A DNA stretch of 49,558 nt from a virus: positions 1 through 49,558 of the IMG/VR virus record IMGVR_UViG_3300023082_000014. One strand, 5' to 3'. The position numbers and the translations under genes were made by a program. Under the pieces are notes generated by a model. It was not told the origin of the DNA. It saw only the letters and a list, made by a program, of their open reading frames with translations, and searched no databases. This document shows positions 1 to 49,558 of the stretch, one piece after another. How positions within the stretch are numbered: the first letter of the stretch is position 1; each line of letters starts with the position of its first letter.

Positions 1-260
1 ACTACACCGAGTTTTCGCTGGAGGCCTTTTTGAAAGCCGACAGTGCGGGCCGTGCGGAGTGGTACAGCAAGATGACCCAGAACGGGATCATGACCCGTGA
101 CGAATGCCGCGTTAAGGAGAACCTCCCGCGCCACGGCGGCAACGCCTCGGTGCTCACCGTTCAGACCAACCTCGCGCCAATCGACAAGCTCGGCCAGTCC
201 ACCGACGGGCAAGCCGCTCAAAACGCTTTGAAAAACTGGCTCGGCCAGGCCCAGGAGTAA
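1..260 (+). CDS. Portal protein, C-terminal fragment (HK97 family)
   Basis: This is the open 3' end of a gene that begins before the window, read in frame from base 3. The about 85 visible residues carry the 'GIMTRDECRVKENLP' motif found near the C-terminus of HK97-type portal proteins, followed by a loose tail ending in GQAQE. The portal is the dodecameric ring at the capsid vertex through which DNA is packaged. Its position two bases before a ClpP-like prohead protease and upstream of an HK97-fold capsid gene is the standard order. The N-terminal part and the large terminase lie outside the window. Confidence 0.85.
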   Translation, partial: YTEFSLEAFLKADSAGRAEWYSKMTQNGIMTRDECRVKENLPRHGGNASVLTVQTNLAPIDKLGQSTDGQAAQNALKNWLGQAQE

Positions 261-262
261 CC

Positions 263-1126
263 ATGCCATTGAATGTAAATGCTCGCAGTTTCAACTGTGA
301 GTTGAGCCCGCGCGCGCTTGATTTGTGGAACCCGGATCTGCGCGCTGCGCTGGAAGCCGGCACCGATACGATCACTATGTACGGGATCATCGGTGAGGAT
401 TGGTACGGCGAGGGCGTCACGCTCAAGCGCGTGGACGCGGCGCTTCGGTCGATTGGCGACAACCCAGTGACGGTCTACATCAACTCCCCGGGCGGCGACA
501 TGTTCGAGGGGATTGCAATCTATAACCGCCTACTCGAGCACTCTCAAGAGGTGACGATCAAGGTCCTTGGCCTGGCGGCCTCGGCGGCATCTGTCATCGC
601 AATGGCGGGCGCCAAGCGCGAAGTCGCCAAGACAGCGTTCCTGATGATCCACAACTGCTGGACCTATTTTGCCGGCAACCGCCACGCCATTCGCGAGCTC
701 GCCGACACGATGGAAGAGTTCGACCGCGTAATGATCAGCCTGTACGCAGACACGAGCGGCCAGGATGAGTCCGCGGTGGAGAAGATGCTCGACGCTGAGA
801 CCTACATGAACGGCTCGAACGCCGTCGAGAAGGGCTTCGCTACCGGCCTGATCTCAGCATCCGAAGTGGAGCAAACCCCGAGCGAGGAAGGTAATCAGGC
901 TCACTCGGCCCGCAAGCTCGACGCTGCGCTCGCCAAATCAGGGATGCCGCGCAGCGAGCGCCGCAAGCTCATCTCAGAAATCAAGACCAGCACGTCTAGC
1001 GCTGCTGGCGGCGATACGCTTCGCGCTGTCGTGCCGGGCAAGCCCAGCGCTGCCCTTGATGTATCCGCGTTTGAAGAAACCGCAAATCAGGCGTCGGCAC
1101 TTCGGGGGCTTATCCCCGCCTGCTGA
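263..1126 (+). CDS. Prohead (head maturation) protease, ClpP/S14 type
   Basis: A serine protease of the ClpP fold, which in HK97-like phages cleaves the scaffold domain from the capsid protein during maturation. Visible features are the INSPGGD oxyanion-region motif (residues 73-79), the nucleophile Ser107 in GLAASAAS, and His130 in MIHNC. At 287 residues it has a C-terminal extension past the roughly 200-residue protease core, rich in Ser/Ala and possibly a scaffold-like or self-cleaved segment. The ATG lies two bases after the portal stop. The substrate is presumably the N-terminal coiled coil of the next gene. Confidence 0.92.
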   Translation: MPLNVNARSFNCELSPRALDLWNPDLRAALEAGTDTITMYGIIGEDWYGEGVTLKRVDAALRSIGDNPVTVYINSPGGDMFEGIAIYNRLLEHSQEVTIKVLGLAASAASVIAMAGAKREVAKTAFLMIHNCWTYFAGNRHAIRELADTMEEFDRVMISLYADTSGQDESAVEKMLDAETYMNGSNAVEKGFATGLISASEVEQTPSEEGNQAHSARKLDAALAKSGMPRSERRKLISEIKTSTSSAAGGDTLRAVVPGKPSAALDVSAFEETANQASALRGLIPAC

Positions 1127-1154
1127 TCGACTGGCGCTGCAACCCACTAGATAA

Positions 1155-1175
1155 CCGCCCGAGAGGCGGTTTTTT
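1155..1175 (+). terminator. Rho-independent terminator or attenuator before the capsid gene
   Basis: A CCGCC/GGCGG stem (1155-1159, 1165-1169) with a 5-nt loop is followed by six T. It sits between the protease and capsid genes, which belong to one late operon, so it may attenuate rather than end transcription. Late antitermination could override it. Confidence 0.7.
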
Positions 1176-1196
1176 CATTTTTGAAAGGACAAAATC

Positions 1197-2393
1197 ATGC
1201 CTGTAGATCTTTCTGCAATTGAAGCTTCCCAGAAGCAAACCCAAGCCGACCTGAAAGCTGTTGGCGACCAGATCAAGACCTACGCCGAGCGCACTGAGAA
1301 GGAAATCAAAGCCTCCGGTGAAATGCAGGCTGAAACCCGTGGCAAGGTGGACGAGCTGCTGATGAAGCAGGGCGAGCTTCAAGCGCGCATGCAGGACGCT
1401 GAGCAAAAGCTGGTCAATGCCAACAAGCGTCATGACCCGGAAGTTCAGCAGTCTGCCGGTCAGCTCGTCGCCGCGAAAATGACCGAAGAGGGCGTCAACA
1501 GCTCTTTCCGCGGCTCCCGCCGTGTGGAAGTGCCACGCGCCGCAATCACCTCGGTGCCCACTTCCGGCGGCGCGCTGGTGCAAACGGAGCGCGTTGGCAT
1601 CGTCCTCGCGCCTCAGCGCCGCCTGACCATTCGCGATCTGGTTGCGCCTGGCACCACCGACAGCAACGCAGTCGAGTACGTGCGTGAAACCGGCTTCACC
1701 AATAACGCTGCAATTGTCGGCGAGGGGATGGCCAAGCCCTACAGCGAACTGAAGTTCGAGCTGCAGAACGCCAACGTGCGGACCATCGCACACCTGTTCA
1801 AAGCCAGCCGTCAGATCCTGGACGACGCTTCTGCACTGCAGAGCTACATCGATGCCCGTGGCCGTTATGGTCTGCTGCTGGCTGAAGAGGCTCAAATCCT
1901 TTACGGCAACGGCACAGGTAACAACCTCAAGGGCATCATCCCTCAGGCCCAAATCTACGCTCCGCCTGCGGGTATTCAGGTTCAGGCCATCCAGCGTATC
2001 GACCGTATCCGGTTGGCCCTACTTCAGGCGCAGCTGGCCGAGTTCCCGTCCACCGGTATCGTGCTGAACCCAATCGACTGGGCTGCCATCGAGTTGCTCA
2101 AGGATGGCGAAGGTCGTTACATCATCGGTAAACCGCAAGAAGGTACCGCGCCGCGCTTGTGGAACCTGCCGGTGGTGGAAACCCAAGCCCTCGTTCAAGA
2201 CCAATTCCTGGTCGGCGCCTTCAGCCTGGCTGCGCAGATTTACGACCGCATGGGCATCGAGGTTCTGGTCTCGACTGAAAACGACAAGGACTTCGAGAAC
2301 AACATGGTGACCATCCGAGCGGAAGAGCGCTTGGCTTTCGCTGTGTATCGCCCAGAAGCCTTTGTCACCGGAGCGCTGACCCCGGCCGCCTAA
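1197..2393 (+). CDS. Major capsid protein, HK97 gp5 family
   Basis: Forms the icosahedral shell. Residues 1 to about 100 are a charged coiled coil corresponding to the HK97 delta (scaffold) domain, removed by the protease. The rest aligns by eye with HK97 gp5 (RRLTIRDL, NAVEYVRE, FKASRQILDD, GIVLNP.DW, EERLA). The three residues of HK97's autocatalytic isopeptide chemistry appear conserved: E-loop Lys180 in MAKP (HK97 K169), Asn369 in ENNM (N356) and Glu376 in RAEERLA (E363). Covalent chainmail is therefore plausible. A Shine-Dalgarno-like GAAAGGAC precedes the ATG. Confidence 0.96.
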   Translation: MPVDLSAIEASQKQTQADLKAVGDQIKTYAERTEKEIKASGEMQAETRGKVDELLMKQGELQARMQDAEQKLVNANKRHDPEVQQSAGQLVAAKMTEEGVNSSFRGSRRVEVPRAAITSVPTSGGALVQTERVGIVLAPQRRLTIRDLVAPGTTDSNAVEYVRETGFTNNAAIVGEGMAKPYSELKFELQNANVRTIAHLFKASRQILDDASALQSYIDARGRYGLLLAEEAQILYGNGTGNNLKGIIPQAQIYAPPAGIQVQAIQRIDRIRLALLQAQLAEFPSTGIVLNPIDWAAIELLKDGEGRYIIGKPQEGTAPRLWNLPVVETQALVQDQFLVGAFSLAAQIYDRMGIEVLVSTENDKDFENNMVTIRAEERLAFAVYRPEAFVTGALTPAA

Positions 2394-2447
2394 CCCTTCC
2401 CAAAGAGCGCCGCCCTCGGGCGGCCTCACTTATTCAGGAGCGATGAA

Positions 2448-2930
2448 ATGGCACGTACAAGCGCGAGCGATGCAAGTAAGGGTGCTGCTACAGCAGCGAA
2501 TACGACCGCTGGTGAGGCTGGCCAGCAGACTCCGGCACAAAGCACCGCCGGCCCGGCCACCCCGCCCGGCGTTCAAGGTGGAAGCGCGGTACCTGATAGC
2601 ACTTCCGTGGCGGGCGCAGGAACCGGTCCGCTCCAGCCCACAGATCCGGCCAATGGCATTGGCAACACCGTGCAGGCTGGTCAACCGGCCTCCGGTGCCG
2701 CAGCAGCCGGCTCGACGATTACCCTCGACGCTGCTGCAGCGGCCGGTGACCAGTTGCAGGCGGATGTCGCTGCCGAGGACGGCAACGAGATCATGATTTA
2801 CCCGTTGCGCAGCTACCTGGACGGAAAAGAGATCCGCCGTGCCGGGGGTAAAGGTTACAAGTCGCCGAAGCATGACGCGGTGTCGCTGGTCACTGCCGGC
2901 CTGGCTACCGACAAAAAGCCGAAGGCCTGA
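2448..2930 (+). CDS. Head-associated protein of unknown function, Ala/Gly/Thr-rich
   Basis: 160 residues. Residues 1 to about 105 are low-complexity Ala/Gly/Thr/Pro, likely disordered. The last about 55 residues (from NEIMIYPLRSYLDGKEI) look like a small folded domain. The ATG at 2448 is preceded by AGGAG and is preferred to an overlapping out-of-frame ATG at 2443. Its place between the capsid and connector genes fits a decoration, linker or completion protein, but nothing in the sequence proves a role. Confidence 0.75.
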   Translation: MARTSASDASKGAATAANTTAGEAGQQTPAQSTAGPATPPGVQGGSAVPDSTSVAGAGTGPLQPTDPANGIGNTVQAGQPASGAAAAGSTITLDAAAAAGDQLQADVAAEDGNEIMIYPLRSYLDGKEIRRAGGKGYKSPKHDAVSLVTAGLATDKKPKA

Positions 2931-2931
2931 C

Positions 2932-3273
2932 ATGAACGCCATCCCGACCGATCAAGCGATGCAACATCTGCGGGCGGACGAGGATGACCGCGAGTACGTC
3001 GAACTGCTGCTGACCGCCGCCGAGGACAGTGCCTCCCAGTTCCTGAATCGGCGGTTTTATGCGGACTTGGATTCGCTGGGGGCTGCTGTGCTCGACGGGT
3101 CGGCCGGTCTTGATCCAGTGCTGATGACTGCATCGATCCGCGCCGCCTGCTTGCTGATCCTGGGCTCCCTCTATGCCAACCGCGAGGATACGGCCAGCGG
3201 CGCTGCATTCAGTGAGTTGCCGATGGGCTCGCGGTCGTTGCTGACACCTTACCGAATCGGCTGGGGGATCTGA
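2932..3273 (+). CDS. Head-tail connector protein (HK97 gp6-like)
   Basis: A 113-residue adaptor of the phage head-tail connector family, which packs as a ring beneath the portal. It is mainly helical, with the typical pattern of an N-terminal Asp/Glu-rich helix (DEDDREYVELLLTAAEDSA), the 'FLNRRFY' motif and a C-terminal 'LLTPYRIGW' ending, the motif common at the end of gp6 proteins. The start is the ATG two bases after the previous stop. The next gene begins on the last base of this one's stop codon. Confidence 0.85.
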   Translation: MNAIPTDQAMQHLRADEDDREYVELLLTAAEDSASQFLNRRFYADLDSLGAAVLDGSAGLDPVLMTASIRAACLLILGSLYANREDTASGAAFSELPMGSRSLLTPYRIGWGI

Positions 3274-3605
3274 TGCGTGCAGGCAAGCTTCGACACCATG
3301 TAATGCTCCAGCGCCCTGAGTATTCGCAAGATCCAGTGAGCGGGGAGGTCATCCCATCATGGGTTGACGTCACCAAGGTATGGGCCGCAATCGAGCCGCT
3401 GTCGGCACGAGAGTTCATCGCCGCAGCAGCGGGTCAGTCTGAAGTGACGTCGCGTGTGGTGATTCGTTACCGCCCGGGCATCACCTCAGCGATGCGGATC
3501 ATTCACAGCGGCAAGGTCTACAACATTCATGGAGTGCTTGCCGACATGGAGAGCGGCCGCGATTACCTGACGCTTCCGTGCAGCGAGGGCGTCAACGATG
3601 GTTGA
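3273..3605 (+). CDS. Head closure (head-tail joining) protein, SPP1 gp16/HK97 gp7-like
   Basis: 110 residues. The N-terminal 'MRAGKLRHHVMLQRP' and the internal 'VWAAIEPLSAREF' are the signatures of the phage head-tail joining family, which plugs the connector after packaging. The beta-rich middle ('SRVVIRYRPGITSAMRI', 'YNIHGV') also fits. It overlaps the upstream connector stop by one base and the downstream gene by eight, so the joining genes are translationally coupled. Confidence 0.88.
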   Translation: MRAGKLRHHVMLQRPEYSQDPVSGEVIPSWVDVTKVWAAIEPLSAREFIAAAAGQSEVTSRVVIRYRPGITSAMRIIHSGKVYNIHGVLADMESGRDYLTLPCSEGVNDG

Positions 3606-4083
3606 TACGGTGCAGTTCAGTCTGATCGGCATCGACTCACTGGTCGCGAAGCTTGAAGCCGTCTCTTACGACGTCAAGCGCAAGGGTGGGCGTGCAGCTC
3701 TGCGCAAGGCTGCGCAGGTCGTGGCGGACAAAGCTAGGGAAGGGGCGCAGAAACTCGACGACACGGCAACAGGCCGCTCGATCGCGAAGAACATCGCGCT
3801 GCGTTGGAATGGCCGGCTGTTCAAAGCATCGGGCGATCTAGGGTTTCGCGTTGGGGTTCTTCACGGTGCCAAAATCGCCAAAAAGGGCAACCCTGACGAA
3901 GGGGATTCTGGACCTACACCGCACTGGCGGTTCTTCGAGTTCGGCACCGCCAAGATGGCGGCCAATCCATTCATGCGCAAGGCGCTGGCTGACAACATCA
4001 GCCTGGCCACGAACACGTTCATCACTGAATACGAAAAGGCCATTGACCGGGCGATCCGGCGTGCGGCGAAGGCGGCCAAATGA
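3598..4083 (+). CDS. HK97 gp10-family tail terminator/completion protein
   Basis: 161 residues with the gp10 pattern: a 'GIDSLVAKLEAV' start, an amphipathic helix with 'ALRKAAQVVADKAREGA', and the conserved 'HWRFFEFGTAKMAANPFMRKAL' motif near the end. It acts at the head-proximal end of the tail. It overlaps both neighbours by four to eight bases, as usual in this module. Confidence 0.9.
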   Translation: MVDTVQFSLIGIDSLVAKLEAVSYDVKRKGGRAALRKAAQVVADKAREGAQKLDDTATGRSIAKNIALRWNGRLFKASGDLGFRVGVLHGAKIAKKGNPDEGDSGPTPHWRFFEFGTAKMAANPFMRKALADNISLATNTFITEYEKAIDRAIRRAAKAAK

Positions 4084-4448
4084 AATACCCACCCATTTTC
4101 CAAGTGGCGGCGGCCGATCCTGCTGTAACGGCTCTCATCGGGCAAAACCCGGTCAGGCTTTACCTATTCGGCATGGCACCGGATAAACCCGCTGGGACCT
4201 ATTGCGTGTGGCAGGTCATCAACGGCAGCCCGGAAAACTATCTCGCGGGGCGCCCCGATGTCGAGGCTTACGGCCTGCAGGTTGATGTCTACGCCGCTAC
4301 TGCCGCGGCTGCTCGCGCAGCAGGTCAGGCCATCGAGTACGCAATCGAATTGGTCGCGCGCGTGACCAGCTACAACGGCGAAACCCGCGACACCGAGACG
4401 ACGCTCTACCGCTACAGCTTCGACGTCGACTGGATCGTCCAGCGATAA
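4080..4448 (+). CDS. Tail completion protein, DUF3168 family
   Basis: 122 residues. The 'YPPIFQVAAADPAVTALIG' opening, the central 'TYCVWQVINGSPENYLAGRPDVEAYGLQVDVYA' and the C-terminal 'YRYSFDVDWIVQ' are the DUF3168 pattern, a family usually placed between gp10-like and major tail tube genes. It probably caps or completes the tail tube. The ATG overlaps the upstream stop (ATGA). Confidence 0.88.
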   Translation: MKYPPIFQVAAADPAVTALIGQNPVRLYLFGMAPDKPAGTYCVWQVINGSPENYLAGRPDVEAYGLQVDVYAATAAAARAAGQAIEYAIELVARVTSYNGETRDTETTLYRYSFDVDWIVQR

Positions 4449-4466
4449 CCGAACAACCCAAACCGG

Positions 4467-4488
4467 CCCGCTACAAGCGGGTTTTTTT
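4467..4488 (+). terminator. Rho-independent terminator/attenuator before the tail tube gene
   Basis: CCCGCT/AGCGGG stem (4467-4472, 4476-4481) with a 3-nt loop, then seven T. It lies inside the late operon, directly before the highly expressed tail tube gene. Confidence 0.75.
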
Positions 4489-4511
4489 GTGCCCGACATT
4501 TGGAGATCACC

Positions 4512-5243
4512 ATGTCGATTCTGTCCCAAGGAACCCAGATTTACGCCCTGGTGCCGAGTGCCGCTAACCCAGCGGCTTTCGAAATTCTCGAAATTGAATG
4601 CGCTACGGCATTTAGCCCGGGCGGTAACCCTGCTGACCAGATCGAGGTTACCTGTCTGAGCGACAAGGTGCGACGCTACATGCGCGGCCTGCGTACCCCT
4701 GGCCAAGCCTCGTTAACTCTCAATGCGGATCCCCGCAACGCATCGCACGTCAGGCTGCACCAGCTCTCCGAAGACGACTCGATCGAGAGCATTCACTGGG
4801 CAGTGGGTTGGTCAGACGGCCTGGACATCGCGCCAACAGTCGGAGCGGCGGGAGCGCTGGCGGCGCTGAGTCTTGCCAATGGGGGCAATGGCTACACCTC
4901 GGCCCCAGCAGTTGCCTTCACCGGGGGCGGCGGCAGTGGTGCGGCAGCAACCGCGCTGATCGCGGGCGGGAAGGTCACAGGCTTCACTATCACCAACGCT
5001 GGCACGGGCTATACGTCCGCTCCTGCCGTGACGCTGACTGGCGGCGCTGGCTCTGGTGCTGTGGCGGCTGCGGTGGTTGGCGAGGCCGATGATTTCGTGC
5101 TGCCAAACACTCGCACCTGGTTCATCTTCGACGGCTACGTGTCGGACTTTCCGTTCGACTTCGCCGGCAATGCCGTCGTGACCACTGCGGCAACGATCCA
5201 GCGCTCCGGTGGTTCTGCCTGGATTCGTAAGGTGGCCGCATAA
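4512..5243 (+). CDS. Major tail tube protein with an inserted Gly-rich repeat domain
   Basis: 243 residues. The flanks (about residues 1-105 and 195-243) resemble lambda gpV/HK97-type tube proteins ('[31 protein letters not shown]', '[21 protein letters not shown]'). Between them, residues about 115-190, are two copies of a repeat built on [20 protein letters not shown] and [20 protein letters not shown]. The insert interrupts the tube fold and is probably displayed on the tail surface, like the Ig-like domain on lambda gpV, though here it is internal. GGAGATCACC before the ATG fixes the start; an upstream TTG at 4500 is less likely. Confidence 0.88.
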
Positions 5244-5599
5244 TGGATCTGAGCATCGAGAGTCTCAAGAAATCCAAAGCGTTCACCTCCCGCCCGGTCG
5301 AAAAAACCATTGAATGGGAAAATGCCGGGAAGAAGCACAAGTTCATCACGTACGTTCGACCGTTGTCTTACCAGACCGCGGTTGGCGACATCAGCGCGCG
5401 GAATGGGGCAGATCCTCTCGCTGCGCGTATCGCATCCAGCATCTGCGACAAGGATGGCGCGCCGGTCTTCACCGTTGCGGACCTGACCGGACAGAACGAT
5501 CCGGAGCGTGGCGCGCTGGATCCGTTGCTTACGCAGCTGCTGCTGATTGCGATCAGTGAGGTTCAGAACCTGGGAAAGACACCGGCCTCGACGAAGTAG
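5243..5599 (+). CDS. Tail assembly chaperone, lambda G-like
   Basis: 118 residues, translated from an ATG overlapping the tail tube stop (TAATG). It is the short product of the G/GT pair, which coats the tape measure protein during tail assembly. Its reading frame contains a lambda-type slip site eight codons before the stop, so a minority of ribosomes extend into the next frame. 'KKHKFITYVRPLSYQTAVGDI' and the acidic C-terminal half fit the family loosely; position and the frameshift signal are the stronger evidence. Confidence 0.85.
   Translation: MDLSIESLKKSKAFTSRPVEKTIEWENAGKKHKFITYVRPLSYQTAVGDISARNGADPLAARIASSICDKDGAPVFTVADLTGQNDPERGALDPLLTQLLLIAISEVQNLGKTPASTK
5572..5578 (+). promoter_or_regulatory. 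Programmed -1 ribosomal frameshift site (GGGAAAG)
   Basis: GGGAAAG is read in the G frame as ctG GGA AAG, the exact X XXY YYZ phasing and the same heptamer as lambda's G-T site. Slippage after AAG gives GAC-ACC-GGC..., producing DTGLDEVDEIWCELVMNG and continuing without a stop to 5880. The open extension through the G stop shows the two frames are meant to be fused. Confidence 0.92.
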
Positions 5600-5880
5600 A
5601 CGAAATTTGGTGCGAGCTCGTCATGAATGGAATCGGCGGCCGCACCATTGCCGAGGCGCAGGCCAACATGACCTTTCCCGAGTTCATGGTGTGGTGCAAG
5701 TTTCGCGGCAAGCGGGGCTCGCTGAATCAGGGCATGCGGATCGAAGCGGCCATGGCTCGATTGGCCTCGTTCTATGGCAACAGCCGCGCTGGCAAGAAAG
5801 TCTTCAGCATTGAAGACTTTGCGCCTCACATGGATGAGCCGCCACTGAGTCTCGATCAGGCAATGGCGACATGGGCCTGA
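5578..5880 (+). CDS. Tail assembly chaperone extension, lambda T-like (made as G-T fusion)
   Basis: This -1 frame is entered from the slip site at 5572-5578 and gives about 100 residues fused to the G N-terminus. It has an ATG at 5623 but no clear ribosome-binding site there. The sequence 'LDEVDEIWCELVMNGIGGRTIAEAQANMTFPEFMVWCKFR...RIEAAMARLASFYG' matches the style of T regions in Pseudomonas siphophages. In lambda the T domain recruits the tail tube protein to the G-coated tape measure. Confidence 0.85.
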   Translation, partial: DTGLDEVDEIWCELVMNGIGGRTIAEAQANMTFPEFMVWCKFRGKRGSLNQGMRIEAAMARLASFYGNSRAGKKVFSIEDFAPHMDEPPLSLDQAMATWA

Positions 5881-5939
5881 GCAACTATCGACAATTGGAT
5901 TGTTTGGTATGCTTGCGCGAGTCAATGGAGGGAACACTG

Positions 5940-6746
5940 ATGCGCAAGGTTGTTGTGTTTGTCGTTGCAGCTTTAATGCTTTCCGGATGCGGTGAGCCAA
6001 AGCTTGATGGTAGCTCGGAAGATGCGATGAAGAGTTCGGTGCAGAAAGTCTCTGAAAGTCTTTCAGCGGACAAACGAGCTCAGTTTGAAAGTGATCTGAA
6101 GCTAATACTTCTGAGCGGGCTAGATTTCAAAGCAGTTCTCAAGGGAGAGAAGTCCACTTCGGACACCACAAAGGCGTTGTTGGCGGACCTCAACGGGAAG
6201 ACCGCGGAGCAGGTGGCCGCAGCAGCGACCTCTATCCGGATTGAGCGAGAGCGTAGGGAGCGGGAGCAAGCCTTGCTGGAGATCGAAGAACTCCAAAAAA
6301 AGGAAGCGGCATCAGTAGCGTCTAAGCAGCAGTTGTCTGCTTTCACAGTGCCAAAGTCGCGGTTCTATTTGCAAGAGGAGAAATACTCGTATCGACCGAA
6401 GCCCGTGATCGAAATTACTGTTAAAAATGGTACGCAGTCGGCTGTCTCAAGGGCTTATTTCAGAGGAACGGTGGCGTCCCCGGGCAGATCAATTCCTTGG
6501 ATAGTTGAAAACTTCAACTATGAAATCAGTGGTGGTCTCGAGCCGGGGGAGCAGCAGACTTGGAGCTTGTTGCCAAACCAATTCGGGCCTTGGGGAAAGG
6601 TCGACCCTCCGCAAGATGCTGTGTTCACGGTAGAGGTCGTCCGTCTTGACGGCCCGGACAAAAAGGCTCTATTCGATTCCGAGGGATTCTCAGAATCTAG
6701 CAAGTCCCGCTTGGAGTTATTGAAAAAGCAATATCCGAAGCTCTAA
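5940..6746 (+). CDS. Lipoprotein moron (DUF6694-like), inserted between chaperone and tape measure genes
   Basis: 268 residues from the ATG at 5940, which has GGAGGGA upstream. The N-terminus is a lipoprotein signal peptide, MRKVVVFVVAALMLSGC with lipobox LSGC at about residue 17. It is followed by a Lys/Glu-rich helical region ('KVSESLSADKRAQFESDLKLI', reminiscent of DUF6694-type lipoproteins) and a beta-rich domain from about residue 150. It is not a tail gene. Codon use is more AT-rich than its neighbours and its own terminator follows. A lysogenic-conversion role such as superinfection exclusion is an inference. Confidence 0.85.
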   Translation: MRKVVVFVVAALMLSGCGEPKLDGSSEDAMKSSVQKVSESLSADKRAQFESDLKLILLSGLDFKAVLKGEKSTSDTTKALLADLNGKTAEQVAAAATSIRIERERREREQALLEIEELQKKEAASVASKQQLSAFTVPKSRFYLQEEKYSYRPKPVIEITVKNGTQSAVSRAYFRGTVASPGRSIPWIVENFNYEISGGLEPGEQQTWSLLPNQFGPWGKVDPPQDAVFTVEVVRLDGPDKKALFDSEGFSESSKSRLELLKKQYPKL

Positions 6747-6758
6747 TAATTTGTTAAA

Positions 6759-6779
6759 CCCGCTACGGCGGGTTTTTTT
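6759..6779 (+). terminator. Terminator after the lipoprotein gene
   Basis: CCCGC/GCGGG stem (6759-6763, 6768-6772), TACG loop, then seven T. It closes the lipoprotein cassette just before the tape measure gene. Confidence 0.78.
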
Positions 6780-6795
6780 ATGCCTGGAGGAAAGC

Positions 6796-9369
6796 ATGGC
6801 AGGTTCGCTGGGCACCTTGACTCTTGACCTAGTAGCCAAAATTGGCGGCTACACGGGCCCGCTCGACAAAGCAAGTCAGGAGACCAAAAAACGTAACGCC
6901 GAGATTGCTAAGTCATTCGACAACCTCGCGAAAGGCGTGGGGGCTTCTATCGGCGCTATTCCCGCAATCCTGACTGCTTTGGTTATTTCATCAGCAGACT
7001 CAGCGAAAGAAATCGCTAACCTGTCTGCACTGGCGGGGCTTGGCACTACCGAGTTCCAAAAGCTCGCGGCCGGCGCGCGTAGCGTGGGGATTGACCAGGA
7101 CAAGCTTGGCGACATTTTCAAGGACACGAACGACAAGCTGGGTGATTTCATCAACACCGGGGGCGGCGCACTCAAGGATTTTTTCACTAATATCGCTCCG
7201 ATGGTTGGTGTCACGGCGGACCAGTTCAAAAAGCTGAACAGTAAGGACGCACTCGCGCTGTATGTGACCAGCCTCGAAAAGGCAAACGTCAGCCAGGCGG
7301 AAATGACCTTTTATATGGAGGCCATCGCCAGCGACTCGACAGCCTTGGTTCCACTTCTCCGGAACAACGCGAAGGGTTTTGATGAACTCGGCGAGTCTGC
7401 AGCTGCTACCGGCGTAATACTGAGCACCAGTACCATCGCTTCTGCGAAGCAGTTCGGCATTGAGCTTCAAGGCGTGGAACAGTATTTGTCCTCGGCGAAA
7501 ACGCAGTTAGCTGCAGAGTTTTTGCCCCTGCTGGTGCAATTCAGCAAAGATGTTAACCAAGCGACGAAGGATGCCGGCGGATTGGGGCCTGCTGTAAAAA
7601 AGAGCGCGGCAGAAGCTGTTGAGGCAATTGCTTTTATTGTTGATGCCGGAAACGGTGTTGGTCGGGTTTTTAAAATAATCTCGGCAGAGTTTGACGGTCT
7701 TGTTTCAAGCGCCGCTGGCAGCATCATCGCTGGCGTTTACCAGACATTGACCCTTCTCAATAAATTGCCGGGAGTAGACCTAAGTTCCCAGCTTGGCGAC
7801 CTTGAGAAAAACTACAATGATCAAGTAGCGGCGGCGACAGACGCCACGAACAGGATGCGCTCCGCGCTCGAAACGCCACTGGCGGGTTCTGCATTCGTTG
7901 ATTATTACAAAAAAGCGAACGACGCCGCGGAGCAGCTCTATCGAACCCAGCAACGCAACCAGCATCAGGGCGTCGGGGAAGGTGCCGGTAGTGGCGTAGA
8001 CCCCGCTGCGATCGCTGCGAAGGCTGCAGCGGAGAAGAAAGCGGCCAGCGATGCCGCCGCCGCGGCGAAGAAGATACAGGACACCTTTAAGTCCACCGAA
8101 ACGGACTACGAGCGCCAGATCGAGCTGATCAACACCACCACCGATAAGCGGAAGGACGCCACTGAGGTAGCGAAGCTCGGGTTCGAGATTGAGTCCGGCA
8201 AGTTGGTCGGCATCAACGATCAACAGCAGGAGCGGCTTAACAAGCTGGCTGCCGAGCTCGATTCGCTCAACAAAATCAAGAAGGCCAACGAAGACGCCGC
8301 CAAGCTTGCTGCGTTCAGCGCAAACATCGACCGGGGTAACCAGGACGCTCAGGACGGCTTAGATCAGGATCTAGCTGGTGCTGGCCGAGGCGATAAGTAT
8401 AAGGATCGACTGAAGCAGTTCCTGACCATCCGGCAAGACTTCAACGCACAAATGCGTGATTTGCAGGAGCAGCAGAATAGCGGCGAGATCAGTGATGACC
8501 TGTACCAGCAAGAACAGCAAAAGCTCGAGAAGGCCTTGGCAACTCGGCTGGAGAGCCAGCAGAACTACTACGAGCAGGTTGATGAAGCGCAAAGCGAATG
8601 GATGGATGGCGTAACTTCGGCGTGGGAGAACTATGCCGATGCCGCGCAAAACTACACTCAGATGGCTGCAGATCTGACATCCAGCACGCTCAACAACGCG
8701 AGCAGTGGCCTGAGCACCTTCCTTTCTGACGTCGCCACCGGGTCAGAAGATGCAGGCGATGCTTTAGGTGACATGGTCAGCGGCTTCGCGAAGTCCACAA
8801 TCAAGGCCTTGGCTGACTTGGCTTCGCAGTGGCTCGTTTACCAGGCGGTGCAGTTGGTCGTCGGGAAAACCGGTCAGTCGTCTGCGGCGATCGGGATGAT
8901 TGCCAACGCACAGGCGGCATCGTTTGCTGCTCAGGTGAATGCTTATGCCTCCACCGCGGCGATTCCTATCTTCGGTCCTGCCCTGGCTCCCGCTGCTGCG
9001 TTGACTGCTGCTGCTGCCACCGCTCCCATGGTCGCCGGCGTTGCTTCGGCGGCGCTCTCGGGGATGGCGCACGACGGTATCGACTCGGTACCTGAGACGG
9101 GCACTTGGCTGCTCCAGAAGGGCGAGCGCGTTACCACCGCCGAGACAAGCGCGAAACTGGACCAGACCCTGAGCAACATTCAGGGCGGCAACGCCGGTGG
9201 AAACATCGAGTTCCACGCGCCGGTGACTGTTCAAGCCCAGCCAGGCATGAGCGACCAGGAGGCTCGCAACCAGGGCAACGCAATCAGCGACGCGATCGAA
9301 CAGCGCATGGGCCAATTCCTTGACCGCGAAATGCGGCAGGGCGGGCGACTCTGGAGGCGTAATGGCTGA
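6796..9369 (+). CDS. Tail tape measure protein
   Basis: 857 residues from the ATG at 6796, with GGAGG six bases upstream. It sets tail length and is ejected with the DNA. The N-terminal 'LTLDLVAKIGGYTGPLDKASQETKK' and the C-terminal 'GIDSVPETGTWLLQKGERVTTAETSAKLD' are typical of lambda H-type tape measures of this length. Long helical and coiled-coil stretches (about residues 410-610) and a hydrophobic Ala-rich segment (about 690-770) lie between. The stop overlaps the next start by eight bases. Confidence 0.95.
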   Translation: MAGSLGTLTLDLVAKIGGYTGPLDKASQETKKRNAEIAKSFDNLAKGVGASIGAIPAILTALVISSADSAKEIANLSALAGLGTTEFQKLAAGARSVGIDQDKLGDIFKDTNDKLGDFINTGGGALKDFFTNIAPMVGVTADQFKKLNSKDALALYVTSLEKANVSQAEMTFYMEAIASDSTALVPLLRNNAKGFDELGESAAATGVILSTSTIASAKQFGIELQGVEQYLSSAKTQLAAEFLPLLVQFSKDVNQATKDAGGLGPAVKKSAAEAVEAIAFIVDAGNGVGRVFKIISAEFDGLVSSAAGSIIAGVYQTLTLLNKLPGVDLSSQLGDLEKNYNDQVAAATDATNRMRSALETPLAGSAFVDYYKKANDAAEQLYRTQQRNQHQGVGEGAGSGVDPAAIAAKAAAEKKAASDAAAAAKKIQDTFKSTETDYERQIELINTTTDKRKDATEVAKLGFEIESGKLVGINDQQQERLNKLAAELDSLNKIKKANEDAAKLAAFSANIDRGNQDAQDGLDQDLAGAGRGDKYKDRLKQFLTIRQDFNAQMRDLQEQQNSGEISDDLYQQEQQKLEKALATRLESQQNYYEQVDEAQSEWMDGVTSAWENYADAAQNYTQMAADLTSSTLNNASSGLSTFLSDVATGSEDAGDALGDMVSGFAKSTIKALADLASQWLVYQAVQLVVGKTGQSSAAIGMIANAQAASFAAQVNAYASTAAIPIFGPALAPAAALTAAAATAPMVAGVASAALSGMAHDGIDSVPETGTWLLQKGERVTTAETSAKLDQTLSNIQGGNAGGNIEFHAPVTVQAQPGMSDQEARNQGNAISDAIEQRMGQFLDREMRQGGRLWRRNG

Positions 9370-9706
9370 GAAATTCAGTTTTGATGTTCGAGTGGGCGCA
9401 TCCGGCGATGTGAGCCAGAAGACCTGGGAGAACGATTTCGGCGATGGCTACGTGCAGGCCGGCGGCATCGGTATCAATACCAAGGCCCAGTCTTGGGATA
9501 TCAGTGTCACCGGAAAGCTCGCACCTGGCCAGGTCGTGCAGCAGGTAAGGGATTTCCTTGATCGGCAGGAAGGCTACAAGTCTTTCCTTTGGACGCCTCC
9601 AGGCGGAACGCAAGGCCGGTACCGCGCCAATGGGTACCAGATGACCACGCTCGGCGGTGGCGTCGTGACGATATCCGCGACCTTTAAGCAGGTCTTCAAC
9701 CCCTGA
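9362..9706 (+). CDS. Minor tail protein, lambda gpM-like
   Basis: 114 residues. The pattern 'FSFDVRVGASGDVSQKTWENDFGDGYVQAGGIGINTKAQSWDISV' followed by '...FLDRQEGYKSFLWTPPGG' and 'VTISATFKQVF' is that of the phage minor tail family (gpM), part of the distal tail adaptor. It starts inside the end of the tape measure gene. Confidence 0.93.
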   Translation: MAEKFSFDVRVGASGDVSQKTWENDFGDGYVQAGGIGINTKAQSWDISVTGKLAPGQVVQQVRDFLDRQEGYKSFLWTPPGGTQGRYRANGYQMTTLGGGVVTISATFKQVFNP

Positions 9707-9728
9707 CCCCGCCGAGTGCGGGGTTTTT
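9707..9728 (+). terminator. Terminator/attenuator between M- and L-like genes
   Basis: CCCCGC/GCGGGG stem (9707-9712, 9718-9723) with loop CGAGT and five T, within the tail operon. Confidence 0.7.
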
Positions 9729-9740
9729 ATTGGGCGAACC

Positions 9741-10442
9741 ATGCAGATCACATCAGATTTTCAGAAGCTTGAGCCAGGCAACCAGATCCGGCTCTATGAG
9801 CTCGACGCTACGCGCCTCGGCGCAACCATCTGGCGCTTTCACGGCCACGCGCACGAGGGCGAGATCATCTGGCAGGGCCAGCTTTACTCGCCAATCCAGA
9901 TCGAAGCGAAAGGCTTTGACGTGCGCGGGGATGGACGACCGGCCACACCGACTCTTCAGGTCGCCAACGAGCTGCAAGGGATCCGCGGCGCGATATCGGC
10001 GATCTGTTTGCAGTTTCGCGATTTGGCCGGCGCGCGGGTGAAGGTCATCGAGACGTTCAAGCACTTTCTGGACGCGGCGAACTTCGCTGAAGGCAATCCC
10101 ACCGCTGCCGATCAAAGCCGGACTTCGATCTGGTACATCGAGCAGAAAACAGACGAGAACCTCGCCGCTCTGACTTTTGAGCTGTCCAGCCCGATCGACA
10201 TGGAGGGGCAGAAACTGCCGGCTCAGCAGATCACCAAGCTGTGTCGGTGGGCCTGCCGTGGGCAGTATCGCGGCGAGGCCTGCGCTTACACCGGCTCGGC
10301 GATGTTCACCAAGAAAAACGAGCCGACCGATAACCCAGCGCTGGATCGGTGCGGCGGCTGGTGGAGCAGCTGCAAGCTGCGCGGAAACACGCGACGGTTT
10401 GGCGGCTCCATGGGCGCGAGCCTGATCACAAGTTCGAGGTAA
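9741..10442 (+). CDS. Minor tail protein, lambda gpL-like (Fe-S cysteine set)
   Basis: 233 residues. 'EPGNQIRLYELDATRLGATIWRFHGH' at the N-terminus and 'FELSSPIDMEGQKLPAQQI' in the middle identify the gpL family of the tail tip. Four C-terminal cysteines, C172, C181, C204 and C211, have exactly the spacing (9, 23, 7) of the cysteines that bind a 4Fe-4S cluster in lambda gpL; an additional C168 is present. The next gene begins three bases after the stop. Confidence 0.94.
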   Translation: MQITSDFQKLEPGNQIRLYELDATRLGATIWRFHGHAHEGEIIWQGQLYSPIQIEAKGFDVRGDGRPATPTLQVANELQGIRGAISAICLQFRDLAGARVKVIETFKHFLDAANFAEGNPTAADQSRTSIWYIEQKTDENLAALTFELSSPIDMEGQKLPAQQITKLCRWACRGQYRGEACAYTGSAMFTKKNEPTDNPALDRCGGWWSSCKLRGNTRRFGGSMGASLITSSR

Positions 10443-10444
10443 CG

Positions 10445-11227
10445 ATGCGAATTAATCAGCAGCTAGTGGCGTCCATTCAGGCGCACGCCGAATCGGCTTA
10501 CCCGGCCGAGGCCTGCGGCGTGCTCATCAAGACGGCGGAAGGCCGCGAGTACGTCCGCTGCACCAACGTGTCCAGCGATCCCAATCAGCACTTCCTGATC
10601 GACAAGCACGATCAGGCTGACGCCGAGGATCGCGGCGAACTGCTGGCGATTATCCACAGTCACCCTGGGCGCAGCCCTGCGCCGAGCATGACCGATCTGG
10701 TCAGCTGCGAGCTGCACGAACTGCCTTGGGGAATAGTCTCCTGGCCCGGCGGCGAAATGGGCTGGTTCAAGCCGACTGGATTCGTTGCCCCGCTGCTGGG
10801 CAGGGAGTTCGCGCACGGACTGCTCGACTGCTGGTCTGCCTGCCGTGACTGGTACGCGCGCGAGGCGCAGTTGCAGTTGCCGAACTTCGATCGCAAGGAA
10901 TTGTGGTGGGAAGAGGAAGACGGATCGAGCCTCTACGAGGAAAACTATGAATCCGCAGGCTTTGAGCGCGTCAGCGAGATGCGTCGCGGCGACATGTTGG
11001 TTTTCCAGGTGCCAACGGTAGGCCGACCGTGCCACTTCCCAAACCATGCCGCGATCTATCTGGGCAGTGACCCGTCGATGAAGAGCGAGCCCGCGCCATC
11101 CCTCGGTGGCGCTGGTCCGTTCATCTACCACCACTTGCACGGTCGCTTGGCTGGCCGCGAGGTCTTCGGATGGTCGATGAGCAAACGCCTCAAGCTGATC
11201 CTGCGGCACAAGGAATACGCTCAATGA
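10445..11227 (+). CDS. Tail tip assembly protease, lambda gpK-like (JAMM + NlpC/P60)
   Basis: 260 residues with two enzyme domains. Residues about 1-115 are a JAMM/Mov34 metal-protease-like domain with Glu22 and the H-x-H-x10-D signature (H71, H73, D84). Residues about 120-255 are an NlpC/P60 domain with nucleophile Cys129 (LLDCWS) and His201 (NHAAIYLG). In lambda, K acts with I during tail tip assembly and may cut peptidoglycan. The ATG at 10445 is chosen because the upstream in-frame extension overlaps the L gene. Confidence 0.94.
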   Translation: MRINQQLVASIQAHAESAYPAEACGVLIKTAEGREYVRCTNVSSDPNQHFLIDKHDQADAEDRGELLAIIHSHPGRSPAPSMTDLVSCELHELPWGIVSWPGGEMGWFKPTGFVAPLLGREFAHGLLDCWSACRDWYAREAQLQLPNFDRKELWWEEEDGSSLYEENYESAGFERVSEMRRGDMLVFQVPTVGRPCHFPNHAAIYLGSDPSMKSEPAPSLGGAGPFIYHHLHGRLAGREVFGWSMSKRLKLILRHKEYAQ

Positions 11228-11811
11228 CTATGCGAACGATCAAGCTGTACGGCGTGCTGCGGCGTCACTTCGGCCGTGAGTACACAATCGATGTGCACAG
11301 CGTCCGTGATGCAGTTAACTCGCTGTGTGCGCAGATCGCAGGTTTCGAGAAATTCCTGCGCAGCGGTGAAGAGCGCGGCCTGGTCTTCAGCGTTTTCTGC
11401 GGACAGCGGAACGCTGGCGAAGGGGAGTTCGACCTGCGAGGCGCCGACGACAGCGATATCCGAATTGTTCCGCTGATTCAGGGCAGCAAGCAGGCCGGCC
11501 TGTTTCAGGTCGTGCTGGGTGTGGCGCTGATTGTTGCTGGCGCATTCAGCGGCGGCACGACGGCACCCATGGGTGCTGCGCTGATCGCCGGGGGGGCGGC
11601 GGTCGGGTTGGGCGGCGTGGTGCAGATGCTCGCGCCCACGACCAAAACCGCCACCGGTGGGAACAATGACGACGGCAACAATCCCTCGTACGGGTTCGGC
11701 GGCGCGGTCACCACCATAGCTCAAGGCAACCCCTATCCGCTGCTTTACGGCGAACGAGAGATCGGCGGGGCGGTGGAGTCGGGCGGCATTTACACGCAAG
11801 ACCAGATGTAA
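11224..11811 (+). CDS. Tail assembly protein, lambda gpI-like
   Basis: 195 residues. It opens with a ubiquitin-like region ('MRTIKLYGVLRRHFGREYTIDVHSVRDAVNSLCAQIAGFEKFL'), then a hydrophobic Gly/Ala segment (about residues 100-135, 'FQVVLGVALIVAGAFSGGTTAPMGAALIAGGAAVGLGG'), and ends with 'ITTIAQGNPYPLLYGEREIGGAVESGGIY'-type sequence, the gpI plan. It overlaps the gpK stop by four bases. It is needed for tail tip maturation but usually absent from virions. Confidence 0.93.
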   Translation: MTMRTIKLYGVLRRHFGREYTIDVHSVRDAVNSLCAQIAGFEKFLRSGEERGLVFSVFCGQRNAGEGEFDLRGADDSDIRIVPLIQGSKQAGLFQVVLGVALIVAGAFSGGTTAPMGAALIAGGAAVGLGGVVQMLAPTTKTATGGNNDDGNNPSYGFGGAVTTIAQGNPYPLLYGEREIGGAVESGGIYTQDQM

Positions 11812-11828
11812 CCAGCAGCAACACCAGA

Positions 11829-11851
11829 CCCGCTTCGGCGGGTTTTCTTTT
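11829..11851 (+). terminator. Terminator/attenuator before the host-specificity gene
   Basis: CCCGC/GCGGG stem (11829-11833, 11838-11842) closed by a stable TTCG tetraloop, then TTTTCTTTTTT. It stands between the I- and J-like genes. Confidence 0.75.
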
Positions 11852-11864
11852 TTGTGGGGGCAGC

Positions 11865-14800
11865 ATGAGCGAAGCGGTTTTGGTAAGGCCTGTTCAGGGT
11901 GGCAAGGGCGGGGAGAGCAAGCCCAAGCAGCCCTCTATCGCGTCCAACAGCACGCCATCCATTGCCACCGCGCGCATCGTCTATCTGTGGAGCTGGGGGC
12001 CTATCGTAGGCCCAGTCAATGGCCTGCGCTCGGTAAAGCTGGACGGCACCCCGCTGGTCGCCGAGGACGGCACAGTTAATTACCCGGGCGTGAAGTGGCA
12101 GTTCCGCAACGGAGAGCTCAATCAGGAGCGCCTTGAGGGAATCGCGGAGTCGAGCAACGAGATCGACGTCAACCAGACTCTGTTGTCGACGACCCCATGG
12201 CTGCACAGCATCACCAACGCAGTGATCGACGCAGTTCGAATCCGTTTTGCCTGGCCGCAACTTCAATCTCAGGACCAGGCCGGAAACATCAACGGCGTGC
12301 GTATTGATTACGCAATCGACGTTCAGACTGATAGCGGTCCGTTCGTGCAGATGCTGACCTCGTTTGTCGACCGCAAGAACGTCACCAAATACGAGCGCTC
12401 GCACCGCATCGACTTGCCCGTCGGCAGTCGCTGGACGATCCGCGCGCGCCGGCTTACGCCGGAAGCGAACAGCTCGCTTGTGCAGGATGGCATGGTCATC
12501 GAGGCGATAGCCCAGGTGGTCGACAGCGATCAGGAATATCCGCTGACGGCCGTCGGGTGTGTTGAGTATGACGCTCAGCAATTCGGCGGCGATATCGCCA
12601 AGATTGCCGTGCTGATGCGGGGCCGCATCGTGCGCATTCCGTCGAACTACAATCCGGAAACCCGTACGTATGCCACCGGCGGACCTGGGACATCAAACGG
12701 CATTTGGGACGGCACCTTCAAGGAGGCCTATACCAATAACCCGGCCTGGATCTTCTACGACCTGGTACTCGACCCTTATTACGGCCTGGGCGAGCGCGTC
12801 GATGCCACCATGATCGACCGGTGGAATCTCTATCGCATCGGTCAATACTGCGATCAGCTGGTGCCTGACGGCGCGGGCGGGATGGAACCGCGGTTCACGT
12901 GCAACCTGTATCTGCAGAAGCAGGCCGATGCCTACGCAGCGCTGCAGGACCTCGCTGCGGTATTTCATGGGATGTCGACATGGGACGGCTCGCAGATCAC
13001 CGTCAATGCGGATATGCCCGGCGACCCGGTCTACACCTACAACCCTTCGCAGATCCTGAACAACGGAGAGATCAAATACGCAGGCACCCGGGCTCGCGAT
13101 CGCCACAACCTTGCGATGGTCACCTGGGACAACCCGGCCCAAGGCTTCGATACCGACAAAGAGCCGGTTTTTGACGACGAAGGGCTCGCAGAACTTGGCT
13201 CAGTTAACGAGATGTCAGTCGAGGCTTACGGCTGCACCTCGCACGGTCAGGCGCAGCGTGCGGGCCAGTGGGCATTGCTCACAGAGCAGACTCAGATCCG
13301 CGGCGCCTCATTCCGGGTTGGGCTCGATGGGCAGATTCCGAAGCCGGGCCAAATCATTGCCGTCGCCGACCCCATGCTCGCGGGTCGAGCAAACGGTGGT
13401 CGGATCAACAGTGCGACAGGTCGGGTAGTCACCGTCGACCGTGACATCGAGCTGCCCGCAGGCGGCAAGCTGCGGGTGAACCTGCCCAGCGGAAAGAGTG
13501 AGGCGCGGGTCATCACGTCGGTCTCTGGGCGCAAGGTAACGGTGGCGACGGCCTACAGCGAAACGCCGGAAGCCGAATCCGGATGGATCCTCGAGTTCGA
13601 GGACCTGAAGACCATGCAGTTTCTGGTCAGGAACATTACGCGTCCTGAGTGGCACCAGTTCCAGCTCGATTGCATTCAGCATGAGCCAAGCAAGTTCGAT
13701 GCGATCGACTTCGGTGCCGTCATTGACGACCGGCCAATTAGCGGCATACCGGTTGGGACGCAAGACCCTCCGGCGCAGGTGCTTCTCAGCCAGCACGTGG
13801 TGATTGAGCAAGGCATCGCCGTTACGTTTATGACCATCGCGTGGTCTTCCGCGCCTGGTGCGGTCGCCTATGACGTCGAATGGCGCTGGGGCTCCCGCAG
13901 CTGGATCAAAGTTCCGCGCACGGGCGAGCTGTCTGTCGACGTGCGCGGGATCTATTCAGGCCAGTACCTGGCGAGGGTGCGCGCCGTGAGCGCGCTGAAT
14001 GTTGCATCGCTGCCGACGACCTCGGTGCTGACTGATCTCCAAGGCAAAACCGGTTTACCGCCGGCAGTGACTTCACTGACGGCAACGGCGCTGATCTTCG
14101 GCATCCACCTCAAGTGGACTTTCCCGCCTGGTGCGGATGACACCCAGCGGACCGAGATCTGGTACGGACCGACCACGGACCTCGCTGCAGCCGCCAAGCT
14201 CAGCGATCTTGCGTACCCGCAGTCCGAGTACAACATGCAGGGCCTGCGTGCGGGCGTGACGTTCTTCTTCTGGGCGCGGCTGGTGGACCGTTCCGGCAAC
14301 ATCGGCCCGTGGTACCCCGCCGGCGCTGGTGTGATGGGGCAGACCAGTTCAGAGGCTGGCGCGATCCTCGACATGATCGCCGGCCAGATCGGCGAAACCG
14401 AGCTCGGGCAACACCTGTTGGAGCGCATCGATCTGATCGACGGGGACGGCCCGGGCTCGGTGAACGAGCGGATCAACGAGATGAAGGACGAGATCGGAGA
14501 TCTGGTCGACGCTCTGGTCTATGTGCCTACCGATACGTATGTGCGCGACAACACGGTCCGGGTGGGCGACAACCTGTGGACCGCGATCATCGACGTGCCA
14601 GCCAAAGCCGACGGATCAAACGGACCGCCGAACCCGACTTATTGGGTTAACAGCGGCCAGTCGATCCGGACCGCTAACGGCCTGGCCGCCCAGGTCACGA
14701 AGAACACGACCGACATCACGACCATCGATGGCAAGACCACCTCGACGGCTTCCCAACTGCAAGCGATTCAGGCCTCGTCCCGTGACGACCCGATAGTAGG

Positions 14801-15605
14801 AATGATGGCGGACGCTCTGAAAGGGTGGGATGCCACGGCCAGCTATGCGCAGGAGGTGAAGGTTAGGACTGAGCAGGACTTCGCGCAGACCCAGCGCATT
14901 ACGGCGCTGGATTCCCGCGTCGGGACCAATGAATCAAAGATAACCATCGTTGAAACCACGGTCGCTACAAACCAGCAGGCCACCGCGCAGCAATTGACTA
15001 CGTTGTCGGCGGCCGTTGGAAGCAATGAGTCTGCGATTCGGTCTGAGGCTACGGCCCGGTCCGATGCAGATGGTGCACTGTCCACGAAGCTGGATCAGGT
15101 GCAGGCGGTGGCCAATGATGCGAGCTCGTCGGTGCAGACGGTAAGCAAAGCCCAAGCCTCTACTGACGGCAAGCTGTCGGCGATGTATTCGGTGAAGCTG
15201 CAGGTCAACTCGAACGGCCAATACGTAATGGCAGCCATTGGGGCGGGAATCGAAAACGTTGGCGGCGTCTTACAAAGCCAAATCCTGATGTCGGCAGACC
15301 GATTCGCGCTAGTGAACACCATCGCAGGCGGCGCCATCTCGACGCCGTTTGTTGCTCAGGGTGGACAGCTGTTTCTCGGGTCCACGTTCATTCAGGACGG
15401 CACCATCACCAACGCCAAGATAGGCAGCTACATCAGCTCGACCAACTATGTCGCCGGGCAGCAGGGGTGGATCCTTAACAAGGATGGCACCCTTGAGATC
15501 AATGGGGTCGTGCCGGGCCAGGGGCGTTTGGTGATCAACGCGCAGAACGTTTCGGTGTACGACGTGAACAACGTCCTGCGTGTCCGTCTCGGCTATCTGG
15601 GGTAA
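11865..15605 (+). CDS. Tail tip host-specificity protein, lambda gpJ-like
   Basis: 1246 residues, the central tail tip hub. The N-terminal two thirds match the conserved J core ('YLWSWGPIVGPVNGLRSVKLDGTPL', 'AVLMRGRIVRIPSNYNPETR', 'DPYYGLGERVD', 'PVYTYNPSQILNNGEIKYAGT'). Fibronectin III-like stretches lie around residues 630-830, followed by a helical repeat region (about 940-1120) and a DUF1983-like C-terminus ('MYSVKLQVNSNGQYVMAAIGAGI', 'ALVNTIAGGAISTPFVAQGGQLFLG'). The variable C-terminal part normally decides receptor binding. Confidence 0.96.
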   Translation: MSEAVLVRPVQGGKGGESKPKQPSIASNSTPSIATARIVYLWSWGPIVGPVNGLRSVKLDGTPLVAEDGTVNYPGVKWQFRNGELNQERLEGIAESSNEIDVNQTLLSTTPWLHSITNAVIDAVRIRFAWPQLQSQDQAGNINGVRIDYAIDVQTDSGPFVQMLTSFVDRKNVTKYERSHRIDLPVGSRWTIRARRLTPEANSSLVQDGMVIEAIAQVVDSDQEYPLTAVGCVEYDAQQFGGDIAKIAVLMRGRIVRIPSNYNPETRTYATGGPGTSNGIWDGTFKEAYTNNPAWIFYDLVLDPYYGLGERVDATMIDRWNLYRIGQYCDQLVPDGAGGMEPRFTCNLYLQKQADAYAALQDLAAVFHGMSTWDGSQITVNADMPGDPVYTYNPSQILNNGEIKYAGTRARDRHNLAMVTWDNPAQGFDTDKEPVFDDEGLAELGSVNEMSVEAYGCTSHGQAQRAGQWALLTEQTQIRGASFRVGLDGQIPKPGQIIAVADPMLAGRANGGRINSATGRVVTVDRDIELPAGGKLRVNLPSGKSEARVITSVSGRKVTVATAYSETPEAESGWILEFEDLKTMQFLVRNITRPEWHQFQLDCIQHEPSKFDAIDFGAVIDDRPISGIPVGTQDPPAQVLLSQHVVIEQGIAVTFMTIAWSSAPGAVAYDVEWRWGSRSWIKVPRTGELSVDVRGIYSGQYLARVRAVSALNVASLPTTSVLTDLQGKTGLPPAVTSLTATALIFGIHLKWTFPPGADDTQRTEIWYGPTTDLAAAAKLSDLAYPQSEYNMQGLRAGVTFFFWARLVDRSGNIGPWYPAGAGVMGQTSSEAGAILDMIAGQIGETELGQHLLERIDLIDGDGPGSVNERINEMKDEIGDLVDALVYVPTDTYVRDNTVRVGDNLWTAIIDVPAKADGSNGPPNPTYWVNSGQSIRTANGLAAQVTKNTTDITTIDGKTTSTASQLQAIQASSRDDPIVGMMADALKGWDATASYAQEVKVRTEQDFAQTQRITALDSRVGTNESKITIVETTVATNQQATAQQLTTLSAAVGSNESAIRSEATARSDADGALSTKLDQVQAVANDASSSVQTVSKAQASTDGKLSAMYSVKLQVNSNGQYVMAAIGAGIENVGGVLQSQILMSADRFALVNTIAGGAISTPFVAQGGQLFLGSTFIQDGTITNAKIGSYISSTNYVAGQQGWILNKDGTLEINGVVPGQGRLVINAQNVSVYDVNNVLRVRLGYLG

Positions 15606-15608
15606 CTC

Positions 15609-15956
15609 ATGTCTTATGGAATGCGAATTTGGGGGCCGGATGGCTCCCTGCAGCTGGATGAAAACTCATTCACGCTGCGAATGGTTCTATCGGCCGTCGT
15701 TGCTAACTCTGGGTGGACCATCACGGACAGATCCAAGGGTTTCGGATACAAGGATTTCACCGCGGAGGGAGTGACTCCGGCGAATGCGTGCGCGACCGTC
15801 GTGCCCATAGGGGCTTACTCCAACGACACGACCCAATTCGAGACCGAGGTTCTGAACGGCGTGGTGCGGGTGTACAACTACAACCGAGGCTTTACGGCCG
15901 GCAGCTGGGCAGCTAATGCACCATCCATGCGGCTCATGGTAATGAGGTTCTCCTGA
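15609..15956 (+). CDS. Tail tip-associated protein of unknown function
   Basis: 115 residues. It opens 'MSYGMRIWGPDGSLQLDENSFTLRMV', an opening shared with small proteins that follow J in Pseudomonas siphophages. It is mainly beta by eye, with no enzyme motif. It lies three bases after J and overlaps the next gene by one base (TGATG). The next gene opens similarly (MAYGLQF...), so the two may be related distal-tip or fibre-anchor components. Confidence 0.72.
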   Translation: MSYGMRIWGPDGSLQLDENSFTLRMVLSAVVANSGWTITDRSKGFGYKDFTAEGVTPANACATVVPIGAYSNDTTQFETEVLNGVVRVYNYNRGFTAGSWAANAPSMRLMVMRFS

Positions 15957-16636
15957 TGGCCTATGGTCTTCAGTTCATCAATAACAGCAACGTGGTAACA
16001 CTGGATTCTGAGTTTGCGCGGCTCACGGTCCTTGGAAGCGGCCGGTATGCTCCTACTCAGGAGAGCGGGCTTGGATCTGTTACAACGTTCCCCCAAGTGA
16101 TCACAAGCCAAGAGCCGCCGCTAGTATTTGTCAGGCCCGACACGGTACCTGGAGGAATAGCCGGACTGTGTCTAATGCGTGTAACCGGATCGCCTGGCGC
16201 ATGGACTGGCTTCTACGTCCGCGGGTATGACGTCAACACCTTGCAGCCCAATGGAAGATGGTTTGCCGCGGCGTTCATGGCAAAGGCAGTCGCTGTATAT
16301 GGCATGCGGCTCTGGGACGGGGCAGGAAACGTTATTTTCGACAACGGCAGCCAGGCTGCGATATTCAGTCGCGCCTTTTTGAATTGGACGTATGTAAGAA
16401 CGGGGTCGATAGCGCCAAACGTTTTTCACTATTACAAAGTGGATTTCAATTTTCCCGAAAACGAATTCGTTTTGATTAATAATTTCGGGATGAACATGGT
16501 CGCGGGAAACAATCCCGGGCGAATGCTGTACATGCTTTGGAATTTTGCCGAGAACACTCTCTACGCCGTCACGTCATCGACATCTAATCCGACAGCTTTC
16601 TACCTGCCCGCCTTATTCGCAAAGATGGCTGTATAG
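15956..16636 (+). CDS. Distal tail / putative fibre-associated protein
   Basis: 226 residues, beta-rich by eye, opening 'MAYGLQFINNSNVVTLDSEFARL'. Similar proteins sit between J and the fibre gene in Pseudomonas phages. It is coupled to the preceding gene by a TGATG overlap, with GAGGTTCT upstream. Base composition is AT-richer in its second half than in J, suggesting exchangeable fibre-module DNA. Confidence 0.7.
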   Translation: MAYGLQFINNSNVVTLDSEFARLTVLGSGRYAPTQESGLGSVTTFPQVITSQEPPLVFVRPDTVPGGIAGLCLMRVTGSPGAWTGFYVRGYDVNTLQPNGRWFAAAFMAKAVAVYGMRLWDGAGNVIFDNGSQAAIFSRAFLNWTYVRTGSIAPNVFHYYKVDFNFPENEFVLINNFGMNMVAGNNPGRMLYMLWNFAENTLYAVTSSTSNPTAFYLPALFAKMAV

Positions 16637-16676
16637 CCGAGCGGAGATTGCCCTTTAAACAAATTGGAGATATCTG

Positions 16677-17564
16677 ATGCCTTGGCTCAGAGGTGGGACT
16701 GTGTCCGTGACAAACGGATCGACTGCTGTAACCGGCGTGAATGCGGCGTTCGATGCCAACGCCCGGGTGGGTGATGCCTTCGTCGGCCCGGACGGCCTGA
16801 CGTACGAAGTTTCCAACGTAGCCAGCGCCACGGTCATATCGATCTTGCCTCCATATAAAGGCGCGACCGTCAGTGGTTCGGCCTACGCGATCATGCCGGT
16901 ACAGGGATATCCGAAACTGCTGGTTGATGCGTTCAACCAGCTCCGGCTGCAATTCGGCGACAAGATGGCGGCGCTTGGCACCACCGGTAATTACGAAATT
17001 CTGCCCGTCAGCAAAGGTGGCACGGGCAAGGATAACCCCCCGGAAGCGCGTACAGCGTTGGGCCTTGGGTCCGTGGCCGTAGAAAACGTCTTGCCTGTTG
17101 CAAAAGGGGGGACGGGGGGCGCAAGTCAGTCCGCAGCTCGCTCGGGCTTGGGGCTGGGCTCCGTAGCAACAATGCCGATACTGGGTGCGGTTGGCAACTC
17201 TGGGGGGGTACCTACCGGGGCAGTTATTGAGCGGGGATCAACCGCCAACGGTGAATACGTCAGACTGGCAGACGGAACCCAAATTTGTACATTTAAGACG
17301 CGCACTATCAAAACCCTCAACATTGCAACCGGTCCGCTGTTTTTTGGTGGAGGCGAGCCTGCGAGAGCTTTCGCAATACCGTTCGTTGCGCCACCAGCCA
17401 TTGCCATAACAGCCGCATTAGAGTCCGGGGAGGGGTGGTTTGTAGGGGGTAGTTCTCTTGTAATATCTAACACCGCCTGGCCTCCAGGGTACGTGTTTAG
17501 TCAAATTGCGCGGGGCGCACAGCAGGTGGCCGTTGAGTACATCGCTATTGGGAGATGGTATTAA
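16677..17564 (+). CDS. Tail fibre protein with KGGTG repeats
   Basis: 295 residues. The N-terminus 'MPWLRGGTVSVTNGSTAVTGVNAAFDANARVGDAF' is the fibre-attachment type. Two copies of the phage tail repeat follow, 'LPVSKGGTGKDNPPEARTAL' and 'LPVAKGGTGGASQSAARSGL', at about residues 110-160. The C-terminal about 110 residues are the likely receptor-binding tip. GGAG lies upstream of the ATG. Downstream are a fibre partner and a fibre assembly chaperone. Confidence 0.88.
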   Translation: MPWLRGGTVSVTNGSTAVTGVNAAFDANARVGDAFVGPDGLTYEVSNVASATVISILPPYKGATVSGSAYAIMPVQGYPKLLVDAFNQLRLQFGDKMAALGTTGNYEILPVSKGGTGKDNPPEARTALGLGSVAVENVLPVAKGGTGGASQSAARSGLGLGSVATMPILGAVGNSGGVPTGAVIERGSTANGEYVRLADGTQICTFKTRTIKTLNIATGPLFFGGGEPARAFAIPFVAPPAIAITAALESGEGWFVGGSSLVISNTAWPPGYVFSQIARGAQQVAVEYIAIGRWY

Positions 17565-17947
17565 TGATTATCAAACTAAGCCCGCAGAGACGCGATGATA
17601 GTCTCTCGGTAATCAAGAAAGGATCGGTTCTCAATGTTAATGGTGAGGACTTTGATTTTTCTCCAATGCTAGAGGGGTCGACACTGCCCTGGGAGGCAAT
17701 TAACTCAGAGTGGTTCGGCGGTCCGGTGGAAATGCAAAATGGAGAGATAACATTAACGCTTATGATCCCCCTTCCTTACAACTACAGCCAGGCGCAAGCA
17801 TGGCCGGTTGATTTGGTCAATGTGCCGGATGGATACGTGCAGTTTCCGCGGCCACTGACGCCAGAGGAGACCGAAATCAAATTCCCGCCGGGCCCGGTGG
17901 AGTCGGAAGAACGGCAGGAAGCGCAGCAGGGAGACATCGAAGCATGA
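17564..17947 (+). CDS. Fibre-module protein of unknown function
   Basis: 127 residues from the ATG overlapping the fibre stop (TAATG); an upstream in-frame ATG at 17555 would overlap more of the fibre gene. It contains 'MIIKLSPQRRDDSLSVIKKGSVLNVNGEDFDFSPM' and 'WFGGPVEMQNGEITLTLMIPLP', a composition typical of small proteins between the fibre gene and its chaperone in Pseudomonas phages. The C-terminus is acidic and Gln-rich. Confidence 0.75.
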   Translation: MIIKLSPQRRDDSLSVIKKGSVLNVNGEDFDFSPMLEGSTLPWEAINSEWFGGPVEMQNGEITLTLMIPLPYNYSQAQAWPVDLVNVPDGYVQFPRPLTPEETEIKFPPGPVESEERQEAQQGDIEA

Positions 17948-18222
17948 GCAATATTGACTGGACCAAGCTGGTTACCAAGGAAATGAAACAGACGGCTATC
18001 ACTATGCAGGTGATAGCGCAAATCACGGCAGAGCAGGCTCGCCTGAAGGCAATTGCAGACCGAGTAATTCAACCTTTGCAGGATGATCACGATACTGGTG
18101 ATGCAACAGAGTCAGATGAAGCTCGCCTCATCGTTTGGAAAAGATATCGTTCGGCACTCGCCAAAGTCCAGCTACAGCCAGGCTACCCCACTGACGTCGA
18201 GTGGCCGGTGCTTCCGGCCTAA
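17944..18222 (+). CDS. Tail fibre assembly chaperone (Tfa-like)
   Basis: 92 residues. The C-terminal 'LIVWKRYRSALAKVQLQPGYPTDVEWPVLPA' is the conserved caudoviral tail fibre assembly motif (W-K-x-Y-R ... W-P-x-x-P). It probably helps fold or trimerise the fibre tip and overlaps the preceding gene by four bases. Confidence 0.85.
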   Translation: MSNIDWTKLVTKEMKQTAITMQVIAQITAEQARLKAIADRVIQPLQDDHDTGDATESDEARLIVWKRYRSALAKVQLQPGYPTDVEWPVLPA

Positions 18223-18245
18223 GAAATCCTCATCGTTACGCCAAA

Positions 18246-18270
18246 CCCGCCATCGAGCGGGATTTTTTTT
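18246..18270 (+). terminator. Terminator after the fibre module
   Basis: CCCGC/GCGGG stem (18246-18250, 18257-18261), 6-nt loop, then A and eight T. Confidence 0.78.
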
Positions 18271-18285
18271 GCCTGGAGAAAAGTG

Positions 18286-18711
18286 ATGACCGTGACTGAA
18301 AAAGACCGCGATGTGCTGGCGCGCACCCTGTGGGGCGAAGCGCGTGGCGAGGGGCTGGCCGGAATGGTGGCCGTGGCCTGGACGATCCGCAACCGCGTGG
18401 ACGATGGGAAGGACAAGTCGTGGTGGGGCGAGGGTTACGCCGGCGTCTGCCAAAAGCCGTACCAGTTCAGCTGCTGGAACCGCAACGACCCGAACTATCA
18501 ATTCTTGAGCGGCGCGCGGCAGATCCCATTCCGCGAGCTGGCGCAATGTCGGATTGCTGCTGACCAGGTGATTGACGGCAAGGTAGCGGATCCCACTGGC
18601 GGCGCGACCCACTACTACGCGACCACTATGCCCAAGGCGCCGGACTGGGCGGCCAAGGCAAAGCGGACGCTGAAGCTTGGCAACCATATTTTCTTCCGCG
18701 ACGTGCCTTGA
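18286..18711 (+). CDS. Endolysin, SleB-type cell wall hydrolase
   Basis: 141 residues. 'DVLARTLWGEARGEGLAGMVAVAWTIRNRV' and 'YQFSCWNR' followed by 'DPTGGATHYYA' are the signature of the SleB/Hydrolase_2 family, which includes a catalytic Glu in the GEAR motif and acts as a lytic transglycosylase or muramidase on peptidoglycan. There is no signal peptide, so release depends on the holin, which is encoded about 29 kb away in the window. GGAGAAAAG precedes the start; GTG at 18283 is an alternative. Confidence 0.93.
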   Translation: MTVTEKDRDVLARTLWGEARGEGLAGMVAVAWTIRNRVDDGKDKSWWGEGYAGVCQKPYQFSCWNRNDPNYQFLSGARQIPFRELAQCRIAADQVIDGKVADPTGGATHYYATTMPKAPDWAAKAKRTLKLGNHIFFRDVP

Positions 18712-18763
18712 TCGCGCCGATCACCAGGCTGCCCTCAGTACAGATTCAGATTAGGAAAAGAAT

Positions 18764-18979
18764 ATGCAATCTCAACAATATATCGCCCCCGCGAGCCTGG
18801 CACCGGTGACACTCGCGGTCAAAGCAAACGGTGGAAGTGTGAAGGTCGAAAAGCAGGTGGGCCCCGATTGGGTTGTGTCTGATGTGTTCGCGCAGGACGG
18901 CGCCTGGCGTCTCGATCTTGGATATTCGCAAACACGCTTTACGCCAGTTGGCGGCGCCGTATTTGAGATTTCGTCATGA
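18764..18979 (+). CDS. Small beta-rich protein before the SGNH hydrolase
   Basis: 71 residues, 'MQSQQYIAPASLAPVTLAVKANGGSVKVEKQVGPDWVVSDVFAQDGAWRLDLG...'. AGGAAAAG precedes the ATG and the stop overlaps the next start by four bases, so the two genes form a pair. By position it may anchor or chaperone the downstream esterase; no function is recognisable. Confidence 0.68.
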   Translation: MQSQQYIAPASLAPVTLAVKANGGSVKVEKQVGPDWVVSDVFAQDGAWRLDLGYSQTRFTPVGGAVFEISS

Positions 18980-20220
18980 GTCTGCTCATCAGCACTGCGG
19001 TGTCTCGCCGCCGCATCCGTCGTGGTCTCGGACTGTTGGGCGACAGCTTCAGCGCGAACAGCCACACCATTGCTGCCACTGCTTTCGGTACTGAGGCGTA
19101 TGGCCCCGCCGGCGCGATCGCGGCAAAGACTGGCCTCTTTCCCAGCTACTTGGACAATCAGGGAAAGGTTGGCGACCATTCCGGCCAGTTCATGCCGAGG
19201 CTTCCGTCCTGTCTGACGTCACTCACCGCGGATCTGTGGCTGTTGCTGTCACGCACCAACGACAGCACCACGCCCGGTATGACGCTCGCTGACAGCAAGG
19301 CGAACGTGATGAAGGCGATCACCGCCTTCCAGAACACGCCCGGTAAGTACCTGATTGTCGGAACGGGTACGCCGCGCTTCGGCACCAAGGCATTGACCGG
19401 CGCCGCGCTCGCCGATGCGATCGCTTACAAGGACTGGGTGCTGAACTACGTCCGGCAGTTCGTCCCGGTGGTCAATATTTGGGACGGGTTCACGCAGGAT
19501 ATGACCGTCGATGATCTGCATCCGAACCTGATCGGCGCCGACTTCATCCAGTCCCGCTGCGTGCCGGTCATCAACGCCAATTTCGAGTTCTTCGGCGTGC
19601 CGCTGCCCACGGATGCCGCCGACCTGTACTCGGCTATTCGGCCGTTCGGCTGCCTGAACGCCAACCCGCTGATGACTGGCGCAACCGGCGTCATCAACGC
19701 ATCAGCCAACCCAGTCGCAGGATCGGTGCTGGCGGACAACTACAAGGCCTCCGGCTCAGGCCTGACCGGCATCACTTCGCGCTGGTATAAGGAGCAGTCA
19801 GCGTTTGGTGAGGCTCAATGCATTGAACTGGCTGGCGCGATGGCGGCCGCCGGCGGCTACATCTACGTGCAGCCGGCGGCGAACATCACACTGTCGAACC
19901 TGCTGGCCGGCGACGTCATCGAGATGGTTTCGGCGCCGGAGATCGTTGGCAACAGTCGGGGCATCCTTGGCTGGGAGGCTGAGCTGATCATCACCAAGCC
20001 AGTCGCGGGCACGTCCACCACCATTTACTACCGGTCGATGGACAAATATCAGGAACCGTTCACGCTGCCGGCCAATTGGAAGGGTGCGCTGGAGACGCAG
20101 CGTTACACGGGCGACGTGACGGAGACTGTCGTCACCTCGCGCATGGGGCTGTACTTAGCCGCTGGCATTGCTCAGGATTCGAAAGTGAAGGTCGCTCAGT
20201 TCGGAGTCAGGAAGATCTGA
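18976..20220 (+). CDS. SGNH/GDSL-family hydrolase, putative virion-associated esterase
   Basis: 414 residues. The N-terminal half carries the SGNH blocks: GDS with Ser24 (GLLGDSFSAN), a block III-like RTND with Asn95, and a D-x-x-H block with Asp179/His182 (DDLHPN). The C-terminal about 180 residues look like a beta-sandwich carbohydrate-binding region ('AANITLSNLLAGDVIEM...'). Such enzymes de-acetylate surface polysaccharide. As the last gene after the fibres and lysin it may be a tail-linked depolymerase accessory or a conversion gene. Confidence 0.85.
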   Translation: MSLLISTAVSRRRIRRGLGLLGDSFSANSHTIAATAFGTEAYGPAGAIAAKTGLFPSYLDNQGKVGDHSGQFMPRLPSCLTSLTADLWLLLSRTNDSTTPGMTLADSKANVMKAITAFQNTPGKYLIVGTGTPRFGTKALTGAALADAIAYKDWVLNYVRQFVPVVNIWDGFTQDMTVDDLHPNLIGADFIQSRCVPVINANFEFFGVPLPTDAADLYSAIRPFGCLNANPLMTGATGVINASANPVAGSVLADNYKASGSGLTGITSRWYKEQSAFGEAQCIELAGAMAAAGGYIYVQPAANITLSNLLAGDVIEMVSAPEIVGNSRGILGWEAELIITKPVAGTSTTIYYRSMDKYQEPFTLPANWKGALETQRYTGDVTETVVTSRMGLYLAAGIAQDSKVKVAQFGVRKI

Positions 20221-20275
20221 CTGAGCAACAGCCGGGCGGCCGTATTCGAGCCGCGGCGCGCTGCAGCGCCCGGTC

Positions 20276-20974
20276 TCACTCTTCAAGCGGATCGATCAGG
20301 TGCGGCCCCTGATTTCTGACATTTCCTACATCCCTGCTGACCTCGAACCAGGTGAATTCCTCAGTCGGCCTGCAGCACTCCTTTGCGAGCTCGGCGGCGC
20401 GCTCCGGCGTCGTTTCGGGATCCACCCATTCGCGGGCGTGCTCTGGGCTCAGCACCACCGGCCGCCGATCGTGGATGTCGACCATCCCTTGATCGCTGTC
20501 CGCGGTGATGATCACGAAGCCGTCCTGCGGATCGGGCTCAAGCCCCTGATGCACTTCCGCCAGCGCGGCGAAGAACATCGCGCCTTCCTCTTTCAGCCTG
20601 ATGAAGTAGGGCTGTTTCTTCTTCGGATCGTTGGGGTCCTTGACCCATTCAAACCAGCCGTTCGCCGGAGCCAGCACCCGGCCGTTCGGCCATAGCTGCT
20701 TGAAGTACTTCCCTGTCATCACCGTTTCGACCCTGGCATTGATCGGGGCCGGACGCTTCCCTTCACCTTTCGCCCAGAACGGCGACCATCCCCAACGCAC
20801 CTTGTCTACGCTCAGCCCTTCCTCGGTCGGTCTGATGATCTCGACACGAGTCGTCGGCGCAACGTTGTAGCGCTCGATTGGCCAGAGGTCGTATCCATTG
20901 ATCACCAGCTGCTCTGGAGCAAGCTCCTTGAGGTAGTGGTCCATCGGTTCGTAGATTGAGTAGCGTCCGCACAT
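20276..20974 (-). CDS. HMCES/YedK-type abasic-site shielding protein (SRAP)
   Basis: 232 residues. The SRAP active site is complete: Cys2 (MCGRY), Asn79/Arg81 (INAR), Glu109 (GWFEW) and His168 (DIHDRRPV). These proteins form a thiazolidine cross-link with abasic sites in single-stranded DNA, protecting them at stalled forks. The gene is transcribed leftward, against the tail module. Its start lies about 60 bp from a perfect LexA box shared with the divergent genes that follow, so SOS control is likely. Confidence 0.95.
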   Translation of the reverse strand: MCGRYSIYEPMDHYLKELAPEQLVINGYDLWPIERYNVAPTTRVEIIRPTEEGLSVDKVRWGWSPFWAKGEGKRPAPINARVETVMTGKYFKQLWPNGRVLAPANGWFEWVKDPNDPKKKQPYFIRLKEEGAMFFAALAEVHQGLEPDPQDGFVIITADSDQGMVDIHDRRPVVLSPEHAREWVDPETTPERAAELAKECCRPTEEFTWFEVSRDVGNVRNQGPHLIDPLEE

Positions 20975-21034
20975 GAGGTCACCTGTCGCAAATCGGCTTA
21001 TACAGTGTTGACCACAATCCTCGCGCTTAGTTAA

Positions 21035-21050
21035 CTGTACGCATATACAG
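21035..21050. promoter_or_regulatory. LexA (SOS) box between HMCES and the UmuD'-like gene pair
   Basis: CTGTACGCATATACAG matches CTGT-N8-ACAG perfectly and extends to AACTGT/ACAGTT at both ends. It lies 61 bp from the leftward HMCES start and 20 bp before the rightward start at 21070, well placed to repress both until SOS induction. Confidence 0.9.
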
Positions 21051-21069
21051 TTAATTCAAGCGATCTTTC

Positions 21070-21366
21070 ATGTATTTCCTAATCACTCCGCGCCGGCAGA
21101 TGGGCGTTGCTTTGCCCAAGGACCAAGTCAGCAAGGTAACGCCGTTCAAGGGCGACGTTCAGATCGTCGAGGCGCAGTGCTCAGCGCTCGGGCGGATCAC
21201 AAGGCAGGCGTTCCTGCTCAGCGCCGTCGGCCATGCGCCCGACATACTGCCGCGCCTGCTCGATGCCAGCGTGACAAGCTTGGGCACGCAAGGGATGACC
21301 ATTTCCGGCATCGAGCAGATCGGCGAAGCGTTCTACTTTCAGTCGTGGTGGTGCCGCTTTGAATGA
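21070..21366 (+). CDS. Hypothetical protein, first gene of SOS-controlled pair
   Basis: 98 residues, 'MYFLITPRRQMGVALPKDQVSKVTPFKGDVQIVEAQCSALGRITRQAFLLSAVGHAPDILPRLL...'. No catalytic motif is recognised. It lies immediately after the LexA box and directly before the UmuD'-like gene, so it is expected to be induced with it. A partner or modulator of that protein is a reasonable guess. Confidence 0.75.
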   Translation: MYFLITPRRQMGVALPKDQVSKVTPFKGDVQIVEAQCSALGRITRQAFLLSAVGHAPDILPRLLDASVTSLGTQGMTISGIEQIGEAFYFQSWWCRFE

Positions 21367-21370
21367 CGAC

Positions 21371-21709
21371 ATGGTTCCGGACCACCTGGACATTTCCCTG
21401 GACGAGTTCCTGAACATACGCGCGCCGGGCACTTACCTGGTGAAGGTTGAAGGCGACAGCATGGAAGGGGCGGGTATCTTCTGCGGTGATCTGCTGATCG
21501 TCGACAAGGGGATCGACGCCAAGGCAGGACAGGTCATCATCGGTGTGGTGAACCAGCAACCGCTGGTCAAGTACCTGGCCTTTGTGGGCTGCCACGCGGT
21601 ACTGCGCTCGGCGAACCGAAAATATCCTGATCGCTTCATCATGGAAGGGGACGACTTCGATGTCTGGGGCGTTGTTACCCACAGCATTCGGGATCACTGG
21701 AGGAATTGA
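21371..21709 (+). CDS. UmuD'-like S24 protein (HumD type)
   Basis: 112 residues from the ATG at 21371; a TTG at 21359 overlapping the upstream stop would add four residues. It corresponds to E. coli UmuD from just after its cleavage site: 'PDHLDISLDEFLNIRAPGTYLVKVEGDSM' is followed by the Ser of GDSM, 'DLLIVDKG' and the Lys of PLVKYL. The N-terminal Cys-Gly cleavage arm is absent, so it would be born in the active UmuD' form, as phage P1 HumD is. No umuC lies nearby; it may act with host polymerase V. Confidence 0.88.
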   Translation: MVPDHLDISLDEFLNIRAPGTYLVKVEGDSMEGAGIFCGDLLIVDKGIDAKAGQVIIGVVNQQPLVKYLAFVGCHAVLRSANRKYPDRFIMEGDDFDVWGVVTHSIRDHWRN

Positions 21710-21712
21710 GCA

Positions 21713-21954
21713 TGGACGTCAAAGCGCGAGAATTGAAGATCTGGAACGACCTGCTCGAGCACGAGGCTCGGCGCGAATGCGCGATCGATCACTGGGCGGG
21801 GGAGTTGGCTGGCCATGCCAAGGCGCTGCACCGGACCGGCGTCATCGACGAAGATGAGTTGCGGGAAATGCTCGAATACGCCGATGCGGCCTACGCCCAC
21901 GTGTTCGAGGACTTGGCTTATCGCAACTGGTTAAAAGCTGGCCGACCGTCCTAA
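21713..21954 (+). CDS. Small acidic helical protein
   Basis: 80 residues, 'MDVKARELKIWNDLLEHEARRECAIDHWAGELAGHAKALHRTGVIDEDELREMLEYADAAYAHVFEDL...'. It is predicted all-helical. GGAGGAATTGAGC precedes the ATG and it follows the UmuD'-like gene by three bases, so it is in the same SOS operon. Function unknown. Confidence 0.75.
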
Positions 21955-22246
21955 AGATCAGGACATTAGCATTGATAAAAAAAAGTGACCTACGCCCTAG
22001 GCTTGATGCCGTAGGGCCCACACGCAATCTCCCCTTTTTACACAAAGCTTTATCCACAGGTGATGCGTTGCAGGCCCGGTCTGAAACGCATATCTTGTAG
22101 CCAGTCGCCATGGCAGACCCTATATGTAGGGTTTCAAGCGAAAGCTGAAGTGATATCGAAACCCTTCAGGGTGTGAGGAAAAAGGCTGATGATCGAAGTA
22201 TCGGATTGTAGGCTGATCGGAACGAGGTTTTTGAGCAGCGGCCGGA
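21955..22246. other. Intergenic region with hairpins and one consensus DnaA box
   Basis: No credible gene was found. It holds an imperfect CCTACG/CGTAGG hairpin (about 21988-22015), a perfect DnaA box TTATCCACA at 22050-22058, and a short CCCTA...TAGGG repeat near 22118-22132. A single DnaA box is weak evidence of an origin. Confidence 0.4.
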
Positions 22247-22250
22247 AACG

Positions 22251-22276
22251 AAAAAGCCCGGCACATGGCCGGGCTT
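22251..22276 (-). terminator. Terminator of the leftward two-gene unit
   Basis: AAGCCCGGC/GCCGGGCTT stem (22254-22262, 22268-22276). In leftward RNA it is followed by a U-run (A-run at 22251-22255 on the + strand). It ends the 22294-22778 unit. Confidence 0.78.
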
Positions 22277-22293
22277 AAGAATGGGGTGTTGCT

Positions 22294-22428
22294 TTATGCG
22301 GCCTGCTTGGCGCCTACATGGGATGCCAATGCTTTTTCGGTCGCGTCCAGCTTTCCCTCGATGGATTCAAGGATGGCTGCAGCTCGTTGAGCTAGTGCGG
22401 CAAATTCGAAATCGCTTAGCTTTTTCAC
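22294..22428 (-). CDS. Small helical protein (44 aa), coupled to the upstream gene
   Basis: GTG start overlapping the upstream stop (GTGA), with GAGG eight bases before it. The product, beginning VKKLSDFEFAALAQRAAAIL, is a single amphipathic helix pattern ending in VGAKQAA. A terminator follows directly. Coupling, a proper ribosome-binding site and the terminator support a real gene despite its size. Function unknown. Confidence 0.6.
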   Translation of the reverse strand: MKKLSDFEFAALAQRAAAILESIEGKLDATEKALASHVGAKQAA

Positions 22429-22778
22429 AGGAATGACCTCGTATCAAGTTGTTTAACAAAGCTATCTAATGCCTCGGCGTCATCAGCATCGATGGCCTTG
22501 GCGATGCCTTCCATGCACCCTACGTATTCCCGCGCTTTCTGCGCTGTGTGGGCGTCATCAATTTGGTTAGCCAACAAATCAATGATTTGGCACACCTCCC
22601 TGAATTGTGCTGCAATTTCCGCGTAAGTCGGGTTTTCGAGCTTCAGGACGCTGATCGAGTAATTCTTTGCTTGATGCAGCACGCGGTTAGCTGCGTGGAG
22701 CAAGGAGTTGTACAGCGTTTCCACTGCTTTTTGCTTATTACTCAGCTCTTCCTGAACCATTTCCAGCTTCCCCGACAT
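22425..22778 (-). CDS. Helical protein of unknown function near attP
   Basis: 117 residues from the ATG at 22778 (MSGKLEMVQEELSNKQKAVETLYNSLL...). A TTG at 22823 is open but lies on the -35 box of the promoter, so the internal ATG is preferred. The product is almost wholly helical, likely coiled-coil at the N-terminus, with an acidic C-terminus. With its small partner it forms a self-contained promoter-to-terminator unit between the SOS cluster and attP, the usual place for lysogen-expressed genes. Confidence 0.68.
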   Translation of the reverse strand: MSGKLEMVQEELSNKQKAVETLYNSLLHAANRVLHQAKNYSISVLKLENPTYAEIAAQFREVCQIIDLLANQIDDAHTAQKAREYVGCMEGIAKAIDADDAEALDSFVKQLDTRSFL

Positions 22779-22795
22779 TATCAAAAGGTCGCGGG

Positions 22796-22823
22796 ATTCT
22801 ATAGCTATTGGTGAGACTGTCAA
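22796..22823 (-). promoter_or_regulatory. Near-consensus sigma70 promoter for the leftward unit
   Basis: On the minus strand, TTGACA (22823-22818), a 16-bp spacer and TAGAAT (22801-22796). The -10 ends 17 bases before the ATG at 22778. Confidence 0.75.
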
Positions 22824-23112
22824 TACACCGGAAAAGTCACATCCCCAATATGGTCTAGCTTCGCAGATTGGTCAACACGTCTTATGTATCGGTCCAATTT
22901 GCAGGAACTATAGCCTTGCGACTGCGTTTTTGCGTACCTGGCCGGTACATTGGCTGCATTCACTTGGCGTTACCTTAGTAGTCAATTGCTAAAAAACGTG
23001 CCGCTTTTCGCTAATCCGTTCGTCGGAGAGCATGCATTGCAATTGATTGCAAAATCGTGAAGCGGGAGAGCGGAAGGGTTTTGGTGGCAGAACGCCGGGG
23101 AGGGGAAGCAGC

Positions 23113-23136
23113 TCCCGCTGTTGAGTTACAGCGGGA
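23113..23136. repeat. Perfect 9-bp inverted repeat in the attP region
   Basis: TCCCGCTGT and ACAGCGGGA flank a 6-base centre. There is no T-run, so it is more likely a protein-binding site than a terminator. It lies about 120 bp from the candidate attP core. Confidence 0.55.
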
Positions 23137-23147
23137 TTAAGGTTCTC

Positions 23148-23165
23148 GTACCACTTTTTGTACCA
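23148..23165. repeat. Paired GTACCA motifs (possible integrase arm sites)
   Basis: GTACCA occurs at 23148 and 23160. A related pair, GTACCG at 23332 and GTACCA at 23343, lies in the end of the integrase gene on the other side of the candidate core. Pairs at 11-12 bp spacing flanking an att core fit arm-type binding sites, but this is inference. Confidence 0.35.
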
Positions 23166-23252
23166 CCGGTTGCGTTGGAGCCGGTAAGCGTGGGTTGATC
23201 CGGGTAAGCAAACCCCCGGAATCATTGCCCTAGTCTACTGGGATCAACGCAT

Positions 23253-23275
23253 TCGGAATTATGTCGCAATTCCCG
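23253..23275. other. Candidate attP core
   Basis: GGAATT (23255-23260) and AATTCC (23268-23273) form an inverted repeat around a 7-bp centre, ATGTCGC. This is the layout of tyrosine-recombinase core sites. It lies 36 bp beyond the integrase stop, the usual attP position. No tRNA 3' end was recognised here, so the host attB cannot be named. Confidence 0.45.
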
Positions 23276-23308
23276 TGCATTACCTAGGGGCCTTACGGAG
23301 CGCGGCGT

Positions 23309-24517
23309 TCATCCAGCCTTCGGACATTCCTGTACCGATTCTGTACCACTCAACGCACCTTCAAGCTTGTCGACTTCGCTCCAGTCGTTCGTGGAGTTGA
23401 TCCACCTGGCGTACGTCGAGAGTAACATTCGCACGCTGTGGCCGAGTTGGTTAGCGATGAACGCTGGGTTCATGCTGGCCATCAGGCACATGGTTGCGTA
23501 GGTGTGGCGGGAATTGTATTGCGGACGTCGACGGATAGCCAATTCATCGACGGCGGCGTCGAAGTGCTTGGCGGTTACGGTGGTGTCTTGGATGAACTCA
23601 TTCCTTCGCGAGGGTGGGAACACATAGGCGGACCTCCTTACTTGCCTGCGCACCTGGGCGGACCTGATACCGGCGATCTGCTTTGCTACCTCCAGCGCGT
23701 TGAGCGCTCTGCTGTTCAGCATCACGTGGCGGTCGTACTTCGTCTTCGTTCGGATTTCGACTTGGCCATCGACAACGATCTTGAAGACATGGGCCGTTCG
23801 TTTCTGCTCGTCGATATCCTCCCAGCGCAGCGCATACATTTCGCCAGGCCTCATTCCGGTAAAAAAACCAAACTCAGCTAGAGCACCATAAATCTTCACC
23901 GACTTCGGCAGCGTGTCGTACATATGCGCGATTATTCTGTTCGCCTCCGCCACAGTGAAAGGGTCGATATCTTTTCTGCCAGGGGCGGGCGTTTCAATCG
24001 ATGACAGCGGGTTTCGGTTTATCAGGCCGTCGAGTACCGCGGTGACGAATATCGGGTTCAGACGCTGAAGGGAGGTTCTTTTGATTGAAGAGCGCTTCCA
24101 CTCGATTTCACCAATAGTCTTTCTCAAGAATGCCGAGGTTAGTTGGTCCATTGGCATCTGACTTAATACAGGCATCCAGTAAAGATTGAGAGAGACGAGA
24201 TAGTTATCCCTCGTCCCCTTAACTATATCCCTGCCGTTCAACCAACTCTGAGCGTATTCCCCGAAAGTTGGCATGGAGGAAGTGGTGGAGTAACTAGAGT
24301 TGGGGAAAAACTCGGCGTACCTGGTGTCATCGAGGACGCCGAGCTTTGCGAGGTTCACTACGTTAGAGCGTAGATCTGCCGCGGCTTTGATACCCTTGGC
24401 CGTCTGGGGAAGGCCGAGGGTCTCACAGCGTCTCTGGCCCTTCCAGGTGAATCTGATGCGGATGGTTTGACCGATGAACTCAACTCCGGCGGGCAATCCC
24501 AAAGGCTTTCGAGCCAT
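23309..24517 (-). CDS. Site-specific tyrosine recombinase (phage integrase)
   Basis: 402 residues. There is an N-terminal arm-binding region (about residues 1-60, 'VEFIGQTIRIRFTWKGQRRCETLGLP', DUF3596-like), a core-binding SAM-like domain (about 83-175) and a catalytic domain. Active-site residues visible are Arg223 (TGMRPGE), Lys258/260 (RTKTK), Arg337 (YNSRHTYAT), His360 (QLGHS) and Tyr369 (STYARW). The HxxR histidine position is Tyr, as in many relatives. It is preceded by and overlaps a putative excisionase gene. It integrates and, with Xis, excises the prophage. Confidence 0.95.
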   Translation of the reverse strand: MARKPLGLPAGVEFIGQTIRIRFTWKGQRRCETLGLPQTAKGIKAAADLRSNVVNLAKLGVLDDTRYAEFFPNSSYSTTSSMPTFGEYAQSWLNGRDIVKGTRDNYLVSLNLYWMPVLSQMPMDQLTSAFLRKTIGEIEWKRSSIKRTSLQRLNPIFVTAVLDGLINRNPLSSIETPAPGRKDIDPFTVAEANRIIAHMYDTLPKSVKIYGALAEFGFFTGMRPGEMYALRWEDIDEQKRTAHVFKIVVDGQVEIRTKTKYDRHVMLNSRALNALEVAKQIAGIRSAQVRRQVRRSAYVFPPSRRNEFIQDTTVTAKHFDAAVDELAIRRRPQYNSRHTYATMCLMASMNPAFIANQLGHSVRMLLSTYARWINSTNDWSEVDKLEGALSGTESVQECPKAG

Positions 24518-24702
24518 TGCTCATATCTCCTGATGCTGTAATAAACCTTCCCGTCGATGGTGTTCCAGACCCCTTTGGGGATTACTCCCCGAGCCCGGCG
24601 GCTTTGCAGCGCCCGGCGGGTGACGAATACCAGCTCCGCCATTTTCTCCTCCGGGACGATATCAATCTGATAGTCCTCTTGGGATTGTTCGGCATTTGAC
24701 AT
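24358..24702 (-). CDS. Putative excisionase (Xis-like DNA-binding protein)
   Basis: 114 residues. Residues about 18-66 ('EEKMAELVFVTRRALQSRRARGVIPKGVWNTIDGKVYYSIRRYEQWL') are the winged-helix excisionase pattern. The C-terminal about 45 residues are encoded out of frame within the first 160 bases of int and are basic and Pro-rich. A strong GGAGGT lies five bases before the ATG. The overlap couples Xis and Int expression from the leftward transcript. Confidence 0.8.
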   Translation of the reverse strand: MSNAEQSQEDYQIDIVPEEKMAELVFVTRRALQSRRARGVIPKGVWNTIDGKVYYSIRRYEQWLESLWDCPPELSSSVKPSASDSPGRARDAVRPSAFPRRPRVSKPRQIYALT

Positions 24703-24722
24703 GGGCTACCTCCGTCCGGGGT

Positions 24723-25304
24723 CTATGCGGGGTTGAGTTGTTCGCCTTTGGCACTGGCTATGGCTGCGCGAGCGCGAACCCACGCGTCGTGTTTTCGGTC
24801 GGAGATGCGCAAGACTTCTTCGAAGGCGGCAATCAGTTCGTCGCGCTGCTGTGTAAGCACCATGCGATCACGCTGCAGTTCTAAGTTGTTTAGGGCGCCC
24901 GATTCCAGGGCCTTGGTGCTGATGCTCTTGCAGGCAGCAATGCAGGCAGACACGCGGCGCGCGGCATCCTGTGCGCCTTTGGTCGTGGGCTGACCAAAGT
25001 TGGCAACTGTCGCTTCGAAGCGCGTTGCGAGCTCCGCGTTAACTTCGGCCTTCGCGGTGCTCTCTTCGGTACCTTTGGAGCGGTGCAAAGCCTCATAGCG
25101 GCGCAGGGTTGCAGCCGCGTCGATCAGATCGGCCAGCAGAGCTTCGTTTGCTTCCTTGGCGCCGCGCTGCCTGCCGACGGCGTATGAGGCGTCCTGAAAC
25201 TGGATTGCTTCGTCGCCCAGAGCGCTGATTCTCTCAAGGTGCTGTGCGTGGATTCGCTCAATCATGGCCTGGTCTTGCTGGTGGATCGGGTTTTCGTTGG
25301 ACAC
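24723..25304 (-). CDS. Early protein of unknown function, Ea22-like C-terminus
   Basis: 193 residues from a GTG with GGGAG upstream. It is helical throughout. The C-terminal 'RDELIAAFEEVLRISDRKHDAWVRARAAIASAKGE' is a motif recurring in ead/Ea22-type early phage proteins, where it behaves as an exchangeable module. It is the last gene of the leftward operon before xis. Confidence 0.75.
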   Translation of the reverse strand: MSNENPIHQQDQAMIERIHAQHLERISALGDEAIQFQDASYAVGRQRGAKEANEALLADLIDAAATLRRYEALHRSKGTEESTAKAEVNAELATRFEATVANFGQPTTKGAQDAARRVSACIAACKSISTKALESGALNNLELQRDRMVLTQQRDELIAAFEEVLRISDRKHDAWVRARAAIASAKGEQLNPA

Positions 25305-25358
25305 AGATGTCTCCCGCCCGCCTTACACCGGCAGGCATGTGGATAGATGGGGAAGGGG

Positions 25359-25808
25359 TTACTTGTCAGATGTGCGTTTGCGTGCGGCCAGGACCAGCGC
25401 TTTCGAAGCCTTGGCGACACCACCGACAACGTCTTCGGGAAGGATCGCGGTATTGCAGTGCGGGCAGAGTGGCGCCGTCTTCGTACTGCGCCAGGCTTCG
25501 TCCATCACCTTCGCCGCCCGGCTTCGGGCCTGGAACTGCTCTGCCTCTGCCAGCGCTGTCTCTCGGCTCTTGAGGCGGCCGTTTGCAGCGCTCAGCCTTC
25601 TTACCAAGCCTTCGAAAGCATCGAAGGCCTCGACCTCTGTTTCGCAATCGCTGCACCAGATGCGGCGCTCGTTGTGGTCATAGATCAGCTTCTGGTGCTG
25701 GCATGATGAAGTGGGGCGGCGGGTCAGGCCGCGGGCAACTCGCAGGTCCTCAATCTGAACTACCTTCACGCCGTAGATGTAGTCTTGCGGTTCGATAGGT
25801 GCGCTCAT
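25359..25808 (-). CDS. Zinc-binding-like early protein
   Basis: 149 residues. Two cysteine pairs, CSDCE (about residue 53) and CPHCN (about 115), separated by a helix, look like a split zinc ribbon; 'CQHQ' and 'H' residues nearby could complete the ligands. The ATG overlaps the upstream gene's stop (ATGA). Function unknown. Confidence 0.75.
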   Translation of the reverse strand: MSAPIEPQDYIYGVKVVQIEDLRVARGLTRRPTSSCQHQKLIYDHNERRIWCSDCETEVEAFDAFEGLVRRLSAANGRLKSRETALAEAEQFQARSRAAKVMDEAWRSTKTAPLCPHCNTAILPEDVVGGVAKASKALVLAARKRTSDK

Positions 25809-26131
25809 GGGATGACCTCGCTGCCCACGCGCCTGTAATAGTCGCCGGCCACCCCGGCGTGCTTGATGGCGTCAGTGGCGTTCATCCAGCCGAGGCTTCG
25901 CGCCAGCGCCCAAACCTCGTCATACAGCTCGGCTTTGCGGGGCTGAGCCTCTTTTGCCCATTGGGCTTCCTGCGCGGCGAGGGCATTCAGGCACCGTTTG
26001 CATGTGACCTTGCCCCTGCTGGTGGTGAACTCACCTTCAACGAGCGCCGTGCCGCAGAACACGTATTCGTCGCCATCGTCGTAGGGGCTGCCGCCACCAG
26101 GTGGGTTGTAGTGCGTTTTTCTTCTGCTCAC
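25805..26131 (-). CDS. Early protein with possible zinc site
   Basis: 108 residues from the GTG overlapping the upstream stop (GTGA); longer in-frame starts overlap that gene deeply. 'YVFCGTALVEGEFTTSRGKVTCKRCLNAL' carries three cysteines suited to metal binding. The C-terminal half is helical ('ELYDEVWALARSLGWMNATDAIKHAG'). Function unknown; translationally coupled on both sides. Confidence 0.72.
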   Translation of the reverse strand: MSRRKTHYNPPGGGSPYDDGDEYVFCGTALVEGEFTTSRGKVTCKRCLNALAAQEAQWAKEAQPRKAELYDEVWALARSLGWMNATDAIKHAGVAGDYYRRVGSEVIP

Positions 26132-26724
26132 GGCATCACCCGCTTGAACTCGACGACCCAGACCCATGGGTTTGCCTCCCACGCGCCGGCGCCGTTGATT
26201 GATTCCCACAGATCCCGCCACGCGGCGGGATACCAGTCGCGATAATTGGGCGATACGTCGTCACTCGCCAATTCCGGCGGGCATTCCAAGCCCTCCGCCC
26301 GGATGTCGCTGCGGGAAATGGCCTGCAGGCGCTCGACGCGCACTTCAGTAATCTCTAGCAGGATGCGGCTGTCACGCCTGAACATGTGGATGCTGGGTTT
26401 CCAGCGGATCGCGCTGGCGGGTGGAAGGTTTTCCCAACCCTGCCCCTTGATGCAATCAGGATAAGTCGCACGGTAAACCGTCGGTCCCGGATCAAGATTC
26501 GCAGGCTGGGCCCAGGTCTCGCGCACCCAGAGGCGGTCGCCGGGCTTCCCGTAGGGACAAAGGTCAGAGTTGCCGGCCAGTGCCAGAAAGGCTGGCTCGA
26601 ACCCGGCAGCTAGGCAATCCAGCGCTGCCTGTTTCTTTACCTCGCGTCGCGTGACCGTCTTCCGGCCTTCCAGGATGGCGCGCACCATCGGCGCCGAGAA
26701 CAAGATCGGGCGTTCTTTCATCAT
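26128..26724 (-). CDS. ASCH-domain-like phage protein
   Basis: 198 residues. It opens 'MKERPILFSAPMVRAILEGRKTVTRREVKK', with 'YGKPGDRLWVRETWA' and a C-terminal 'NPWVWVVEFKRV'. This is the pattern of a widespread phage family with an ASCH-like (PUA-related, RNA-binding) beta-barrel. The role is unknown; RNA binding or host takeover is possible. The ATG overlaps the upstream stop. Confidence 0.85.
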   Translation of the reverse strand: MMKERPILFSAPMVRAILEGRKTVTRREVKKQAALDCLAAGFEPAFLALAGNSDLCPYGKPGDRLWVRETWAQPANLDPGPTVYRATYPDCIKGQGWENLPPASAIRWKPSIHMFRRDSRILLEITEVRVERLQAISRSDIRAEGLECPPELASDDVSPNYRDWYPAAWRDLWESINGAGAWEANPWVWVVEFKRVMP

Positions 26725-27509
26725 GATGTGAGCTCCAACGGTTCCAAAGCTTTAGCGGCAACCTCGGCGACTGCCAGCGCGTAGACGTCGGGGTGCTGTT
26801 TATCGAAGGCAGGCATGTGCTCTGTCTCAATCCACTGTCCTCGTGACGTCCCGCGAGCGAGCCATCCGGGCTTGCTGCCAGGCGCTTGGGTCCACGCCGT
26901 CACACCGATGCCGTAGGAGGCGATCTGTTTGGCGGTGATGAAACCCTGCTGGCGCATCTGCGCGATCACGCGAAGCGCTGACTCTTTCCATGGTGTAAGC
27001 CGGATTGGAGACGGAACGCCCGCTGGGAGGCTGGTGACCACGGAAGGCACCCGGCAGCGTTCGGTCGGCCACCAGTCGAACATCCGATTTGAGTAACCCC
27101 AACGCGGCATGTGCTTTTCCGGCGAAAATAACTCGGAGTCGATGCTGAAACCATGTGAGCAGCCTTTCACTCTGGAGTACTTGCTCGCCACCAGCACGCG
27201 CACTCCAAGATGCTCGAGCATTTTCCTGATGCCTTCGCTTGCATCCGATATTTTGCTGACGATTACCAAGCGGTGATCAGGACCGGGCCGACCGTAAAAC
27301 TCATCACCCATGGACGGAAGGATTTGATCGGCAACCTTCGCATTCAGCGCGAGCTTGGCCTCCACACCGATCTGACGGCCGTCCTCATGCACGACCAACA
27401 CGTCGAACCCTGCCGCCTCCGGGTGGCAGGTCCAGCCAGGCAGGCTGTTGAACTCCAGCATGAATACCGCGCACAGCTGGGTCTCCGTGGTTATGGCCTC
27501 AAGTTCCAT
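26721..27509 (-). CDS. PD-(D/E)XK-like protein, possible nuclease
   Basis: 262 residues from the ATG at 27509, with GGAG eight bases upstream; a TTG at 27515 is less likely. Residues 36-52, 'DVLVVHEDGRQIGVEAK', place Asp36, Glu50 and Lys52 on two beta strands as in PD-(D/E)XK nucleases. The C-terminal 100 residues include a helix-turn-helix-like stretch ('FITAKQIASYGIGVTAW'). It could be a nuclease, a repurposed restriction-fold binding protein or an anti-restriction decoy. Confidence 0.72.
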   Translation of the reverse strand: MELEAITTETQLCAVFMLEFNSLPGWTCHPEAAGFDVLVVHEDGRQIGVEAKLALNAKVADQILPSMGDEFYGRPGPDHRLVIVSKISDASEGIRKMLEHLGVRVLVASKYSRVKGCSHGFSIDSELFSPEKHMPRWGYSNRMFDWWPTERCRVPSVVTSLPAGVPSPIRLTPWKESALRVIAQMRQQGFITAKQIASYGIGVTAWTQAPGSKPGWLARGTSRGQWIETEHMPAFDKQHPDVYALAVAEVAAKALEPLELTS

Positions 27510-27617
27510 TGGCAAAGCTCCGCCTTGCCGCGTAAGCAGCAGGCAATGAGTTAAAGAAATCCGAGCGGGGAGGGCGAAAATTAGGATTTTCGAGGCTCGG
27601 TTAAGATTTTCTGCGGG

Positions 27618-28022
27618 TTACTGCGGAAGTGGTGCCGAATTTGGCGCGTTTGCTTTGAGTTCGGCGGAAGCGGTGTCTCGCCAGTTGAGCGGATCTCGAA
27701 GGTAGTGCCCGAGCATCCAGTAAATAGTGGCCGCCTGTTCTTCCTCAGATTTCTGAGGGATGTCGAAGCCCATCAGCCGCAGCGCTTTGGCGATAAAGTG
27801 GCAGGTGAAGTTCGGGCGCCCGAGGATTTCACGCAGATCGCTGGTCAGTTCCGGGAGAACGGGCGCATCCACCACTGCGCGGACATCCTCGGTAGGGGCG
27901 GCGTCAAGCGCTGCGCGCAACCCGGCTTGGACACACTCGGCCAACCCTACTAAACGCATATTCTCCAGCGCTTGAGCCAGCAATAAACGCGGCACGCTTA
28001 CCATCTCGGTTTTGTTGTTCAT
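27618..28022 (-). CDS. Hypothetical early protein
   Basis: 134 residues from the ATG overlapping the preceding gene's stop (ATGA). 'LTSDLREILGRPNFTCHFIAKALRLMGFDIPQKSEEEQAATIYWMLGHYLRD' is a helical pattern recurring in Pseudomonas phage early regions. No enzyme motif. Confidence 0.75.
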   Translation of the reverse strand: MNNKTEMVSVPRLLLAQALENMRLVGLAECVQAGLRAALDAAPTEDVRAVVDAPVLPELTSDLREILGRPNFTCHFIAKALRLMGFDIPQKSEEEQAATIYWMLGHYLRDPLNWRDTASAELKANAPNSAPLPQ

Positions 28023-29068
28023 GGCTCGTCGTACTCCATCGGAGGGGTGTGAACGATGCCGATCATGCTGGCGTCGAGTTTCGCGGCTGGTCGGTGTTCC
28101 GAGCACGCCTGGCATATTTCACCAGCGCCGACGCCACGGTTATCAGCGCTCACCCAAATGTGACTGCATACCCTCGCGGCTGGCGCGGATTGGCGAACGC
28201 ACAGCGTGCTCGCGCGTGAAAGCCATGTCGCTGGCAGCTCCTTGTAAGCCACTTCACTGGCCTCGCTTATCAGTGCGTCGCGAAAGTCGATACCTTGGTC
28301 TTTGTGCAACAAGCGGGCCTCGAGGGTTGAAATCAGATTCCGCGCCTTTGTCAGCTCGGGCTGCTGATCACACACCCGCTGATCAGCTATGTTCAGGCGC
28401 TGCTGTAGGGCTGACACCTCAGCCTGGAGGCGGGTAGTGTCGTCGCGAAGGGTCAAGCAAGTGGACTGGTTGATGCCGATCAGATTGCGGATGGCATCAA
28501 TTACCCACTTGTGCGGGAACCAGTTCTTGGAGTCCGTCTTTGCCCCTTGCATATAGGAGTGCTGCTCTGTGCAGGCTGCGGCGGCACCTCGGCAAATAGC
28601 CAACACGTGGGCGTGGGCCAATTTATCGAATTCCATCTTGGCCGAATCCTGCACTTCCACATCGCCAGCAGGCGGCACAGCGATCGCGAGATTCGCTTCA
28701 GCGATCATCGCATACCGAGCCCCGCATTTCGGACATGCCGCAGCCATGCAGTTTTGATTACCGCACCCTGGGCACTTATCCTCCACCGGGTCGGTGCCTT
28801 GCCAATCGCAGTCATGGCAAGCGCCTAGGCCTGATGCCGCATCATTGATGCCGATATGGTTACAGGCGTCGCACTGCCTGGTTTCCACGTAGCTATTACC
28901 GCCAGCAGGCGGCATCATCTTGGCGAATGAGTTTCCCAGCCGCTGCATGCATTCGGCCTGGGTAGGCCAGTGTTTGGGCGCATCGCCAGCAGGCGGCACA
29001 ACTTCACCACGACAATGCGACAGGCGCTCTGCAGGACAATCGCTCAACCGCTTTGCTTGATTGCTCAT
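28019..29068 (-). CDS. Cysteine-rich modular early protein with PPAGD repeats
   Basis: 349 residues. It contains zinc-ribbon-like clusters ('CDACNHIG...CHDCDW', 'CPGCGNQNC...CPKCGARY') at about residues 66-118, then a helical/coiled-coil region (about 190-265), then a further CSHIW...CQACSEH pair. Three PPAG motifs separate the segments and are encoded by near-identical DNA. The layout suggests a mosaic early protein assembled by recombination at the repeats. Function unknown. Confidence 0.75.
   Translation of the reverse strand: MSNQAKRLSDCPAERLSHCRGEVVPPAGDAPKHWPTQAECMQRLGNSFAKMMPPAGGNSYVETRQCDACNHIGINDAASGLGACHDCDWQGTDPVEDKCPGCGNQNCMAAACPKCGARYAMIAEANLAIAVPPAGDVEVQDSAKMEFDKLAHAHVLAICRGAAAACTEQHSYMQGAKTDSKNWFPHKWVIDAIRNLIGINQSTCLTLRDDTTRLQAEVSALQQRLNIADQRVCDQQPELTKARNLISTLEARLLHKDQGIDFRDALISEASEVAYKELPATWLSRASTLCVRQSAPAARVCSHIWVSADNRGVGAGEICQACSEHRPAAKLDASMIGIVHTPPMEYDEP
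28661..29000 (-). repeat. Three copies of a GCCAGCAGGCGGC repeat inside an early gene
   Basis: CGCCAGCAGGCGGCA occurs at about 28663, 28900 and 28984 on the + strand; the outer two share ATCGCCAGCAGGCGGCACA. They encode (V/M)PPAG linkers between domains of one protein and may be hot spots for domain exchange. Confidence 0.7.
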
Positions 29069-29382
29069 AACTCCTCCTGCGGCGAAGCGATGCCGCTTGC
29101 TGGAATAACAGCCATGCCGAGATGGATGGCGAGTTCGATTTCTACGTTGGCGCCGCGGGACTGACGCCAGTCGGGCAGGAACGCAACGGTGTCGCAGGTG
29201 AGCATCTGGCGTATCGCGTCACGCATGCACATATGCCAGGGCGCGTCGGCGGGCAGTGGGTTCTCTGCAGGGTTCTCGACGGTGTAGCCGAGTTCGCGGA
29301 GGCGGGCGGCCTCTGCGTTGAATGCCGGGTAGTTGTAATCGGGCAGGCCCGTCATGGGCCCGCTGAGGTAGATGCGTTTCAC
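29065..29382 (-). CDS. DUF4406 protein, nucleoside deoxyribosyltransferase-like fold
   Basis: 105 residues from the GTG overlapping the upstream stop, with GGAGG before it. 'VKRIYLSGPMTGLPDYNYPAFNAEAARLRELGYTVENPAE' and 'DTVAFLPDWRQSRGANVEIELAIHLGMAV' are the DUF4406 signature, a Rossmann-like fold related to nucleoside 2-deoxyribosyltransferases. A role in nucleotide salvage or modification is plausible. Confidence 0.9.
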   Translation of the reverse strand: MKRIYLSGPMTGLPDYNYPAFNAEAARLRELGYTVENPAENPLPADAPWHMCMRDAIRQMLTCDTVAFLPDWRQSRGANVEIELAIHLGMAVIPASGIASPQEEL

Positions 29383-29717
29383 TGCGCCTCCTTGAGCTTC
29401 GATATTTCCAGCTTGTCGGGGTGGCGGTAGTTCAACAGCCACGAGGGGCACTTAACGAGCTTGCCATCTACGACGATTTGCACACGCGTGCCGATATCGG
29501 GCTGGTTCGGATATGCATCGTCGTACTCGTTCAGCAGCACGGCCATGCGCTCCTGCCAGTCAGGCGGCATCGCCTCCATCAAGACCCGTGGCAATGTCAG
29601 CCAGCTGGCGTAACTCAGGCCAAACCAGCAACTCAGGTCTTTTTGATACTCAAAGTCGGGCATGGATGATTCCTCGCCAGGTGCATCGTTCGGGGTTGGA
29701 GCATGTTGATAACTCAT
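29379..29717 (-). CDS. Hypothetical early protein
   Basis: 112 residues from the ATG overlapping the methyltransferase stop (ATGA). An internal ATG (MPDFEYQ...) is also possible. It contains 'MEAMPPDWQERMAVLLNEYDDAYPNQPDIGTRVQIVVDGKLVKCPSWLLNYRHPD', with a small beta domain at the end. Function unknown; similar proteins sit near DNA methylases in Pseudomonas phages. Confidence 0.75.
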   Translation of the reverse strand: MSYQHAPTPNDAPGEESSMPDFEYQKDLSCWFGLSYASWLTLPRVLMEAMPPDWQERMAVLLNEYDDAYPNQPDIGTRVQIVVDGKLVKCPSWLLNYRHPDKLEISKLKEAQ

Positions 29718-31867
29718 GCCGCTACGGCCTGGCTTTGCGCCGCGCGCCATGGATCGTTGGCCCGAGCCAGCGCGGCCATCGGCGGTGGGCTGACGCTGTT
29801 GCCACACATGTGGACCTGCTCGGTCTTCGTGAACGGCTTGCCGTCGGCGCCGTGCGTGATGATGTAGTCCGTGGGGAAGCCCTGCGCCCGGTACAGCTCA
29901 GCCGGTTGCAGCATCCGCAGCCGGATGTCGACGATCACGTACGGCGTGCCCTTCACCATCACGGTGACCAGGCCGAGGCGATCCTTTGTGGTGATCGTCG
30001 GTGCGGGTTGGTCGCAGCCGCTCATGTTCTCGGTGCCGTAGTAGCTGATCAGGAAAGCAGCTACGCGCAGGGCGCCTTCTTCGTGCTCGGGTGAAAGTTC
30101 GAAGCTGACCAAGGAGCTCTTGCCTCCGCCACCCGCCGTGATGGTCGGCGCTGGCTCATTCAGGTCCTGGCCGACGCTGGCGCCAAACTGGCGTTCCATG
30201 AAAGCGGTGACCAGCCCGTGGTGTGTCCCGCTGGCGCTGACCGTGTGGAGCGGGTCGGCGGAATCACGGGCGTCGCAGTTGCCGCGCAGGTGCAGAAGAT
30301 GCGCCGTGGCGAGCATGTGATGCTGGCCGGTCGTAAGCGTCGGCACCGGCCCCTCGATATCGGACGGGGCGTGTCCGGTTGTGTTGGTGACGAGCGTTGC
30401 CGTCACCAACTGCTGCTGGCTGCCGGTATTCGTCACCGTGGTCATCGGATCTTCGAGGCTTTTCGCGGCGGTGGTGTTGAAGCCGCCGTTCATTTGGGCC
30501 ATGAACGCCGTGGCGATGCCCATGGCGTGCGCGGCGCCGGCCGGGCGCTGGTAGTTACCGCCGCTTGTGATGGTCGGCAGCGGTTCGTCCAGCGGTTTGC
30601 CTTCATCGTCAAACCTGAACTTCACCAGGTGCGCGGCAGCGAGGGCATGTTTCACGCCGCCGGCGACCACCGTCCCAAGCGGCTGATCCACGCCTGGCAC
30701 TCGCGGCTCTTGCCCCGGGCGCTCGCCGTAGCCTGACTGAATCAGTGTCGGACTGATCAGGGTCAGCTCGCCGCGGTTGGCGCACGTCACTGTCGGCAAC
30801 GGCTCAAGTGGATCGTTGATACGGTCGCTGCCCTGGTGTGTGGCTGGCGCAATCACCGGGCTGACCACTGAGAAGGCCCCGCCTCTCGGATAGGAGGTGA
30901 CTGTGCGCAGCGGCTGATTGGCTGACTGCACCGTTTCGCCTGACCGGTTGGCAATCGGCACGATGAATGGTGTCGCGTTGTCGATGACAAATTTCTTCAT
31001 GCCTTTGGCTACGCGCCGCAGCGTGGCAGGAGCCAGGTCCTTCTTGCGGCCAAAAATGCTTTTGCCCAGATCGGAGAAATCGATGCACTCCGCCGCAGTG
31101 CGCCAGGGCTTCTGGCCCTTGGCCGGCTTTTTGGCGTGAGTAGGTTCAGGCCAGACAATCGGCTGCCCATCGCAGCGGGCAAGCATGAACAGCCGTTCGC
31201 GGCTGGTTGGCGCGCCGAAGTCACAGGCCTTAATCACTTTCCATTCGACGACGTAGCCCATGCCTTCGAGCAGGGCGACGAATCGGCGCCACGTGCGCCC
31301 GCGCTGCTTCGGATCTGGAATCAGGAACTGCTGGTCTACCGGCACGACCTCACCAGGTGCGGCGATCGCGCCGCCCAGCTTGATGACGCGCCCGGTAGCT
31401 TTATCTCGCTTCGCGATCAGCCGGCCCCATTGCAGGATCTGCTTCACGTTCTCCAGGCTGATAACTCGGGGCTTCTTCTTGCCGGCCCACTTCAGGCCGA
31501 TCCATGACAGGTTGCGGATCTCGCGCTTGCGCGGTTGCCCGCCGGCGGCCTGGCTGTGGTGGGTGCAGTCCGGCGACATGTGGAACCAGCCCACCGCCTT
31601 GCCGTTACACTCGGTATCCGGATCACCGTCGAACACGTCAGTGGTGAAGTGCTTGGCGCCCGGGTGATTGATGGTGTGCATGCTGATCGCTTTGGCGCTG
31701 TGGTTTTTCGCCACGCTGACCTTGCGACCAAGGCCCATCTCCAGCCCGGTACCGGCGCCGCCACCGCCGCAGAAGAAGTCCACGACGATCTCATCGTCTT
31801 GCGGATCGAAGCCAAGGCCGTACTGAGTTTTGAAATCGAAGGGGTGTTTCTTCTGATGTGCAGACAT
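29714..31867 (-). CDS. DNA (cytosine-5) methyltransferase with about nine internal repeats
   Basis: 717 residues. The N-terminal catalytic half has motif I DFFCGGGGAGTG (30-41), motif IV SPDC with Cys101 (Asp replaces the usual Pro before Cys), motif VI SLENV (137-141) and motif VIII TSRERLF. The end has 'LRMLQPAELYRAQGFP' and the motif X-like 'CGNSVSPP'. Between them (about 300-620) lie about nine degenerate repeats of the form P-x-x-T-(V/I)-(T/S) ... L-V-x-A, each 25-45 residues, in place of a normal target-recognition domain. No restriction partner is seen, so it is likely an anti-restriction enzyme. Confidence 0.93.
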   Translation of the reverse strand: MSAHQKKHPFDFKTQYGLGFDPQDDEIVVDFFCGGGGAGTGLEMGLGRKVSVAKNHSAKAISMHTINHPGAKHFTTDVFDGDPDTECNGKAVGWFHMSPDCTHHSQAAGGQPRKREIRNLSWIGLKWAGKKKPRVISLENVKQILQWGRLIAKRDKATGRVIKLGGAIAAPGEVVPVDQQFLIPDPKQRGRTWRRFVALLEGMGYVVEWKVIKACDFGAPTSRERLFMLARCDGQPIVWPEPTHAKKPAKGQKPWRTAAECIDFSDLGKSIFGRKKDLAPATLRRVAKGMKKFVIDNATPFIVPIANRSGETVQSANQPLRTVTSYPRGGAFSVVSPVIAPATHQGSDRINDPLEPLPTVTCANRGELTLISPTLIQSGYGERPGQEPRVPGVDQPLGTVVAGGVKHALAAAHLVKFRFDDEGKPLDEPLPTITSGGNYQRPAGAAHAMGIATAFMAQMNGGFNTTAAKSLEDPMTTVTNTGSQQQLVTATLVTNTTGHAPSDIEGPVPTLTTGQHHMLATAHLLHLRGNCDARDSADPLHTVSASGTHHGLVTAFMERQFGASVGQDLNEPAPTITAGGGGKSSLVSFELSPEHEEGALRVAAFLISYYGTENMSGCDQPAPTITTKDRLGLVTVMVKGTPYVIVDIRLRMLQPAELYRAQGFPTDYIITHGADGKPFTKTEQVHMCGNSVSPPPMAALARANDPWRAAQSQAVAA

Positions 31868-31914
31868 AAGGGATCCTCGCCGGTGGCGTGATTCGAGGTT
31901 GGGAAGGGAATTGG

Positions 31915-33039
31915 TCAGGCCGCCGGAGGCGCGTCGTGAAAGACGTCCATCTGTGCGGCGCCGTTTAGCCAGGCTGCGTCAATACGGGCGCGCGCCATGC
32001 CTGCGTAATCGGGGTTCAGCTCGCAGATGATGGATCGACGACCCTCCTGCATCGAAACCAGCGAGGTGGTACCGGCACCGCCGAATGGGTCCAACACAAC
32101 GCCGCCGCGCGGCGCACCAGCCAGAATGCAAGGTCGTATCAGGTCGGGCGGGAACGTGGCGAAGTGAGCGCCCTTGAAACTGTGCGTGGCCACCGTCCAG
32201 ACGCTGCGTTTATTTCTGGTCAGCACGTCCCAGCTGCTTGGCTCACGATCTGGTCGATGCGTACCCTTGCTTTGTCCTGGAATCGTCTGCTCGCGCTTCG
32301 AGCCTTCACGCTGGAAGCTGTCTCGATTACTGCGGCTTCCACCGACTGCTTTCATTGGCCCATTTGTTTTGCCTGGAACCCGCTCGCTTCCTGCCTGGCT
32401 TTCGATGTCCTGCGACCACCGCGCCTCGCTGCTTTCGGCAGCCGGCTCTCGAATTGCCTGCATGTCGCAGTGGTACCGGCGCGACTTGCTGAGCAGAAAC
32501 AAGTACTCGTGAGCTTTTGTGCAGCGGTCGCGCGTCGACTCGGGCATTGGGTTCGGCTTGTGCCAGATGATGTCCTGCCGGAGGTACCAACCGTCGTCCT
32601 GCAACGCGAAAGCCAGACGCCACGGCATGCCCATCAAGTCTTTCGGCTTCAGACCGTAGCCTTTGGGGTCCGACGTGGTCTTCCGCGCTCGCTTCGGATG
32701 ATTGGTTATCGATTTTCGCTGCATGGCGCTGGCGTTATAGGCGCTGTTGCCATGGGAGGTGGTCCGGCCTTCAGCACCCCAACTTCCGGCGTAGCTGTCA
32801 CCCATGTTCACCCAGATCGTGCCGTCGGCGCGGAGTACTCGACGCACTTCGCGGAACACGGCAACCAGGCGCGCGATGAACTCGGCGGGCGTTTCTTCCA
32901 AGCCGATCTGACCGTCGACGCCGTAATCCCGCAGCCCGAAGTACGGCGGGCTTGTCACGCAGGTGTGAACTGACTGGTCCGGCAGCGTCCGCATCATATC
33001 GATGCAGTCGCCAACCAGAATCTGGTGCTGCTGGCTCAT
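31915..33039 (-). CDS. DNA amino-methyltransferase, beta class (N4-cytosine or N6-adenine)
   Basis: 374 residues. The catalytic motif TSPPY (29-33) precedes the SAM-binding motif DPFGGAGTT (317-325), followed by 'IICELNPDYAGMARARI'. This order defines the beta class. The long middle (about 80-300) would hold target recognition. It stands directly upstream of the C5 methyltransferase in the same operon, so the phage carries two different DNA-modifying activities. Confidence 0.94.
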   Translation of the reverse strand: MSQQHQILVGDCIDMMRTLPDQSVHTCVTSPPYFGLRDYGVDGQIGLEETPAEFIARLVAVFREVRRVLRADGTIWVNMGDSYAGSWGAEGRTTSHGNSAYNASAMQRKSITNHPKRARKTTSDPKGYGLKPKDLMGMPWRLAFALQDDGWYLRQDIIWHKPNPMPESTRDRCTKAHEYLFLLSKSRRYHCDMQAIREPAAESSEARWSQDIESQAGSERVPGKTNGPMKAVGGSRSNRDSFQREGSKREQTIPGQSKGTHRPDREPSSWDVLTRNKRSVWTVATHSFKGAHFATFPPDLIRPCILAGAPRGGVVLDPFGGAGTTSLVSMQEGRRSIICELNPDYAGMARARIDAAWLNGAAQMDVFHDAPPAA

Positions 33040-33103
33040 GGTTCGATTCCATGCGAAGTGAAAAATGGCCTACGCTTACCGCTCCACAGGAAGGGATACG
33101 GTC

Positions 33104-33304
33104 ATGAGCGAAGACAGAGAGTTGGCGCTGGAAACGGCACTGATATTTGTAATGGCCGAAATCAGGAAGCGGGGTATTGATCCCGATGAAGTCACAGAGA
33201 TCGTTGCGACGTGCCTGCTTGAATCAGATGTCCGGCCGCATATTGGGTCTCAGGCTGTGATTGCCATCGAGGCCGCGGTTGATGCGCTGCCCGTGACTCA
33301 CTGA
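33104..33304 (+). CDS. Small acidic protein encoded against the leftward operon
   Basis: 66 residues (MSEDRELALETALIFVMAEI...) from the ATG at 33104, with GGAAGGG eight bases upstream; an ATG at 33065 adds 13 residues. It is helical. It fills the gap between two minus-strand genes and ends base-to-base against the clamp-like gene's stop. The intact frame, composition and tight packing suggest it is real, which would make it the only rightward gene in this operon. Confidence 0.55.
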   Translation: MSEDRELALETALIFVMAEIRKRGIDPDEVTEIVATCLLESDVRPHIGSQAVIAIEAAVDALPVTH

Positions 33305-34009
33305 TCAGGCGGCTTCAGATTCGGTTTCTGCTTCGGTCCAGGCCGGCAGAAACCCTTTCATTTCCTCGCCGCGCATCGGCATGAGCACACCGACAAAAAG
33401 CTCGTTCAGGTCAAGGCGATTGAACCGCACGATTACTGAGCCGTTTTCCTCGCCAGTTTCAAGGTGCATCCCGCCGCCTCCGAAACGCTTCTGCCCGGAA
33501 AGCATGACGCCGATCTTGTTGAATACTTCCAGGTATTCACCGTTAAAGCACGGATACGAGCCCTCGAATTTCTGGCGTTTCTTTGGAATCACGCGGCGCC
33601 AATTTGGAAAGATGCCGTCGACAAGTTCGGTTTTCTCAGTCAGGTGCGAAAATTTCCCGAACATTTCTGGCTCCTCCGCGACGTCGGCCAGGCTGGTGAT
33701 GAGCGAAAATTTTTCCGCGATCCAGAGCAGCGCGGGCGGCTCTCCATCCGGTCCTTTGCGGGTTGTGCAGGCAGAAAGCATCCGCTTAGAGACGGTGCCG
33801 ATGAGTACCGACTTGTGTTCAGGATGAATCCAACCGTCAGGGTCGTGCATAGCGCCCATGAAGTGACCGTTTGTGGCGACGATGAGGACGCCGCCGGCGG
33901 CATGGGGCTCAATCTGGACTGCGTTGAGGTAGTAGCGAACATCACCCTTGGCGGCGCACTGGTGGATGGCTGCGAAGTACTTCGGATTGACGCGGGCGAG
34001 GTATTTCAT
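33305..34009 (-). CDS. Sliding-clamp-like protein (DnaN domains II-III only)
   Basis: 234 residues from the ATG at 34009, with GGAG six bases upstream (an ATG at 34021 adds four). Three DnaN hallmarks occur in order: VATNGH (44-49; DnaN ATDGH), DGIFPNWRRVIP (131-142; DnaN EGxFPDYRRVLP) and a C-terminal VLMPMR (208-213; DnaN V/MPMRL), which in DnaN helps form the partner-peptide pocket. The length equals DnaN minus its first domain. It might replace, bind or poison the host clamp; ring formation without domain I would need a different interface. Confidence 0.82.
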   Translation of the reverse strand: MKYLARVNPKYFAAIHQCAAKGDVRYYLNAVQIEPHAAGGVLIVATNGHFMGAMHDPDGWIHPEHKSVLIGTVSKRMLSACTTRKGPDGEPPALLWIAEKFSLITSLADVAEEPEMFGKFSHLTEKTELVDGIFPNWRRVIPKKRQKFEGSYPCFNGEYLEVFNKIGVMLSGQKRFGGGGMHLETGEENGSVIVRFNRLDLNELFVGVLMPMRGEEMKGFLPAWTEAETESEAA

Positions 34010-34091
34010 GGTTTTCTCCATGGCGTGCGCCGTCCTCTGATACGGGACGGTTGCGAATAGTTTGGTGGTGGGCAGTGAGTGGTGACTCGCG

Positions 34092-34469
34092 TTACGCCTG
34101 CGTTACATCGGAGGTCAGATGTTCGCTATGTGCGACATCGTCGTCCCCTTCGTCCGCATCAGGATCGACCTCGGCGAGGCCGGCAGCTTCCAGCTGACGC
34201 GTCATTTCCTCGGTAATAACAAAACCTGACGTGTGAGGCTTGAGTATCCGTGCGGCTTCTTCGTGTGGCGCCCTGAGCACGTGCAGCACCAGGGTTTGAT
34301 ACAACTCCTGCGCATTGTCGAAGCCGTGCTGCTTGAGAAACTCAGGCAGCTGCGCGGCGATGCCCTGAGCCACCTCAATCGTTACTGTTGCGATTCCCAG
34401 CTCGGCCTTCTTTTGCTTCTGCCTCAGGCGGTACGCTGCGGCGTGCTTTGCAGCTGGTGTCTGTTCCAT
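34092..34469 (-). CDS. Small early protein, possibly DNA-binding
   Basis: 125 residues from the ATG at 34469 (GGAG eight bases upstream). 'KHAAAYRLRQKQKKAELGIATVTIEVAQGIAAQLPEFLKQHGF' resembles a short strand plus two helices, as in ribbon-helix-helix proteins. The C-terminal 30 residues are strongly acidic. Function unknown. Confidence 0.72.
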   Translation of the reverse strand: MEQTPAAKHAAAYRLRQKQKKAELGIATVTIEVAQGIAAQLPEFLKQHGFDNAQELYQTLVLHVLRAPHEEAARILKPHTSGFVITEEMTRQLEAAGLAEVDPDADEGDDDVAHSEHLTSDVTQA

Positions 34470-34553
34470 CGGGTGCATCTCCGATCTGATGCGCTGGCAG
34501 GTTTAGCCAGGTCTGGCGCCGACGCTGATTGGCGCACTTGAAAAGACGCCTCA

Positions 34554-34868
34554 TCAGGTGGCCTGGGTAAATGAGATGTCGTGCTCGCGGGCGGTGAGGG
34601 CGACGGTGCGGGTATCGACGCCGATCTTCATGCCGATCTGGCGAGCGTTAAGTCCCGCTTCGGCCAGTTTACGAATCCGCGGTGCACGCTTGGCTCGCTT
34701 GGCCTTGAGCGTTTCCAGATGATTCGTGGTGCCCAGCAGCGGCGCGTTGGCGCTGACGCCCTGGTCGATGTGCTGAATGCGATGGCCGGTGGCGAGGAAG
34801 TGATCGATCTGCGCGGACAGCTGGGCGATCGCCTGCTTGTGCTGGTCCGGTACGCTCTCGCCAATCAT
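34554..34868 (-). CDS. HTH DNA-binding protein
   Basis: 104 residues. The N-terminal half is helical ('DQHKQAIAQLSAQIDHFLATGHRIQHID'). The C-terminal 'RAPRIRKLAEAGLNARQIGMKIGVDTRTVALTAREHDI' is a clear helix-turn-helix. It could regulate the leftward operon. It overlaps the upstream gene by four bases. Confidence 0.78.
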   Translation of the reverse strand: MIGESVPDQHKQAIAQLSAQIDHFLATGHRIQHIDQGVSANAPLLGTTNHLETLKAKRAKRAPRIRKLAEAGLNARQIGMKIGVDTRTVALTAREHDISFTQAT

Positions 34869-35152
34869 TGCAGCACCGCCTGCGACAGCGTCACAACCAC
34901 AGCATCGGCGCGCGCTTCGAGGGCCTGAGCAAAATTCGATGCCTCCTTGTAGCTGAAGCGGAAGCCGCGGACCTTTCCGGTGCTCAGCTCCACGACGTGC
35001 CAGGCATTGGCGCTCTTCGCGACGACCTGGTAGCGAATCTTCTGGGCTGGCGGCTCTTTACCGATCATGGCGTAGAACTCCGCTGTAGCGAGGTGAGTGC
35101 GAGCGCGCATGGCGTTCAGGCCATCCACGCGCTGCTGAATTTGTGGGTGCAT
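34865..35152 (-). CDS. Hypothetical early protein
   Basis: 95 residues with GGAGAAAGG before the ATG. 'AQKIRYQVVAKSANAWHVVELSTGKVRGFRFSYKEASNFAQALEARA' is a compact alpha/beta pattern. Function unknown; coupled to the downstream HTH gene. Confidence 0.75.
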   Translation of the reverse strand: MHPQIQQRVDGLNAMRARTHLATAEFYAMIGKEPPAQKIRYQVVAKSANAWHVVELSTGKVRGFRFSYKEASNFAQALEARADAVVVTLSQAVLQ

Positions 35153-35256
35153 GTCCTTTCTCCAGTTCGTTGCGTGTACTCGTCAGCACTCTGGCCGCCT
35201 GACGTAAGCCGATTGGGCGCAGGGGAGAGTGCTGGCGGGTAAACGCTGGATGAAAA

Positions 35257-35280
35257 AAAGCCCCATCAAACTGGGGCTTT
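35257..35280. terminator. Bidirectional terminator-like hairpin in the leftward operon
   Basis: AAAGCCCCA/TGGGGCTTT stem (35257-35265, 35272-35280) with A-run and T-run on both sides. It stands about 100 bp upstream of the 35152 start inside the leftward operon, so early transcription must read through it, perhaps by antitermination. Confidence 0.65.
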
Positions 35281-35590
35281 TCATTTAGCTGGTTCACGAG
35301 GCCTCCCTACGTGAGCCTTGCTCGCCGGCGCCGCCTGATGCGGTAGGCCGGTATCTGTCTGTTATTTCATGGCGGTCATCCCCCGTTGTTCGCTCACTGG
35401 GAAGGCAGTGGCCACCTGTTGAATGGAGTGCAGATGCCCGGTGCTGATCTCCGGGTTGATGGCCTAACTCATCTAGGGCTCAGTAGCTCATCAGCGAGCC
35501 TCGGCTTGCCCGTCAGCCCGGGCATTCGTCTGCTCTGCCGGTTACGTCATCCGGCGCCGAGTTCCACGGCCGTCACCATTTCCTCCCAAC
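35281..35590. other. Gap without a confident gene; possible gene remnants on the minus strand
   Basis: No frame has both a start and a ribosome-binding site of normal length. On the minus strand two open stretches lack start codons: one ends HSIQQVATAFPVSEQRG...MK (stop near 35366), another ends DRYRPTASGGAGEQGSRREA (stop near 35296). A GTG at 35297 with GGGAGG upstream opens a 79-codon frame that overlaps the 34865-35152 gene heavily. The stretches look protein-like, so this may be a decayed or frameshifted gene. Confidence 0.35.
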
Positions 35591-35791
35591 TTAAGAGCTC
35601 CCTCGGTCGGGCGATTGACGCAGGTGGGCGGTTATAGGCCGCAGTTTCGTCCGCATCAGAGAGTGATCGAAACACCAGGTCGCTACGCCTGCTTGTTTCC
35701 CGCCGCGTTTTTGGTATTGGCCGTCCAGCTCGTACCGGCCCAGGACATTCACGGGGCTTTGCGATCCTAGCGCTGCAGCCCGCTCGGGCAC
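35591..35791 (-). CDS. Possible small early protein
   Basis: 66 residues from a GTG, or about 54 from an internal GTG (VNVLGRYELDGQYQKRGGKQ...). It has no strong ribosome-binding site but lies immediately 3' of structured repeat copy A, and the sequence is not obviously a shadow. Low confidence. Confidence 0.35.
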   Translation of the reverse strand: MPERAAALGSQSPVNVLGRYELDGQYQKRGGKQAGVATWCFDHSLMRTKLRPITAHLRQSPDRGSS

Positions 35792-35804
35792 GCTTCGGTC
35801 ACTC

Positions 35805-35868
35805 TCCGATGCGGCCTGGTGCTGGGGAGTACCAGGGCATCGGGCAGTTAACGTCAGGCTGACGCTGG
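35805..35868 (-). repeat. Structured intergenic element, copy A
   Basis: In leftward RNA this reads CCAGCGTCAGCCTGACG, then a short linker and a long hairpin: CCGATGC/GCATCGG as the outer stem and CCTGGT/ACCAGG as the inner stem. It begins nine bases after a gene stop. The 30-bp first part matches copy B at 28 of 30 positions. It may be a regulatory RNA such as a put-like antiterminator, an operator pair or a mobile small repeat. Confidence 0.7.
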
Positions 35869-35876
35869 AGCGGTTT

Positions 35877-36647
35877 TCAATCGTCGAAACCGTATGAAAA
35901 GTCTCCTTCTTCGCAGTCGATCAGCAGAACGGCGTTGCCGAAATACAGAGATGCGAGCATTCGCTCCCACTTGGTGCGTACGCTTCGTTTCAGGGAAACC
36001 TTTTTATCGTCGAGCTGCGCGCTGTACACCTGGCCGAAGGCGACCTTTGGCTGCCAGCGGTCGCCGGTCTCTCGCTCGCCCTCGATCATCACGTGCAGGT
36101 TGTGTTTCAGCGAATAGTCACTGCGGCGTGAAGAGCTGTAGATGTTTTGACCCTCTGGCGCGGGGTCGAAGTAGATGTGGACGAATTTTCGGGTGTGAGA
36201 GTCGTCCTCTGTAATTCGAATTTCTGGTGCGCTCCAGTGGTCTTGGGCCGCTTCTTCTTTGTGGGCGTCTACGAACTCTTCCAGCAGCGCTTTCAGCGAA
36301 ACCTCCCCGGTTAGCAGACCTTCGCCGGTAAGTACCTCTGTAATTGAGGCATCTGCTTGGGCGAGGATCGCTGATTCCATGCCTGCGGCTTCCCAGCGCT
36401 CGCGCAAAGCCGTGGCGATCATGGCGTTGTAGCGCTGCAACTCGAAAACGTCAGTGACATTGGCCGGGAACGCTTTCTTCACTGCGTCCTTTATCGACTC
36501 GCCGATGGTGCCGTAGGAGCGGAATGCGTCGTCGACTACGCTCTTGAACATCTTGGCGATACCGTCATCGATCAACTCGCGAGGGCGATCAGACAACGCA
36601 TAGGCACTGACGCGTTCGGCCAGTAATTGCTGAAGGGTTTGTTCCAT
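35877..36647 (-). CDS. Early protein of unknown function flanked by repeats
   Basis: 256 residues from the ATG at 36647 (AGGAG upstream). The N-terminal half is helical ('LIDDGIAKMFKSVVDDAFRSYGTIGESIKDAVKKAF'); the C-terminal half is beta-rich ('FVHIYFDP', 'NLHVMIEGERETGDRWQPKVAFGQVY') and ends in an acidic 'LLIDCEEGDFSYGFDD'. The structured repeat lies on both sides of the gene. Longer starts to 36716 exist but lack a ribosome-binding site. Function unknown. Confidence 0.78.
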   Translation of the reverse strand: MEQTLQQLLAERVSAYALSDRPRELIDDGIAKMFKSVVDDAFRSYGTIGESIKDAVKKAFPANVTDVFELQRYNAMIATALRERWEAAGMESAILAQADASITEVLTGEGLLTGEVSLKALLEEFVDAHKEEAAQDHWSAPEIRITEDDSHTRKFVHIYFDPAPEGQNIYSSSRRSDYSLKHNLHVMIEGERETGDRWQPKVAFGQVYSAQLDDKKVSLKRSVRTKWERMLASLYFGNAVLLIDCEEGDFSYGFDD

Positions 36648-36781
36648 GGGTTGCTCCTTGCGGGTAGGTTGGATTTGAAGCTGCATTGGAATGTCGGTCC
36701 TGACCAAGTTGCTCAACTACGTCCGCCCGTTCGCATACAAACAGTTGGCCTGGATCAGCTTTTTTCATGGGGCGCCGACAT

Positions 36782-36835
36782 TCCGATGCAGCCTCTTTCA
36801 AGACGATCGGGCAGTTTTCGTCAGGCTGACGCTGG
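36782..36835 (-). repeat. Structured intergenic element, copy B
   Basis: It shares the 30-bp block with copy A (28/30) and the TCCGATGCxGCCT block (12/13); the stretch between is 10 bp shorter and different in sequence. In leftward RNA the CGTCAGCCTGACG palindrome is kept and CCGAT/ATCGG can still pair around a shorter inner hairpin. It begins 11 bases after the stop of the 36846-37034 gene. Confidence 0.7.
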
Positions 36836-36845
36836 CGCTGGTTGT

Positions 36846-37034
36846 CTATCTGCCGACTGCTTCCAGTTCGGCGTGACTGTCTTGCAGGCGCTGGATCAGC
36901 TCCAGTCTTTCCTGCCCGGTCAGGTGGCGTGCTGCGAGGTATAGCCCCTCGGCCAGCTCGCCGTCGAACTTCATCGAGCCCGCCGAGTGTTCCAGTTCGA
37001 TCGTGACGTGTTTGGTGGCGTCCAAGGGCGACAT
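36846..37034 (-). CDS. Small early protein
   Basis: 62 residues, 'MSPLDATKHVTIELEHSAGSMKFDGELAEGLYLAARHLTGQERLELIQRLQDSHAELEAVGR'-type composition: a beta hairpin, then two helices. It starts five bases after the preceding gene's stop. Function unknown. Confidence 0.68.
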   Translation of the reverse strand: MSPLDATKHVTIELEHSAGSMKFDGELAEGLYLAARHLTGQERLELIQRLQDSHAELEAVGR

Positions 37035-37039
37035 GCGTT

Positions 37040-37612
37040 TCAGTCGTAGCTGCTGCTGGAAGAGCTACTGTCGCTTGAGTAGCTGCACGAGCTATCGCTT
37101 GATGAGCTGCTCGAACCGTAATCGGCGCTGCTGCTGTTGCTCGAGCAGTGATCGGACGACGGTTGAGGTGCGCTGTCGAACGTCGTATTGAGCGGGCTGA
37201 ATGGGCTCAGCGGGTTCAGCGTGTTGGTTATATCCAAGCTGTTGTCATAGCTGGATCTTGCCGCCGTGCGAGATCGTGACGTGGTTGCTCCCGGCGAGGG
37301 CCTGAGCATCGCGACTCCAGCGGGATCGCTTTCATGTCGCGCCGCAACCAGATGCGCGATGGCGCGTTCGGCAGAGGCTTGCCCGTTGTCGCGGTCGTAA
37401 AGGCGAGTTTCAACTTCGTCGCGATCCAGGCTGATCTTCATCACTCGGCCCTCCAGGTAATCGAAGTGCTCGGTAACTTTGAGGATTTCTGCTGCCCGCT
37501 CTTTTGTCATATCGCGACGGCCGCGAGAATCCAAAAAGCTTATCCCTTGCTCGCGTGACGCATTGAAGAGTGCCGCCAAGACCTCTGCCTTATCCAAACC
37601 GCTGATGTTCAT
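37040..37612 (-). CDS. First gene of the leftward operon; polyserine C-terminal tail
   Basis: 190 residues from the ATG at 37612. Residues 1 to about 100 form a folded domain ('LDKAEVLAALFNASREQGISFLDSRGRRDMTKERAAEILKV...FDYLEGRVMKISLDRDEVETRLYDRDNGQASAERAIAHLV'), with a probable loose middle. The last about 40 residues are nearly all Ser with a few Asp, Tyr and Cys. The promoter PL lies about 290 bp upstream. The Ser tract may be a flexible or phosphorylatable tail; function unknown. Confidence 0.78.
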   Translation of the reverse strand: MNISGLDKAEVLAALFNASREQGISFLDSRGRRDMTKERAAEILKVTEHFDYLEGRVMKISLDRDEVETRLYDRDNGQASAERAIAHLVAARHESDPAGVAMLRPSPGATTSRSRTAARSSYDNSLDITNTLNPLSPFSPLNTTFDSAPQPSSDHCSSNSSSADYGSSSSSSDSSCSYSSDSSSSSSSYD

Positions 37613-37900
37613 GCTTGTGCCCTCCAGGGCGGTTGATTTCCCGTCTGGCCCTGAGCATCCAAGGCCAGCCAGTGAAATCTTTCCCATTGCCGCCGGGGTG
37701 GCGGGGCGCACTGCTTGCCGGGTCATTCACGCGGTTCTGACGTTTCGTCATCGATCAACCGCCCAGGGTTTTCCCTGTCGTTGGCAGGCTTTCCTCGTTC
37801 ACCTGTCTGATCGCCGGTCGCCGGTAGAGGCAATGCGGTCTGTTGATTTGTTGCGGCTGGCTGTTAAAGAGCGGTGCCGGTTATGTGTCGGCATGGGCAA
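37613..37900 (-). other. Leader region between PL and the first leftward gene
   Basis: About 285 bases without a credible gene. An upstream in-frame extension of the 37040 gene (to 37726) is open but has no ribosome-binding site. A long leader before the first early gene is where lambdoid phages place nut or put antitermination sites; no boxB-boxA pair was recognised here. Confidence 0.4.
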
Positions 37901-37929
37901 AATATAGGTCTGCACATATTTCTTGTCAA
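37901..37929 (-). promoter_or_regulatory. Early leftward promoter PL
   Basis: On the minus strand, consensus TTGACA (37929-37924), 17-bp spacer, TATATT (37906-37901). It abuts a repressor-like palindrome at 37929-37942 and reads into the leftward early operon. Confidence 0.88.
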
Positions 37930-37942
37930 TGGGTATGCCCAT
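37929..37942. promoter_or_regulatory. Putative left operator (OL) for cI/Cro
   Basis: ATGGGTATGCCCAT, with ATGGG/CCCAT arms, touches the -35 of PL. The half-site ATGGGTAT recurs at 39109-39116 in the cI-cro intergenic region, which supports a common repressor. Confidence 0.65.
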
Positions 37943-37960
37943 AAATTTTGGCGAAGACGA

Positions 37961-37983
37961 TAAAAAGCCCGCGAAAGCGGGCT
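37961..37983 (-). terminator. Terminator after the DUF1654 gene
   Basis: AGCCCGC/GCGGGCT stem with GAAA (+ strand) loop, followed in leftward RNA by a U-run (A-run at 37962-37966). It insulates the SOS-controlled gene from PL. Confidence 0.8.
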
Positions 37984-37987
37984 CCGT

Positions 37988-38239
37988 TCACAGGTCGATG
38001 TATCTTTTCCACCCTATTCGAACGCAGCCAGGCTGGAGGCGCTCTACTGTTATGCCATCGGTCTCATCCAGTTCCTGAAGTACTTGCTCCCAAGCTTCAG
38101 GCGTTTCGTCCTTGCGCCTGGTGATGTCCACGGCTTGGCGTTTCTGCACTTTCGGGTCAGACACTAGGCGCTGAATCCTGCGGCCTACCTGCTCATATGG
38201 AGTCGGCGAAAATGTGATGTTCGCGGTGCTTGGTGTCAT
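37988..38239 (-). CDS. DUF1654 protein, SOS-controlled
   Basis: 83 residues from the ATG at 38239, with GGAGGATGAC before it; the longer frame would start upstream of the LexA box and is rejected. 'SPTPYEQVGRRIQRLVSDPKVQKRQAVDITRRKDETPEAWEQVLQELDE' is the DUF1654 signature of Pseudomonas and its phages. A LexA box overlaps the promoter region, so expression should follow DNA damage. Function is not established. Confidence 0.88.
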   Translation of the reverse strand: MTPSTANITFSPTPYEQVGRRIQRLVSDPKVQKRQAVDITRRKDETPEAWEQVLQELDETDGITVERLQPGCVRIGWKRYIDL

Positions 38240-38258
38240 GTCATCCTCCATAGCAATA

Positions 38259-38274
38259 CTGTATGGATAGACAG
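38259..38274. promoter_or_regulatory. LexA (SOS) box upstream of the DUF1654 gene
   Basis: CTGTATGGATAGACAG is a perfect CTGT-N8-ACAG site and the palindrome extends to AATACTGT/ACAGTATT (38255-38278). It lies 20 bases upstream of the start codon. Confidence 0.92.
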
Positions 38275-38345
38275 TATTGGATCCGTCGTGAAACGGCAAT
38301 ACGGGAGGAGTACATTTGTTCTCCTTGAGCGAGAGCCCAAGAAAA

Positions 38346-38364
38346 AGCCCGCTCTGGGCGGGCT
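38346..38364 (-). terminator. Terminator after cI
   Basis: AGCCCGC/GCGGGCT stem (38346-38352, 38358-38364), followed in leftward RNA by UUUUUC. It lies 31 bases beyond the repressor stop. Confidence 0.8.
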
Positions 38365-38394
38365 GATCTTGATTCCTGAATCGGGGCGGAGAAC

Positions 38395-39048
38395 CTATAA
38401 GCGGGCGCTCATCTGCACAGCCACCCCGATTATCCGGCAGTTCTCATCGCATTCGACCATCTTGTATGCCGGGTTGAGCGGTTTCAGATATCGAACGCCG
38501 CCGTCCTCAACCAGCTTTTTGAAAGTGGCTTCGTTGCTGGCGGGAAGCTTCGCAATAACCAGTTTCCCGGGCTTCACGTCAGCCTCGGTATCAACCAGGA
38601 TCATCATTCCTTCCGGTACGCTGACTCCTGCAGGGGCCGTCATTGAGTCCCCTTTGACCTCAAGCCAGAACGCTGGACCCTTAGAGTCGTAGTCAGATGT
38701 CTCGTAGCGGTCTGAAAAACCATCTGGATAGGGCTGGACCGCCTCCTCCCAAGATCCGGCAGAGACCCAGCTGATAACTGGATACCGAAAAAGCATTTCG
38801 GGTTGGACCACGTCTTTCACGTTCGACGGCTCGGCAGCCTCAACCACCATGGGGCCCGCTCCGCTTTCGATCCAGATAGCAGAAACGCCACACGCTTTTG
38901 CGATGGATGCGTTGTAAGACGACCGCTGCGATCTGCCTCGTTCAAGATCCGAAATAGACGCTTGATCGATGCCCACGAGTTTCGCGAGCTGGGCCTGGGT
39001 TAGTCCTGCGTGCCGGCGAGCGGCCTTGATTCGGTCTTTGTATTCCAT
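38395..39048 (-). CDS. cI: Prophage repressor (cI), HTH plus S24 self-cleaving peptidase
   Basis: 217 residues from the ATG at 39048. The HTH is at about residues 16-50 ([25 protein letters not shown]). The cleavage site is Ala97-Gly98 (VSAGSW). The S24 catalytic pair is Ser135 (VKGDSM) and Lys177 (EATFKKL). RecA-stimulated cleavage would induce the prophage. The -10 of its promoter ends seven bases before the A of the ATG, so the message is probably leaderless, as lambda cI is from PRM. Confidence 0.95.
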
Positions 39049-39055
39049 CTGGCGA

Positions 39056-39084
39056 TTATTACTGGCGCACCCATATCGTTGCAA
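39056..39084 (-). promoter_or_regulatory. Putative repressor maintenance promoter (PRM)
   Basis: On the minus strand, TTGCAA (39084-39079), 17-bp spacer, TAATAA (39061-39056). Transcription would start at or next to the cI ATG. Confidence 0.65.
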
Positions 39085-39116
39085 AGTGGTATCCCTATGT
39101 TCTACGATATGGGTAT
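39069..39116. promoter_or_regulatory. Right operator region (OR) between cI and cro
   Basis: ACCCATATCGT (39069-39079) and ACGATATGGGT (39104-39114) are inverted copies, with a related GGTATCCCTATG (39088-39099) between them. Three such sites spanning both promoters is the lambda-like arrangement. Confidence 0.7.
39079..39108 (+). promoter_or_regulatory. Putative early rightward promoter (PR)
   Basis: TTGCAA (39079-39084), 18-bp spacer, TACGAT (39103-39108), reading into cro. TTGCAA is self-complementary, so the same six bases serve as -35 for PRM on the other strand. Confidence 0.6.
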
Positions 39117-39135
39117 TCACATACGGAGGGGCAGC

Positions 39136-39351
39136 ATGAACACTATTTTCAAGGACCTCGTTGCCCACTTCGGCACGCAAGAGGTCACAGCCGAAAAGCT
39201 GAAGGTCGATCAAAGCACCGTTTCTGGCTGGGTTCGCGGTAAGCACGGCATGTCTCCTGTCATTGCCAAGCGGGCTGAAGATCTGACCGGGGGTGCTTTT
39301 AAGAAAGAGTCCCTTTGTCCCGCTTTTCCTTGGGCAGAGATGGTGGCCTGA
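39136..39351 (+). CDS. cro: Cro-like repressor
   Basis: 71 residues from the ATG at 39136, with GGAGGGG upstream. '[53 protein letters not shown]' is the YdaS/Cro-type helix-turn-helix, divergent from cI across the operators. It should repress PRM and damp early transcription. Confidence 0.88.
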
Positions 39352-39438
39352 GCCCACGTCCCTGTTGTTCTGTTCGGTAGAAACATTTTGCAACGCGTGC
39401 TGGCACGCAGCCACTGAAACAAATTTGAGGGTTTACGA

Positions 39439-39861
39439 ATGGAAGATTTCTTGCGGGCCTGCCATACGACGGTGAAGGAAAGCGGCGCCGAGGAGCTGGC
39501 CGGGAAGATGTGTCTTGCCCACGTGAGCCTGCTCCAGCGCTCCAACCCGGACAACGCAGCTCACCACCTGACCATCGAGCACCTCTTCGGGATTCTGCTG
39601 CACACCCAGGACATGCGTCCTCTGCTGGCGCTGGCGGCCGGGTTCAACTTCGACCTGGTGGCGAAAGAGCAGCCTGTGGCTATCGATGTTCATCAAGCGC
39701 TGGGCCACGTCGCCCTCGAGATTTCCGAAGTGACCGTGGAAACGCACCGGGCAATGGCAGACGGCCGCGTCGACCAGATGGAGCGCGCGCGAATCCTGCG
39801 GGAGATCGCCGAGGCGGAGAAGGCTCTGGACGTGCTTAAGGCATCGGTCAAGGCAGCCTAA
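39439..39861 (+). CDS. CII-like regulator (phage CP76/CII family)
   Basis: 140 residues. 'MEDFLRACHTTVKESGAEELAGKMCLAHVSLLQRSNPDNAAHHLTIEHLFGILLHTQDMRPLLALAAGFNF' matches the phage regulatory protein CII (CP76) family. It probably promotes lysogeny by activating repressor or integrase expression. It follows cro, as lambda cII does. Confidence 0.85.
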   Translation: MEDFLRACHTTVKESGAEELAGKMCLAHVSLLQRSNPDNAAHHLTIEHLFGILLHTQDMRPLLALAAGFNFDLVAKEQPVAIDVHQALGHVALEISEVTVETHRAMADGRVDQMERARILREIAEAEKALDVLKASVKAA

Positions 39862-39877
39862 ATCGTAGGCAATAAAA

Positions 39878-39899
39878 AAGCCGGTGGCTAGACCGGCTT
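39878..39899 (+). terminator. Terminator-like hairpin after the CII-type gene
   Basis: AAGCCGGT/ACCGGCTT stem with a 6-nt loop (39878-39885, 39892-39899), preceded by an A-run and followed only by CTTC. It is a weak or leftward-preferring terminator. Confidence 0.5.
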
Positions 39900-39926
39900 C
39901 TTCAACAACACTTGTGAGGTCCGATT

Positions 39927-40670
39927 ATGCACACCGCGAACCCCCGTAGCAATACCCCGCCTGATTCGTCAGTTTTCCTGCCGCCGCTGGTAATGACGCG
40001 TCAGGTCATGTCATCGCGCGAGATCGCCAATCTGACCGGTAAGCAGCACAAGAACGTCAAACGTGACATCGCGTCGATGCTGTCGGACCTGGAAAAAGAT
40101 GCGCTCAGTTTTGAGCGCACCTATCTGGACGGCCAGAACCGCAACCAGACCGAATATCTGCTCGACCGTGAGCACACCGACTGCCTGCTGACCGGCTACA
40201 GCGCACCACTTCGTATGGCAGTGGTTCGCCGCTGGCGCGAACTTGAAGAGCAGGCCGCCCCGCGTATCCCGGCAAATTACGCAGAGGCGCTCCAGCTCGC
40301 CGCCGACCAGGCGAAAGAAACCCAGCGCCTCCTTGGCGTGATCGAGCTTCAAGCACCCAAGCTCGCAGCCATCCGCCGGCTTGCCGCAGCTGAGGGCGCG
40401 ATCTGCATCACCGACGCGGCAAAACAACTCGGCATCGCCCCGTCCAGGCTCTTCGACTGGCTCCAGGCAAACCGCTGGATTTACCGCCGCGGTGGGTCGA
40501 CTCGCTGGATCGCGATGCAGCCTCGCATCCGTGACGGCTTCCTGAAGCACAAGGTGACCGCGCTCAAACCCGATATCGAAACCGGTGTCGAGCGCGCGGC
40601 ATATCAACCCCTCGTTACCCCGAAAGGCCTCGCACGCTTGGCCGAAAAGAACATTGGAGCCCCGCTGTGA
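39927..40670 (+). CDS. Rha-family regulator with KilA-C-like C-terminus
   Basis: 247 residues. Residues about 22-105 ('VMTRQVMSSREIANLTGKQHKNVKRDIASML...RNQTEYLLDREHTDCLLTGYSAPLRMAVVRRWRELE') are the pRha domain. Residues about 130-247 ('LAAIRRLAAAEGAICITDAAKQLGIAPSRLFDWLQANRWIYRRGGSTRWIA') are the antirepressor KilA-C domain. Such proteins act as regulators or antirepressors of lambdoid phages. GAGG lies before the ATG. Confidence 0.92.
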   Translation: MHTANPRSNTPPDSSVFLPPLVMTRQVMSSREIANLTGKQHKNVKRDIASMLSDLEKDALSFERTYLDGQNRNQTEYLLDREHTDCLLTGYSAPLRMAVVRRWRELEEQAAPRIPANYAEALQLAADQAKETQRLLGVIELQAPKLAAIRRLAAAEGAICITDAAKQLGIAPSRLFDWLQANRWIYRRGGSTRWIAMQPRIRDGFLKHKVTALKPDIETGVERAAYQPLVTPKGLARLAEKNIGAPL

Positions 40671-41458
40671 GTGTTCAAGCTATGTCATGGGCTCTCGCGT
40701 TGCCGAAGGCTTCGCTTGCAAACCCTGCTGCCCGTCATGTGCTGTTGTGCCTGGCGAACTACGCCGGTAGCGATGGCCGCGGGGCGTTCCCCTCTGCGCT
40801 GACCCTGTCAGACGACACCGGTCTTTCCGAGCGCACCGTTCGCCTGAAACTGGACGAGCTGGAGAAGGCGGGCTTCATCACCGAGGGTAATCAGGCCATT
40901 GCCGCCGCGTACATCGATCGCCGTGACCGCCGCCCAGTCGTGTATGACCTCCAGCTCAAACGGGGTGCAAATGCTGCACCCCGTAAAGAACGGGGTGCAG
41001 ATAACCGCACGGGGTGCAGCTCACAGCAGAACGGGGTGCAGGAAAACGCAGAACGGGGTGCAGCAGCTGCACCCAATACACCACTTAACCATCAAGGAAC
41101 CGAAGAGCAGCTGCAGCAGCGCGATTTGGCCGCTGAGATTGCCGAGCAAGACCTCGCCGCCGCTGAGTGCCCGTCGCCGAACCAGCGCTTCGCCATGTTC
41201 GCCGCGTGGGAGCCAAACGCGAAAGCCTTGGCCGACCAGATCGCAATTGCCGGCATCCCAGCCGACTCAGTGCCGGATGCAGCGGTTCGAGCGTTCAAGG
41301 GTTTCTTTGCTGCCCGCCCTGGCACTGTCGATTCGGCGCCCGGCTGGTGCTACCGCCTCGTGCAGTGGGTGAAGCGTGAGCGAGTCAAAGCGGCAGGCCG
41401 AGGCCATGCGCCAGATTTCGACGACACCAGCTGGGCTGAAAATCTGGGAGGTCTGTGA
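40667..41458 (+). CDS. Replication initiator, lambda O-like with DnaT-like C-terminus
   Basis: 263 residues from a GTG overlapping the Rha stop. The N-terminal winged HTH is 'SDDTGLSERTVRLKLDELEKAGFI' (about 46-72). A low-complexity linker (about 98-145) is encoded by the iterons. The C-terminal 'NQRFAMFAAWEPNAKALADQIAIAGIPADSVPDAAVRAFKGFFAARPG...YRLVQWVKRER' matches the DnaT-type domain. As in lambda, the origin appears to lie inside the gene for the protein that binds it. Confidence 0.9.
   Translation: MSVQAMSWALALPKASLANPAARHVLLCLANYAGSDGRGAFPSALTLSDDTGLSERTVRLKLDELEKAGFITEGNQAIAAAYIDRRDRRPVVYDLQLKRGANAAPRKERGADNRTGCSSQQNGVQENAERGAAAAPNTPLNHQGTEEQLQQRDLAAEIAEQDLAAAECPSPNQRFAMFAAWEPNAKALADQIAIAGIPADSVPDAAVRAFKGFFAARPGTVDSAPGWCYRLVQWVKRERVKAAGRGHAPDFDDTSWAENLGGL
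40959..41074 (+). repeat. Iteron array, probable replication origin inside the O-like gene
   Basis: (A/C)ACGGGGTGCA(G/A) occurs directly at 40959, 40989, 41008, 41030 and 41052, with inverted partial copies TGCACCCCGT (40974-40983) and CTGCACCC (41067-41074). Three successive spacings are 19, 22 and 22 bp, about two helical turns. The array encodes only a disordered linker, so the DNA pattern rather than the protein is under selection. Confidence 0.85.
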
Positions 41459-42138
41459 TGAAGTCCGTCGCGAGCATCATGCAGCAACTGCCGAACGTTC
41501 CATCTGCCGAGGTCGTGCCGCTCACGATCGACGCTGGCACCGTCCATGTGATCAACCAGCTGTTCCGTGAGCTGAAGGCGATCTTCCCAGCGTGGAAGCA
41601 GGCCTGGCCTGACAAGGAAGACATCGGCGCTGCCAAAGCCACTTGGGTCAAGGCGTTCATGGCCGAGAACATTACCCGTATCGAGCAGATCCGCTTTGGC
41701 ATCGAGCAGTGCCGCAAGCTGGGTTCCGACTTCGCACCGAGCGTGGGCAAGTTCATCAAGCTGTGCCAGCCCACGCCGGAAATGCTGGGCATCCCTCCGC
41801 TGGAGAAGGCATTCCGCGAGGCCTGCCGTAACGCTCACCCGTCAATGGCCGGCCAAGCGAAGTGGTCGCACCAAGCGGTCTGGCACACAGCCAAAGAGTG
41901 CGGCTTTGAACCGCTCAGCCGCCTCGAAACATCGCTGGCCATGAAGCTATTCGAGCGCAACTACGTCATCACCTGCCGCCGAATGATCGAGGGTCTTCCA
42001 TTGCAGAAGATGCCCTTGGCGCTGCCGGCCCGCGCCGAAGCCCGGCGTACTCCCGATATCGGAAACAAGGCCTTGGCCGAACTGCGCGCCCAGCGCGCTG
42101 GCGGGTCGCCAGCGGAACCTTCGATGGAGGCCAGCTAA
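41458..42138 (+). CDS. Replication protein P-like helicase loader
   Basis: 226 residues from the ATG overlapping the O-like stop (a GTG three bases earlier is in frame). 'VINQLFRELKAIFPAWKQAWPDKEDIGAAKATWVKAFMAENITRIEQIRFGIEQCRKLGSDFAPSVGKFIKLCQP' is the lambda P signature. It should deliver the host replicative helicase DnaB to the origin bound by the O-like protein. Confidence 0.92.
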   Translation: MKSVASIMQQLPNVPSAEVVPLTIDAGTVHVINQLFRELKAIFPAWKQAWPDKEDIGAAKATWVKAFMAENITRIEQIRFGIEQCRKLGSDFAPSVGKFIKLCQPTPEMLGIPPLEKAFREACRNAHPSMAGQAKWSHQAVWHTAKECGFEPLSRLETSLAMKLFERNYVITCRRMIEGLPLQKMPLALPARAEARRTPDIGNKALAELRAQRAGGSPAEPSMEAS

Positions 42139-42650
42139 TGGCAATTACAGACTCCCGCATCCAACAACTGCTTGCCGGCCAGTCCTCCACCGCACGGAAG
42201 ATTTTTGAGTACGTGCCTATCCAGCAGCCGTGGAGCGCCCACGACATTCACTGCGCGGCTTTGGCAGCCAACGCCACTTCCGTTGCTGTGCACGCGGTGC
42301 GGCGCGCCCTTGGCGAGCTGAAAGACGCCGGGATTATCCGCGAACCAGTGGGCAGCAAATTTCAGCGTGATGCAGTAACCCCAAAATTGAGGATTGAAAA
42401 GCCCATGTCGAAGCCTGCCATCGGAACCCTCGTTCCCCTCAAAAAGCCAGATATCCAGGCGCTTGATGCTCTGGTGGGTCTCTCCGCAGAGGTCATCGCC
42501 TTGGCCGACGATATCGGCGCGCGCCTGAAAGGACTTGCGTCGCGCATCGAGGAGGTTGCCCTGTCGGTTGAGGTTGAGCGCGATACCAACGCCGAGGCGC
42601 TGGGCAAGCTCAAGCAGCTCCAGACCTTGCTGAAGGGGATCGCCCAGTGA
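42138..42650 (+). CDS. Winged-HTH-like protein of unknown function
   Basis: 170 residues. The N-terminal half ('STARKIFEYVPIQQPWSAHDIHCAALAANATSVAVHAVRRALGELKDAGIIREP') resembles a winged helix; the C-terminal half is a helical/coiled-coil segment. The ATG overlaps the P stop by one base. It may assist replication or regulate the operon. Confidence 0.75.
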   Translation: MAITDSRIQQLLAGQSSTARKIFEYVPIQQPWSAHDIHCAALAANATSVAVHAVRRALGELKDAGIIREPVGSKFQRDAVTPKLRIEKPMSKPAIGTLVPLKKPDIQALDALVGLSAEVIALADDIGARLKGLASRIEEVALSVEVERDTNAEALGKLKQLQTLLKGIAQ

Positions 42651-42871
42651 GCGCGCTCAATACTCAGGTGTCCGGCGACCACTACAAGTCGCTGAAGATT
42701 CAGCCCATTGAATTCATCCATGCCAACGCCATTCCCTTCGCCGAGGGCAGCGTCATCAAGTACGTGACGCGGTGGCGGGCCAAGGGCGGTATCGCCGATT
42801 TGGAAAAGGCCAAGCACTTCATCGAGCTGCTGATCGAACTCGAGAAAAAAGCGCAGGGGCTCACCGAATGA
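42647..42871 (+). CDS. DUF3310 protein
   Basis: 74 residues from a GTG overlapping the previous stop. 'SGDHYKSLKIQPIEFIHANAIPFAEGSVIKYVTRWRAKGGIADLEKAKHFIELLIELE' is the DUF3310 signature, often annotated as SaV-like or nucleotide kinase-like. Function unproven. Confidence 0.92.
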   Translation: MSALNTQVSGDHYKSLKIQPIEFIHANAIPFAEGSVIKYVTRWRAKGGIADLEKAKHFIELLIELEKKAQGLTE

Positions 42872-42981
42872 AGACCATCCATGTGGTGATCCACGTCTTG
42901 TGCTGCGCCGTGTTGCTGATGGAGGCCGGCTACTCGCGCCAGGTGCGCGCGGCCGACTTCCAGTTTGGGGGTGGCCTGTGA
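42868..42981 (+). CDS. Tiny exported or membrane protein (37 aa)
   Basis: The ATG overlaps the DUF3310 stop (ATGA) and the stop overlaps the next start (GTGA). It encodes a hydrophobic N-terminal helix (IHVVIHVLCCAVLLMEAG) followed by an AADFQFGGGL tail, like a signal peptide with a possible cleavage site after VRA-A. The tight coupling on both sides argues it is translated. Confidence 0.55.
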   Translation: MKTIHVVIHVLCCAVLLMEAGYSRQVRAADFQFGGGL

Positions 42982-43280
42982 AGCAGACCAAGTTCACCAA
43001 GGCCGCGCGTGGGCGCGACTGCCAGGTCCGTGTTCCGGGCGTGTGCAACGGCAACCCGGAAACGACGGTGCTGGCGCACCTGCGAATGGCGGGCACTCTC
43101 TGCGGCACCGGCCTCAAACCACACGACCTACAGGCCGCCTGGGCGTGCTCTGCCTGTCACGACGCCGTCGATGCGCGCCTAAATACCGAGTTCAGCCGTG
43201 AACAACTCCGCACGATGCACATGGAAGGCATGGTCCGGACCATCGACATTTTGGTGAGCGAAGGGAAGGTGGCAGCTTGA
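42978..43280 (+). CDS. YbcO-like putative nuclease (DUF1364)
   Basis: 100 residues from the GTG overlapping the previous stop. 'KQTKFTKAARGRDCQVRVPGVCNGNPETTVLAHLRMAGTLCGTGLKPHDLQAAWACSACHDAVD' is the DUF1364/YbcO pattern, with cysteine pairs and an HNH-like beta-beta-alpha arrangement. It lies in the recombination/nin-like region. Confidence 0.9.
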   Translation: MKQTKFTKAARGRDCQVRVPGVCNGNPETTVLAHLRMAGTLCGTGLKPHDLQAAWACSACHDAVDARLNTEFSREQLRTMHMEGMVRTIDILVSEGKVAA

Positions 43281-43528
43281 AAAGCCCAGCAATGATGTTC
43301 GGCGGTATCCCGGTGGTCATTTCAGAGCACCTGCCGACTACGAAAACGATCAAGTGGCGTAACGAGCGCAAGTGGTGCCATTGGAAGAACCGACCGGAGC
43401 TTCGGTATCGCATCCACGCCAAACAGGTGCCATGCGAAACGGTGCTGATGTTCAACGGCAGCGCGGTTATGTCCTCGGCCAGTTGGGCAAAGATCGAAAT
43501 GGAACTCGCGGCACGGAGTGCGGCATGA
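43277..43528 (+). CDS. Hypothetical nin-region protein
   Basis: 83 residues from a TTG overlapping the previous stop; an ATG at 43292 is the alternative. Basic, with 'KTIKWRNERKWCHWKNRPELRYRIHAKQVPCETVLMFN'. Function unknown. Confidence 0.65.
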   Translation: MKSPAMMFGGIPVVISEHLPTTKTIKWRNERKWCHWKNRPELRYRIHAKQVPCETVLMFNGSAVMSSASWAKIEMELAARSAA

Positions 43529-43737
43529 GTATTCATCCCGGTTTCAAACCAGCCATGCGCCTCGCCGCGTTGGTAACCGTCGTGATTGCGGGATCTGCTT
43601 TCGCGCTTGGTTATTACTTCCCGCGTGATCTGGAGCTGCAGTCTTTGGCGCCTGTTGAATTCCGCTACGAGGTAACCCCGGAATCGGCCAAATATCTCCT
43701 CCTTCGCGATGCTCCGAAGTGCGAGGTTTTCCCATGA
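43525..43737 (+). CDS. Small membrane protein
   Basis: 70 residues with one N-terminal transmembrane helix (about 12-33, RLAALVTVVIAGSAFALGYYF) and a soluble tail. Coupled by ATGA overlaps on both sides. Function unknown. Confidence 0.62.
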   Translation: MSIHPGFKPAMRLAALVTVVIAGSAFALGYYFPRDLELQSLAPVEFRYEVTPESAKYLLLRDAPKCEVFP

Positions 43738-43847
43738 CTTGGTCCCAGCTCAAGGCTCTTCTAAAGAACTCCACGGTGGTCAGTTCGGGGCGGGACAGCT
43801 TTGCTTTCGGTCCGGCACGCGAGCCGGCAAAAGGCGCAGGCAAATGA
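43734..43847 (+). CDS. Tiny protein (37 aa) in the coupled nin-like region
   Basis: The ATG overlaps the previous stop (ATGA) and its TGA overlaps the VRR-NUC start (ATGA). It encodes MTWSQLKALLKNSTVV... and ends in AKGAGK. The double overlap is the main support; function unknown. Confidence 0.5.
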   Translation: MTWSQLKALLKNSTVVSSGRDSFAFGPAREPAKGAGK

Positions 43848-44260
43848 GGCTGTTCAAGGCAAAGGCCACCCGCGCGAAGCCGGTCGACCGCGAAGGCTTG
43901 GAGCAGGCCGCGCTGATCAAGGAACTCGAACTGTCCCTGCCGGCCGTGGCCGCTTTGATCTACCACGTCCCCAACGGCGGGCACCGTCACAAGCTGGTCG
44001 CCATCAAGCTGAAGGGGCAGGGCGTCAAAGCGGGCGTGCCAGATCTGGTGCTGCCGATGGCGCGCGGGGGCTACTTCGGCCTTTACCTCGAGTTCAAGGC
44101 GACGGCGCCGAACGATGCAGCGGTGTCGGCCAGCCAACACGCGTGGATCCGCCGGCTGAACGATCAGGGCTATCTGGCGATCGTGTGCCGGGGCCACTTC
44201 GATGCGATGGAGCAGATCCGCGCTTACCTTCGACTTCCTCAGACCATGGTGGCCGCGTGA
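43844..44260 (+). CDS. VRR-NUC domain nuclease
   Basis: 138 residues from the ATG at 43844. 'GLEQAALIKELE...IYHVPNGGHRHKLVAIKLKGQGVKAGVPDLVLPMARGGYFGLYLEFKA' carries the VRR-NUC signature, with the catalytic Asp in VPDLVL and Glu-x-Lys in LEFK. These PD-(D/E)XK enzymes cut branched DNA and often replace Holliday resolvases such as RusA in phages. Confidence 0.93.
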   Translation: MRLFKAKATRAKPVDREGLEQAALIKELELSLPAVAALIYHVPNGGHRHKLVAIKLKGQGVKAGVPDLVLPMARGGYFGLYLEFKATAPNDAAVSASQHAWIRRLNDQGYLAIVCRGHFDAMEQIRAYLRLPQTMVAA

Positions 44261-44523
44261 GTAATCAATTTCAGCCGGGCGACCTGGCGTTGACAAAGGT
44301 CTTCGATGCCGACATCCCAGCCGGCAGTCAGGTAGAGCTGATCGAGCGCATCGAGAAAGGCGCGTTGGTTCGCGGCAAAGGCTATTTCCGGGCTCCCTCG
44401 CCAGGGTGGTACGTGATTCAGCAGAGCTCGGGCGTAAGCACGGCCTATGCCGATCACGAGCTGATTCCACTCCGGGGCGAGCGCGATCTGGCAGAGCAGA
44501 AGGCCAAGGCGGTATCTGCATGA
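44257..44523 (+). CDS. Hypothetical protein in the recombination block
   Basis: 88 residues from a GTG overlapping the nuclease stop. A small beta-barrel-like pattern ('FQPGDLALTKVFDADIPAGSQVELIERIEKGALVRGKGYFRAPSPGWYVIQ') is followed by a helix. Function unknown. Confidence 0.68.
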   Translation: MSNQFQPGDLALTKVFDADIPAGSQVELIERIEKGALVRGKGYFRAPSPGWYVIQQSSGVSTAYADHELIPLRGERDLAEQKAKAVSA

Positions 44524-45809
44524 CGACGGCCGCCGTGAAGATCACCGACGCCGAAATCAAACGGCAGGCGGTCGGCCCGGTCCGTGACCTTCGGGATTAC
44601 GAGCATCGCGGCCTGTACCTGCGCTTCGCCAAAAACCGCGCCCGGGCTTCGTGGTTCCTGGTGGTGCGTGGCAGGTGGAATCGGATCGGCAGCTACCCGG
44701 ACCTGTCCGTCAAGCAGGTCATCGCGGCGCTGCCTGATATCCGTCTACGCCTGGACGCCGGCGCGAGCACCAACCTTTCGAAGTGGCTGACCGTGGGTGA
44801 GCTGCTGGAGTGGTACGCCGAGCGCATGTCTCGCGATCGCAGCCTCTCCGACAAGCGCAAAGACACAGCCGCCTCCGCAATCAAGTGTCACCTGCTGCCG
44901 CGCCTCGGGTCTGCAGCACTGACCGATATCGACAAGGCCTACCTCGACCGTGAGCTCATGTGGCCGATGCAGGAGACGCTGTCCATCGATTTCGTGCGGC
45001 TCGTCTTCCAACTGCTGGCGCTGGCATTCCGTCAGGCCCACAAGCTGGGTCTGATCGCGAGCAATCCCCTGACCGGCATCAAGTTCAGCGATTTCTCCAA
45101 GGCAAAGGTAACCGTCAAGCCGTCACGGCTGCGAGGCGTGCACATCGAGGAGCTACTCCAGCTGCTGCTGCGCGAGCTATTCCCCATCCCGAATGACGCG
45201 ATCCTGGCTCTGATGATGCTTTGCCATGGCACCCGCATTGGTGAGACCCGCCAGGCCCGCTGGGACCACATAAGCCTCGCCGAACACGTCTGGTTCATCC
45301 CGGCCGCTGACACGAAGACCCGGGTGGAGCATTACCTGCCGCTGACCGAGGCTGTCCGACATCTGCTGATGCTGTATCGCCAGGTGCAGCAGAACCGAGG
45401 CTACACCGGCCCGTTCCTTTTCCCAGGGCGCCGAGGCAAGCCCCTGAGCCAGAGCCAAGCCAGTGCCGTGTTCACGCGGCTGGGGAAGGGCGAATGGACC
45501 AGCCACGACCTCCGCAAGCTGGCCCGCACCGGTTGGGCAGATATCGGCATTGACCACCTGATCGGCGAGCTGCTGATCAACCACGCCATGGGCCACAACG
45601 TGAAGGTGTACATCCAGTCCGACGTGATGGCCCGCAAGCGTGACGCGCTGGAGAACTGGCACCGCCATCTAGACGGCAAGGGGCTGAACGTCATTCTCGG
45701 ATTGACCGGCTTTAGATTTGAGGACTCCGACAAATCGCTACAGGCCCCGCCGCGTATGGCCTGCAACCCTATTCAAGAATCAACCATAGGCGAGGTTTCA
45801 AAAGCATGA
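44520..45809 (+). CDS. Second tyrosine recombinase, in the rightward operon
   Basis: 429 residues. The N-terminal part ('VRDLRDYEHRGLYLRFAKNRARASWFLVVRGRWNRIGSYPDLSVKQV') resembles the arm domain of P4-type integrases. The catalytic domain has Arg239 (CHGTRIGE), Lys266 (ADTKT), His329/Arg332 (SHDLRKLAR), His355 or His359 (NHAMGH) and Tyr364 (VKVYIQ), so it looks active. It is not next to attP and is expressed with replication genes. It may resolve genome multimers, process recombination or be captured from another element. Confidence 0.9.
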   Translation: MTTAAVKITDAEIKRQAVGPVRDLRDYEHRGLYLRFAKNRARASWFLVVRGRWNRIGSYPDLSVKQVIAALPDIRLRLDAGASTNLSKWLTVGELLEWYAERMSRDRSLSDKRKDTAASAIKCHLLPRLGSAALTDIDKAYLDRELMWPMQETLSIDFVRLVFQLLALAFRQAHKLGLIASNPLTGIKFSDFSKAKVTVKPSRLRGVHIEELLQLLLRELFPIPNDAILALMMLCHGTRIGETRQARWDHISLAEHVWFIPAADTKTRVEHYLPLTEAVRHLLMLYRQVQQNRGYTGPFLFPGRRGKPLSQSQASAVFTRLGKGEWTSHDLRKLARTGWADIGIDHLIGELLINHAMGHNVKVYIQSDVMARKRDALENWHRHLDGKGLNVILGLTGFRFEDSDKSLQAPPRMACNPIQESTIGEVSKA

Positions 45810-46129
45810 AAAAGAGCCATGGGCCGAGCCTCAAGGCCTCGCCAATCCCGTTGAAGTGGTGCCCGACCTGCAAGGGCAAAGCAGTTACCAAAGGCATCTT
45901 CCACGACCTGCCCTGTACCGAATGCCATGCCTCCGGCTGGGTTTCGGCTGAGACAGGGGAAGCTATCCCGGTTGGGGTTTTGGTAACCCAGCTCGGCCTA
46001 ATGTTGAACATTTACCAGCAACGCATCCTTGCCTTTGGTGCTCGAGTGAATCAGGCATCCGGCGCGCACGAACAATACGAACAGAACAACCGCCGCGGTG
46101 CCGGCGGCACGAACTACACAGGGGATTGA
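45806..46129 (+). CDS. Zinc-ribbon protein before the late regulator
   Basis: 107 residues. 'WCPTCKGKAVTKGIFHDLPCTECHASGWV' is a four-cysteine DnaJ-like zinc ribbon. The remainder is helical, ending in 'NNRRGAGGTNYTGD'. The ATG overlaps the recombinase stop. Position fits an accessory of late regulation; function unproven. Confidence 0.78.
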   Translation: MKKSHGPSLKASPIPLKWCPTCKGKAVTKGIFHDLPCTECHASGWVSAETGEAIPVGVLVTQLGLMLNIYQQRILAFGARVNQASGAHEQYEQNNRRGAGGTNYTGD

Positions 46130-46132
46130 TCG

Positions 46133-46696
46133 ATGGGCATGTACAAAGATGTGATGGGTACCCTCGTGCGCGTGCTGGCCGCTGACAACATCGACAACAG
46201 CACGAAGCAGTCCTGGCAGAAGCTAATTGATGCCGATCTGCGACAAGGTGGCAATGGCAGCACCCTGTCGCCGCGTGACAAGTTCGATTACGACTGCTGC
46301 CTGTATGCGCTTCTGCACCGTCAGTTGGAGCCTGCGCAGTGGGACGTGCTGGTCGCGAAGTACTCGACGCACAAGGCGAACAAGGTCGCCGCGATCGGGC
46401 GTCTGGTGAGCCGCATCTCATCGCCCGCGCCGCCGCTGTTCATCTATAAGGCGCTGACCGCCTGGGCAATCCCTAAACTAAAGGGCATCCAGTCCGACAA
46501 GCGCTCGACTGACATGATCGTGCTACCCGCCGAGTTCTACGACATGAACACATGGGACGTGGATGCTTCCCCAGAGCGCACGCGCCGCAACTGGAGAGCA
46601 GGTATCCACAAGCGGCTTGAGCGGCTGGAAGAGGCGGCTGTTATTCATGCGACTCATATCTTCGACGCCGAGCAAATCTTCGTAGATGCTGCTTGA
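46133..46696 (+). CDS. Putative late-gene regulator (Q position)
   Basis: 187 residues. The helical sequence ('MYKDVMGTLVRVLAADNIDNSTKQSWQKLIDADLRQGGNGSTLSPRDKFDYDCCLYALLHRQLEPAQWDVLVAKYSTHKANKVAAIGRLVSRI') belongs to a family placed last in the early-right operon of Pseudomonas lambdoid phages. It directly precedes a promoter-terminator pair and the lysis genes, as lambda Q precedes pR' and tR'. Antiterminator function is inferred from position only. Confidence 0.65.
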   Translation: MGMYKDVMGTLVRVLAADNIDNSTKQSWQKLIDADLRQGGNGSTLSPRDKFDYDCCLYALLHRQLEPAQWDVLVAKYSTHKANKVAAIGRLVSRISSPAPPLFIYKALTAWAIPKLKGIQSDKRSTDMIVLPAEFYDMNTWDVDASPERTRRNWRAGIHKRLERLEEAAVIHATHIFDAEQIFVDAA

Positions 46697-46722
46697 CCAT
46701 GATGGCCGTTTGGCCGTAAATT
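46693..46722 (+). promoter_or_regulatory. Putative late promoter (pR'-like)
   Basis: TTGACC (46693-46698), 18-bp spacer, TAAATT (46717-46722), overlapping the end of the Q-position gene. A terminator follows about 45 bp downstream. Confidence 0.6.
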
Positions 46723-46767
46723 AACCCCATCATGTCGATCTTGCGCGTATGAGAGACGACGCTAAAA

Positions 46768-46798
46768 CCCAGCCAATGCGCTGGGCTTTTGTTTTTTT
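46768..46798 (+). terminator. Terminator just after the late promoter (tR'-like)
   Basis: CCCAGC/GCTGGG stem (46768-46773, 46780-46785), 6-nt loop, then CTTTTGTTTTTTT. Constitutive transcripts from the upstream promoter would stop here unless antiterminated. Confidence 0.82.
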
Positions 46799-46926
46799 GG
46801 GATCGGTGACTGAGTGGTTTAAGGTTGAAGTGCTCGGATTAAGCCCGGGCCAGCAGATAGAGTGGTTGAGGTGCCCGCTGCGGGGCTACACCGAGGCTGC
46901 CGCAAGTTCGAATCTTGTCCGTCCCA
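46799..46926 (+). tRNA. Atypical tRNA-like sequence, possibly Leu(UAA)
   Basis: A good T-arm (GCAAG-TTCGAAT-CTTGT, 46902-46918) is followed by CCGTCCC-A, which pairs with GGGATCG at 46799-46805 with one mismatch. An anticodon-like stem CTCGG/CCGGG (46833-46837, 46845-46849) frames the loop ATTAAGC with TAA at 46840-46842. The D-arm is followed by about five extra bases, and about 50 bases lie between anticodon and T-arms, including a second D-arm-like GAGTGGTTGAGG. CCA is not encoded. It may be a real long-arm tRNA, a fused or decayed tRNA, or a tRNA mimic. Confidence 0.35.
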
Positions 46927-47006
46927 TGCCTTTCATTTAAGCCTCAGACCTAGATCGTTAAGTCCACAAGCCGGAGATCAGAACCGGCCATCTGCAGCCA
47001 TTCAAA

Positions 47007-47032
47007 GCCTCGGCATCTGCCGGGGCTTTTTT
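47007..47032 (+). terminator. Terminator 1 in the late leader
   Basis: GCCTCGGC/GCCGGGGC stem (47007-47014, 47019-47026) with ATCT loop and six T. Confidence 0.82.
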
Positions 47033-47201
47033 GTTTCGAGCAAGACGCCATAGCCAGGGTGGTTCCTTCGGGGGTGGCCTGGACGTCGATAGCCGGAAGT
47101 GCGGCGTACGGAAATAACACCGGCAGCCAGTGAGCCTCATTACCTCGATTGTTCCGGGGCGGCTCTGGCGGGCAGCGTGGGAAGACACGCAACTATCTCG
47201 A

Positions 47202-47226
47202 GCCTCAGCATCTGCTGGGGCTTTTT
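47202..47226 (+). terminator. Terminator 2 in the late leader, near copy of terminator 1
   Basis: GCCTCAGC/GCTGGGGC stem (47202-47209, 47214-47221) with the same ATCT loop and five T. The single G-to-A change in the left arm is matched by C-to-T in the right arm, so pairing is kept. Confidence 0.82.
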
Positions 47227-47325
47227 CGTTTTCAGCCCCGCCACACCCATCGCTCCGAGCTGGGAGTGCTGCGGGGCTGATTCATTTTCCGATCCCGAAA
47301 GGGTGGATGTCGGACTACGACGAAC

Positions 47326-47643
47326 ATGCCTGAAAAATCACCTGACTTCTGGGCGCAGGTCTGGCTCGTCCTGTCGAATCCGCTCTGGCAAGGAGCGATC
47401 ATGGCCGCAACCATTTCACTGCTGCGCGTGCTGTACGAAGGAAAAGAGGCCAACAAGTGGCGCGTCGTGCTTGAGGCGCTGATCTGCGGCGCGCTGAGCC
47501 TGTCTGCCAGCAGCGTCATCGAATGGATGGCCTGGCCGTCGAGCCTATCTGTCGCCGCCGGCGGCACCATCGGCTTCATCGGTGTCACCGCGATCCGCGA
47601 ACTGATCATCCGATTCCTCGGCCGCAAGGCGGATTCACTATGA
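47326..47643 (+). CDS. Holin, lambda phage-holin family-like
   Basis: 105 residues with hydrophobic helices at about 21-38, 48-66 and 72-92 ('WQGAIMAATISLLRVLY', 'ALICGALSLSASSVIEWM', 'SLSVAAGGTIGFIGVTAIREL'). 'GKEANKWRVVLEALICGALSLS' is characteristic of the lambda holin group 3_1. It permits endolysin access to the cell wall. No strong ribosome-binding site is seen before the ATG. Confidence 0.9.
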   Translation: MPEKSPDFWAQVWLVLSNPLWQGAIMAATISLLRVLYEGKEANKWRVVLEALICGALSLSASSVIEWMAWPSSLSVAAGGTIGFIGVTAIRELIIRFLGRKADSL

Positions 47644-48071
47644 GCCTCGAGCCAGTTGTCGCAGTAGCCAAGGTCGGCTCCACATTGCGAGCCATTGCGG
47701 CGGCCATCGTCATCGTTATCGTGATGAGCCTGCTGATCGCTATCCAGCAGATCCGCGTCGTGTCCCTACAGGGCGCTGTGACCGTTGAGCGTGACGCAAA
47801 GCAGCAGGCCGTCGATGCCAACAAGGAAAGCCAGGCCACGATCACCACGCTGAAAGCCGAGGCTGCCCGCAACGCCGCGTACACCGCCGACTTGAACAAA
47901 CGCATCAAGGCCAGCGAAGACAAGGCCAAAAAGGCCAAGAAGGATTTCGATGATCTCAAGCGCAATAGCAAACCTGTTCGTGATTGGGCTGCTCAGCCTT
48001 TGCCTGACGGCCTGCGCGGCAAAGCCGCAAGTGGTAACAAAGACCACGGCAATAAGGCTGGAAGCCCCTGA
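47640..48071 (+). CDS. Inner-membrane spanin (Rz-like)
   Basis: 143 residues from the ATG overlapping the holin stop. An N-terminal transmembrane helix (about 18-37, AAAIVIVIVMSLLIAIQQI) precedes a long charged coiled coil (about 45-118) and a Pro/Gly-rich end: the Rz plan. It contains the start of the overlapping Rz1 gene. Confidence 0.88.
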   Translation: MSLEPVVAVAKVGSTLRAIAAAIVIVIVMSLLIAIQQIRVVSLQGAVTVERDAKQQAVDANKESQATITTLKAEAARNAAYTADLNKRIKASEDKAKKAKKDFDDLKRNSKPVRDWAAQPLPDGLRGKAASGNKDHGNKAGSP

Positions 48072-48219
48072 GCTGATCCCGTGCGAGCGGGTCAATGCCG
48101 ATGACACCGATCTGCGTGATAACGGCGACGTGTGGGAGCTGAAGGATCAGGCCATCAAGCTGCTCGACACGTGCGCTGATCAGGTCGATGCGCAGATCGT
48201 GCGCAGCCAAAGCAAGTGA
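47950..48219 (+). CDS. Outer-membrane spanin lipoprotein (Rz1-like)
   Basis: 89 residues, starting within Rz in another frame. A lipoprotein signal peptide (MISSAIANLFVIGLLSLCLTAC) has lipobox LTAC with Cys about 22. With Rz it fuses the inner and outer membranes at lysis. The overlap of about 120 bases is typical of embedded or overlapped Rz/Rz1 pairs. Confidence 0.9.
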   Translation: MISSAIANLFVIGLLSLCLTACAAKPQVVTKTTAIRLEAPELIPCERVNADDTDLRDNGDVWELKDQAIKLLDTCADQVDAQIVRSQSK

Positions 48220-48344
48220 AGAAGTCCTGGTACGTCACAGTGCCGGGCTACCCACCATTCCCCATGATCATGCCGGAAGACCACGACCACGCAGGTGCCT
48301 TGGCATTCGCGCGCTGCAAGTGGCCGAACTGCACGGTGGAGTAA
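48216..48344 (+). CDS. Small phage protein (42 aa)
   Basis: GTG start overlapping the Rz1 stop (GTGA). It encodes VKKSWYVTVPGYPPFPMIMP... ending FARCKWPNCTVE, a short protein recurring between the lysis and packaging genes of Pseudomonas siphophages. Function unknown. Confidence 0.65.
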   Translation: MKKSWYVTVPGYPPFPMIMPEDHDHAGALAFARCKWPNCTVE

Positions 48345-48347
48345 GAC

Positions 48348-48713
48348 ATGACAGAAGCCAATCATTTGAAAGTGGTAACGATCAAGCCCGGTGCTGCGTC
48401 GAGCGGCGGATGTGCGCACCACACTAAAGGCACCAAGGTCATCCTGTCTGATGGCAGTGAGCTCACCGGTGTCACCCGCATCACTCTGCACGCCGAGCCC
48501 AACGACGTTTGGAAGGCGGTCATTGAGGTCTATCCGGAAACCGTGCACGTCGTTGCCGCCGAAGCCACCACGTGTGTGGTTGAGGTTACGGCGCTGAGTG
48601 ATGAGCAGCGGCGTTATGCAATGGCCAAGGCTACCGAGGGCTGTGCAGATATCCAAAGTGAAGGCGCTGTGCTGCTTGATGCCAGCGAGCGAGCTTATCC
48701 CGATGGCATGTAG
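48348..48713 (+). CDS. Hypothetical protein between lysis and packaging genes
   Basis: 121 residues, beta-rich by eye ('KVVTIKPGAASSGGCAHHTKGTKVILSDGSELTGVTRITLHAEPNDVWKAVIEVYPETVHV'), then a helical end. It starts three bases after the previous stop. Function unknown. Confidence 0.72.
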   Translation: MTEANHLKVVTIKPGAASSGGCAHHTKGTKVILSDGSELTGVTRITLHAEPNDVWKAVIEVYPETVHVVAAEATTCVVEVTALSDEQRRYAMAKATEGCADIQSEGAVLLDASERAYPDGM

Positions 48714-48763
48714 TGGCTGTGCTGCCCGGCGTGCATGGATCAACAAGTGGTCGAAGGTGGCAT

Positions 48764-48943
48764 ATGAACGAGCAGCTGATCTCCTTGCTGGAAAGAGTAA
48801 CGGCAGCACAGGAAGCGCAGGCAACCGCGATGCAGATGATAGCGGATCGTCTCGACCTGCTGATTCAGGCGATGGCCGAGGGTGAGCCTGAAGACCCTGA
48901 TGCCCAGCCCCTTAGGTACATGGACGGCACACCATGCCGCTGA
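48764..48943 (+). CDS. Small helical protein
   Basis: 59 residues from the ATG at 48764 (GAAGGTGG upstream), preferred to the longer frame from 48713. It has a coiled-coil-like helix 'MNEQLISLLERVTAAQEAQATAMQMIADRLDLLIQAM' and an acidic tail. Function unknown; it overlaps the HNH gene by ten bases. Confidence 0.65.
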   Translation: MNEQLISLLERVTAAQEAQATAMQMIADRLDLLIQAMAEGEPEDPDAQPLRYMDGTPCR

Positions 48944-49335
48944 GATCGCAGAAACCCTGCAACGCCCAAGGCTGCAACGTGCTAACCCGCAACCCTCGCT
49001 ACTGTGATGCGCACAAGGATGTTGGCAAGCGGTTCGAAGTCAAGCAGCGAGAGAAGCAGCGCGAGACCAGCAGCCAGCGAGGCTACAGCTACAAGTGGCA
49101 GCAGGCCCGCAAGTCCTACCTGGCTAAGCACCCGCTGTGCGCTGAGTGCGAGCGCCAAGGGTTGGTGGTTGAAGCTACCGATCTCGACCACATCGTGCCG
49201 CACGTTGGAGACAAAGAGGCGTTCTGGGTTCGCTCTAACTGGCAAGGCCTGTGTCACTCATGCCACAGCCGCAAGACGGCGGCAGAGGACGGCGGCTGGG
49301 GTAACGCAAGGGCGTCTCGCACCGAGGCCACGTAA
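48934..49335 (+). CDS. HNH endonuclease (HK97 gp74-like)
   Basis: 133 residues. Cys pairs C-x-E-C and C-H-S-C surround 'TDLDHIVPHVGDKEAFWVRSNWQGLCHSCHSRKT', giving the D-H...N...H HNH core. In HK97-type phages an HNH protein encoded beside cos and terS works with terminase in cutting cos. Position and architecture both fit. Confidence 0.94.
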   Translation: MPLRSQKPCNAQGCNVLTRNPRYCDAHKDVGKRFEVKQREKQRETSSQRGYSYKWQQARKSYLAKHPLCAECERQGLVVEATDLDHIVPHVGDKEAFWVRSNWQGLCHSCHSRKTAAEDGGWGNARASRTEAT

Positions 49336-49497
49336 ATGAGATCGATTCTCGTGAAATTTCATCGAAATTGATGGAAATGAGAAATATTCCCATCTCTGGG
49401 GGGTGGGGAGGGTCAAAAGTCTGGGGCCTTCGGCTTCTAGACCGCGCCCTCAGTCGTTTTTTTACACCCGCGAAATTAAAAATTCAGGAGTTGCGCG
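49336..49497 (+). other. Candidate cos region
   Basis: The gap between the HNH and terS genes holds short inverted repeats (GAGA/TCTC near 49339-49351; TTTCATC/GATGGAAA near 49357-49377), then a G-rich tract GGGGGGTGGGGAGGGTC (about 49398-49414) and AAAAGTCTGG. HK97-type 3'-cos phages have their cohesive end here, commonly with a similar G-rich stretch. The cut position cannot be read from sequence alone. Confidence 0.5.
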
Positions 49498-49558
49498 ATG
49501 GGAGGCACCGCCACGGTCGCCGGCCGTGGTCGCAAACCCAAGCCAACGGCCAAGAAAG
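49498..49558 (+). CDS. Terminase small subunit, N-terminal fragment (P27-like)
   Basis: The first about 20 codons, MGGTATVAGRGRKPKPTAKK, run off the window. AGGAG lies seven bases before the ATG. The basic 'GRGRKPKPTAK' opening is typical of P27-family small terminases of HK97-type phages, and terL and portal would follow. Confidence 0.75.
   Translation, partial: MGGTATVAGRGRKPKPTAKK

Follow-up and report, generated by a model that had tools for sequence, protein, structure and literature searches.

Why would a temperate phage encode a protein that resembles the bacterial sliding clamp DnaN and lacks the parts from which the clamp ring is built? The question is raised by a gene in the IMG/VR virus record IMGVR_UViG_3300023082_000014, which was analyzed over its full 49,558 bases and is referred to here as the window. 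The temperate phage has an integrase, a repressor, and an antirepressor, in addition to head genes, tail genes, and replication genes of O-like and P-like type. This single record contains two tyrosine integrases that belong to one PHROG (23309-24517, minus strand; 44406-45809, plus strand). The host is probably Pseudomonas, since relatives of the target gene occur in Pseudomonas prophages.

The target gene lies in an open reading frame on the minus strand that extends over 33305-34021 and stops at 33305. An internal ATG at 34009 is preceded by GGAG 6 nt upstream and corresponds in position to the start of several relatives; on these grounds, it is likely to be the true start, yielding a protein of 234 amino acids. 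An earlier sequence-only reading of the locus had arrived at the same span and length, probably rightly, and gave no strand. Comparison with relatives yields dN/dS values of 0.07-0.16, which indicate purifying selection and rule out a decaying gene.

33305..34009, minus strand: coding sequence of the putative ring-less clamp fragment, based on the reading frame, the GGAG, clamp homology and fold, and dN/dS; the upstream ATG at 34021 would give 238 amino acids

By sequence similarity and predicted fold, the window protein is genuinely related to the bacterial beta clamp. A phmmer search with the single sequence matches E. coli beta at E=1.7e-5, and a profile of 29 family members does so at E=1.5e-28, placing the relationship far above chance. 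The three DnaN landmarks on which the relationship had originally been proposed are indeed present and in order (VATNGH at 48-53, FPNWRRVIP at 138-146, LMPMR at 213-217, in the numbering of the 238-residue frame). Structure prediction and fold search, which had been suggested as the check, agree: the AlphaFold2 model (pLDDT 89.5, pTM 0.88) has a clamp fold, and the PDB entries listed as its Foldseek matches are all beta clamps, with E-values down to 1.3e-7. The model of a 193-residue relative that is 99% identical to Bcep781 gp15 (pLDDT 85.3) matches the same beta-clamp structures at 2e-10. Pfam gives a weak match for the window protein alone (PF02767, E=0.06) and PF02767 matches for 23 of the 29 family members. 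The protein is nevertheless not a DnaN in the curated sense, which entails three domains, about 366 amino acids, and a score above the TIGR00663 cut-off of 137.65 bits; it scores 23.1.

Existing annotation points in another direction. The best PHROG match of the window protein (PHROG 3007, E=9e-31) is labelled as a RusA-like Holliday junction resolvase, as are several GenBank and RefSeq phage records to which the label has spread (e.g. NC_004333.2 gp15, NC_048067.1 gp25). However, every one of 200 Pseudomonas genomes has a match to the PHROG 3007 profile, among the matches listed mostly in a 368-residue frame, which is the length of DnaN, and these matches coincide with the place of the host DnaN where the two can be compared. 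In addition, no Pfam RusA match is found in the 29 family members and the fold is that of a clamp. The resolvase explanation is therefore rejected, with practically no chance of being right; the label of PHROG 3007 is wrong and the family is clamp-derived. PHROG 12598, which is also labelled RusA-like, weakly matches the window protein.

What distinguishes the protein from DnaN is its architecture. Alignment and modelling indicate that it consists of DnaN domain II and the second half of domain III, i.e. 1.5 domains:

33581..34009, minus strand: equivalent of DnaN domain II, comprising two beta-alpha-beta-beta-beta units (alignment and family profile; PF02767 in the family)
33368..33580, minus strand: second half of DnaN domain III, comprising one beta-alpha-beta-beta-beta unit (alignment, AlphaFold2 secondary structure, and PF02768)

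Each chain thus has three half-domain units, not the four of two complete domains. The sequence-only reading had described the protein as domains II-III, differing from DnaN in length by domain I alone; this was mistaken, given that about 60-80 residues of domain III are gone as well. The missing part is the first beta-alpha-beta-beta-beta unit (E. coli residues 253-310), and its loss is family-wide. With the family grouped into 53 clusters by a 70% identity threshold, 8% of E. coli positions are occupied in domain I, 88% in domain II, 13% in the first half of domain III, and 92% in its second half. All clusters lack domain I and a full domain III except L090 (326 amino acids), the sole one with a full domain III, which adjoins full-length clamps in the phylogenetic tree. 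Profile alignment alone would leave room for the C-terminal unit to be the first half instead; the FN..Y and MPMR signatures, however, favor the second half. So does an independent check, in which the C-terminal unit of the relative in Salmonella phage W5_chr3 was matched by PF02768 positions 64-119. The possibility of a split clamp, for which another gene of the phage would supply domain I or III, was likewise rejected: PF00712 and PF02768 have no match over the cut-off in the mini-clamp phages searched, and the sole weak PF00712 match falls, by its coordinates, within the mini-clamp itself.

These losses bear directly on whether the protein can form a ring. In DnaN, the dimer contact is made by I78/F106 of domain I with I272/L273 in the first half of domain III (PMC11139829). 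Both regions are deleted here, and with them both sides of the head-to-tail contact, in support of the earlier view that the protein cannot close a beta ring. The same absence argues against a role as a subunit of the host beta clamp, whether by insertion or by pairing. That explanation had been proposed on first reading, and lysogenic hosts carrying the prophage do have their own full DnaN; with neither contact surface available, however, we regard it as very improbable. A trimer of two-domain chains resembling PCNA, also proposed at that time, is rejected because each chain has 1.5 domains rather than two.

The retained parts are those that make up the clamp-binding-motif (CBM) pocket, the whole of which is predicted to be carried by domain II and the second half of domain III. 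The following elements contribute to the pocket or adjoin it (E. coli numbering for residues):

33923..33943, minus strand: DVRYYLN, loop with pocket residues R152 (kept in 98% of 50 clusters) and L155 (100%)
33857..33880, minus strand: VATNGHFM, with pocket residues T172, G174, and H175 kept, and with R to F at 176 and L to M at 177 (pocket comparison)
33584..33610, minus strand: FPNWRRVIP, with pocket residues P242, R246, and V247 (pocket comparison)
33530..33547, minus strand: FNGEYL, with N320 and Y323 of pocket subsite II (pocket comparison)
33371..33385, minus strand: LMPMR, last pocket strand, with M362, P363, M364, and R365 (pocket comparison)
33308..33367, minus strand: C-terminal tail past the pocket strand, with the motif LPAW (tail comparison)

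Conservation is concentrated in this pocket. With pocket residues taken from the literature (PMC11139829) and 36 bacterial DnaN proteins as reference, identity to the DnaN consensus among 50 mini-clamp clusters is 79% at pocket positions compared to 31% at other DnaN-conserved positions (p=3e-7). As the relatives had been found partly with peptide seeds, the test was repeated on subsets. The bias holds within domain II alone (p=8e-5), within the second half of domain III alone (p=1e-4; the seeds of two large scans avoided the MPMR strand), and in ten GenBank relatives found by tblastn rather than seed patterns (p=5e-7). The window protein itself has the same residue as E. coli at 15 of 18 pocket positions. 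As a caveat, the pocket positions overlap short motifs that may also stabilize the fold. The pocket rim is less constant: positions 176 and 177 vary within the family, only 38% of clusters retain R176, and WP_001553032.1, the homologue from an E. coli prophage, has H175 replaced by F and N320 by Q. About half of the mini-clamp clusters have a P-x-[WF]-type tail motif soon after the MPMR strand, which is found in none of the DnaN proteins; such a tail could fold back onto the pocket.

The residues facing DNA have followed a different course. K198, which touches DNA in the E. coli clamp (PMC5042465), is retained in 10% of clusters, and K235, invariant in DnaN, in 2%. The loss of the DNA-contacting lysine weighs against two explanations that would keep the protein on DNA. 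One is a new kind of ring, in which the half of domain III that has no mate within its own chain pairs with its counterpart in a second chain. Four chains of three half-domains would provide twelve, the same arithmetic as in beta (2 x 6) and PCNA (3 x 4), and the lone beta-alpha-beta-beta-beta unit may leave a face wanting a partner. Pairing of identical halves, however, would probably invert alternate chains and split the pockets between two faces of the ring, and none of the genes of the window phage was noted as a clamp loader. Such a ring is highly unlikely.

The other is the chief rival to the reading that we favor, namely a ring-less accessory factor whose pocket holds a polymerase, nuclease, or recombination protein of host or phage and brings it to phage DNA. 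The model for this is herpesvirus UL42, a monomeric clamp that holds its polymerase, comprises two full PCNA-type domains, and likewise has a clamp fold without a ring. In overall charge, the mini-clamps appear to differ from UL42, which has a strongly basic DNA-binding face (PMC9690074): the window protein, with a net charge of about -3.5 and a pI of 6.3, is slightly acidic, and the mini-clamp family is near neutral (median pI 6.9).

Some gene neighborhoods speak for an accessory role. In Acinetobacter phage 4316 and its relatives, the gene directly follows an A-family DNA polymerase, and in phage KL1 the same place beside the polymerase is held by a full-length DnaN (PMC3483164). In other phages, the gene is beside RdgC/SSB, and RdgC/SSB/RecT-type genes are near it in several; these placements fit an accessory role in DNA metabolism and count against a decoy. 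On the other hand, an A-family polymerase match was found in only five of 17 records carrying the gene, with the window among the 12 lacking one, and B-family and Pol III alpha polymerases were found in none of the 17. Searches of the window for A-, B-, and C-family DNA polymerases likewise gave no match. No CBM was found in the five polymerases adjacent to the gene, and among the phage's own proteins CBM-like motifs number 4, close to the 2.7 expected by chance, which together point to ligands of the host. On balance, an accessory factor is possible but rather unlikely.

Elsewhere, the gene has other surroundings. It is found in the early accessory region of the window, between repressor and integrase, and has the same placement in a prophage of E. 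coli and in one carried by a Salmonella plasmid. In Bcep781 and Salmonella phage W5_chr3, it stands alone on the opposite strand among head genes. As these neighborhoods differ among phages, the mini-clamp gene is not tied to one replication module. The two methylases that the sequence-only reading had noted beside the window gene were confirmed. Membership in an early operon, which that reading also described, is suggested by the location between repressor and integrase; the promoter-like site at 37929-37901 matches at 11 of 12 positions, but is of a type no more frequent in the window than in shuffled sequence.

Several other genes of the window are of interest in their own right. A 79-residue open reading frame on the plus strand (33065-33304) converges with the clamp gene so that their stops abut, and relatives with 42-48% identity adjoin the clamp gene in the same orientation at two other loci (L002, L003). 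A small early protein encoded near the clamp gene (34554-34868, minus strand) matches PF20661, the SutA RNA-polymerase-binding domain, at E=5e-8 and has a possible HTH, making it a candidate modulator of host RNA polymerase. A C5 cytosine methylase of 717 amino acids (29714-31867, minus strand) has a long middle region with repeated protein units resembling '(D/E)xPLxTVT/TIT...GxHxLVTA', possibly a multi-unit target-recognition region; no long tandem repeat was detected in its gene at the DNA level.

The family extends well beyond the window. More than 100 relatives were identified in phages and prophages of Pseudomonas, Burkholderia, Acinetobacter, Caulobacter, Salmonella, and E. coli, including 24 GenBank phages and 96 IMG/VR loci from three scans with some overlap. 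Others are present in Pseudomonas prophages and in plasmid records, with one plasmid copy within a prophage-type region. A homologue annotated as 'hypothetical protein' occurs in 59 of 5,426 complete E. coli genomes. In a Pseudomonas paralactis prophage (L004 2743-3368; L117 6001-6626), the mini-clamp is apparently frameshifted, with the frame closing after 98 amino acids. In the tree, the mini-clamps form one side of a branch with 100/91 support that is present in all 200 bootstrap trees sampled. This rules out repeated recent truncation of host DnaN and, as far as the phylogeny reaches, defines the mini-clamps as one old lineage separate from DnaN.

In our best reading, the protein offers host CBMs a clamp pocket without a ring, acting either as a decoy or as a selective sequestering factor, and we give this reading an even chance of being correct. 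A decoy was among the initial proposals, and it survives as the best reading because the pocket is the part that is selectively conserved. The protein would be a soluble monomer, or would at least form no ring encircling DNA. Its pocket would take up CBMs from a single host clamp partner or a small number of them and withhold these proteins from the host clamp, with clamp-loader delta, RecB, MutL/MutS, Hda, and translesion polymerases as candidate clients. Produced early in infection or lysogeny, the protein would amount to a dominant-negative clamp of natural origin. This fits with published precedents. Cloning of a monomeric beta variant whose cleft is functional proved impossible, and the authors of that work interpreted this as a dominant-negative effect (PMC3022782); delta has an affinity for monomeric beta about 50 times that for the dimer (PMC11139829); and RecB uses a CBM (PMC13254535). 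A more specific version, to which we assign slightly less than an even chance, is that an old and widespread phage lineage reduced the clamp to its pocket, yielding a soluble effector to which selected clients, such as clamp-loader delta or RecB, are diverted. In this version, the protein would mimic the pocket instead of inhibiting the clamp.

The main difficulty for a decoy is that the window phage, given its O-like and P-like initiation genes, presumably relies on host Pol III and the host clamp, so a non-selective decoy would harm it. The altered rim residues at 176 and 177 could narrow the choice of clients such that host Pol III is spared. Judging by the residues involved, loss of R176 may also reduce CBM affinity.

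Comparison with known systems helps to define what is new. The mini-clamp shares domain II, the second half of domain III, and the CBM pocket with bacterial DnaN (E. coli, P. aeruginosa; fold E-values of 1e-7 to 1e-10), and lacks domain I, the first half of domain III, the dimer contact, and the DNA-contacting K198. Full-length phage clamps (Microcystis phage Mae-JY04, Paracoccus phage Psul1, Burkholderia phage KL1 gp28) are likewise phage relatives of DnaN, but have three domains and 376-386 amino acids and fall on the DnaN side of the tree, in which KL1 is not included. The monomeric E. coli beta I272A-L273A similarly combines an intact pocket with the absence of a stable ring and is apparently dominant-negative (PMC3022782), but is a laboratory point mutant that retains all three domains. 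Gp168 of phage Twort resembles the mini-clamp as a phage protein acting on the clamp system, as shown for Gp168 and proposed here; it occupies the DNA channel of the clamp (PMC11139829), whereas the mini-clamp would instead mimic the clamp pocket.

The existence of short phage genes named for DNA polymerase III beta is already known. Sequence search places Bcep781 gp15 ('DNA Pol III b subunit fragment') and a protein of Pseudomonas phage USP_25 in the same family as the window protein, and fold match adds AH2 gp20 (209 amino acids), to which a clamp-family name, DNA polymerase III beta subunit, has been given (PMC3483164). The records of these three proteins provide a name only. The literature searched contained no study of the short clamp family, nor any description of its 1.5-domain architecture, its pocket-specific selection, or its single origin.

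In addition to correcting a widespread misannotation as RusA-like resolvases, the analysis concerns a site of general importance. The clamp pocket serves as a hub that gives bacterial polymerases, mismatch repair, RIDA, and RecBCD access to DNA, and is an antibiotic target. As about 1% of complete E. coli genomes carry a homologue, the proposal is directly testable in E. coli. If it is true, phages attack the clamp hub from the client side, and the mini-clamps would provide a ready inhibitor or probe of clamp-client interactions.
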